Notes under the pieces: model-generated
What the model was told of the DNA's origin: nothing
Seen by the model: the letters and a program-made list of their open reading frames with translations, nothing else
The model's database searches: none
Position numbers and translations under genes: made by a program
From: Clavelina lepadiformis
Lineage: Eukaryota; Chordata; Ascidiacea; Aplousobranchia; Clavelinidae
Length of the DNA stretch: 64,000 nucleotides
NCBI RefSeq assembly: GCF_947623445.1
Contig: NC_135242.1
Span: forward strand, 5,890,001-5,954,000
Direction of reading: 5' to 3'
Shown: piece after piece, positions 1 to 64,000 of the stretch
Position numbering within the stretch: position 1 is the first letter of the stretch
Layout: every line of letters starts with the position of its first letter

Positions 1-291
1 ATAAGAATGATCGATGGTTACTACCAATTATGCCCCATTTTAAAAACGTTGCTCGCAAGTGGTAGCATATGCTTTCAAGGGAAGTGTTCGCTAATATTGA
101 AGACTTATCCTTGAGAGTCGGTGGATTCAATCTGATGAATCAGTGTCTATCTTAAGCTTCTGTAAATATAAGTTGAAAACACATTACCAAGGTTAACTTT
201 AATTTATCCACGTTCCGCTTTAGATACAGAATTTGAAAATACATGGTATTGCGTACATTTTAAGAGCTACCAATAAAATTTCAGAACTGAA

Positions 292-1998
292 CTAACGGCG
301 GCGTGTGCACTCTGGTGGTGGTCTAGACCAAATGCCATAGTCGTTGTTATGCTTAAGCCAGCAGCTGATACTTTTCATTCCCTCTAATGTGTAACCGTCA
401 TCACAAAAGAACCTATACAACAAATTTTGCAATTGTCGCTTAATAAATATGTTGTCTGTAACAGAGGTATAGGCAAACTATGCGTCGAAGGATAACGTTC
501 AGCACGCGGATTTCCGTAAAGCTTTTTTAGACCAAGCCCAAAAGTGTGATTTTTGGATAGGCTACAATCTAATATCAAACTAGTTTACTCAAATTGGAGT
601 AAGACAATATACCACCTGCTATCAGCCTGTGAACTCAGATGCTTTGTTTAATTGATTGCATCATTGGCAATTTTATTTTTGGGTTACATCACACTCATAC
701 TGTGTTTATGTCTTTTGCTATGTGTGTTGTGTCTTTCCGCACTGCGGGCATTAATACCTTCAGGATGCTTCCACCTTGTGCTTACCGTATTTGGTTACAT
801 ATTTGTGTTACAACTTTTACAGAATGTGCAAGTTATCACATTTCTATCCACAAGTCCAACCTTTAAGGCATCATAAATAAAAAGTCACTTTTTTATCGTT
901 GTATTATAGAGCATGTTGTGATAGCTTGTGACGTGTAATACTAGTTTTAAACATTCCATGTAGAACTAGCCCAGACAAAAAGGGAACCGCTTTAAAGATT
1001 ATTGGAAAAAGTTTATTTTTATGCAATGTTATAGCTATTGAATATCAATGAAAGTTTTCTTTTCAGATTGGAGAACGCAGTTACACCAGGACGTATGATA
1101 ACGTCACATTCGTCACTAACTTATTATGACTTCATAAATTCTTATGGCTTTGGAGCTTCTATAACAGTTTGACACCCAACGCGGCCTTCGAGTCAACAAG
1201 TTTGCCCATCCTTGTTCTATTATAGTCTATATTCTAGGATTAAGTACGACTTAAGTTTATGAAACATGCCTTACCGACAGACACTTCTGATCTTGTATCG
1301 ACGAGTACATTCCACTCCTCCATTGTCAATTTTTCTGATGGCTGGACACTTGGCAATAACACATTTGGGGGCAGGATGGTAACGCTTGCTCTCCATGTCT
1401 AAACAATGATAATAATTAAAAAATATGTTAAAAGCTTTAGTCTTATTACTCCCTTGCAAAAAATATCCCACGGCTTTTGCAAAAATTAGGTCAGTTTACA
1501 TTTTCTTTAAACATTAGTTTTTATGCGCTGTACTATATGCATATGGCTTCAATAAAAATTCTGTATATAACATTAACGTTTAAAAGTATTACCTATTTGG
1601 TTAAATCAAAAAATCATGTAATTTGCTTCCTATTCGTTTTCAGGTTCCTTTCTGTAACGAAAGCCCGATCATTGGCTTTTTGCTAACGATATTGTAATAT
1701 ACACTGCCTGATGTCGATGTTTTCGGGTTTCAGTGCAGGCTGCGGGCTTATCCGTTTAATTCCACTTAACAAGGATTTACGTTACTTGTTATGGCTTATC
1801 GCAAACATAAACGAAGTGGCTATGACAGTACAAAAACACAGGATGAATTAACTTATGTCTTACCGCACTTCGACACATGTGAACCTATCATTTTAAATCC
1901 TCTTCGACATGAAAATTTACATTCTGAATCGGTTATAAAGTCATCAGTGCACTTCATAAATCCGTTTCGTGGTGGCGAAAGAGAATCGCAAGGCTTGC
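292..1998 (-). CDS. Sushi-domain cassette (2 sushi domains), partial gene or alternative 3' end of gene A
   Basis: Three minus-strand exons, 1864-1998, 1275-1398 and 292-412, join in phases 1, 1 and 2 and end at TAG 292-294. They encode two six-cysteine sushi (CCP) domains. The first has the PPRNGFMKC...CKFSCRRGF pattern and the second DNGGVEC...CRFFCDDGYTL ending SRPPPEC. The first exon is 135 nt, exactly like exon 5 of gene A at 4460-4594. I found no signal peptide or three-finger exons between 2000 and 3968, so the cassette either uses exons 1-4 of gene A as an alternative 3' end, or is a duplicate that lost its 5' part. A GT that could serve as a phase-1 donor lies just before the stop, so further exons could lie beyond the left window edge. 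An ATTAAA-type signal sits at 198-203 on the minus strand. Sushi domains generally mediate extracellular protein binding. Confidence 0.75.
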
Positions 1999-3968
1999 CT
2001 ATAAAACACCTAATAAACAAAAAAATAAAACCTATAACGATTTTATGTAAAAAACTTTTATTTTTTTCTTTGCTCTTTCTCATACCCTATGGCCTATACC
2101 TATCTGTTCTTCATTCTCATAGTATGTGCGCTCATATATGTATTACATGATTACGATGTGAAACGTTACAACATCGTCCACGACAATACCGAATATTACT
2201 GAATATACATGAAATTCGTTGAGATATCACTTCATCCATTTCAAATTAATGATCAAGTTTTATGGTAGGATGCACTATACACACTTTCAAAAGCGCGTTT
2301 TTTTTTCGACAAAATGTGACAAGCGACATTCTAGCTTTGCGTTGTGCTGATTTAGAAATAAAAACCGATTTTAAGTAAAATGAAAAAAACAGATATCCCC
2401 GTATGTTTTGAAATTAAAAAAATTAAAGTTACATATACAGTATACTCATGTTTGCATTATGCTTAACCATTTGTCGACGTGTCGCGATTTTGTTATAAAT
2501 GCGATTATGTGCGTTTTATATTTATGACATCATAGCAAAACATGGTTGTATACTGCGTTTACTGTAAAATATATACATATGATATATATCATTCATACAT
2601 ATTGATTTGTATTATAGTTTTGAAAAATAATTTCAAATACAGGAGCATAAAAGATTGGCAACATATTTTTCAGAATATATTCCATATTTTTTTGTTTTTG
2701 TTTGATAAACTCAGTAACAGTGTGATAGGATGGGCAAGTTGACCGATACTAATAAAGCAAACACACTGTGTGTCATTTATCAACTTTCAACGCATACTAA
2801 ATTAATTTAGGATTAGAATTCTGGTTTTAAAGGATGCATAAATATGTAGCTAAAGACGCGCTCAACAGCTTTCGATTTAATCCTTCTCGATATGCTGTCG
2901 TGTTATTCTGTGGTCTTGTAACCAGAAATGTTTTACCATTTTCAACCGCTCAAGGCATTTCATTCCATCATATAGCGTTGGATGCATTTGGTTGCTTTTT
3001 GACTCACTTTTGCCTCGAGCTCATCATCATAATGCACTATATTCCTTTTACAGTTTAAACTTTTATATCTGTGGGAGGTTGGAGAGTGGTATATGACGTA
3101 CGGTGAAGACTATAGTTTTTGAACTGATTTTGTATTATGTATATATTCTTTGAAAAATTTCGTATACCGTATCATCACTCTTGTTAATTCATATGTCAAA
3201 TTTTCTTTACAGCTGACAATAGTGGCAGACTAATGTTGACCCTTGGTAGGTAAATTTGTCGTTTTACATGCTTTGTTTTACATTTGTATCTACAGTATAC
3301 AACTTTTATTTATAGTTAACAACCATACGAAACAAATTGAAAGAGATTTTTTAAATTTTTACGTCACGATGTCGGTGTTGAGAAATGTGTAGCAATTATA
3401 TATCTACATGTCCTTAAGCTATTATAAAACATTTCAATTAACCCGTCGTTGTTGCTTCTCATTAAGTAAAGACACTTTATCTTAATTACGGTGACATTTG
3501 TTTAAGTTAGTAAAAATTGAAGGTCTTCACCTGCTCCAAACAAAAATTATTGTCTCTCTATTCAACGCCACAAGAATTTCGCATTTCGCAGCAAATCGAT
3601 TTATTTTGTTACATTCTATTTAGTATAGGATGCTGAGAGATCGTCAATAAATTTGAACATTTCGATCCAATTAATTACATGTGGCTGTCATTGAACACCG
3701 CAGCAATATTTCACACTCAGCTATATTACATAATCTTTTCACGGCTTGCTGAAATGATGATTGTTTCTTTCAACTTGAGCAATGTTTTCCCTATAGAATA
3801 ATTTAAAAGCTGTTATAATTGAAAGTTATATTAAAAAGTTATAAAAAAATACGTGTCGATATTGACCAATTAAATCTTGACTTTGTCAGAAAAAATTCCA
3901 ATAACGTACTTTTTAGAATAATCTACTTTCGAATTATCCAATAACAGCAATTTAAAAGCTAGTAGTAC
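1999..3968. other. AT-rich spacer or intron between sushi cassettes
   Basis: I checked this stretch on the minus strand for a signal peptide or three-finger exon like those of genes A and B and saw none. The short open frames here have no recognisable motif or splice context. A possible polyadenylation signal for gene A (AATAAA on the minus strand) lies at 3600-3605. If the 292-1998 cassette is spliced to gene A, this stretch is intronic. Confidence 0.5.
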
Positions 3969-6438
3969 CTATTCACATATCGGAATGACTCTGCTCCATA
4001 GACCTGTGTCAGATGCTTCGTTCTTCATAAAGCATTCAAGTAGGGAGTCACCTGAAAGCCTATATCCTGGATTGCACGAAAATCTGTCGAGAATTTGGCA
4101 TAATTGAAATACGCAATATCACATCGCTTTTTAACTTTGCATATACCATTTGGATATAGGCATAATATTTTTTAATAGTCTTACCGGCATCGGCTCTTGA
4201 TCCTATTTCCCCTTGAGCACACGACTGAACCGTTTTCTGGGTCAGCCAAGGCCTCGCATAAAATTGGTTCGCAGGTCGGTGGCTCAAAATCTCTTACGCT
4301 AAACAAATCTAAGACAAATCAAAATGAAATAATTTCCAGCTGAAACGTTTGGTGATTCATGGTTATAACAAATAATGAAGGAAAGAAAAAATACATAAAC
4401 AGATCAGAAAAAAGAAGTTTAGTACTTTGCATCTTGTAATCCCAGAAAAATCAACTAACCGCATTTCGACACTGCTGAACCCACCAACTTAAACCCTTTT
4501 CGGCACGAAAATGTGCATTCACTTGGAGCATCGAATCCACCTTCGCATTTCATCATTCCATTTCTAGGTCTAGTAATCTTGTTGCAAGGAAGTCCTGTGA
4601 GTAGCAGTAATATTGGATAATCTATTGTTTCATTAGTTAATTATAGAGCTGTAAAAAGTCCAGAGTTTTGAGCGTGAAATTAACCGAATATACCTCCTAT
4701 TAGCTCGGTCTCCCCCTCAGGTGGTCTGCAGTAAAGTCGTTCAGTGTTGCAGCCGTTTGAAGTACAGCAACACCTACATACCGACGATGGTGGCTCCATG
4801 GTACACTGGCGATCGGGATCGGGAACGTACACCCAAGCAGGCCGGGAATCCTTAACGAATGGGCAAAGGCCGGACATTTAAAAAAATGTAAGAAAACTAT
4901 TTTACGTTTCTTTTGCATTAATCCACTCTATCTCACCTGAACATGATTGGCTCCGCAGGCCTTCAATGAAATGCACGTTTTTCTTACTACGGGTTGGTCG
5001 CCCCATCCCCCGTGACGAAGAATAATGCCACACGCTTCCTACAGGTAAAAATACTTAATTAAAACTGAAACCTCAAAACCGTTATTTGTGTGTAATTTTT
5101 GTTGCTGTTATTAAATAGAGGCATTAATTGTCGTGATAGTTACATAATACCTCCTTGGTTAGATGGGAACTGTATTGTCATCTGTCATGGAACTGTCATG
5201 TCAGAGAAATTAAAAAAACCTTTTAACTATATCAGATCATAATCAATTTTTACACGCCCATGTATATACGACGAAAAACACATACACACCTTCACTTATA
5301 GTAATCAAAGAATGAAAACGAAAATGGTTTTCGAAAACGGTGTTTAATTTGAACATAACGGAAACCAATGTCATCAAGTACCACATTTACATTTGCTATT
5401 TCCTACGAACGAAAATAACACGCAAGGTTATGTAGGTGCAGCAGTCACGTATATGAGGGGTCACGTGACCACCCAAGTAGTTTGGACGCCTGAAGTGGTG
5501 CCGGCGCTCAACAATCAAACTGAGTGCTTAGTAATGATAGATCGCCAAGTTAATTGTGATACCGGAATTTTAAAACTTGTTCGACTAGTTTTATGTGATT
5601 TTGTTTGTGCCATGAAATCTGCTTATTTTAATTTAACACGAAGTTAAATCTCTGGTTTAAAGATAATTTAACATACGGCTTGCAAGAAAATAACATTTTG
5701 TAAACCGTTTAAGTCACGCAACAACACAAGATCCATAAATATTTATTTGTAAATCTCTGGACTTATTCGCTGAAGTAAGCCTACTGGCAGCGTTTCAACA
5801 TTAAATATAAAAGTATATTCTTTTATAGCTTATAAGGGTAAATAACGTGCTTATAATTAATTTCTTAACACTTGTAACTTAAAACAAATTATGCGGGTAT
5901 TTGTTTAAATCAAATATTGTGTATGTAAGATAAAAACGATATCTGTGAATATCTATTTTGTATAATTATATTGCTGGCTAGTTGAAAATCTGTACTTTTA
6001 CTTACCACGAACTTTTGCAACAAGATCTTGAAATGTACATACCTGTGATTCAGCGCATTCCGTAAGCTTCCCTTTGCCCAGACATTCTATTTGTGGGTTT
6101 TCTGCTTGACTGTCAGTAAATTCACATTCCCAGCAAACAATAGCTACGAACAAGTAACAAGTGCTTACTTCATGACTACTTTCAAGGTCATTAATACTAC
6201 ATTAATACAAGGTCATCATTAAAATGCCAAAATGCCAAAATATCAAAATGTCAAAATGTCAAAATGTCAAGCAACTAATCTCAATAATTGTTGAAGGAAA
6301 CAAAAAAAAATTTTAAGCTTTTAAGTTTTACAGTGCTTAATGATTCAATTTGCAGTAGTTATAATTTTTTGCACATTTACCTGAAACGCAGGAAAAGCAA
6401 AATAGCAAGGACAGTGCAATCAAAAACTGCCTATGCAT
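3969..6438 (-). CDS. Gene A: secreted three-finger (Ly6/uPAR-like) plus two-sushi protein, 257 aa
   Basis: Seven minus-strand exons: 6381-6438, 6043-6143, 4937-5038, 4694-4850, 4460-4594, 4185-4290 and 3969-4083 (phases 1,0,0,1,1,2, stop TAG 3969-3971). All junctions are GT-AG. Residues 1-20 are a signal peptide (MHRQFLIALSLLFCFSCVS). Residues about 21-130 form a cysteine-rich domain starting VCWECEF and closing VCRCCCTSNGCN, the CC...CN ending typical of Ly6/uPAR three-finger folds. Two sushi domains follow, at about 141-200 and 203-256, with the NG...C...CTFSCRKGF and CRFSCNPGYRL patterns. The start is the only ATG before the hydrophobic core. The protein has no transmembrane helix or catalytic domain, so a secreted binding role is inferred. 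It is a close paralogue of gene B, with matching intron phases, but stops where gene B continues into a third sushi domain and a vWA domain. Confidence 0.88.
6221..6268. repeat. 8-bp tandem repeat, 6 units
   Basis: Six imperfect copies of AAAATGYC lie in the first intron of gene A. This is a simple repeat with no coding role. Confidence 0.8.
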
Positions 6439-7033
6439 TTTTATTTTCTTGAATACTCCTGCATAAAACAAAAATTTTTGTTAAAAGCTTCCGAATCTTC
6501 CAGGTTTTCAAATCAAAAAGTTTTACAATCTATGCTTTCTGTCAGAAATTTAAACTCTTTAATATTGAATTAAGATAAACTTTGAAGAATAAACAGATTT
6601 AACATTACAAGGAAATAACATTCTTCTTGTAGACTGCAAGCAGTTGTTTTACGTATCGAAAAATCTCACAACTATTGTTTACTAAAACGCAAGGTCTGAC
6701 TGCTTAAAGATGCTATTCATTATCTGACATATATTGTCAATTAATGCTAAATGAAATGTACCGTGCCTTTAATAAAGCAGATAATGTGGCCATGATCGAA
6801 AAACGCTATGACGTTTCCGTCATCAGTTTTAGTATAAGCTGTTACTGATATGCCGGGTTACCAGGTTATAAATACATGTTTCATGTGACTGTAAATTTAA
6901 AATGAAATTGGTCACATTTAAAAATGAGATTTTGGAACTGCAAATTAGCAAAACAAACGTATGTATTTATTTGGAAAAAAGGAAAATTGATACAATAAAA
7001 GAATCCTGACAAACCGGATAACGCCAATGCTGT
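6439..7033. other. Upstream flank of gene A
   Basis: This 595-bp stretch between the start of gene A and the fold-back repeat should contain the gene A promoter. I see no clear TATA box or coding potential. Confidence 0.4.
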
Positions 7034-9165
7034 ACTTAAGAAAAACCTCGAGTGGACATGACCAACGTATAATTTGAAACAAATAATCCTAATGGACGGC
7101 AAAGCAATTGCAATAAGTGTCTTTAAGTTTGATTTAGAGTCACGGATATTAGTTTATTATAGCTCTATAAATTTTGTTTTTGCTATTTCAACTTTTCTCT
7201 TCATTCTGTTAAACTCTACAAAAACAAGCAAAGCAAACCATCTCTACACGACTAAGAATGACAGGAGTTATGTTGACTTCATGGTTTCTAAATATTTCTC
7301 ATATTTAGCCCGAAGCAAACAACAACAACAACGTGTTTTTAAAAGAATTGCTCGAAGCTGAGTTATAATACCAATAACACACAACAAATACGTGTACTGC
7401 ATGAAGCAGACTGTGTTGCTTTGTTTAATCCGGTCAATATCTAATAACTGTTTAGCCTAGAATAAGCGGATTTTCTGCTAAGCAATTCTTTTTGTCCAAG
7501 AAGTGCATGTGCATCAATTTTTTTTAAAATTATAACATCGTGAACATAACACGTTGGTCATCTTCAAACACAATCAATTTTTACGGCTCCTTTACCTCAA
7601 CTTACTGTGTCGTGTTCTACTTCTACTGTAATGTTTGATTGCCGTCAACAAAGTGTAATTTTTGTAAGCGTTACGAATCTTAGCAAACACGATTTTTTAA
7701 ACTTGATTTGCTTCCACGGATATTTACATTTTAAAAGTATAGTTCGGGTAAGTATTTATTAGTAAGAATACCGTAAGGTCGAATATTCTAAGGTGAAATA
7801 GATTAATTATCCTAATATTTTGGAAATAATTTGTATGCGTAAAGGGTTTGTAAGCATTAGACTAAGTCTCCTTCAAACACTATGTGTTCGAGAATTTTGT
7901 GTAAAAAGGAAACTTCTGAAAAACTCATTAGTCGTTATATCCGAGCTAAGGCCTTATTTCACATTTTACATGCTTTTTTCCGTTTGTCATCGTGCAAAAT
8001 TAACCAATTTAAAATTACTGTACCTATAATTATGTCGGTTCCTTATTGTGGTAGACAATTAACTCTAACAATTATCACTCTTTGCTCTTAAGATGAAAGT
8101 AACTGGATCGTTTAAAATTCGCAATCACAAAATTTTAGCGATTGACTAACAAAGTTCTCAACTCAATTTCAAACCCACCAAACCTGTATTACAATTACCC
8201 GTTGGAAGAGAACAAGAGTAAACTTAGGTTACAAGTCATCAGAGATGTATAAGTCATCAGAGGTCTTCAAACAGGGCTTTTCGAGCTGGATTAAAGCTTA
8301 AGGAAGTTTTTTGTCTAAATCTCACAAATCCTTTACAGCATTCACACATTGTTTATAAAAGCATTACAATGATTAAACGATTTTACCAATGGGCCTTTTA
8401 GTTTAGTTATAAAACAAAATTTACCCGAATTATATTTTTGAAATGTAAAAATCCATTAAAACAAGGTGATGGTTTATCAGAAAACCGTGTTTGTTAAGCT
8501 TTTAAAAAGATTACAAGAATTACGATCTGTTGACAGCAATAAAATTTTATAAACAGAACACACTACAGCTTAGCAACTACCCACAACATAAGTAAGTTAA
8601 AGGAATCGTAATATCAGGTTGTGTTTGAAGAGGACCAGCGTTTGTGATGTTATAAAAGCGACGCCATAACTTTCTTAAAAATTAATGCACGTGCGCTTCT
8701 TGGACAAAAACAATTGCTTCGGAGAAAATCTGCTTTATGATTGGTCTTGGTTGTTGGATATCGACCGCATTCGACAAAGCTACACAGTCTGCTTCATGCA
8801 GTACACAGATTTGTTGTGTGGTTATTGATATTACAACTCAGCTTCAAGCGAATCTTTTAAAAACACGTTGTTGTTTGCTTCGGGCTAAATATGAGAAATA
8901 ATTAGAGACCATGAGATCAACATAATTCCTGTCATTCTTTGTCGTGTAGAGATGATTTGCTTTGTTTGTTCTCACACAGTCAGAATGGAGAGAAAACTTG
9001 AAATAGCAAAAACAACATTTATAGAGCTATATACTCAAATAATAAACTAATAGTCGTGACCACAAAAACAATTTAAAGACAGTTGTAGAAAATACGTCGC
9101 CGCCCATTACAATTATTTGTTTTGAATATTACGTTGGTCAAGTCCACTCAAGGTTTTTCTAAGTA
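7034..9165. repeat. Large imperfect inverted repeat (fold-back element), about 2.1 kb
   Basis: The left arm (about 7034-7770) and right arm (about 8395-9165) are reverse complements with scattered mismatches and small indels. The outer ends pair as CTTAAGAAAAACCTCGAGTGG against CTTAGAAAAACCTTGAGTGG. Blocks such as TCTGCTTCATGCAGTACAC and CGGGCTAAATATGAGAAAT are shared. Similarity weakens toward the centre near 8090 but is still traceable. No transposase reading frame is visible. The structure suits a fold-back transposon or an old inverted duplication. The small open frames in the arms look like chance. Confidence 0.8.
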
Positions 9166-9304
9166 GACTTGTATCATATACAATTTATACACATATCATA
9201 TACATGTACTAGATATTGTATCATACAAGTATCACACCATATGCACTTTATATGATGTTTTAGGATTACTCTTACTATCTTGTTTCGAAACCCACTTTTT
9301 CCAC

Positions 9305-11420
9305 TCAAGGGGATCGTGGGGTCAGCAGCTCTAGGAGCTCCCGGAACAGTTCGCGGACTTTCGTCACGTCTCTGTCAATTCGGCTAAAAAATACCTAATC
9401 GTGATCAGGCCAGGTCAGTGAAGTAATTGTACCACCTAGTTCTTGGTCGATTCTTTGGTCTTTTACCGGTTGGTGCCGCAAGCAAGACTTAGTTTGCAAG
9501 TCTTTCCTGAGGCATTCTGGTGACGTGACCAAACCATCGTAGTTGGGACCTTCCAATTCGAAGAAGTAGTGGCTCAACATTTAGAGATTTACAGATTTTG
9601 GTTTTACGCATTTGATGTATTAGCGTTACGTCATAAACTTTTCTTTAAAAACCCATTTGTGAAGCTTGCATTGGCGAGCACACTCTTCCGGTCATTATCT
9701 AAGATTCGTGACCATAGATGAGAGCTCGAATGAAAATTGACTTCTAAATTGAGAGATTTGTCGCCTTAAAAAGCTATCGCTTTATGACGACCGAACGTTG
9801 AAGCTCACGCATGACTTACAAATTCTGGTGTCTATTTTAGTGTTCTGTCTTCCATCACTCGTGAATTGCGCCACCAAATACTTGAACATCTCCACCTGTT
9901 TCAGTGTTTCTCCTCACACTTGCAATGAGCACTGACCAGGTTTTCTTCAAAAGCAGAATACCTCAGTTTTCTTTATGGTTATTTGCATCTCTGAGTCATT
10001 GCAAACTGTTGCAAAACGATTGATTGCAAGATCAAAATCGAAAGAAGCCAGAATAAATAAGTTATCTGCAAACAGCAGATGACTGATACTAATGCTTCCA
10101 ACCATAACACACTCTTCGCCAAGGCTGTCTGCCTGTCTATCCAGTTCATGTAAACTACAATAAGAAGAGGTGATAGCACACATCCCTGGCTGTGTCAAAA
10201 ACCCACAGTGAAGGGTTCTAAGTTAACACTGTTCAAACGGAGACAATTGTACGGTTATTGTACATTGATTTAATGGCTACCAGTACGCTACCATCAATAC
10301 CACACTCGTGCAGCACTCTCCGGAGCTTATCTCGAGAAACTCGATCATAGATCAACAAAGATCATCAACGTTTTCGAGATCAAAGCAGACGGAGACATCT
10401 TTTGCGTATTCCCAAGACTTTTCGAAAATTTGCTTTTGTCTTCAAGTTGAGACACAACTATTTCACGGCATGGTTTTTCAAGACATTCGGCATACACTTC
10501 ACCAGGTAGACGAAGTAGAAAAATACTACGAAATACATTTCTTATCACCTTTCTTGTGTATTGGGATGATAACACCCATTTGCCAATCTTTCGGTGTTTT
10601 CCCTGACCTCAATGCTGCATGACACACACGGCTCAGCCAGATATTCCTCCTCGGTCCATGGCCTCCTGCATTTCCGGTCGGATTTCATTAGAACCAACCG
10701 CTTTACCAGCTTTCAGAAATCTTACAGCTTGGGTAACTTCAACCTCAGTGAAAAACATAGCGTTTGTGTGTCAGATTTTGTTTCTATGACAGGGATCATA
10801 AGATCTTTAAAGTATTCTCTCCATCTACCAAGGATATCATCTTCCTTGGTTAGGAAATCACTCTGTTGGTTTTTAACAAAATTAGCAGCATATGATCTTT
10901 TGCTCCACAGTCTGCGGATGGTTTTCCAGAAAACTTTATTAGTCGTTCTATAATCCGAGTCCAACATTTGTCCAAAGTCCTTCCAGGTCTGCTCTTTGGA
11001 CTGTTTTACTGCTTGTGCTGAAGCTTTTCGCACCTACAGTAAGTGTACCAATCTTGCAAAGCAGACTAAGGCCTGTCTTGGAGCCAGGCTTTGTGGGACG
11101 CCTTCTTTGCTCGAATAGCTTCCCACTTCATTCTATAAGACAGGTTAGTTTTGTAAGATCTTGGGGGCACCAGAGGTTTGAAGAGGTGTAGGTTGCAGAA
11201 AACCAGATGGTGATCGGTAGACAGCTCAGCTCCCCGTTTAACTCCAACGTTCACCTCAGAGGAAAATATGTCGACTGAAACGATACAAAAATTTATCAAC
11301 GACAGCTTCTCTGTACCTCTGTGTTCTAAAAAGGTATTCATAATGCTAGGAACGTAGTTACAACATGCATGCAAAATAGTTTTTGCCCCTTTTACATAAT
11401 CTTTGACATGCACAATCAAT
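9305..11420 (-). mobile_element. Decayed, 5'-truncated LINE (non-LTR retrotransposon)
   Basis: Minus-strand fragments in different frames keep the order expected for a LINE ORF2. The end of an AP-type endonuclease lies at 11066-11419 (LINFCIVS...GAELSTDHHLV). A linker with NKVFWKTIRRLWSKRS and GRWREYFKDL lies at 10722-11033. Degenerate reverse transcriptase follows, with SHLLFADNLFILAS at 9947-10198, where the catalytic FADD motif reads FADN. The C-terminal GHVTRMP-like and RELFRELLELL region ends at a stop at 9305-9307. The 5' part of the endonuclease is missing and the frame is broken many times, so it cannot be active. The clade (CR1, Rex1, RTE or other) cannot be settled by eye. Plus-strand open frames here are antisense shadows. 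Confidence 0.82.
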
Positions 11421-14400
11421 CTTTTAACGGAATTGTGAGTATGGGGGCTTGTGAGTATGGACGTGAGTATAGGACGTTTACTCTTTGGTGTTTTTATAAC
11501 GGCTTTGGGATCGCGACTAATCCGTCTTTCATTTTCGGCTTCATATTTTTGGGGATTTTGTGGTGTCGCATGCAGAAAGACTTCGTAGCTGGACCAACAT
11601 GGAGTCCAAACAATTTACAGATTTTTTCCTGGCCCGGTGCTTTGCCTAGCTTTGTTTGTTTGTTGAAGGGCTACGGTATAATTCTTTTGGGCAGAAATTA
11701 TCCGACTTCCAACAATGGAATTGTTAAAATTGCTGATTTTGTTCCATCAACAGTTATAGAGTTTAATTGTTTTACATAAGTTGCTTTTTTCATTACTTTT
11801 TAAACAAGTATGAAATATTGTAACTTGTACAAACACTTGTTACTTATTACAGTTAAGCTCCACAAACAGAATATCTTGGCCAAGAGGAACTTACGGAATG
11901 CACTGAATCACAGTATATCAAGGTCTTGCTGGTTAAAGTTTTTACTAAGTAAAAGCTCACATTTAGCCAGCCAAAAACCAGAAAATATAAACACTTAGAA
12001 AGATCAATGTTATCTATATGTAAGCAATCTTTTATGTAAATAAATAGACGTATAATTTATTTTTTAAAACCAGAGTAATAAATTTATGGATCTTGTATTG
12101 TTAATATATTGGGGAATTATACAGAATAAAAGAAGTTATTTTCTTGTACGTAGATGTTAGATTACCTTTGAAACAAAGATTTAAATTTAAATTGCAAGGT
12201 TTTGAATTTAAATTAAATTAAAATTAAACAGGTCTCATCATACAAACAAAAGTATATATACATAAAACTACTTGGACAAGTTTTAAGGTTCCGTTGTTAC
12301 AAAGAACTTGACGAGATAGCATTACTTGAGAGCCTTAAATTTAATTGGGGAGCGTAGCAATCAATTTAAGCCATTATTATTACAAACCACAGATTTTGCA
12401 TAATGTTCCCATTATTCTATAATAATACCGGTGTAAAATTAAAACTTTCAAAATAGTCATTTGCATCCAAGTTACCAATGTAGGAACAATTAAGCATATA
12501 AATCCTTGGCAGGTAACTCTGTCGGAACTTATTGGCTTGACACTTATCTTAAATCATCATCATTGAAGGTCATGCAGGAAGGAGACGGAAAAAAGCATTC
12601 CAGAAATTTGTTGAAATGCATTCAACAATGAAAAAATTTAATCGCAAAATACATATGACGCGCAAGGGTTTACTTTGAAAGGGAAAATATTCAAATTTGA
12701 TTATTTTTTGTAATAAACACTTTAAGCTTTCTGTCTTGTTGCGCTTGTTCCTCATCTCGAATATATGCTAAGATTGCTCCCAACGAACAAAGTTGTTTTA
12801 TTATGCTTGCCAAGATATATTATATTTGATGTAATAGACTGAATCACTGAGAGGTAAGGGCTTGTAAAAGTATATAATTCAGTTGGCCAATACAGATTTA
12901 AAAATAGTGCACTTTTGCGTGGAAGAAGAATTGAAATATTTTACCGCCTGGGGCAGTCAAACTCTGTTGAATGAAAAACCTCATCTTTGTTACGTTGGAG
13001 TTCAATGATACGAGTTTGTTTTTGCATACTTTCACGTTCTTCATTATATCAGTCGGTTGAAGGCGACTAAGCACTGCACGAAACGACTGCATGGTGATTA
13101 AGAAGGCGTTGTCGACGCGTTGAGAAATTTACACTTGAACAATTTTAAAACACGTTGAGTCCACTAGCGTATTAAGGTTTGAAGGGGGCATTGGGCCGTG
13201 TCCCCTCATGAATCCAACGTTTTGAGCCGTAGACCTTTTTACTGCTTCATCCTTTCCGGTTTGTCGCATTTCCTTGTTTGCAGCTACTTATAAGCTATAA
13301 CCTATACAGATAAACCTACAATGGGCTTGCAAACGGCCTTTGAAAACTTTACACTATAATTTGGCAGCCATTGTACGTCTAAATATGAGAATTCATTTTA
13401 CTTCAAGGCGTTTGAAAGCGGTATTGAGACGCAAAACAACAAAATTTTTGCGCTTCACGCATTTAGGGCGGAGAAGACGAGCAGGGTTTTTAAAAGGAGC
13501 TTTTAAAAATTTTTCCCTCCCCTCATCGCAATCCTAAATACGTCACTGGTTAAGTCTGTCGTTTGTCTATGAATATTTTTGCTTGTTATCTCATTAAAAA
13601 ATCTTTTATTGATATCTGTATCTCTTAAACAGTGTGTATTTGCTTACCTGCTGCTATATATTAAATACCGTATGGTATTATAGTACAGTAGGTCTATATA
13701 TAGCCTATATTATATCGTTGTATAAACTGCAGATGTTTCCTCATATGTACACAGCGTATAGAGTAGACTTATAGAAGGTTGTTTTATTATGGAAATCATG
13801 TTTTATCTTATAGAACAAACGTATTTTTGGAATAAGGAAAAGGGCTAAACCTTATCATGGGGTGGCAACGTAAAACGAATTTAACTCACGTTTGTCGGGA
13901 AATCACATTGGCTTGCATATGAGACAGAGATGGACAATATAGCACGTGTATAGATAACAAGGCGATAAAATATTTTGATAAACTAAAATTGTATCATTTC
14001 GCCAAGAAAGTTTTTACGTGGTGGCCTCGGGTGCTAGATGCTTTGAGATAAGTGTCGTACCATTAAGTTCCAACCGACTTACCTAAATATGACATGCTTC
14101 CTCCTTTTTAGTAATAGGAGTTCAAAGAAAACTTTCTGACAGCGTAACTGTTATCAAAATCTACGCTGCAGCTATAATTAAACCATAAAATTCTTCATTT
14201 GTCATAGTTTGTACAGTACTTAATATACGCATACGATTGTACATTGCGTATGGCTGTTTATTGTCAAAAGCATAATATTTTAGACAGTAGTTTGGAATAC
14301 AAGTGCTGGCAAAATCAGTAAGCAATTTGTTCATTTCTCTCTTTGTATGTAGTGTACCTTGGATGATAAAAAAGAAAAAAGACACGAAAATAAATGGAGG

Positions 14401-14432
14401 TCTTTTCGTCAATAAATAAAGGCGTGTTATGC
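11421..14432. other. Intergenic, no gene recognised
   Basis: AT-rich DNA lies between the LINE remnant and the end of gene B. The plus-strand frame at 11369-11779 partly overlaps the antisense of the LINE and resembles nothing known. Up to about 11.7 kb may be more decayed LINE. A polyadenylation signal for gene B (AATAAA on the minus strand) lies at 14257-14262, about 170 bp past its stop. Confidence 0.5.
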
Positions 14433-17400
14433 CTAAATGTTCAATGGACATGGATCTTCGCAGAGAAGAGAACTGATACGAGCAGCAAACTCTTCATCGA
14501 GCGCTTCAAAACCACGCTCCAAGGCATCCCTCAAAATATTATCCTCATTTCTTGCGATGCGTAAAATTTCATCCAGGTCAAGCCTTCCACCTCGAGGAGG
14601 CAGGACGGGCAAAACGAAAACCTAGCAACAGAAGACAATTAAGAACCTATGTAAATACCGCTTGATACGGTAAAATTTTTATTAAACTTGTATAAAATAT
14701 TACAAGCGCTCCAGCATCATGCAATCTTCCGGCTGGTTCTCCGACTTCATCTCTTGACGCTCCATCAGTTATCAAAAGAACTACATCTCTTGCCTCCGGA
14801 CGATTTCCAGTTGTAATCAGTACATCAGCCGCGTAATTAAGAGCGTTGCCGGTTCGAGTACCTAATGAGCAAAATTATCAGATTTTGAACCTTACTAATG
14901 ATAAGACGTTTATGGAAACATTTATATTACAGTATCTTAATATTTTCACTAGTAGCTTGATGTTACCTCTTCCATTATAAGGAATGCTGTCATAGGCAAC
15001 AAGCAAATCGTCAAGACTGTTGGGATAATCATTCAACAGAATCTAAAATTTTTGTTCGTTTTATGACAACTTGACTATATATTCAAAAAAATTTGGCCCA
15101 ATTATTATTACTTCGTATTCGTTGTTACCACAGTTTTCGTATGTATAATACCTGTGTGTCTACATCCACTTCGTTGTTGTAGCGGATAATGCTGAAATGA
15201 GTGGCATCATCCGAAACGGCGAAATCGCTGCATTGAAAAAAGGCCATAAATTCAGGGACCGTCGTCAAACGTTTGAAATGAACTAACTGAACTAACTGAG
15301 ATGAGCTGACTGATATGACAAAATGACTTACTCCAGGAAACTCCGAACAAAAGCTTTCATTTTGATCCAATTATCTTCGCCCACGGAAGAGGAGGAATCG
15401 AGTATCACGATGAAATCCATGACAGCGTAAGGAGGACACGAACCTGTAAAACATCATTCAATATGATGAAATGGAGAAATTGCGCAAAAAAGTGCTCATA
15501 TATAAACGTATAAGATTGTGTCTACAAGTGAAAAGGACGAAATATTTGTATCTTACGCGTGCAGCAAGGGGCCGGTTGGTTCCACAGTTCGTTGAACTGA
15601 CAGGTGTTTCGTCTTCTTCCGGCGTTGGAAAGCATGTAACCTCGGCTTTCATCACAACTGAATGTGCAAGTGGATCCGGCAAAATTCTGTTCAGTGCATC
15701 GAACTTGGCCGTTTGCAATGCGTTGTGCTGGACACTCCCGTGGAGCAATTGCTGTGTTGACATATACAATTGTTAAAAGCATATTTAGCTGTAAGCTAGA
15801 TCAAAAGTTTTTAAAGCACTACGATGTTATTTAAATTGTGACAAATGAAATGAAGGTGAAAAAATTGCAAATAGAAAAACTTACGTTTGCAAAGCGGCTG
15901 AGGCCTGTTCCACGCGCCAAAGATATCGTTGTCCCGATATGGAATGCACTGAACAGCCGAGTAGTCTTGATCAAGTTCGAAGCCTTCGTTACATGTAAAC
16001 CTGCAAAATGTGTACAAATTTGCTGTATGATAATCGAATTAAGTTTCTAATAAAAACTTATAATGGGTGGCGGAAGTATACCTGCAAACACTCCTGTGCC
16101 AGTTTCTATTGGTACAACGGAACGATCCAAATTGTTGTCGCATTAAACGTCGGCATCGAATACGTCTACAGACAGGTACCGCCGCGTCCCATCTGCTGAA
16201 TAGGTCTGCAAGAATTGGGGAATGGGATTACTAGCATTATGCTTAACAACCCTAAAGGCAAGTCGCAGAATTATGCAGGTGGAAAGGAAGGCTACTAGGC
16301 TACACGCCAAAGGTCATATCAGAAGAGAAAGACAGATATCAGCTGTAAACATTGTACTATATAAACCAACACAAGTTGTTCCAATACAAGTATGAACAGA
16401 TAAAAAACCTACCACAATTTGCGATGGCCGCACCATCTATTCCAAATCCTCGTCTGCAAGAAAACTGACATCGACCCAGTGGCTCGTTGTTGCATTTCAT
16501 GAACCCATTTCTCGGTCTTCGTAAATCGGGACATGGCAGACCTTCATAAAGATGTAAGAAAATCCATTTTAAAATTTGACAGCAAACATTCTTTGATGTT
16601 TGTTTTGACAAGATAAAATTTAGAAAGCCATAAAAGGTTTTGTTTGCTATATGTAATTGTACCAGTGCTCACCGCCAGTAGATTTCAATGCTTTTACATA
16701 TAAGCTCTGATTTGTTTTTTTCATCAATATATTTACAATTGATTATGCAGCACAAAAACAAAGAAAGAAAGGCACCATTACGTGGTTAATTAGAGGATCA
16801 TCCGTTTTTAAATGTAATTATGAAGCAAAGTTTTACTCGATATGCTTCCATAGAGTATGCAATCACGTGGCAGAAGTGACATTGAAACTAAGCGAGAGAG
16901 GCAGGAGAAATTATAAATAACGTAGCAAAATTGTACAAATCCTACAAACGATTTTTTCATCTTTATTGTTGAACAACTGGTCTTTGCTGTCATTTGGTGT
17001 TTATTCTATGGTTTTTGTTTTTTGCACATTATAGATAAACAGGAATTGGCAAACAACAAAGTGGTCACTTAAGATTTTTAAGTATAACAATTGGTGGCCC
17101 TATGTTTTACCGTAAAAGCATACTTAAATAAGTTATTATAGTGTGCAAAAAATTTGTATGATATAGGATAATATTATACCCAAGCTCAGTTTATTCTACA
17201 GTTTATTCTATTTGTTGCAAATATTTTAATAAAAAAGTTTTGAAATATGAACGCATGAATAAGAAATTAAATAATTTGGAACCGTTTTTGGAGTTCAAAT
17301 TGAAAAACGCATCACTTTTCCCGGACCTTGTCTATATGGTAAGCTTATATCTCGAGCGTTTTCGAGCCTGCTATTCCAGCTCTGGATGTTGTATGGGACA

Positions 17401-18445
17401 AGTTGTCACGGTATTTAAATTTTTATCTCCAAACGCTCGGTTCTAACGCATGTTTAGCGAGATCTATGGTACGCTATATCATCTACACCATCTACTTTCA
17501 TGCATTTTTACAATTTTGAACTCACCTCCTAAGGGCTCGTTGCAGAATAGAATTTCGTGGTTGCATCCGTTCCGAGTGCAGCAGCATCTACAAACTGACG
17601 ATGGAGCCTTCATGTTGCATTGCGTTCGATCATCGATGAAGACAGAAGCTGGGTGAGAATCCTGGAAGAAATGTAGGTCTAAATGAATGGGACTGTACAT
17701 ATCTCAAACTTGCACAGCTTTAAGTGCTAAAACGCAAAGCTTAAAATCTTGGTTTATTATGATTTTATGGGTAAAAACAGTTTAACATTTCATGACGAGA
17801 CACATATTTAATTGAGGAAAGCTAGAAATTACTACCTTCGCTTTTGATAACAACATACGTCAAAGATTTTGTCCTCAACGCTTAATCACATGACATAAGA
17901 AAATTGCGGCGTTTTAAGTTTATCGAACAATCTCATAGCGCGCATAATTGGTCATTTTACACACGGGAAAGTCATTATAGAAATTTTTGGCTTACCTGAA
18001 TGTGATTATTACCACAAGCTGTGAGTTGTTTACACGATTTCTTAATCTGGGGCTGGTTTCCCCAACCGCCGTGACGTAATTCGATTTGGCAAGCGTTCTA
18101 AAAACAATTACAATTTAAAAAATAAAAGTAAAGTATATAATCAATTCGATTACAATATAAAAGGTGCAATCCATATTTGTCAACTTCATGCATGTAAAAA
18201 ACATAATGTTACCTGAGTTTCGTCACAATCAGTTAATTTACCAACTGTCAAACAATCCCTTTGGCTGAAGACGTTTTCACACTCCCAGCAAATTATACCT
18301 GAAAATGTCAAGGTGTAAGTTATATTATTATTTTATGATTATACGTAAATGTTGTTACAAGAAACTTCTTAAAACCTATACCTTGAATATTGGGAGCCAA
18401 ACGCAAAAGCGTCAGGACGAACAGCAACTGCCTAATATATTCCAT
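14433..18445 (-). CDS. Gene B: secreted three-finger / three-sushi / von Willebrand A protein, 520 aa
   Basis: Thirteen minus-strand exons: 18382-18445, 18213-18298, 17996-18097, 17526-17661, 16413-16541, 16082-16205, 15885-16000, 15557-15751, 15332-15443, 15152-15227, 14967-15042, 14704-14861 and 14433-14621. All are GT-AG, phases agree throughout, and the stop is TAG 14433-14435. In order: signal peptide (1-21); a Ly6/uPAR-like domain (22-115, CWECEN...[12 protein letters not shown]); three six-cysteine sushi domains (about 131-187, 190-250 and 253-317, the third within one exon); and a vWA domain (about 320-500). The vWA keeps the metal-ion [15 protein letters not shown] (DxSxS), the TRTGNAL threonine and LLITDGAS. 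Complement factor B has three sushi plus vWA but continues into a serine protease; here the chain ends after the vWA domain and starts with a three-finger domain instead. A secreted, Mg-dependent adhesion or immune ligand-binding role is inferred. Confidence 0.9.
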
Positions 18446-20437
18446 TCTGAATAGTTCTGCGGAAAACAATCTCTCAATTTGGGTAATAGGAATAAGCTAT
18501 ATAAAAATTTAGGAAAATTCGATAAAGATACCCTCAGTTTTGCCACAAGATCAACAAATCCTCACTCTAGCCTGTATCATTTATTGTGTTGCAAAGCAAT
18601 ATATTGGTTGCTCGCTGGCAACATTATAATCTAAAACGCAATCGGCGATTGGCAAGAGATGCAATTTATACCTCTGACCTTAAAGCTTGCTAAACCTGTT
18701 TTATCGGGAAATTACAAAGGCCCTGTAACAAACCCCTTACAACTTAAGCAACATTTCAAAGAAATCCACGAACAAGATAAAATAAGAAACGATGAAAAAA
18801 CCTCAGGTGAGGGATTTTAAAGATCGCTTTATCTTCCGGTTAAAAGTGCTTGAGGCTTGTCGTATAAGCACAATTGTGCGTTTTTCAAGCGTTTATATCG
18901 AGACATTACAAAGGTGTACGAGATTTACTTGAAACTGGATCCTTTTTCGAACAGTCTATCATCAAACATATTTTCTTTTACCGAACAACGTTTAAGTGTG
19001 GATTGATTTTATGCTGAACTATTTGTGTCTGGCGCTTGTCGATTTCTCCTTATAAACACCTATAATTCGGGCTATCCAAGCCAACACGTGACCGGTTCAT
19101 ATCACGAACATCTTGTCGTCCGCAATTGGCAACTGTTTTGTTTTGCAATTTGGAATGAATATCAACCCCGGAAACCAAAGCAACAGCCATTTCGCATTGT
19201 TTTGTCGTGTCGCAATGTACGCATCTACCGCACGCACGTTGTCATTTTGTCACGAATGCGACGCCATTTGGCATTTAAATTCGAAAGATTTACGCATTTT
19301 TTTCAAATTTTTTTATCGCAAAAATCCGTTGATTGTTTTTTGGCAGTTGCATCTGTTTTCTTCCGGGTTTATATTGTGGGCAATTATTTCACCTCTAAAA
19401 CGTTACAACCCTTTTCTCTGAAATTAGTAAGCAGAAAGTGCTTCAACCTTAAATGCCCCAAACTATTTTGCCCCCTTGTGGTTGTGTTGTGACGTTATGA
19501 GAATATTATCGAAGTCATATATGTTAAAAACTGGGGCTTGCAAAAAAACAATTTGTCTTCAAAACACACAGGCGAGTAAATGTGTTATAAACAATAGCCT
19601 ACATATATTGGCACCAGTGCATAGCGTTGGTGCAGCAGTAGTTATGACTTGCGCATAGAAAAATTTGTAATTTAAGGAAAGTTTTGGCAAAAAATAAATA
19701 ATAAATGGTTTTTTATGTGAAAACAGTGGTTTATGCTATGCATGGTACACGCATGAAGCCGACTTTATAGCCAATTAAACGTATACCAGAACGAAGAGGC
19801 TCAACCTATAAAGCAACCCCAAACGCCAGAAGGATATTTTGCATAACGTCCTGTGACATTTGAAAGCAGACAAACGCCAGAAATACGTTACGTTTCTAGA
19901 AGTAGTCGTCGATGCGTGATTCATCATCGTGTTAACTTCTCGTGTTTTCTTATATCTTTATAATTAAAAACAGTTAAAACCGATTGGTTTACAGGGATGC
20001 AATTGTTTGACGTGTGGCATCGTTAAATAACAGAAGAACAAAGCATTGGATAACATTAAATTATGCTAAAATTAAAGACACGTTGAATGCTAATTACAGA
20101 AACACTTTAATTAACCTTTTAAACAAAAAATGGGACGCTCTTTACAGTCAAAACTATTATAGTATTTCAACACAACACGCTAAGTGGCTATGTATCTAAA
20201 TTTATATTTATAGTTTATAATTAAAACATTGTTATGAAATCGTTGCATCATTCACACAATTAAAACTTCAATGGTATTTGCCGCATTGGGCTTTTAAGAG
20301 GTCTTGGAAATTAGTAAGGATTTGCCAAGCCAATTTTCGTAACTTTTCCGCCAATTTCGCCTATATAAACTGTTTCTGGTTTTTTAATTTTTTTAAGAAA
20401 CTTTTTAATTTTTTCAAGTATTCTGCAACGACTATAG
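18446..20437. other. Upstream flank of gene B, no gene recognised
   Basis: The gene B promoter should lie just above 18445. The overlapping plus-strand frames at 19025-19492 have no recognisable domain, no convincing splice context and a start inside ordinary AT-rich DNA, so I do not call a gene. Confidence 0.45.
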
Positions 20438-20778
20438 CAGGCATGCACAACATACGGCCCGCGAAACCTTTTCGTGCGGCCCACGAGATATTCCGTGATT
20501 TCGCTCATTCAGGCATTTTCTCCACGGTTACGGTTACATAATCAACGAATCCGATGCTTTACCGCCGATAAGCGTTAAAAACAACTACATACTGTAGTGC
20601 GAGAGGCAAACGTCTCTTGACAGTAACCATCTTCTCAATAATATCTCTTATTCGACGGTTAATCGGTCACATTATATAAAGTAGGCTACACGTTAGTTAC
20701 AACAATGTTAGCACGCGGCCCGCGAAAATTTTTTTCCCCTAAAACGGCCCGTGTACTGTTTTGAGTTGTGCATGCCTG
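20438..20778. mobile_element. Non-autonomous hAT element (MITE), 341 bp, perfect TSD
   Basis: The ends are 14-bp perfect terminal inverted repeats, CAGGCATGCACAAC at 20438-20451 and its complement at 20765-20778. They are flanked by an exact 8-bp target duplication GACTATAG (20430-20437 and 20779-20786), the hAT hallmark. Subterminal GGCCCGCGAAA blocks occur in inverted orientation near both ends. There is no transposase. The intact duplication suggests a fairly recent insertion. Confidence 0.93.
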
Positions 20779-23764
20779 GACTATAGATATCCTGTTAACT
20801 GCGTTGTTGTAAGTCGGTTAAGTGCGTTTTGTCTTTCTACTGTACATAATATGCAGGCTACATCGTTGCATAATTGGCTTACAAGATGCGCAAACAAGCG
20901 ATACCCAATAAAGTTTTTACATAATTTCCATGAAGTATATGCGTTAATATCGTCTCTGAATGTACCAAACACTAAAATGGTGTAAGTCGTTTTGCATGGT
21001 TTCGTTTAAGTCTGCCAAAAGGAGACCAATTAGCGAACATATTCTGTAACAGAGAATTGACACATTTGTGACGAATTATATTGTTGAAAAAATTACAGGA
21101 AACATTTTTCCGGAAATATTTTACCGTTTGTATTTACGGCCAAAACGTTTAATGTTAAACAGACCGTTGCTTTGACAAAATAAGTTTTCAGGGGTGTTTC
21201 AAGTTGAAGAATGCAAACGTATCCGATGTAAAGGAAATGTTTAACTTTAACAAATGCAGTCAGACAAGTTACAGTGTATGTAAAATTTCTGGTAAATTCG
21301 TTTCTACAAAATTTCCTTAATGTTTGTAGTAGCAATAAAACAACGTACTGTATACTACGCCTAATATTTTTAACCACTACTCTAATCGATGTTCTATCTA
21401 TCGAACATGCGAGATTTTTCCAGGTGCTCACTATATTCACACAGAAAATCATAGCGCACACACGTATTAATCGTAATGAAAACTGTTTCTATACTCATAT
21501 TATCTTTATCAGTCAGAGGAAAGAACATATGACGTTGCTATTTATAGGATTCATTCCTGTTTAGCTGTGATACATCGTTGTTATATAAAGCTGTCACTTT
21601 AAATTTTCTATGCTCTTTACGGGATCTTTTATCGCTAACGGCCAGTCACATCAATCAAACATCGTAAACCTAATGGACTAACTACAAGTCTTGGTTCTTC
21701 ATAAAACTTACGTTAGAGAGAGCGCCAACAGCTATTCCAGTCGGACACCAGCAATAAGCGAATCACAAACAATATGTCAAAAACTTTCCATAGCTTTTTC
21801 TAGGGAAGTTGACGAACATAACTCTTATTTGCGATGCGTTGTATGGCTTTGCACTACAATTGCATAGGCCGTACGCTTACCTTGGTTCATCACTGCACGT
21901 AAGCTATACTCAAACGAATTAATTACAATACGCGTAGTGATTATATAGGCTAAACGCTGGATATAACGTCCTTAAAGCTATGAAAGGGGTGGAAACAGTG
22001 GTGGGATTCATTGCGAACCGGTTGTTAACAAGCGTATGTATAGGTCTATATATATTGGCCCCGGGTTCATTGAATACTATCATTGGATTAAGATCTGGAA
22101 TTCTTAATCTTTTTCGTCTTACTTACACTCGCAAATTTCGACAAAAATCTAACTTATACAGGAGGCCACATACAACTTCAAGAAGATAATACAATATAAC
22201 AAATACATTTGTTAAATAAATGAAAACTAATCCACTACAAATTTTTTTAACAAGGTCACTAATTACAAAGTGTATAACTTTTAATAAGTTTATATATTTT
22301 CGTTGGAGGTGTTTGCTTGCGGAATTAACAAAATCCTTTGCGGTCGTATGTTGTATAATAATTAATAACCAACGTTATACTATTCATCAGTCGGCTATTT
22401 TCGGTTTGTACACAGCACACCATGACTGTTGTGGTTGCGATATTGAGTTTTGTAGATCCTACATTCATTAAAATTTCGTGCTTTTTGATTAAAAACAACT
22501 AACCAGCAGAGTCGTAAAGACTCGAGTCGGTGTCAGTGAGTCGAGTCAGCCAATTCAATAAATGAGTGTTTTTTTCAACAGAGTGGTATCATAAGTTATG
22601 TTATTTTTAATTATATTTTTTTGCGATACTGCATATGCATCAAGCAAAATTTTTGGAAGGAGTTCGTTTGTTACATTGGGTTGTTGAAATGGGTCGTGAT
22701 ATGAAATTGGTTGAAAACCACTGTTTCAGCTGGTACATCGACAAGATATATGATATCTATGTCAAAATGTTGGAAATAAGTAAATACACACGTGAAAAAT
22801 CCACAAGTCAAGCCTGTGAGTCTAATATGTGATGGTTTAGCCACGAAGTGTGTACACTGTATGTTGTTTCCATTATCTTGTGTGATATTTTGTAACTGAA
22901 ATCTCTGAAATTGACATTGCTTTTTAGGATAAAAGGTAAAGGTTTATCGTATGCATTTAGACTGAGATTGAGGACATATTTTGCTTTATACGAGATATGC
23001 TATCATGGTGAGTTATTTATGATTTGCAATATTACTGGTAGAGATGTTGGTTTCAAAAATTTAAATTGGATAAAGGCTTTTGGTTTCTTAAAAAGTCAAA
23101 ACTAAAAGTCTTTGTTGTTTGTAAAGCAATACAAGATAGCCTAATGGACAGATTGGAAAGTTTGTTGTTGTTGGATTATAAATCACCCGCGCTACAAAAT
23201 GAAATAATTGCCCTTATACGCACAATTAATTTTTATCCGCCACACATTTAGCAAACTTTCCAGTCTGGCCTGTAGGCTAGGATGTTTTATTTTTGATTAA
23301 AGGTGATAAGTTTTGAAAAACAACCCATGCTTATTGGCAACACATACTGCTGTACTGACATTTTGATGTGACCAAACTTGTTTTCGGTAATAGCCATTGT
23401 CATTGAGGCATGATGGTTTTATTGGCATTTAAAATTATATTTGATTTCTTGACAGTCAAACCAGATTGCAGAGCCCAATGTGGTCATAGTGGAAAGTGTG
23501 ACCTATGCACAAGATTCATTAATGATCACACCAAATATTTTACTCATCATACCGATTTATAATTATCAATAAACAAACAATTAAGGTTTCAGTGCAAGCC
23601 ATCATACCAAAGTTTGCGTGTTTGCAAATATGATTTCTTGTTGAAAACTGCTGTATTGTCCAGTCAAGCCGACTCTTGACGAATCTCATGCATGCAGGTG
23701 CCACAGTTTCCACTACGGCTGTAGAGTGCAACCGAGATTTTTTTGCCATAATTGTGCCGTAGGC
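20779..23764. other. Intergenic, no gene recognised
   Basis: This is AT-rich sequence with only short open frames lacking recognisable motifs. A cluster of GAGTCG/GACTCGAGTC words lies near 22505-22553, and a short stem-loop repeat lies at 23146-23270. Confidence 0.45.
23146..23270. repeat. Short inverted-repeat element, about 120 bp
   Basis: GACAGATTGGAAAGTTTG at the left pairs with CAAACTTTCCAGTCTGGCC at the right. The right end, extended to 23 bp, recurs exactly at 36477-36499. The flanks show no convincing target duplication. It is probably a small MITE of an unnamed family. Confidence 0.5.
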
Positions 23765-24869
23765 CAGTGGTTCCCAACCTTTTTAGGCTCACAGAAAACA
23801 ATTTTCTAGTTGTGCCATTAAGAAATGTACTTACTTAGTTGCTACACATTAAAAAATCAACATAACATAAGCAACAAAGAAACTTTACTCTGAGTTTGAA
23901 TGTTACTTTGAAAATCTATTTTGACAAACACAAAAGAAACTGTATTGACAATTTATTTCAAACTCAGTATGAAATTTGTGCTTGGTTTCTTGTGCAAATA
24001 CCCCCTTTTATATCTGGACTCACTTTCAATAAAACTACCCTCATTTCTTCCTCGAATATAAGTAGCCTTTCTCTTTTCTGTTTTGATATTCGTTAAAACT
24101 GAAAATTCAATCTCGCATAAGTATAATGTGGAAAACTGTAGTAAAATCATCAATGCCTTTTCTCCAAGGTAAGGAAATTCATTTTGAAGAAAGATGACCT
24201 TGTTTACTTTTAAAGTGTCTGGTCAACTTGCTTGGGACCATGGCTTCATTTGATAATTTTGCATTTCAGATTAGACAACTTGAAATAGGTTGCGTTTCTT
24301 CACCACACCAAGTAAAGCGTATATTTAAAGAACTGTTGCAATAAAGACGAGTTTTCGTTGCTTTCTTTTCGCTTCCAGTTGCAGCTGTCATTACCTCGCT
24401 CTGATTGACATCTATTGATCTTTCTCTTGTTATAAACTTCTCTATCATAAATTATATGAAACTAATGATCTGAAACTTACCACACTGCTCCTCTCCTAAT
24501 AAAACACAATGGGAAACATCCTTTACAAACGCAGTATTCACTTTACACTTGTTCACTGGACTGAATAAGAACTGATCATCAGCAGAATTATACAGATAAT
24601 GTATGTTATGTCAAAAAACCACAATAATCGAAATGTGCTACATAAGAAATCATGAGTTGTGCATTGAAACAGCATACGGTATGACAAAAAATGTCCCTGT
24701 GATGTAACAAAAACAATTTTCCATAAAGATTACATCAGCAACAATAATCCTACTTATAACTACATGAAAATGTTAGAGATAAAAATGAATAATAGGAATA
24801 GCTTGCGGCACCCTTGTGTATCGCAAACGGCACCCCAGGGTGTCGCGGCATTCTGGTTGGGAACCACTG
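23765..24869 (-). mobile_element. hAT (Charlie-like) DNA transposon, internally deleted, 1.1 kb
   Basis: The terminal inverted repeats CAGTGGTTCCCAACC are perfect at both ends (23765-23779, 24855-24869). The flanking 8-mers CCGTAGGC (23757-23764) and CCGCAGGC (24870-24877) differ by one base and fit an aged target duplication. Two pieces of BED/hAT transposase remain on the minus strand. The N-terminus lies at 24266-24448 (MIEKFIT...TRLYCNSSLN...FTW). The C-terminal LYLCEIEFSVLTNIKTEKR motif lies at 23953-24153. The large central part with the catalytic residues is deleted, so the copy is non-autonomous. Confidence 0.88.
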
Positions 24870-26513
24870 CCGCAGGCTATCGCACACCGATAGGCAAAAA
24901 CAACATGCCCGTTTTTCAGTGAGAAAAGAGCAATCTTAAACAGGAGACATTATTGTTTCTTCCTCCTTTTCTAATACGAAAAGCCACGCCTTACCTACAA
25001 CATTTGACATCGTGACTGGCGCCCGTGAGTGCACACTGACACCCGGACTGCATTCTTTGACCTTTATTGACAAGATGGATGGATGGGCAAAAGATCTAAG
25101 AGCGCACTTCAAGTGTGCACTTACATGCTGCTAGGTGCTGGTTTTCATTTTTTAGCAAGCCTCTGTCTGCTAAAAAAGCTTGCTATAAATAATGTGAAAA
25201 TGCAAAAAAAACTGTGTCCACAATTGACTAAATGCATACAAAATTCAGCTTAGTGCACATAACTGTGCTCATTCCTGCACCTGAAGTGCGCTACTGAATA
25301 TTACTATTCATTTCATATTCACTACCGCATTTCATTGTGTTCAACTGTGCAAACCAGCACCGGCTAATTCCCTGCACACCGGAATTTTTCTTCAGCACTT
25401 GCACGATCTCTGCGAAAACTTCCATACTTTGCAGTCCAGCTGTCAAACACACTTGAAGTAGTGTTTCTGCGACTCGATTTTCAGTATATATTTTAAATTA
25501 GTTCATCTAGATCAGTGGTCCCCAATGTAAGGACTGTGGGCCCTAACCCTTGGGGTTCGTGAAGCAGTTTGAGGTGATCCGCAGAAGAAAGACTGTTTAG
25601 TCTTTGACTCTATGCTATATGTTTTTTATTTATGCTACTTTTATTATTTTAGTTATTTATTTGCATTGTAGTCAGGCCTCGTTAATGCAGACTACTTTGT
25701 TTCATTGAAAAATGTAGGTTTAGCGAAGTATCCGAATAGCGAATTTGTAAGAATAATATAGTAAAACCCTTTCTAGAGTGCTACAAACAAAAGTAGGACT
25801 CGCCTTAATCAAAACTTAAATGGGAATACATAAAATTGACGATTTAGTGAAACTGATGTCAACTTAAAGAAACGAAACACTCCCATTTGCACATCGCACA
25901 ATTAATTCCAACATTTCCTGTAAAAATAACAAGATTGATTCCCAAATATAAACGGCAATGGAAGGAGAGAACAGTGACATAAATTACACGTTTGATGCAT
26001 GCGATTGACCTCATGTAAAAAGGCTTATTATGGCGTAAACACTCAATTTAATGACAAACTGTACTGCAGAATTGTGTAACACTTGTTGCAATCCGAGCAT
26101 TTTCAGACTGCTAAGTTTCCGGATTAAAGAGGTAAAATGTATGGGAAGCGATTCGTTGCTGACAATTTTATGTCGGATAGCGGTGATTCCGGTTTTACCG
26201 AGTTCGAATTGTCGAAGTCTGATTGTACTTGCAACATTTATGTGCTTGTAAATAAGAAAATAAAAAAGGCAATTTTCAAGTTGTTAATCGTTTAGTTTGT
26301 CAGTGCTAATAATCATCAAGAAAATTGCAAAGGATCCATCATGCAAAATTTTTTGAAAAGTTTGGGAACCACATACTAATGCAAGATTTCAATGTGTTCT
26401 TAAGAACATCCCTAATTAGAATTGGTGCATTAGAATTGATTTTGTCTGACATCAATCGTCGCCTTTCTAATATGAAATTTAAAACACGTACATTATTGTT
26501 ATTATTTCTATAG
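24870..26513. other. Intergenic / upstream of IMP4
   Basis: At 25513 one hAT-like end (CAGTGGTCCCCAA) starts, but I could not find its partner. The IMP4 promoter and its start-codon exon should lie here, but I could not place the exon: no ATG followed by a consensus donor in the right phase stands out. Confidence 0.4.
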
Positions 26514-28177
26514 CTTCGAAGACAAGCTCGTGAAAGAAGAGAATACATCTATAGGAAATCAATCGAAGATAAACACCGAAGTATACAAGAAAGAAAAAGG
26601 AGACTTAAGATAGCCTTAGATGGTAAAACAGTAAAATATTTACATAAGCTTCCAATGTCTTAATTTTTGTAGACTACTTTAGTTACTGCTCGCTTGTTTC
26701 ACAGCAAACAAGCCAATTCCCACTGAGGTCCGCAAAGATGCACTTGATCTGCAGAACAGTCTCGAGTATGACGATGCTGGCGGAGATGGGGTTAAAAATC
26801 AGATTGATGATGAGTATAAATGGGTTGGGGTGGAGGATCCCAAGATCATGATAACTACATCTCGAGATCCAAGCTCAAAGTTAAAACAATTTGCCAAGGT
26901 ATTTTTATGAGTTTTAAATATTTTTTCTTAATAAAACAAAGTCAAAGAAAAGTCAAGTTTCAACTTCAATCACCCATATTTTAATCTAACTTTCGTCTAC
27001 AAATTGCAAAAATGTTAAAGGGGTTTTTATGTTGTTACTAGGAAGTGAAGTTATTATTTCCTAACTCACAACGATTGAATCGTGGTAATCATGAAATGAA
27101 AGCTTTAATTACCGCGTGTAGGGCAAATGACGTCACAGATTTTATAATGCTTCATGAGCACAGAGGGAATCCAGGTATGTGTGTTTTCTTACATTGTATC
27201 TACCACTATTATAGCTAACTGTTAAATATATGCATCGTATTATTTATTTTCAGACTTGTAAGCTTATTATAGAGTAGATGTTGCAATCCTTTGTTTCACT
27301 TGGTTTATAGATGGAATTATTATCTCTCACCTACCATATGGGCCCACAGCCTACTTTAATCTTTCTGGATGTGTCATGCGACATGATATTCCAAATGTTG
27401 GGACAATGTCAGAAGCATTTCCTCATTTAATATTTCATAACTTTTCTTCAAAACTTGGTGAAAGGGTGGGTGATACAACTGCTAAATGTGGTTTGCTATG
27501 GTTCCAGCAACTATCACACATTCACGTTTAATAAATGTGTTTGTGAAAAATTGCCTTACCGTTGCATGAAGCAAAATAACTAAAACTATCGCTGATTGGA
27601 TAGCCTAATAGAATAACGCTGTCCTGTCTATATACTTCGGGCTTAAGGCAGATGCTGTTACCTACATTTGCTTCACAGTATATTTATAGTCATTAACATT
27701 CTATACCCTGAGCATGAAATAGACCTTAATTTATGGAATTACATCTTAGGTTAAGACGATCCTCCAGGCTTTGTTCCCCGTACCGAAAGAGGATTCGAAA
27801 AGGGTGGTAACATTTGCGAATCAGGACGATTATATTTCTTTTCGTCACCATGTCTACTCCAATCCTACCCACAAAAACATAGAATTGAAGGAGGTTGGCC
27901 CAAGGTTTCAAATGCGCTGTAAGTTACAGTTTGACGGTGTAACCAGCATTTTAGAAATTGCAAATGTTTCTTCACAAATGCGTGAACGTTTCACCGGAAT
28001 TTCAAGGAATTTCACCGGCAACGAGCTTAGTTGTTGTCTCATACTTTACATCAATTTTTCTTCTACTTTCCAGTGTATGAAATAAAACTTGGTACAATCG
28101 ACGAAGCGGATTCAGCCGACAGCGAGTGGAGATTGCATTCTTTCATGAACACTGCCAAAAAACGACGCTATCTTTGA
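26514..28177 (+). CDS. IMP4: IMP4, U3 snoRNP protein (Brix domain), start exon not found
   Basis: Six exons: 26514-26622, 26705-26898, 27042-27174, 27311-27465, 27750-27918 and 28074-28177 (phases 1,0,1,0,1, stop TGA). They give 287 residues collinear with human IMP4 (about 291). IMP4 is part of the Mpp10-Imp3-Imp4 complex in the nucleolar small-subunit processome and helps the U3 snoRNA pair with pre-rRNA. Recognised stretches are [15 protein letters not shown] at the start, [78 protein letters not shown] and ISFRHHVY, together forming the Brix fold. The final exon reads [20 protein letters not shown]. In human the first exon residue is preceded only by Met, so the missing 5' exon may contribute little more than the ATG; an in-frame stop lies directly before the 26514 acceptor. 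Confidence 0.93.
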
Positions 28178-30089
28178 TTGATGTTGTGCTTGTTTCACTC
28201 ATCGCCCACTTTTTGCCCTTCCCTACATAGAGATCGACGCCATTCCTTACCGGTAACTTCGTGCCTTCCACAACTGAGATTTGGCTACTTCAAAATGATA
28301 CCGCTGGGTACAAAACTCGAGATGACGGAAAATTACTTCTATGATTTTCTACGCTTCATTTCAACAAAATTTCATGACGTTAAAGTGAAACTATGCAGGG
28401 CATCAATATCGTGCTTATTGTGTTTGGTCGTTTATGTATGCCGCGTTGTTTACATACACTGAGAACTTTTCCTATTATACGTTCACTAATGGCCACTTAC
28501 ATTGCTGTTGAAATTCGACGCACTACGCGATCGATATTTGGTCTTTGACGCCAGAGAGTGAGAAGTTTACGTGAAACTACAGTAATAACAAGAAACTGTA
28601 AGTGGAAAAGTTTGGCATGCAGCAGGTTGTTTAGGGACCTGTCGTCTCGATTTTCAGAGTTAAGGTAGTTGTTGATTTTTAAGCAGCTATGAGATACTGA
28701 AAGACAAAAGTCCAGAATGTATCTGAACTACTTCTGATTTGTTCAAAAAAAACCTTGTGTTATCAGTCGGCCATCATCATGCTTCGTTCCCAGGAATACA
28801 GTAGTTTTTTGTCAAAAATTCCTTCGTCTTTTCTGTTTTGATTCGTTTGTTTTTTCAAACGCTGTAGGCTACTGTATCTACACACCAATGTTTGCCTACG
28901 GTTTTATACGTTATGTTAGTTATGAAAGAGCTTATTGAAAACAAGCGCTATTCAATGGTTACCTATATTACAAACAATTTCATTTATATGCCACAGAGCG
29001 CATAGTTAGTAAAAGAAGGCCGTTCGATAACGATAAAAAGTTTCCATAGCTACAGCAGCACAAAGTTTTTGTATAAGGCTTGAATGGATCAATTTTGTCG
29101 ACATTCAACTTATGTGAAAATTCAAGGAATGTTTGAGGTACAATATTGTTCTCATTTCTGCAAATTGACAATATTTAAGCAGACTAGCAATCACTACCAT
29201 ATATGGCAGGGAAGGAGTAGTACTACATCTAAAAACTGGACATGGAAGCGTAGTACATGTTCGGTTTCCTTTCTCTTCCTTGCTCCGATCAAACACGTTT
29301 TCGAGTAACAGGATCGTTCAAATAAGTAAATGTGTTATCAGCGCATCTTGCTATGGATGTAAGACTGTGGCATTTTTCTTTCTGCCTAATAGCTGCTTAG
29401 TGTGGTTTTACCAAGTCAAGTGCTGTTGACTGCAGACATGCGGTTAGACCAAGGCATTTCTTTGATAAACCTACTTAGTAAGTGCAGGCTGTGTTAATAC
29501 GAAGTGAATAGTCTAATAAGACGATAATAATTGTAAACGTTTATAGGTATCGGAAGTAAAGGTTTACCTGCTAGACCAATGATTTACCTTTTTAAACAAT
29601 TTTGCATGACGGACCCCTTAATGATTCGCGGTTCCCTGTGTAGCACCGGCATGTAACAATATAAAAAGTTTATTTTTGTTTTCGTATTTAGCCTACAAAC
29701 ACAAAAATGCTGTAGGGAAGTATGTTATTGTAAAGACATAACTAAAAGTTAATTAAAAGATTGCAATAAAAAGAACTATGTGTGATAAGGTAAAATGAAA
29801 AAAATCATAGTAAAATGAACAAATCATTTTTACTTGAAGCAAATCTCATTTTGGGAACCATTGTACTATAAGCTACTATGCGCTGTTAAATTGAAAAAGA
29901 TAACTTAGTAACTTAATATCTTAAAAAAGAATAATAGCAGCAGCTTAACAAGAAGAACAAAAAACAAGAAAACATTTTGCATGAAATGTGATTTTTATAG
30001 TCAACTTTAGTTTATAGCGTCGTGAAATATTTGTCGCTATATGTTATGATTACCTGTAACTAAGAAAAATTGCTGCCAAAGTGTTTGCA
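28178..30089. other. Intergenic, no gene recognised
   Basis: The 3' flank of IMP4 and the upstream region of the CAAX gene. Near 29600-29640 there is a sequence resembling a worn hAT end (its complement begins CAGGGAACCGCGAATCATTA), without a visible partner. Nothing coding is supported. Confidence 0.4.
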
Positions 30090-31520
30090 ATGGAAGGAGC
30101 ACAGAAAACCGAAGACAGCAATTTAAAAGACGAGAAAGCTGATGTAGATTTTGGAGAAGCATTCACGTCGAAAAATGAAAAAGATTTAAAAGAAAAAGAA
30201 AAGGCCGATTCCGATAGCGAACACGCTGCTGTTCAGGACTCGCTGGATGCTGAACACGAAAGTGATGAAAGAAATACGTCAGATGAAACAGAAAGAAATG
30301 ACGCAAACGATGTCTTAAAGCCCCCCGATATGCCTTTGTTAGAAAATAGAGAAAGCGACCCGGATGGGCATTCCGAGCAAAATGAAATGATCGATGCAGA
30401 TGAAAGAAGTAGCACCGCGACGTCCATGTCAGAGTTGATTGACGTAGGCCTACCTACTTCAGATGACATGCTACATGACACAATCAACGACACAGATGGA
30501 AATAACGGTAGGCATATAACTTAATTGTTATGGAAACGTGTCATGACTTTTTTTGGAGAAGATTTTACATTCATGCCGTGTAATAACTTCGTAAACTTTT
30601 ACAGAAACAACATTTTTGGAACACTCGGAAGCAGCAAGTAAAATTTTGGAAACAGCTAGCAATCACGATCTCACTATCACAGCACAAGACGACATACTGG
30701 TAACGTAACATAAGTTAGTCTTATAAAAAGTTACAATATTTATAATGCCAGTGAGCTTATCAGAAACTGGCCCATAAGCAAATAAGTGTTAATGAGCTGG
30801 CCACATTATAAGGTCACCCGTCAGTAGTGCTGTTGGCATCAGACAGTGAAAATCTTAACCTTTTATCCCCGGCATTTGGAACCAAGTAGACCTATACGGG
30901 CCCAACACTTTACCTTTCTATAAGCCTATGAAGGATTCCAGTTATCTATACAGCCTATATTTATGTGGTGTGTTTAGGCATCCAAAGAAAATGATCCATT
31001 AACAGAAAGAATTGCTGAATTGAACGACGAACTAACGCAGGCCAAAAGCCACCTAGAAGAAATTCGAAAAGCTTTTCAGTCGTATGAAGACATTGATGAG
31101 CACTTTGATAGTCCCAAAGGACCCAAGCTGTTGTTTACTAAACTAAAGCAACATGAAACTGAAAATGTCAATCTTAAACAGAAAGTAAATGAACAAAATG
31201 ATAAATTGAGAGCCGCAGAAGCAAGGGAAGAAGAGTTGCGGGCGGACATTAAGAAGTTAGCTGAACATGAACTTGAGATAACTAAAAGCCTAAAGATAAA
31301 AGAGAACGAAGTGGAAGAACTGCAAAATAAGGTTGATGAACTGAGGCCTTTGCTTGAATCCAGGCCAACTATGTCCCGAGAAGCTTCTAATGAAAATGGC
31401 ATGATAAAACCAATAAGTCACATACAGTTGAGCACCGGCAGTCGTGCAAGTCCTTCTGTCCGATCAAATACACCACTCAGGCCCGACATGAAACGATCAA
31501 AGATTTGCATCTTGTTCTAG
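30090..31520 (+). CDS. Acidic coiled-coil protein with C-terminal CAAX box, 351 aa
   Basis: Three exons, 30090-30507, 30605-30699 and 30978-31520 (phases 1 and 0, GT-AG), encode 351 residues. I took ATG 30090, the first ATG of the open frame. Residues 1-140 are very acidic and serine-rich with no fold signature. Residues about 172-295 carry heptad-like Leu/Glu/Lys sequence (ERIAELNDELTQAKSHLEEI, KEDR-type charge, KIKENEVEELQNKVDELRPL), predicted to form a long coiled coil. After a Ser/Pro-rich linker the chain ends KRSKICILF. The last four residues CILF fit a CAAX prenylation box, and Phe at X favours geranylgeranylation in known transferase rules; the preceding basic residues would aid membrane binding. 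I do not recognise the family. A membrane-tethered scaffold is inferred. A pogo-like element begins 126 bp past the stop. Confidence 0.75.
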
Positions 31521-31645
31521 GCATGTTATTTTATATTGGCTGATGTCCGGTTTGTCCCAGAAAGCCTTTTTTTTCTTTTTGTTCTATATAATCTTTTTAA
31601 AATCCTTTTTGTTTAGTGTGGGCACGCGTATAGACAATATATATA

Positions 31646-32552
31646 CAGTGGGACCTCGTTAATCCGGACCCCGAACAACCGGAATCCCCGCTATCCGACA
31701 CAAAACTGCCGGGAACGGATTTCTTCCTATGCATTTCACCCCTTTAATCCGGAAACCCCGCTGTCCGACTCCGACACAAAAGTTTTGGAACAAATGTGCT
31801 AAATCAATCGCAATAAAATCCGATAAACCGGATTATTAACAGTTTAGCGAAAATGATTCACGATTGTCCTAATACACTATGTACGCTGGGTAGTTAGATG
31901 ACGAAACAATAGCCGATTATCTACGCATAATAACGTTGCGGTCTTTATTGATTCAAAAGTACAGTACTGTACAGCATTGCGCTTTGTAAAAAATTTTAGC
32001 CGCACAGCTTTTTAGTCATACTATGAAATACTGTACAGTATTTTAGAAACGAAAAAATAAATTGTTCATCAACAGTAACAAACAACACTTCCGCGGTCGC
32101 AAAAAAATACGTACATTACATCGGTTGAGTGCGGCAATCTATTGAAGACATACTGCTGCAACTCAATCGTGCTATCAGCTTTTGATATCGCATTGCGCAA
32201 TGATTAGAAACAGGTCAAAGAAAGTTCAAGACTGCTGGTCCCGCCGGAATGCTTCGCCATGCAAGAGCGGTTGTCATACCGTTCGTCACTTCTGGCTTAG
32301 AGCATTCGTCTTTAATACGGTGGTTCTGGGGTTCGACACTGGGTCGGATCATACAAAAAATATAATTTTATTTTAGTTGCTGTCCAGCCAGAAACTCGGT
32401 ACTTAGAATTTCACTAGGGTGCGTACTGCGTTTTGAACACGGTGCTGCATTTGCATGGTTGATTGATTTTCTCCTTTCCGATAATCCGGAAACCCCGCTA
32501 AACCGACATTTTTTGACGAAACGAAGTGGTCCGGATTAACGAGGTCTCACTG
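31646..32552. mobile_element. Pogo/Tigger-like MITE with tRNA-like insert, 907 bp, copy 1
   Basis: The terminal inverted repeats begin CAGTGGGACCTCGTTAATCC at the left and, read inward from the right, CAGTGAGACCTCGTTAATCC. The flanking dinucleotide is TA on both sides, as for pogo/Tc1-mariner insertions. Repeated CCCCGCT..CCGAC words near each end extend the inverted similarity. No transposase is present. It lies in the 3' flank of the CAAX gene. A second, truncated copy in the opposite orientation starts at 52206. Confidence 0.88.
32281..32350 (+). repeat. tRNA-like block (SINE-type Pol III promoter) inside the MITE
   Basis: TGGCTTAGAGCA (from 32293) resembles a Pol III box A, and GGTTCGACACT (32330-32340) matches box B well, about 37 bp apart. 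The block sits where a tRNA-derived SINE head would be, followed by an A/T-rich tail. The copy at 52206-52830 carries the same block on its minus strand, so it entered the family before the copies separated. Confidence 0.6.
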
Positions 32553-33746
32553 TATATATGCGTGTTGAAGACTGTGAACCTTTATCAGTTAATAAGAATG
32601 AGCCTAATAGTATTGTCTGTAATTTATTTGCTTTTGTTAATGTGTTTTGTTTGAGTGGAATTTGAATCAGCAATGAACTTAAACCGGTTTGTTCTGTAGT
32701 TCTGTTGAATGTTTTTATAGGCGTACGTAATTAAACAAACGTTTTTGCAGTATTAGTGAAGCAAATGTTACACGATGAAAGTCTGTGCAAATTATTGGAG
32801 GGGACAGACATAAAAGTGCAAAAATAAAAATGTGATAAATAATAATCCAAACCGCATATAATACGAATTGCAAAACTTTGTCATTAGTTCTTTGTTGCTC
32901 CTGCAGACAATATAAATTAACTTAAACATGAAAATTGTTGGAAAATTTTAATTTTTCGCGATAGGCCTACTATCTCTCGTATCGAAGGATTATTTTTGTA
33001 GATGTAGGTTATTTATGCGTTCCCATCAGATCAAGTGCAAAAATATGCAATTGCATACAAAAAACTCAAATGTTGCTTATTGCGAGCATTTTTTTCACTA
33101 CAAAAAGTAAGGTTATCAGTGTCAAAAATTGTCTGGCTAATCTGCGCCAGGTGAACAAAAGTTTTTTTCTGGTAAACTTACAACCGATTACCAACAGCTT
33201 ATCTCTTACTAAGTCAGAGTCATAAGGTCATATCAACTTGGGTTTATCCCAAAAGCCATATATAGGTTAATTCACTATCTCGCTCAAACGCAAGAAACGC
33301 AATACAAAAATAAAAGTTTTTTATTTTCAGTTTAATTGAAAACCGGTATCATAACACTTACTTAAAAACAAGTCTCTCTACTAAGTTAATTCAAATTGAA
33401 AGCCTATACATAAAATCCTCACTCTATGAGGTATATGCAGCCTACGATGAAATAATTGCGTTTATAATGCCTTTTTCGTCTAAAAGCAATTCAGAGTTTA
33501 TCTCGTTACACATTTTGAGTCTCTATGATGCATGCAAGTGATAAACCGAAAACCTCGTCAAAATTTTGTAACTGTAAGTTTTGTAACTTTTTTCGTTGCA
33601 ATGCCATACTTCTCAGATCTGTCTTTGTACAAAAAGCTACTGCAATTGCGAATAAAAGTTAAAGTTAAATTTGATGACTAATTAATAAAATAGGACGATT
33701 TACATTAAAGAGAAATGTTAATGTTTACACTTGACATTGTTTAAAC
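32553..33746. other. Intergenic, no gene recognised
   Basis: AT-rich DNA between two transposable elements; I see no coding or RNA gene signal. Confidence 0.45.
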
Positions 33747-34075
33747 CAGGGCTTCTCAAACTTTTTAGGTCTGCGACCCCATTTTAGAAAAGAAATTTCT
33801 ATGCGACCCCTTGAGAGGTAGCCTACACGTTAATGCTGTTAAAACAATAAACGTCCAATTACAAATCTCAAGTGGTATTTTTGTCTCTGGCAAAAGTGTA
33901 CAAGTGTACACAATCCACCGAAGAACAGTAACTGTAGCCTGCAGTAACAAAAGAATCTCATATTGGAAACAGTAAAGCCAATAAAAAATAATCACAAAAC
34001 CATTCAATTTATAAAAATTAAATTTTGTTTCGCGACCACGTTTTAGGGTCGCGACCCACAGTTTGAGAAGTCCCG
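33747..34075. mobile_element. Non-autonomous hAT element, 329 bp
   Basis: The left end CAGGGCTTCTCAAAC pairs with the right end, which reads inward CGGGACTTCTCAAAC. Subterminal GCGACCCC blocks face each other. An exact 8-bp duplication GTTTAAAC flanks it (33739-33746 and 34076-34083), although that 8-mer is itself palindromic. The minus-strand open frame inside has no transposase similarity. Confidence 0.88.
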
Positions 34076-34858
34076 GTTTAAACCATATTTTGTACTCTTG
34101 CAACCTACAGGCACTTTTTAAAATAATTAATTTACCGAGCCAATACAGCGGTATTTTTTAATATTTAATTGCTATTTTCTATCATATTGTAATCTGCCCT
34201 GACGAAGCTCACCCCCGTGGGCTTGCGAAATATTGGATTATTAAAACAAATTTAAGCACCAGAAGAGCCTTCTTTGTTATTAAATTATACCTAGTGGCAA
34301 ACATTGTAGGCCTACTTTTTACGAGCCGATCTAAGTATATGACAGAGTTCTACGCAAAGATATTTTTGTAAGAAGTGCAATTTATTAATACCGAGTTGTG
34401 GTTAAGGTTCACTGCTTAGCGTGATTTCAACCTTAAAGCAGGTTAACAACTGTTCTAAAAAGTCATACAGAAAGAACGATTTTCTCCAGTAAACTTTTTT
34501 AAATGCCAAAAATTTATCTTCTTAAACTTCATATACCGGTGAAGTACGGAACCCAAAAATTGTGTTTATATGAAATAATGACTAATAAGATTGCGCAATG
34601 TCTTATCTTAGGGCATTTCAAAAGAACTTTTAAAACTTTTTTTTGGCTTGAAGATTTTCCCCGCAATTTAATACGTATATTAGCAAATAAAAAATTGCTA
34701 ATTAGCAATTGTTAAATAGAAAAACTGCTTTTATCGACTTTTGCAATATTGTTAGACAATTTTCTAAGCGCATATCGATTTGTGAGTTTCAATATTCATC
34801 CGCCACAAAACGTGCGTATTTCCCGGCGTGTAAAGATTCGTCCTTTTTTTCAGGAGTC
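34076..34858. other. Upstream region of eIF4A
   Basis: It contains the presumed eIF4A promoter. A CTGACGAAGCTC...GTGGGC motif at 34200-34225 resembles words seen in retroelement tails, but nothing else supports an element. Confidence 0.4.
34841..34858 (+). promoter_or_regulatory. Splice acceptor 6 nt before the eIF4A start: trans-splice or 5'UTR intron acceptor
   Basis: A pyrimidine run ending TTTTTTTCAG (AG at 34852-34853) sits six bases before ATG 34859. Such a tight acceptor suits spliced-leader trans-splicing, known for many tunicate mRNAs, but a 5'UTR intron would look the same. Confidence 0.45.
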
Positions 34859-39623
<4,765 letters not shown>

Positions 39624-42600
39624 CTTATGTGAGTAAAACTTTTACACTTCTATTTTGACTTCATCAAATTTACCTTGTTGTAAATTTTGCAAAGGTTGAA
39701 CGCCGTAAACAGCAGTGAGCCTCGCACTGCTGTTTTTTTTGTCTTCACCTGTGGAATTCCAGTAAAGCTAACTACTTGATAAAGAAAACGATTCTCTGAA
39801 AAGCTATTTATTTCAGCTGCAAATAAGATTGTCTGTTTCTATTGTAAAAATAGACCTCCTGAAAGCTTATACTGTATTGACGTGTTCATTTTGTTTAAAT
39901 TTTGCTGCTGCACCACTAATCTGTGGTGTGAACTGTACGTGCATTTTTTCCCCTTTCACTCTTATACTTGTAACTGTTATGTAAGATTTGCATAGATTTA
40001 GTAGAAAATAAGGCAGCCGTTTCCCCTCTGTCCGCGCGGCAGTAGGCGGACTTGCCCAGTGAAGTCCGCCCACTGCTTTATTTTTATTCGGGTTTACATT
40101 TACTTCATTAAAAATGTGTTCTACACTCTTATTTTGTTGGCTTATGTTTGCATTTTGGCGCATATGTATGTTATCATCAACTCACTGCTTTGTTTCTGCG
40201 AAAATGTTTATTGTGGCGATCCAAATATTACATTTCATTGGCCTGTACCGTACTCGTCTCTGCATTGTTAATAATAAGGGACCTTTTAAATACAAAATTA
40301 AAAGAAACTTTTGCTTCTTGGATGTGATATATGTAGTAAAATTTTCTTTTGCGCTTCTTGGTGTATATGTACTTCTGTGGCTTTTGATCAAGTATTTGAT
40401 TTTGATAAAATGGCGTTCTTGCCTTTTTGCTGTGAACGCGTTTTCAAATTTCTCTTCTCTTGTTCGATTGCTGTTTGTGTTTTAGGAAATGCTTTCTTTA
40501 CATTTTTGCGATGTATGTTCTCATATTGAAAGTTATTTATAAGAGGGCATTGGATAATGGGACGGTTATTAATAAACAAACTACAAGCATTCTGGTTGCA
40601 CTGAAGCTGTTTTGTTCGCCGCCTATACAAAGACGTAGAAACAGGTAAATGGTGCTAGCCATTGCTTTTTTATGAACTTTTATTATGGCACAATGATGTC
40701 TAACAATCCAACTCTTACTGTGCTATTATACCTGCTGGTGATAACTTAAACGTGTCTGATGTGCCATTAGTAGTTGATAAAGTAACTTTCGATGGTTGCT
40801 GTATTTTTGAAACTATTTTGCATTTTCAGGCTCATCTTCGAACAATTAATGCGTGTAAACTGCAGCTGATTGGAGATGCCAAATGTTTAGCATTGCCTTT
40901 ATATATACAAAGGGTGATTACTTTAAATGCGATGATGGTATAATCTTTGGAATCTGGTAGGCTACTTGTTACACCCGTGTGTAGTTCATATAGACCTCTT
41001 AACGCTTCCCTTGCCAAACAAAGCTTGCAGTAAAAACCCCTGTTCATTCAAATAAATCGTCATGCAATTAGTTTTTGTTTAGTCTGCTTCATTCCGGTTT
41101 AAGATGTGGCGCCGAATTTAACAAGACAATTACTTTCGCAAATGCAAAAATTGTATGGCTTTGTTTTTGTTAGACGGTGATTGTCAGAAAGGGTAGACTG
41201 ATACTGCGGAATTGCACCAGATTAAGGCTGACCTTTGTTCATGCTGAAATTTAGTCATGTGCCTCATTAGCGACATAGGTTGGTATCCTATATGGCTCTA
41301 CAGTGATTGCACACGTTCGGGCTTGGAAACTACACGAAAAAGTACTGTAATGCATAAGGAAATACGTGCGTACGTACAGAATTTTTTGTAATAAAGCTGT
41401 CAGGGTAAGACCATTAGGTTGGATAATGCTGCTCGCACTAACGTAATAAAAGTGGCATTACTGGGCAATGTTCCTTTACGAACACTATTTTAGGGGCAAC
41501 TGTCGTTTTCACATCTTGATTACTTTTTGTTCATCGCATTTTGTCTTGTATGATTACTTATCAGTTATATGATCTAGGAAAACATATTTAGCCTAATAGA
41601 TGGGTTATATGATTCTTTGGTTACAGTACATGTCATCAAAATCGTTTCATATGGCATTTCAAAACTTTACACCATTAATAACTAGTTAGGATAAGTATTA
41701 GAATACATTTCATAATTCGCCCATGTTTTTCGGGATGGTCAAACGCGGAAATTAAACAAATTCTATAACCCTTCGTCCGCCTCTGATTCCGTGACTGACT
41801 TCACCAAACAAGTACTACAATACATACGTAAATACCCACGAATGTACATAAAATGTACCCTACGCAATTATATTTAACCACGAACACAAATTCAGTCACT
41901 CTAACATGGCGTTGAGTGCCGAATAACTCCCCAGTTAAAGTCGAGTATCGGAGGAAAGAGTTTACTTTGAGTGTGGACATCTGTCTCCGGGCTCAGTAAT
42001 AAGGGGGCGCCAAATTAGGTCGGAATTTTTTATAACGGAACCGTCAGGATAAGACTATTTGGCTGCGTAATGTTATGCTGGCACTAACGTAACAGTAACA
42101 CGAGGGGTATTATTGGGCTGTGCCCCTTCACAAATACAAATTTTGGGGCCATTGCCGTTTTCACATTTCCATTCCCGTTCGTTCAACGCATTTTATTGTG
42201 TGCTATTACTTATCCGCTATATGATCTCGGAAAACATATTTAGTCTTATAGGTGAGACAAACCTCATCAAGATTGTCGTATACGGCAAAATTTTAGGTCA
42301 TAAATTCCCGTGTTACATTAAAATACATTTCATTTAAAGCAAATTTTGAGCCAACTAAAAACCCAATATGTGCCTCGTGCATTTTGGACAAGATTGTCGT
42401 TTGCGGGAATTAAGCAATTTTCATTATAGTTTTCTCTTTCGGTGTCCCTTTCCCTCATTCATCTTGATAATGTTATTCTATCAGACAAAATACAGACAGT
42501 GGAATCGCGACAACAATTTTTAGTGATTTTGTAACAGTGATGGAAGCAAATCAATGGTTGTGAGTTGTGACACGAGTTAAGTCACAGTACCGGAGTCTAT

Positions 42601-44280
42601 CATAGACTGTCTGTGAACTACGGACCAAGGTAAAGTCAGCCGACCTTTTCGTTTGTAGCATGCCGTCTACCACGGGTGACATGTTACAAATTACTTCAAA
42701 CAAAGCTTGAAATGAAAAGAAAAGGTAAATAATGCCTTATTTGGCAACAAAACATTCTCCTGTATATAAAAAAGTATGGTTTATCTTGCCTGTTCATCTT
42801 TTAATGCCCTACAATTAAGCTATCTTCAAGAGCCACAATGTGGCTCAAAATAGTTTTGGAGCTGAGCCAATGGCACAAAAGGGTGGCTCAGAGCATAAAA
42901 CCCGGTCTCAGTTTTCATTATAAAGGTAATGCAGAAGAGAGCCATTGTGGTAAATAAATTTTGGGTAGGCTACGCTCAGAGATGTGGAAATATGAAAGTG
43001 TCGCGCATAAACCTAAGTCTTAATACGAAAGCCTTGACAGCCTGCAGGGAGGAGGTGAAAACAGAAAGGGCCTACTTCGAGACGTAAATTGTATAAGGCT
43101 TTACTTCTCATTATACTATATTGCCTAAGCTATATAGACCCGGTGTTTGCTAGATGTTTGTCTGCATGTGTACCATACAAAGACTGTAGTCGAGGCCTAA
43201 CCCAGTGCGTCTGTGCCTCTCTTGTTGAATTTCTAAACTCAGTAGACTATAGGGCATAACCTAGGCCTATATGGCTTAGTCAATGAAGGCTAGGCTAAAC
43301 GCAAAACCTGTGAATCTGCGATCTCTGTATGTATAAAAAAGAAACTCGTGCACATTTTCATATAAAAAAAAAAACAGAAAAGCGTAATAGCAAAACTGAC
43401 TTCCCTCCTTTTTAGAATTCTCAGTCTTCCTCTGAAGTTGACGTTTGGGTGCAACAAGCATATAGGCAGTAGGCTATAGGCCTAGACTAAGGTTTAAAGT
43501 TTTAAAGGTGCAATTGCCTATATTGAAAAGAGTATAACCTTGCATCTGTATGCACCAAATTTTGAAACGTGCATGCTGATATTTTCTATCTTCACACTGA
43601 TTTCTAATAAATACTGGTAAACAAAGAATTGAGGCTTCAGTAGCCTACATGCCATCGCACCAAAATCTGCATCTTACATGTACAAATTCCCATCAAAAAC
43701 TGCCGTACTTTGCGGTTAGGGTAGTTACCTTGTTTTCCATTATGGATTGTATATATGCATGTGTGTGTGAGATTAAATTGTATATTAGGCCTAGTGATAT
43801 AATTAATAGATTAGAAATCAAACCCTTTATTTTTTCATTAAAAATGTGTTGAACAACGTCTCACTTAAATTTTTGGTAATATAAGCTAAGTATCAGGATT
43901 CATTGGACTACAGAGTATGGCAATTTTCATCGAGATCTTGTGAGTGCTGAAGCAAAATTGTGGTGTGCAAAGAAGCAGCTGGTGTGCACTGTAACTCATT
44001 GCCCAAGCATGTTCGGCCTTTGTGCTGGACAACGTGCGGGTGTGCTCCTTCCATGCTCTGCAGTCTGGAGGATTCTGACTGTAAACCTATATACAAGGAA
44101 AATCTTAAAGGGTCAACTTCTCTTTAAACACTACATACATAAAATTACAACGCGTAGTAAACTGATTGTGAGATTGGTTAAAGTTTAATTGTGATATGTC
44201 TTCTTAGATGCTCTGAAGCTTCATGTATATAGATGGTTTGATACTTTGATCAACTTGGTTTTGTGAATTCAACTCCAACT
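39624..44280. other. Intergenic region between eIF4A and KLHL2/3
   Basis: No gene is supported. It holds the 3' UTR of eIF4A (no obvious nearby AATAAA; one at about 40571), a direct repeat pair at 41379-41800 and 42026-42460, a GAGCCACAATGTGGCTC hairpin near 42828, and presumably the KLHL promoter with any non-coding first exons. Confidence 0.45.
41379..42460. repeat. Diverged direct repeat pair, units about 420 bp, offset 644 bp
   Basis: Unit 1 (about 41379-41800) and unit 2 (about 42026-42460) share, in order, GAATTTTTT-TAA, GTCAGG-TAAGAC, GCACTAACGTAA, CCGTTTTCACAT-type, GCATTTT-T-TTGT and GAAAACATATTTAG-CT words with the same spacing. They differ at perhaps a fifth to a quarter of positions. 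No coding sequence is visible, and the nature of the parent element is unknown. Confidence 0.65.
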
Positions 44281-47200
44281 ATGATGAATGTAAACTTTTA
44301 CGGTACTGAGCTTGAGTCATGCAGTGAGAGCACGGCAGCTGCTGCATGTGTTGCTGCTGGTGGCACATCTGAAACTGGTAGACTGCAAAGCAATGCTCAA
44401 CAGTTTCACGATGACCTGCACACCAAAGAAGCTTTAGCTGCAATGAACACACTGAGAAAGTAAAACATTCAGTTTTGTGTTGCAAGCAATCACCATTAAG
44501 GTTAAGCTTATAAAATTAACTAAATATAGTGTTCTAAAATTATTTTTCAGGAATGATGTATTGTGTGACTTAGTCTTGGTTGCATCAGATGTGGAACTAC
44601 CTGTTCATAAACTGGTCATGGCAGCTGGGTCACCATATTTCATGGCGATGTTTAATAGTACTTATATATAATCATTATAATAAACTTAGTTAGCTGTGAT
44701 TTAGCACACTAGCGTTAATTTCACATATTCCCTTCAGTGATTTATTTTGTGGTGAAGGAAAAGTTATATCTATCATAAAATTTAAACTCACAGGTAAAAT
44801 GAGTGAAAGCACAGCTTATAAAGTTCAGCTGAAAGGAATTGAAGGCAAAGCTCTCATACAACTGATTGAGTATGTTTACACAGCACAAATTGAAGTTACA
44901 GAAGAAAATGTTCAGGCTTTGCTTCCAGCTGCAAGCCTTCTTGAGGTTTGGATTAAAGTACTGTGCTAAATAGTGATATGACAAGCATATTAATCTTGCT
45001 AAGGCTTACGTTTGACATAGGGAAGTTTTGCCAAAGATAGTTACATATATATGTGATTCATTTAAATCTGAAATTTCAAATAGGTATAAAACTATAATTA
45101 TTAATGTAATGGGGAGGCACTTAAAGACATTCTTTACAAAATCAGCCTTAATAAAATGAAAATAATATTTGCAACAGAATTGTATTATTTGTGAAATGAA
45201 GTAAGATACAAAAATGTATTTAGCTGACCTTTGTTCGGGAATCATGCTGCTGTTTTCTGCAGTCACAACTTCATCCGTCAAACTGCCTTGGAATAAGACA
45301 GTTTGCTGACATCCATGCTTGCTCTGATTTATTTACACATGCTCGCTCGTTCACAGGTGGATACTATTTTTTGCAATATGTTTTTTCTCAAACTTCAGTT
45401 TCCATTTTTCCTCTTTCCACTATGCTTTATTCTTACATGTTTGTTTTAAACATGCTACAATGATTTTTCTTACTGTGAGCAGATTGTTTTCTGCTGTCCA
45501 GCAACTATTTTCGTTATTGATGTTTTTGCCACAAGGTTTTAACAACCTGATGCTTCACACCAAATGATAACACCTCATGGCATTTGACACAATAAACATA
45601 GTTTTATCGTAATTTAACCTGCTAATTTAAACTTTAGAGCAACATTTTTCTGATGTTGTGAGAGGTGAAGAATTTCACAATCTTTCTTGCCAACAAGTTT
45701 GTGAGTTGATAAACAGTGATCAACTGTCTGTGTCATCTGAAGAAATGGTTTGTAAATATTTAAATACCTAAAATATCCTAAGACCAACTGAAATGAACTT
45801 ATATTTTATCAGTTTTATTTTTACATTTCATTCATATATAAATATCAGGCTTTAGCATAATCAATATTATTAGGTCAACAAATTTTTACACTAATTTTCA
45901 AATTTCAATTTAAAATAATGTTATACTGTATGTTTGAAATGTTTAAAGGTATTCGAAGCTGTGGTTGGGTGGGTTCGTAGTGACATAGCCAGTCGCTCTC
46001 AATTTATGCCAAGGTTATTGGAACATGTACGCCTTCCATTGATGCCCAGTGACTACCTGGTTGAGGTAATGTTGTTATGTTTTTTGTTGTTTGTTTTTCA
46101 TTTGTATTAGTAAAAAACCTTAGTTGGAACCCATGCTGTTGATTCTCAATAGTATTTGCGTATTATCATGAATTTGTGATAATTTTGTATCTTTGCTGAA
46201 TCTACAATTAATTATTGTGTACTTTATGTGAAATTGTTCAATGCTGGTTGTTTCTATGCTGGTGGCCGGTGGTGTTTGCTGATGGAATGAGTTACAATGA
46301 ATAATTTATTGCTTATCGGCTTCATTGCTTGTGTGCTGATATAATAGTGTTAAAACTGTCGCCCATAAAACGGCTTCAGTAGCACTCAATTCAGTGTTCA
46401 TAGTTTTTGCGATATGATCAGTTGGAAATTATTTACAACTTCATGTTATATATAGTCCATTAACATAGCACAAAATGTTATTGGCACTTTTATACTCAAG
46501 CCTCATTGCAATATGTTGTAGAGTATCATTGTATCATTACATTGTTGTCAGTGGTGATTTTTTTATAGAGGGTAGAGCAAGAGACACTTGTGAAGAATAA
46601 TGATCTTTGCAAAGATTTTTTAATTGAAGCCATGAAATATCATCTCTTAAGTCCCGAACATCGAGCCACCATGAAAATTTCAAGAACAAGACCTAGAACT
46701 CCCAAAGGAATGCCAAAGGTCTGATATGTATGTACAGTTTGCAGTTGTTACAAATGGAATGTCCTCATAACAATACCGTTGTTGGAAAGGTTTATGCATA
46801 TGGGGGAATAGTTGCACTTGTACAAATCAGTACTAAAATATCAAATTGGCTATGAAACTAGGTTTCTAAACTTTTTTCACCGTAGGAGGTTAATACAATA
46901 AAAAGTGGTTGTACTAGTACAGATACTTAATGAAGAAATGTTTTGTAACTTGCAGACCATGTATGTTGTTGGAGGACAGGCACCAAAAGCGATCCGATCA
47001 GTTGAATGTTACGATTTTAAAGAAGACCGTTGGCATCAGGTGTCAGAGATGACTTCTCGAAGATGCAGAGCCGGAATATCTGTTTTTCAGGTTTTTGATT
47101 ACAACAATTTCTTTTGCCTATTTGGTGTTTCTAATTCCTTTTTATATCGTTTCTAACTTTTTTATTGCTTAATATAACTTCTCTTTTCTATATTGTATGT

Positions 47201-50200
47201 TTTGTGTTGACATTGCCGTTATGATTTAGTAGTGACTTGATGATTGCTATGTTGTTTGAAATATATTTCAGCTGTTTCAAGCCTGTTTTGAAAAGTTTCG
47301 TTGAAACTTGAAAGACTTTGCATAGCTTATGGTCAAAACATTTTATTTTGACTTTACTATCTCACAATCAGTACCAACATATCTTTATCTTAGAATGCAC
47401 TTACATGAAATTTTGTTTTGGTGCTGCTGGATTCAGTTAACCTCTGATTGTATGTACGCTTGTACAGGGCAGTATATGGGCAGTTGGTGGTTTCAACGGA
47501 TCTTTAAGAGTGCGCACTGTTGATAAATACGATCCGTTGACAGACTGCTGGACTACTGGCCCATCGATGGATGCAAGACGATCCACGCTTGGAGCCGCCG
47601 TTTTGCACGATATGTTGTTTGCTGTGGGTGGATTTGACGGCTCGTCTGGTAAGAGTTAATGAAGGTGAAAGTAAACCGAGTTAAAATTATTTGTGACCAA
47701 TTTTTTTCTTACTAGGTGTACAGGGAAATATTTAAAAAATTCCGAAATCTAACACGAAGACACTCTGGCTATGTTTTATGTGTATTATTTTTTGCAGGTC
47801 TCAATACTGCTGAAGTCTTTGATCCAAAGCTAAATGAATGGAGGGCCATTGCTTCAATGAACACACGGCGCAGTAGCGTCGGAGTTGCCGTCCTTGGTGG
47901 TAAGCTGCATTAAGACCTCAGCGATTTCGCATAAACAAAAGCACCTAGAGCTTTTTGTGTATGCTTTCATAGCAATAATGTACTACAGTATACCTAATTC
48001 TATGTAGTCATTGTTATTGATAGATTGCCTGATAACGTAGAACCATCGAACGTTTTGTATTGATTCATATCCGTTTTACTTCTGAAGCAGATATTGGTAG
48101 ACGAGGGCTGCATAAATTGATTTTAGCACGTTACCAGAACCAACACCGTAACTGATATTTTTATCGCCATATGCCCACCAAAACTATATCAGTTGCACTA
48201 CTTGCAACGTGCGCCGAAAGATTCGAGGTTTACCTCATTTGCCAGCAGTTTGTTCCGTGCGCAAAAACACCGTTGTGGCACTTGGCGGTGACTATTTCGA
48301 TACCGTGTATACCAATCCCGAGGCGCAAGTTGTACTGAACAAAATTGAGATCTTTTGCAGCCGACAATGTACATGTAATTTTCGGTATTTGGACTCAGCT
48401 TAAAGGCTAGTTGTAAAAATTTTTGTCTGTATTTCTAGGTCTTTTATACGCTGTTGGCGGTTACGACGGTGTGTCAAGAAACTGTCTTGTATCTGTGGAG
48501 TGTTATTCAACGGTCACCAAAAGCTGGGCTTTTGTTGCGGATATGAGCACTCGACGGAGTGGAGCCGGTTTGTCATCTTCATAATTAAGAGAATAATTAA
48601 TGTTGCTGCATTGATACTTATTTCGATATCATCTTAATTTGTCTTCTCGTCTGCAATGTGTGCTCTGGAAATAGAATTGTACTAATTGTCAGTAGGACAC
48701 ATGCTGATTGACACAGCAGTCTTAGTTGATTGTTTCTGTGCGTTGTTGGACGACAATTACTTTCGGAAACTGACTAAGCGATTGCAAAGTAAAATCTGAA
48801 ACACATCATCTCCATACGAGCTAAAATTGAAAGTTTTTATAATGAAACAAAACTTTCACTGAACCAGAAAATGTTAATCTTGCTCAAAAATGGGATTCTT
48901 CATCAAAAACTGAACAACCTATCCATATCACAGGTGTTGGGGTGGTGGACGGGCTACTGTATGCAGTTGGCGGACACGACGGTCCCTTGGTGAAGAAAAG
49001 CGCCGAAGTTTACAATCCAGCTACCAACAGCTGGTCTCCCATAGGCGACATGAACATGTGTCGTCGAAACGCAGGTCTGTTAAAGGACAATGGTAACTAA
49101 CTCGATAACTGGCCGGTGTGATTGCTAAACGGGTTACATGTAAAAAGGATTATTTTCGGTAACTGGTGATGTTAGCCGATGACGTTGTCTTTAGAGAAAT
49201 AAGTAGACGGAACGGTTTGCTGGTACCGGGTTCAAGGAAATGTAGATTAAACGTTGTAATTAAGTTTTCGATAGATTTGAATGAAACATATCACGTATTG
49301 AGTGTTCGTGGTAGGCACTTGATCATGGCACGAATTCGCTAACAGTCAAGTGCCCCCAGGTCAACGCCAAAGCTCAGTGTGATTATGAGAAGGTATGCTG
49401 ATAAGTTATCGCTGTACCCGAGTCCATATTCAACTGGACCCGCCAGATGTTTTAATTGTATTTTCAAGCTTTAACGCGATTTGTGTAAGGTCCATAATTC
49501 CTGAACGTTTAAGGTATTGACAAATATCAAATTATTGAATATTATGCAATTAATTATTAAAACACTCAATGTAGCATTGCTACCAAGACTGGCGCTTCGT
49601 TTCCAAATATTTTGTTTTCCGCCCGTGCATCATTTGAAAAGCGGCATAATCAAGCACTAGAATCATTTTGACTTAGTTTTAGTTCAGCGTTCTTTAACAG
49701 GAATTAAGCAGAGCCCTAATGGTCCGCTTTGCATTCAAAGGGGTTCCACATCGCATTTTTGGAGAAATAGTGTTTTGCAATTTGTAAACCAATTTAATTA
49801 CCAGGATAATAACTGTCGCACTAATAACCATTCAAATGCTGTCAACCTCCGCAATATTACATAAAATTACCCGATATTAGCTCCAATTAATCGGCTAACA
49901 GAAAATGTCTGAATCATTCAGGATATAGTTTTTACAGTTTATGCCACCATCACCTATAGCCTAAGTTGTAGGCTAGCTCTAGTGCAAGCAGTACAAGGTA
50001 GTACTGTGCTTGCATTTTACGCTACTAAAATCAATACGATGGACGCGTTTTATGCGGATGCGGTAAAGCCGGGCGTTTGAATTACTTGCGTAAACGACAA
50101 ACTACTCGTTGATGCGGTCAGAAATAGCTACTTGGTTTTATCACCCATAACTTGATCAACATGTTTCGCTATTACAATAGTTTTCAAAGCTATGGTTCGA

Positions 50201-50689
50201 TGCGACCCTGCCCGGAATCAGTAAATAGTTTTAGTAACTCGCTGGTGGTCGCTATTTGAACAAACAGTAATAGTGGCCGAAATGTTGCCAAGTTTTACTT
50301 GACTCCCATAAGGAATGCCTCTTTTGTAAGTGACCATGGGAACGACTTCATTGTGTATATTGTAATCTTTGCCCACTTTTGCGGTTTAGAAACACTTCCC
50401 CAAAGGCGCAGTTTAGCCTCGATTTATTTCTCGGGGGAAGCGTGCTTTTTGGTATCGACAGTCTCAAGCTCGGAACTTCGGAAGAGTCACAAGCTAAAAC
50501 TTTTAAATGTTTTTAGGCGTCGCATCTGTGAACGGCCTCTTATACGTAGTAGGCGGAGACGATGGATCCTGTAATCTCGTTTCGGTGGAGTATTACAACC
50601 CCCGTACTGACTCCTGGACACTCTTGCCGACCACGATGAGCACAGGACGATCGTATGCCGGAGTTGCGGTCATCGACAAACTTTTATAA
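44281..50689 (+). CDS. KLHL2/3: KLHL2/KLHL3 co-orthologue: BTB-BACK-kelch CUL3 adaptor, 602 aa
   Basis: Thirteen exons: 44281-44459, 44551-44657, 44794-44945, 45224-45356, 45638-45747, 45949-46065, 46569-46718, 46956-47090, 47468-47648, 47798-47899, 48439-48567, 48934-49074 and 50517-50689; phases agree throughout, stop TAA. The product brings substrates, in vertebrates WNK kinases, to the CUL3 ubiquitin ligase; KLHL2 also binds actin. A low-complexity head (1-50) precedes BTB (about 55-165: LCDLVLVASDVELPVHKLVM), BACK (about 170-280), the linker AIRSVECYDFKEDRWHQV and six kelch repeats with the GG...W pattern, ending SYAGVAVIDKLL. The substrate-face motif MNMCRRNAG is conserved. I chose ATG 44281 because the only in-frame upstream start-like codon is GTG. 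The donor after exon 7 (GTCTGA) is weak. Vertebrate members are 587-593 aa. One invertebrate gene probably corresponds to both vertebrate paralogues. Confidence 0.96.
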
Positions 50690-52205
50690 TCTCTCAAGTC
50701 GGTCTGAAGCACCCAGATGTACTACGTAACATGCAAGGCTTCTTATAACAAGTAGACATTAGAGAGTATTTTGCGTTTAAGCGCCTTCGTGCAATACTCG
50801 TTAAAAACGGTTTTCTGGCCCATCCAATTTAAACGAATTACTGTGATTTTTCATTTTTTGCAACTTAAGTAATGTCACTCGTTTTTTCCACCTTAAAAAC
50901 GGCCACCTTTTGTCAATGGCATTTTTGTTAGACGGTTTTCGAATACCGCTGTTTTGTTCCTTTTTCTTTTTACCTGTTTTTCCGTAGTTTGTAACTACAA
51001 CGTTTTTGCTATGAAAAAATGCAAGATAGTGCTAAAGTTCCGAGGACGCTTATGTTGGTTCTAATCGCGCTGTTTCATCAAATAACTTTTTTAACTCATT
51101 CACGTAATGCAGCCACGATTGAGCCAGAATTTCCGCTAGATGACGCCGAAGATACTTGCACTTATAGCTGATCTTCGTGACAAGGCCAGTTCGCCTTTTA
51201 TCGGAGTTTGGTTCTTCGACAAAACGCCGGTCATTTTCTAGGTTACGCATCTGTGACCTATTCTTAAATATCCACCATGTGGACTTGAGATAGAGTCATT
51301 ATTAGAAAAAAATGCTATTTGATTGTGACGATTGTTTCATCGCTTGGAGCTGGTGCGATTTTGTTCTTAATGTGCAGAACCGTTTTTTCAAATTTGTACA
51401 TCAATTTTCATGCTATTGCTTTAGCGTTTCTTATCGTCGTTTTCAACTCATTTATTTTCGTTAGACAACGAATTTATTTTAAAACAAATTATGTTCGCAA
51501 GTTTCACCACAAGCTACTTGCTGTGTTTTACGTGCTATTTTTGGAGCAACAAAATTTCTTTGTTTTCGTCATACCAATTAGGAATACTTTGTTCCAGCGA
51601 ATTTACCTCGGTATGTGGCCTATACCTATTTGCGGTACCAAGCTTTATTGTTCTTTTGTTGAATATAAAAAATTTTCTCGAAATCTGTAGATGTTTAACG
51701 ATGGAAGAGAACGTTCCGTTTCGACAAATCTTTCCAAGGCAGGTTAAAATATTTGAACACGTAAGAGTGTAGTAAGGTAGTAACGACATTCCCACAATTT
51801 TTTCTAAGGGGAAGTGCTGTTCGAAATGACTGTTTTTAGTGGTTCCCACACTTGGGTATTATTTGGGTGGGAACGCACATTTTTTTGCATTACACCCTGA
51901 ACGTAAGGGTACCTATAGTCCACAATAGTATAATAGCCTTTCATCCACTAATACCATTCCCCAGAATGTAAGAGCGAATGTTCCGTTGTCATGGAACGGT
52001 TGTTAGGATCGGCTTTTTAGAGGTGTCGCCCTTATTTGTTCTAGAACATTCCATGGCGTGGTTCAATGGTTAACAACTTCTACACTGTCTGTCACTGAAG
52101 GACGTGTGTAACCAGAAAAACGGATATTAGCGATCTCTGGGTGCCAGTGTCTAGGTTTATGAGTCATGATTTATATAATCTCGGGCAATGTTAACCTTTC
52201 TTATA
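50690..52205. other. Downstream of KLHL2/3, no gene recognised
   Basis: The hydrophobic open frames at 51319-51772 are T-rich chance frames without splice or family support. A TGGCGTGGTTCAATGG word near 52053 looks like a tRNA box A, but no box B follows. Confidence 0.45.
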
Positions 52206-52830
52206 CAGTGAGACCTCGTTAATCCGGACCACTTCGTTTCGTCAAAAAATGTCGGTTTAGCGGGGTTTCCGGATTATCGGAAAGTAAAAAATCAATCAAT
52301 CTTGCAAATGCAGTACCGTGTTCAAAACGCAGTATGCACCTTACTCCAATTCTAAGTACCGAGTTTCTGGCTGGACAGCAACTAAAATAAAATTACATTT
52401 TTTGTATGATCCGACCCAGTGTCGAACCCCAGAACCACCGTATTAAAGACGACTGTTCTAAGCCAGAAGTGACGAACATGCGGCCGCAAATCGGTTTGAC
52501 AACCGCTCTTGCATGGCGAAGCATTCCGGCGGGACCAGCAGTTTTGAACTTTCTTTGACCTGTTTCTAGTCTTTGCGCAATGCGATATCAAAAGCTGATA
52601 GCACGATTGTGTTGCAGCAGTAGGCTATGTCTTCAATAGATTGTCGCACTCAACCGATGTACTGTACGTATTTTTTTGCGACCACGGAAGCGTTGTTTGT
52701 TACTGTTGATGAACAATTTATTTTTTCGTTTCTAAAATACTGTACAGTATTTCATGGTATGACTAAAAAGCTGTGCGGCTTACTCAGCTGTAACAAAGCT
52801 TTTTTTTTACAAAGCGCAATGCTGTACAGT
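52206..52830. mobile_element. Pogo/Tigger-like MITE, copy 2, truncated, inverted relative to copy 1
   Basis: It starts CAGTGAGACCTCGTTAATCC after a TA and runs in the opposite orientation to the 31646-32552 copy. It includes the tRNA-like block (box B complement at 52419-52429) and the GTACTGTACAGCATTGCGC-type segment. Similarity stops near 52830, so about 300 bp and the second terminal repeat are missing. It carries a short insertion (GCGGCCGCAAATCGG region) that copy 1 lacks. Confidence 0.85.
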
Positions 52831-53809
52831 ACAGTACATATATTTTCATTTCTTGGTCTTTGCCTTTAGAAATGTTGAGGAAATTGCAATACATTTCAAC
52901 AGTTAAAGCATGTGATATATTGAAGAACCGTGTCTTAATTTGCCCCTAGACAAATATATTTTTATTCAACTGGAAAGTGCTTATTTTTAATGAAAACTTT
53001 TACAGAATGCGTGAAATTTAACAAACGGCTTACACGTACGATAACTCATGTCATAGCCACAGACCTTACATTTCGTCTTGGGTTAAAACTTTTTTTGGGC
53101 GTTCCCTTTACTCTGCTCAAACATGACATCTCGTCGTTTAGGATGAAGTGCTCCATAAACTGAAGTCGACGCAATCATCTTGGATACACATTCTCAGCAA
53201 AATTCAGGCCTGTGATTGGACAGCAAAATCCGTGGACGCCCACACTTCATATTTGCTCTTTAACTGATATTAACCTAACGGGCGTTCCGAGTTATATACA
53301 AACATTATTATCATGTTTGCGAGACCAAAGAGGTCTTTAAACATTGCGTAAGAGATATTTTTCCCCGAAGTTTTACCATTTGCTAATAGTTCAAGCAATA
53401 CTTGAAGTAGCCTTCTCATGATCAAAAGTACACGTTTTGCTAACAAAACACCCTAGACAAACAATGTTAACATTTCCTGTCTTTATGAGGGCGAATAACT
53501 GTAACCTTTTCTCTGATCTGGAGTTTGTCGCAAAAAAAAACAAAAACGATATCACGAAAATTTTTTGTCCTTTTTCCAGTGAGATTTCGCTACAACTCTG
53601 CCTACCATCATTTTTATAAGGTTTTCAGGCCAAGTTGCAAGAGAAATGTCGACTATAGTCCTGATATTGAATAGAATACCATTTTAAATTGGCAAAACCG
53701 CTTTAAATCATGATACAAAGCAGTGCTATGCAACAGTAATAATACAAAACATTGTTTGTTGAAATATATTTTCGTTCGTACAACTCCCGCTTAATTGTGA
53801 CACAGACTT

Positions 53810-54148
53810 TAAATTCAAAAAATACCAAGAAATCAAATTTTTCGAAATATTCGCTCATCCGAAATGGTGGTTCCATATCATGCATAATGCGTCGTTTTAT
53901 TCCTAAAACTAGAAGTTCCATTAGATAATTTTTAGAATATTTCCGTTTAAAGAGTACTTTCTTTTACAAATATTTGCAGTGTCGTAAAACAACTCCGAGC
54001 AATAAATTTTACCGGCTACGTGGGTGGAAGAGTCGATAAGCGTCCTCCGTTCATGGTTTAACATTTGCCAATACGTGAACGCCTGATAGGTAAATATCAC
54101 AAGAAAAGACAGCATGATGGACGCTTTGTACAAGGCTTTGTTTACCAT
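53810..54148 (-). CDS. Weak candidate: first exons of a type II membrane protein
   Basis: From ATG 54148 the minus strand encodes a short basic head, a hydrophobic helix (SIMLSFLVIFTYQAF) and a polar stretch to a possible donor near 53985. A short intron ending CTTCTAG near 53907 would continue in frame into GIKRRIMHDMEPPFRMSEYF. The layout is like the start of a Golgi enzyme, but no downstream exons were found and no family is recognised. Confidence 0.2.
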
Positions 54149-55049
54149 AAGTCTAATTAAATATTCCTTTCTTACTTGAAGGTAACACCTCTGTTACATA
54201 TTTTCTTTGTCATAATGCAAGTTTTATAATCATGACGGCCGAGACGTCAGTTGGTGAAATTCAACCACCGCGTAAATTTATTTCTTTTAATAACGCCACA
54301 TTGTCTAAACACGTGTTATAAGGAATTGTACACGTTTTACAAAAGCAATTCTTGGAAAAAAAAAGAATACCAAATTGCTATTTTTCATTTTTGTCGAAAT
54401 TTTCAATACGTCATCTATTAACTCAACTTGTATCAAAAAAATCAGATATTTTGGTCTAAAATCTGTCACTTTTATTTGAATGAAAAACATGCTTTGAAAC
54501 CTCTTTAGAAATGGCTTCCTAAAACATTTCATTTAACGCATTTCTGAATTGCAAAATTATTGTTTTAGACGCAAAGTAAGAAACGCAACTGTAGACGGCT
54601 GCAAAATAAACAATTGCAGAAGAATATGGTCTTCTACGTTGCTTGTGTACAACTATAATTCTTTTTTAACGACCAAAACCATGGTTTTTTCTCTGCAAAG
54701 CTATACAATATCAAATTAGCGCTGGGTTGATATACTATATCGTCATTGTAAAAAAATTACGTTATGGTAGATATTTTGAAAAAAATTCTACATTAGTCTT
54801 TGTAGTTTGGTAATAATTAATGATAAATTCCTTCTAAATATGTGATTTTTAATCTGTAACTTTATATTTTTACACAAAATAAAAGTAATGGGTATATAAA
54901 TTGACCTCGAAGCCTTATGTTGAAGCATTTGGAGCTCATGTCTTGTGGTTTGTAAGATGATTGCATTATCCAATAGCAACGAGCTATGAGCATTGTTCGC
55001 TCTGTTTGCGCAGTGAAATGTATGTTTTTTGAACGGTTTTACAAACCTC

Positions 55050-55439
55050 TATATAAAGTACTTCATCTGTGATTACTCTGGATTTTATATCTTTGACTTC
55101 AACTTAGCTGTATATGGACTTGCATGTAAGAAAAGAGTTTAGTTTACCTGTAGAACAAACCGTCTAATTTGAAAGATAGACTAAAAGAAACCAACAAATT
55201 ATAGCCTTTATAAATCAAATATTAATTTACCTTTTAGTTTATTTATAATAATCTATTTTAGTTTGTAGAAGAGATTAATCATGTAACAAACATAAGCACG
55301 ATATACTGTTTTTCGATAAAAATGTCTTGTATGATACTGTTATTACGTCAAACCATGATTTATTTCTTCTTTTTTAGAGATTCCTTTTTTGCAGTAAATC
55401 TGTATCATTTTGTATAAACCAGATTTGTTCTAACGAAAC
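55050..55439 (+). promoter_or_regulatory. Possible TATA promoter and 5'UTR intron acceptor of repeat-protein gene 1
   Basis: TATATAAAG at 55050-55058 is a good TATA box. A polypyrimidine acceptor TTCCTTTTTTGCAG ends at 55394, 45 bp before the start codon. Together they fit a TATA-driven transcript with one intron in the 5' UTR, a common layout for abundant secreted products. This is inference from sequence only. Confidence 0.35.
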
Positions 55440-57033
55440 ATGAAGCAGCTGTTAGTTTTGCTCTGCATTGCTAGCATCGCTCTTTCTGCTCCACTTGCTG
55501 GTAATGTGTCCTGATAAATACTTTGTATTAGTACTTCAAACTTGTTTTAACTTAATATAATTGAATAATGAAAATTTTTTTGGTTGCTCATATAGCATTT
55601 AGGGTAAGTTAAGCATTAGTCGAAAGGTTTGCAAAATAAAATGGTTGCTATTTTTACAGCTCTTGCATTTATTCTTTGAAAAATTTTTTTGCAGATAATA
55701 CAAGGGAGGATGATGAAATAAGTAAGTTGCTGTGTTTTAGGTTGTTAAACTTTCTTGCATCTGATCTGCGATTTCGGGTTTTTTCGACAATGAGTAGGCC
55801 TATGTTTTGTTTTGTCAATTTTATATTACAGTAAAGAAAAGTTTAGTTGGCATTTTTTGTTCTGTAATGTAAGCTTTCATTTTAATTTGTGTTCTAGACA
55901 AGGTAGATAAACGGTTCTTTCACTACGGAGCACAACATCAATCCCAATCTCAAGGTCAGGTTGGTGGAGGTTTTGGCGCACAACATCAATCCCAATCTCA
56001 AGGTCAGGTTGGTGGAGGTTTTGGTGCACAACATCAATCCCAATCTCAAGGTCAGGTTGGTGGAGGTTTTGGCGCACAACATCAATCCCAATCTCAAGGT
56101 CAGGTTGGTGGAGGTTTTGGCGCACAACATCAATCCCAATCTCAATTAGGTCATTATGGTGGAGGTTTTGGTGCACAACATCAATCCCAATCTCAAGGTC
56201 AGCTTGGTGGAGGTTTTGGCGCACAACATCAATCCCAATCTCAAGGTCAGGTTGGTGGAGGTTTTGGCGCACAACATCAATCCCAATCTCAAGGTCAGGT
56301 TGGTGGAGGTTTTGGTGCACAACATCAATCCCAATCTCAAGGTCATTATGGTGGAGGTTTTGGTGCACAACATCAATCCCAATCTCAAAGTCAGGTCGGA
56401 CATGGAGGTGCATACCAGGGCCAGTCGCAATCCCAATCGCAATACGGTCATAGTGGAGGTACCTTATATAAGCGAATTTTTCAATCTCAAAGACAAAATC
56501 AGGTTCAAAAAGGAAATGGCAAAAAGCAAAAACAAAACCAGAATCAAATGCAGATAGGATGGGGTAAAGGAAATAAGCAATCCCAAAGTCAATCTCAATC
56601 TCAAGGCAAATGGGGTAAAGGAAAGAATTTCCAAACTCAAAGTCAAATTCAATCTCAAGGCAAATGGGGTAAAGGAAATAAGCAATCCCAAAGTCAATCT
56701 CAATCTCAAGGCAAATGGGGTAAAGGAAAGAATTTCCAAACTCAAAGTCAAATTCAATCTCAAGGCAAATCGGGCAAAGGAAATAAGCAATCCCAAAGTC
56801 AATCTCAATCTCAAGGCAAATGGGGTAAAGGAAAGAATTTCCAAACTCAAAGTCAAATTCAATCTCAAGGCAAATGGGGTAAAGGAAATAAGCAATCCCA
56901 AAGTCAATCTCAATCTCAAGGCAAATGGGGTAAAGGAAAGAATTTCCAAACTCAAAGTCAAATTCAATCTCAAGGCAAATGGGGCAAAGGAAAGAATTTC
57001 CAGGCTCAAAGTCAATCTCAACTCCAAGGATGA
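55440..57033 (+). CDS. Repeat-protein gene 1: secreted Gln/Ser/Gly-rich tandem-repeat protein, 407 aa
   Basis: Exons 55440-55500, 55695-55721 and 55898-57033 (all phase 1, stop TGA). Residues 1-20 are a signal peptide (MKQLLVLLCIASIALSAPLA). A short acidic pro-segment (DNTREDDEINKVDKR) ends in a Lys-Arg site at 55909-55914. Ten AQHQSQSQ repeats follow, mostly the 16-residue unit GQVGGGFGAQHQSQSQ. A linker contains a second Lys-Arg (56470-56475). The C-terminal half alternates GKWGKGKNFQTQSQIQSQ and GKWGKGNKQSQSQSQSQ in about four 105-bp double units. The repeats are almost identical at DNA level. There are no cysteines in the repeats and no known domain. An AATAAA lies at 57039-57044, only six bases past the stop. 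It is paralogous to gene 2 by exon plan. Structural, adhesive or antimicrobial roles are all possible; none is shown. Confidence 0.85.
55930..56410 (+). repeat. 48-bp coding tandem repeat array of gene 1, 10 units
   Basis: Ten near-identical units (GGTGGAGGTTTTGGNGCACA core) encode the AQHQSQSQ repeats. The period is the same 16 residues as in gene 2, although the unit sequence differs. Confidence 0.93.
56600..57020 (+). repeat. 105-bp coding tandem repeat of gene 1, about 4 units
   Basis: Four double units start GGCAAATGGGGTAAAGGAAA; differences between them are single bases, for example one TGG to TCG change giving GKSGKG. Confidence 0.9.
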
Positions 57034-59449
57034 TGACCAATAAAAAGAAAATCCAACCTCAAATCCAATTTTAAGGACATTAGTTACTGAATAGACAAGA
57101 AAATCTTGAGATTGGAGTGATTTTAATGATTTAATTAGAAGTTATATATATAATTAATCATTGCAATTGTTACTCTAAATCGTGTTTTTTATGTTTTACA
57201 GTTTCAATGGTTCATTCTGTAGAAACTTTAACATGAAAATAGAAAATCACAATTGCACTTGTAAGTCCCAATGCATTAATTAGCAAATTTGTTGATATTT
57301 ACAGAGGGCAGCTTGTTCAAGCATTATGTTCAATTTTAAAGGGTTTTAAAATCTAACGTTGTATTTATAAATCACCCAGTAAAAGAAAGGAGTTTTCTGG
57401 TCTGCAGTTTGTGGATTTACAGGAAAAATATTAGTCATTTTGACACGAGATTGATTGTGATTGTGATTCTGTTTTTATTTCAAACAAATTGGTCGCCGCC
57501 TGTTCCCACAGACACAGTAGCGGTAAACATATAAAGGACCAGCAAATAACAAAAATCAGTTTTAAGCACTTTACAAAATTATAAGTAGGCCTATAGTTAA
57601 CTGTGCAGCGTGCCAACTTTATTTTAATATAAGCGCCACGACATATTCAACACAGTGTTCTGAATAAAGAAATTATAGTTAACCGTAAACTCCAAAGCTG
57701 TAGAGGTAAAAATAAAAAACAAACTTGAAGACCCGCAACATGTAAGCTATTTAGTGAATCATAAAAAAAGTTGTAGTACAAATAGTATACTTGCATCGGA
57801 AGTTCAGTTATATCATATTTTGCTGCTGCAAAACCGAGCAAAGACAATGTTTTAGGAACCTACAACGAAACACAGGTATAGGGAGTATACAGTGCAGAAT
57901 GCTTGACCATTGTAGAATGTTATTTTTTCTTTGTCCAAAATTTCGAATCCTATTGCACAATAATCTGAAAGGTTTGTCAAAGCAGGTTTTTCTTCATCCT
58001 TACAATAGGTGTTTAAAGTGGTTAAAGATTCATGTAAGATGGCGATTGGTAATTTGTCATGATGCGATTTCAATTCATGACGACTTTAACGTATGCATTT
58101 CTTGATTTGCCGGATAGTAATAGCAAAATCTACAACAAAGTTGACTGCGTTTGCCCATGAAAGTATTTAATTATGAAATAAAATCCGGTTTCTGGCCAGA
58201 TTTGAAAAAAACATAAATAAGTTACATTCGATTGTTCTCGCTAGATATATATGGATTCACTGCTCTAGCTATAATAATGTAATGCTTTTCTATAAATTGT
58301 GCGCCGACATTGTCAGCTGCATTCGAAATGCAAAGATAACAAGAGCTTGGACATGCTGCAGCGAGGATGGCATCGGCTAATATCACTGCTTTAATGTCTC
58401 AGCGAAAAACAGCTATTGACGGCACTAGAGTGATGATAAACGACCAATTACGTAATAGTTATAATGCAGTGGAAACTCAAAAAAGAAATTAGGTAATCCA
58501 TTTAAAGAAAGATGTGATTGTAAATATATGACTTTAGACATGCCAAATTTAAACCCTTTCAAATATATCGGCCGTGAAAAAAACGACACGTAAATCAAGG
58601 CGACTATAAACTTCTCACAGGTATGTGAATTTGAAAGGGGAGTAGTAAAATACTTAATGTCACTCTAAAATTTAGTGCTGCTTATACTAAATATAATGAT
58701 TAATTTCACTCATTGTCCGTTTTATAAAAAATGCATTTGTCGAACCAAATTTTTCAGTTTGGACACAATTTATGATAAAATTCATTTGATATCGAGTTTT
58801 TAAATTTTTACCAGTCAAATTGCCTCTTATTGTCTAGGCTCATTGAAAAGGGTCGCATTAACCATTTTAGTTGTGAGAACGACAAAAATAAAGTTAATTA
58901 AAGCTCAAATGTTTTTGATCAAAACTTAATTTTACGCATGTCGGTTATGCATTTCAATGCACAACAAAAAATATGCAGGTAAAAAATCTCTTTTTTACCT
59001 TTTCAAAAGAAGGTTTAACATTTTCTTCTTGAAGGTATGTTGCGAACAAGTAAGTGAAATATGGTAAAGGTTATACTTTTGCGTTGCGTCTTACAAGTTT
59101 GTTATAGGCAAACATATCTTGTACGAAAAATGGGCGTAGGCCTATACCGTGGAAAACAAAAGAGTTTAATTAGCAAATGTTTGGATGGCACACAAAATTC
59201 AACGTCTAAGCAAGCAACCAGGTTTACATTTATAAACAAGTTCATTCAGACCAATCTCCAGATCTTTGTTGGTAACGCGAGGAACACTTGGTTGTAAAGT
59301 TTTATGTTTAACACAACAGGTCTGCTTTACGTATACAAGAATTATAATAGATTTGCAATTCAGTTTACGTGAAGTACAAGCAGGATTTTTCATGGCTAAC
59401 CTTAACTCATGTTATTTAGGCAGAATTGTTAGGGTGTGTAAAAACCAAA
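57034..59449. other. Spacer between the two repeat-protein genes
   Basis: No gene is supported. A minus-strand frame at 57852-58073 and a plus-strand frame at 59266-59514 lack motifs; the latter only overlaps the start of gene 2 in another frame. A 5'UTR-type acceptor (GTTATTTAG) ends at 59419, about 30 bp before the gene 2 start. Confidence 0.4.
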
Positions 59450-62400
59450 ATGAAACACATCTTCGTCTTATTGGCAGTGGTAGCCCTTGCTTCCGCTGTT
59501 CCAATAGTGGGTGAGTAATTGCTTATTAGCTACTCTAAATAATACTCTAATAAGTTAATAAGCTTTTTTGAGAAAAAAAATTCAAAAATAAGAATTGTTT
59601 GTTTCAGATCAGAAGAAAAACGAAGTGGCAGAAACTGGTATTTTATTTAGAATTTGTTGATATTTGTTCTCTTAGCAGTAGTAGCATTCATTTGATTATA
59701 TAAAAACCGCATTGGTTTGGAAAGAAAATTGTAATAAATTGCGATCTACACTTTTGTGGAAAAAGACACTAAAATATCACTAGTATAAAAAAAATTACGA
59801 CCAAATTTTTGAGATTGAAAGTCAATGCGTAAAATGGAAAACAAATTAATAAAAGTAAAAAATAAACAAGAAAAACAATTCATAAAATATTTCAAAAATG
59901 AATTCAATATATTAAAATTTCTAGCTCTTTTAAGTTTTTTATTTTTACCGTTTTTTTATAACTCTAAACAATATAACTTACCAATGTATAGTATATACTG
60001 TAAAAACCATAAGTTTTACCTTGATGAAATTGTTTGGAAAACTATGTTTGAAACAGTATGCATGATTTTACAGCACACAACTTGACCAATAAGTATTCAT
60101 TTTTTCATAGAACTAGCTAAAAGTGACAAAGACCTCCTGCTTCAATTGAGATCTTATCTTGCACAATCTCAGTCGCAATCCCAGGTCAACGCTGGTCACG
60201 GTGCCCAAGCCCAACACCAAAGTCAATCCCAGGTCAACGCTGGTCACGGTGCCCAAGCCCAACACCAAAGTCAATCCCAGGTCAACACTGGTCATGGTGC
60301 CCAAGCCCAACACCAAAGTCAATCCCAGGTCAACACTGGTCATGGTGCCCAAGCCCAACAACAAAGTCAATCCCAGGTCAACACTGGTCATGGTGCCCAA
60401 GCCCAACACCAAAGTCAATCCCAGGTCAACACTGGTCATGGTGCCCAAGCCCAACACCAAAGTCAATCCCAGGTCAACGCTGGTCATGGTGCCCAAGCTC
60501 AACAACAAAGTCAATCCCAGGTCAACGCTGGTCACGGTGCCCAAGCTCAACATCAAAGTCAGTCACAAGCACAGTTTGGTCGACGCAGATACCAAGGTCA
60601 ATCACAATCTCAATCCCAGATTAACGCTGGTCACGGTGCCCAAGCCCAACACCAAAGTCAATCCCAGGTCAACGCTGGTCACGGTGCCCAAGCTCAACAC
60701 CAAAGTCAATCCCAGGTTAACGCTGGTCACGGTGCCCAAGCCCAACAACAAAGTCAATCCCAGGTCAACGTTGGTCACGGTGCTCAAGCCCAACACCAAA
60801 GTCAATCCCAGGTCAACGCTGGTCACGGTGCCCAAGCTCAACACCAAAGTCAATCCCAGGTTAACGCTGGTCACGGTGCCCAAGCCCAACAACAAAGTCA
60901 ATCCCAGGTCAACGTTGGTCACGGTGCTCAAGCTCAACACCAAAGTCAGTCCCAAGCTCAGTTTGGTCGACGCAGATACCAAGGTCAATCACAATCTCAG
61001 TCTCAGGTCAACGCTGGTCACGGTGCCCAAGCCCAACACCAAAGTCAATCCCAAGTCAACGCTGGTCACGGTGCGCAAGCTCAACAACAAAGTCAATCCC
61101 AGATTAACGCTGGTCATGGTGCCCAAGCTCAACATCAAAGTCAGTCCCAAGCGCAGTTTGGTCGACGCAGATACCAAGGTCAATCACAATCTCAATCTCA
61201 GGTCAACGCTGGTCACGGTGCCCAAGCTCAACACCAAAGTCAATCCCAGGTAAACGCTGGTCACGGTGCTCAAGCCCAACACCAAAGTCAATCCCAGGTC
61301 AACACTGGTCACGGTGCTCAAGCCCAACACCAAAGTCAATCCCAGGTAAACGCTGGTTATGGTGCCCAAGCCCAACACCAAAGTCAATCCCAGGTCAACG
61401 CTGGTCATGGTGCCCAAGCCCAACACCAAAGTCAATCCCAGGTCAACGCTGGTCACGGTGCCCAAGCTCAACACCAAAGTCAATCCCAGGTCAACGCTGG
61501 TCACGGTGCCCAAGCCCAACACCAAAGTCAATCCCAGGTTAACGCTGGTCACGGTGCCCAAGCCCAACACCAAAGTCAATCCCAGGTCAACGCTGGTCAC
61601 GGTGCGCAAGCTCAACAACAAAGTCAATCCCAGGTCAACGCTGGTCACGGTGCGCAAGCTCAACAACAAAGTCAATCCCAGATTAACGCTGGTCATGGTG
61701 CCCAAGCTCAACACCAAAGTCAGTCCCAAGCGCAGTTTGGTCGACGCAGATACCAAGGTCAATCACAATCTCAATCTCAGGTCAACGCTGGTCACGGTGC
61801 CCAAGCTCAACACCAAAGTCAATCCCAGGTAAACGCTGGTCACGGTGCCCAAGCCCAACACCAAAGTCAATCCCAGGTCAACGCTGGTCACGGTGCCCAA
61901 GCCCAACACCAAAGTCAATCCCAGGTCAACGCTGGTCATGGTGCGCAAGCTCAACAACAAAGTCAATCCCAGATTAACGCTGGTCATGGTGCCCAAGCTA
62001 AACACCAAAGTCAGTCCCAAGCGCAGTTTGGTCGACGCAGATACCAAGGTCAATCACAATCTCAATCTCAGGTCAACGCTGGTCACGGTGCCCAAGCTCA
62101 ACACCAAAGTCAATCCCAGGTAAACGCTGGTCACGGTGCTCAAGCCCAACACCAAAGTCAATCCCAGATCAACACTGGTCACGGTGTTCAAGCCCAACAA
62201 CAAAGTCAGTCTCAAGGACAGTGGCACAAGCGTTCAGAAGGTGAGTTAGATTCCAAAGTCAAACGGGGTTTTCAACACCAACATCAGGGTCAAACGCAAG
62301 TAACCATAGAAATTCAACACCAAGGACAATCTCAGTCTCAGGTCGGGACAGGTTCGCAATCCCAGACGCAAACCCAAGGGGGTCAGTCACAGTCACAGGG

Positions 62401-62653
62401 TCAATCACAAGGAGGCCACCCCCCCAATAACAAACCTCCACCCCCTCCTCCCCCACCTCCTAAGCCTGGAAGTCCAAAACCTCCACCTCATCCTCCATCA
62501 CCCCCGAAGCCTGGAAGCCCAAAACCTCCACCTCCCGGAAATCCCCACAAAAGCTCTAAAAAATCTCACAAAAGCTCAAAGGGAACCAAAAAGTCTAAAG
62601 GGTCTAAATCCAAGAAATCAAAAAAGGGTTCAAAGAAAAGCAAAAAACACTAA
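59450..62653 (+). CDS. Repeat-protein gene 2: secreted Gln/Ser/His-rich repeat protein with basic tail, 877 aa
   Basis: Exons 59450-59510, 59608-59637 and 60111-62653 (phase 1, phase 1, stop TAA), the same plan as gene 1. A signal peptide (MKHIFVLLAVVALASAVPIV) and a short charged segment lead into 37 copies of a 16-residue unit, consensus VNAGHGAQAQHQSQSQ. They fall in six blocks of 8, 7, 3, 11, 5 and 3 units. Five identical spacers AQFGRRRYQGQSQSQSQ separate the blocks, each with an Arg-Arg-Arg site (60581, 60968, 61163, 61742, 62033). The C-terminal part has two Lys-Arg sites (62228-62233, 62261-62266), a further Gln/Ser-rich stretch, a Pro-rich segment (about 62416-62545) with KPGSPKPPP motifs, and an extreme Lys/Ser tail. 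No family is recognised. An AATAAA lies near 62880. Precursor processing and Gln-Lys cross-linking are inferences. Confidence 0.85.
60182..62209 (+). repeat. 48-bp coding tandem repeat array, 37 units
   Basis: Unit period is 48 bp, interrupted by five 51-bp spacers; distances between spacers (387, 195, 579 and 291 bp) equal 51 plus a whole number of 48-bp units. Variation is mostly single synonymous changes plus A/T/V, H/Q and V/I swaps, which points to ongoing homogenisation by unequal exchange. Confidence 0.95.
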
Positions 62654-64000
62654 GCAGTAGAACTAGAAATTAGATCGTTACAAACGGTATTTAATGAAGT
62701 TTTTATAAATGCATGGTTAATGGTTGTAGATTTAAAGCACGTTTGGTAGATTAATTGCATGTCGCAAAAATTGTTCGGGGTTTCCAGCAAAACACTTTAA
62801 AACACATTTTTTGTGCACCCAACACACTCATTATTAAGGGAATTAAAGCTTAGATTTTTAAATCAATTTGAAGCATTAAAATAAAATTTCTGCAATTATT
62901 CTATACATGTGTTTTTGTTTTGACATTGTGTGTTGTTCTTGCAGAACCGAACTGAACGTGCAGCAAAGGACAGGAAATCCAGTTTAGCCACTTAAACGCG
63001 TTTTAGTTGTTAAAGCAATCAAATTTGAATAAAATAACTTTGGTTTAATTTGTAAAGTAAAACTAGTGACTTAAGCGTGACCAGTCATGAATACTTAAAA
63101 CCCATTTGTCATTCCGAAATTGTTTTGTACACATTTTAAACTGCATGCACTCCAATTTACCAAATTTTATTTGCACACTTTTATTTCTAAACGTTTTTGA
63201 CATGTAATCGTATTAAAATTAGTATCTAACATTGTGTAATACCAATTCGTGACATGTTTAATTGAGAAATAAAATGAAAAACGAAGGTTTTCTATTTTAC
63301 ATATAGCAATTGTTTGAAAATCGTTAGCATTGTCTAGCGGCAGCAATAAAACCCATAGGCTTTCAAAGTGTTATCGGTAAATTACGTTTGATTTATATTT
63401 TAAACTCGCAATTTCAAATGATTACTGGTAGGTCAATGATGTCGATGCATAAAACCCATTGTTTTCTGGATTATGCTCAAATATAAAAAAGATTAAGTGT
63501 AGAATTTAAAATGACATGTAAGTGAATCCATTTAATAAAGATATTCTTATGGCATAATAAACAAATGACTTATAATAATAAGCGATAATAGACCGTATAA
63601 AAAAAGAATTGCTAAAATTGTGAAGGGCAATATCTTCTTACCCGAGGCTATTTGAAATCTTCATTTTGTGACAAGTTAAATTTACAGACAAAAATGATGT
63701 TTACATGTCAGACATTTCTTTTGTAATAAATTGTGGATGTGTACTGCGCTACTTGACATATAACAGTAACATCCATCAATGTTATAAACCTGCTTTGCGG
63801 CTGTCATTCCTTAGTCGAGCGAGATGGATGATGAAGTTAATGCTGTTTCGCGACTATTCCTCAATACTGACGAATCTCATCTTAAGGCGTGAATAATTGC
63901 TAGTTTAATAGTTGTCCTAGGAATGACTTACATACGGTCAGATAAACACATATTAATTTCCAGTTGTTTTATTAGTCAGTGTAGACCTTCGGGGCTAAAA
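62654..64000. other. 3' flank of repeat-protein gene 2
   Basis: It contains the likely polyadenylation signal near 62880, then AT-rich DNA to the window end without recognisable genes. Confidence 0.45.

Follow-up and report, generated by a model that had tools for sequence, protein, structure and literature searches.

Gene structure and composition

In the window, i.e. the whole 64,000-nt stretch of Clavelina lepadiformis DNA that was analysed, a long array of 48-bp repeats raises the question of whether it encodes a real protein and, if so, what use such a protein could have. A first-pass annotation had proposed a three-exon gene for a secreted-type protein of 877 amino acids, and its coordinates were confirmed. 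The joined exons (Table 1) gave 2634 nt encoding 877 amino acids, with a single terminal stop, and both introns were bounded by GT/AG splice sites and lay in phase 1. The N-terminus, as assessed by eye, was signal-like. Gln was the most abundant residue (28.4%), followed by Ser (13.5%), Ala (13.0%), Gly (11.6%) and His (8.4%); in total, the protein contained 74 His and 31 Lys residues and no Cys.

Table 1. Positions, in the window, of the features of the 877-residue protein gene and of its upstream sister (/, predicted cleavage point)
Feature	Position	Strand	Details
Exon 1	59450..59510	+	Signal-like N-terminus MKHIFVLLAVVALASA/VPIV, cleavage point by eye; splice donor GTGAGT
Exon 2, 30 nt, propeptide start (DQKKNEVAET)	59608..59637	+	Acceptor TTTCAG, donor GTATTT
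Exon 3: remaining propeptide, repeats, Pro-rich segment, Lys/Ser tail, stop	60111..62653	+	Acceptor TTTCATAG; 855-codon open frame
37 units of 48 bp, six blocks (8, 7, 3, 11, 5, 3)	60185..62215	+	
Linker 1, AQFGRRRYQGQSQSQSQ	60569..60619	+	Tribasic probable cleavage site
Linker 2, AQFGRRRYQGQSQSQSQ	60956..61006	+	Peptide as linker 1
Linker 3, AQFGRRRYQGQSQSQSQ	61151..61201	+	Peptide as linker 1
Linker 4, AQFGRRRYQGQSQSQSQ	61730..61780	+	Peptide as linker 1
Linker 5, AQFGRRRYQGQSQSQSQ	62021..62071	+	Peptide as linker 1
WHKR/SEGELDSKVKR/	62222..62266	+	Two dibasic sites between repeats and C-terminal part
C-terminal fragment, residues 750-877	62267..62650	+	GFQHQHQ... to ...SKKSKKH; related to the downstream sister's mature part
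Pro-rich segment, residues 801-842	62420..62545	+	
Lys/Ser tail, residues 843-877	62546..62650	+	
Upstream sister, exon 1	55440..55500	+	MKQLLVLLCIASIALSAPLA
Upstream sister, exon 2, 27 nt	55695..55721	+	
Upstream sister, exon 3	55898..57033	+	KVDKR/FFHYG, ten GAQHQSQSQ cores, YKR/IFQ, Lys/Trp-bearing WGKG repeats

Organization of the repeats

The 37 near-perfect copies in six blocks, the Pro-rich segment and the Lys/Ser tail were all found as annotated. The 48-bp period was strict within each block, and the blocks were set apart by five 51-bp linkers; on the repeat region, TRF returned a period of 48 bp, 42 copies and a score of 2762. Of the 37 sixteen-residue units, 17 were exactly VNAGHGAQAQHQSQSQ, and the other 20 deviated from this form in at least one position; at the DNA level, 23 distinct versions were present. 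All 37 units carried G[HY]G[AV]Q, with Tyr in a single unit, and Pro was found neither in the units nor in the linkers. At unit position 11, nine of the 37 units had Gln in place of His, which was the commonest residue change; the His at position 5 was conserved in 36 units.

Mean identity was 93.4% between adjacent units inside blocks and 92.1% over all unit pairs. Linkers 3, 4 and 5, together with their flanks, were 98.5 to 99.5% identical to one another, whereas pairs that included linker 1 or 2 reached only 92.8 to 94.4%; the later blocks thus probably arose by recent block duplication.

Constraint on the reading frame

Other frames were also open between positions 60113 and 62123 of the window, up to 367 aa on the forward strand and 192 aa on the reverse strand. 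As frames on both strands are thus partly open, openness alone proves nothing. Across the 37 units, pN/pS was 0.12 in the coding frame, the lowest of the six frames; the other forward frames gave 1.9 and 5.4 and the reverse-strand frames 0.92, 0.32 and 4.7 (ratios of printed values). The nearest competitor, the reverse frame at 0.32, faces the third positions of the coding frame. Fourteen columns varied among the units, eight of them third codon positions.

The low pN/pS is evidence of selection acting on the protein, and the extra open frames, which the silent-change test disfavours, are an effect of the stop-free 48-bp unit. Since changes among the units are mostly silent in the coding frame, it is very probable that the 877-residue protein is real and under constraint. 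Chance, or a non-coding satellite, was ruled out by these frame-specific silent changes.

A cluster of related genes

The gene lies in a cluster with two sisters, one upstream and one downstream, and a decayed copy; all four have the same intron phases. The sister gene models are our own and were built from sequence alone. Both sisters followed the plan of the 877-residue protein gene, with a signal-like first exon, a short second exon and introns in phase 1, and had its core repeat and basic sites; in the three remaining models of the cluster, exon 2 measured 27, 45 and 48 nt. Related N-termini, the core repeat, the C-terminal part and the gene structure all connected the members. When the C-terminal part of the 877-residue protein was compared with the mature part of the downstream sister, the local alignment scored 279 against a shuffle mean of 79.4, and none of 500 shuffles reached 279. 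Relatedness is based on such shuffle scores, as the BLAST E-values between sisters are inflated (no composition correction). The upstream sister had a total length of 407 aa and a charge of +31 at pH 8.1.

The decayed copy (L018:648-1440) kept a signal-like exon and a Lys-rich tail and had stops in its exon 3 frame. Intron 2 of the downstream sister contained an element of about 614 bases (L018:3054-3667) with inverted ends, TTAACACTAGAACG...CGTTCTAGTGTTAA, and TTAA at both ends, which looks like a short non-autonomous transposon. Upstream of the cluster, at positions 50513-50690 of the window, we observed a frame, VNGLLYVVGGDDGS..., which we take to be kelch-like.

Overall, the cluster is small and fast-changing, and its 877-residue member probably grew by block duplication of the 48-bp unit while the protein was constrained throughout.

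Search for relatives and known families

The genome searched comprised 209,060,895 bases in 95 contigs, with the window at G000:C3:5890001-5954000. COX1 and glycosyl hydrolase 6, sought as a check of tunicate origin, gave no match; the latter matched no control genome either, and introns would split these genes, so that these negatives carry no information. With the repeats, both sisters, the exon-1 DNA and the N-terminus as queries, no member was found outside the cluster among the best candidates in this genome. In one of these searches, all 30 first-look candidates possibly came from the cluster itself; the N-terminus query matched its own gene only, a search that a diverged member with other repeats may escape. 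Scanning for a (Gln-x)n pattern returned 50 matches, of which 5 fell in the two sisters and the remaining 45 were spread over 14 other places; as it had no match in the 877-residue protein gene, the pattern is a blunt tool. Ten of the 14 outside places were read on the matching strand, and features of the family were seen at none of these ten. On the minus strand around G000:C1:11719808 (L051), a 637-residue open frame with Thr/Pro/Glu-rich repeats (PPVEAPSATTTTPPKPVPTTTEEEGSGETT) held a QSQSQSQSQ run; judged by eye, it is mucin-like and outside the family.

As the annotation had supposed, no known family was recognized, since nothing passed the cut-off in Pfam or NCBIfam. In Pfam, the exon 3 frames of the 877-residue protein and of the upstream sister matched no family at E ≤ 1, the C-terminal part of the former gave no match at E ≤ 10, and the downstream sister gave one weak match below the cut-off (E 0.44). 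In NCBIfam, the sisters had no match, and the 877-residue protein had four, all to staphylococcal Ser-Asp repeat (MSCRAMM) adhesins; with a best score of 98.1 bits versus a curated cut-off of 1150, these were taken as low-complexity artefacts. In the PDB, four weak matches were obtained for the 877-residue protein (best E 0.022, a lysozyme entry) and none for the downstream sister. Among the open-access literature matches listed, whose titles and opening abstract lines were considered, no such ascidian protein was described. Although this kind of protein is familiar and not unusual, its repeat unit, the design of its linkers and its family look new.

Predicted processing

From residue 56 to residue 749, paired basic residues occurred only at the five FGRRR/YQ linkers, at WHKR/ and at KVKR/, and convertase-type cleavage at these sites, as predicted from the peptide sequence, is probable. 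The annotation had overlooked this probable processing. In the sisters, basic sites were present as KVDKR/FF, LYKR/IFQ and YNRR/GFQ.

Cleavage at all of the sites in the 877-residue protein would yield fragments of 174, 129, 65, 193, 97, 64, 11 and 128 residues. The first block would remain attached to the propeptide, as no basic site lies ahead of it. The six repeat fragments would contain 4, 0, 0, 0, 1 and 1 Lys, respectively, the four of fragment 1 all sitting in the propeptide, and the last fragment (residues 750-877) would hold 22 of the 31 Lys. The Gln blocks and the Lys tail may thus not stay on one chain after secretion, because the predicted cuts part them. A neuropeptide precursor, for which FGRR would be the amidation signal, was set aside in view of the length of the predicted fragments (64 to 193 residues).

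A candidate precursor of extracellular material

The best explanation, which we put forward tentatively and at somewhat less than even chances, is a secreted, disordered low-complexity precursor that a convertase would cut into His/Gln-rich and cationic chains for a coat, a glue or mucus. The signal peptide would direct the protein to the secretory pathway, and a convertase would cut after each FGRRR linker, after WHKR and after KVKR. The predicted products are six His/Gln/Ser chains, 64 to 193 residues long and with almost no Lys outside the propeptide, and a cationic chain (residues 750-877) made up of a Gln repeat, the Pro-rich segment and the Lys/Ser tail. Charged His would keep the chains soluble in an acid secretory granule; at the pH of sea water, this charge would be lost and the chains would associate, with Gln-Lys bonds possibly fixing them to the cationic chain. 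In a simple charge model, the charge of the mature protein fell from +101 at pH 5.5 to +39 at pH 8.1, a drop that would favour association outside the cell. The sequence itself establishes the frame, the family, the repeats and the basic sites, whereas secretion, cutting, assembly and the site of use are inferred.

The N-terminal domain of transglutaminase was matched five times in the genome, at three places (G000:C3:3670587-3672479, C1:22145824 and C4:10797250); the presence of an enzyme does not show action on the 877-residue protein. One stretch on C3 read through a TAG, perhaps at an exon edge.

Several known systems resemble parts of this plan. The semen coagulum (REST) genes, i.e. those of semenogelins and rodent seminal vesicle proteins, are described in part of PMC7556508 as having an exon for the signal peptide and a single major coding exon that changes fast and is repeated internally. 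By analogy, the 877-residue protein gene shares with them these two exons, its fast-changing neighbours and, presumably, secretion (PMC7556508). However, no sequence relationship appeared in Pfam, where the exon 3 frame had 0 families at E ≤ 1. REST genes have three exons, the third of which is non-coding, whereas exon 3 carries the repeats and the stop in the 877-residue protein gene, which also has, unlike them, an extra short exon 2 and probable convertase linkers.

Squid beak His-rich proteins, a model of His-triggered condensation, have GHGxY repeats with Tyr contacts and, like the 877-residue protein, His/Gly-containing repeats with GHG; in squid, they form structural extracellular material (PMC6884462, in part). 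The repeat described here differs in reading GHGAQ, with Gln where the squid GHGxY needs Tyr, and the protein is Gln/Ser-rich with almost no Tyr. Since Tyr is present in only one of the 37 units, Gln/Ser contacts or Gln-Lys bonds would be needed. The squid test peptides GA-25 and GH-25 remained dissolved in all buffers tried, according to the same part of that paper; this and the scarcity of Tyr count against the explanation preferred here.

The oikosins of the Oikopleura house are also tunicate extracellular proteins; about half are without known domains and almost a third come from gene duplication (PMC3390340, in part). They are likened to the 877-residue protein by description, not by sequence, and the words 'glutamine' and 'histidine' are absent from the main text of that paper.

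Alternative functions

The main rival, an unlikely one on our reading of the sequence, is an antimicrobial polyprotein: cuts at basic sites would release His-rich and Lys/Trp-rich chains acting on microbes, and FGRRR could yield chains ending in AQF-amide. Defence genes, too, often occur in clusters that include decayed copies, which counts against a precursor of extracellular material; the tandem arrangement, which includes such a copy, would suit an antimicrobial role, as would the basic sites and short propeptides across the family, the predicted sites between the repeats (five FGRRR linkers, WHKR and KVKR) and the cationic upstream sister with its WGKG repeats. Moreover, tunicate blood-cell peptides may be His-rich, as in the clavanins (PMC4904370, in part). 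Against this, the repeat fragments would be 64 to 193 residues long and would carry a charge of no more than about +2 to +4 at the pH of sea water, the 877-residue protein has no Cys, and its blocks consist of polar Gln/Ser/Gly/His.

Salivary proline-rich proteins, which are encoded by tandem genes, have a signal peptide, repeats of Gln, Gly and Pro, and basic sites for cleavage; like profilaggrin, which is not known to be secreted, they are repeat polyproteins cut at basic linkers. Their broad plan resembles that of the 877-residue protein, which might act like them in the pharynx, endostyle or gut as a mucus- or saliva-type protein (cleaved, disordered, binding, lubricating). We consider this rather improbable, as the units and linkers have no Pro; the protein also differs from salivary proline-rich proteins and profilaggrin in its units and has no Pfam match.

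Slightly less probable still is the idea of the first-pass annotation, a transglutaminase substrate that would cross-link to itself as one uncut chain. The high overall Gln content, the Lys-rich tail and the five transglutaminase domain matches are consistent with it, but Gln richness by itself is insufficient, two dibasic sites part the repeats from the tail and five tribasic sites divide the repeats. The idea is weakened in that WHKR, KVKR and the five RRR linkers would put donor and acceptor on separate chains; cross-linking between chains would be possible. A metal-binding His-rich protein seems very improbable, for although 74 His in 877 residues are regularly spaced, the change from His to Gln at unit position 11 in nine units argues against a strict ligand there.

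Significance

If the 877-residue protein were an ordinary mucus protein, it would be of local interest only. Were it instead the precursor of a coat or a glue, it would put a name to one of the proteins of a tunicate extracellular material; such materials differ strongly in protein composition from one tunicate class to another (PMC3390340, in part). A bolder version, which we regard as improbable, is that tunicate-restricted polyproteins of this kind would supply, from one precursor that a convertase cuts at the repeated linkers and in fixed proportion, several nearly Lys-free His/Gln donor chains and one Pro/Lys/Ser acceptor, forming a pH-triggered two-component glue or coat that would be switched on when leaving the acid granule. 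A coat or glue precursor would also provide a short, simple repeat for gels set by pH or by enzymes.
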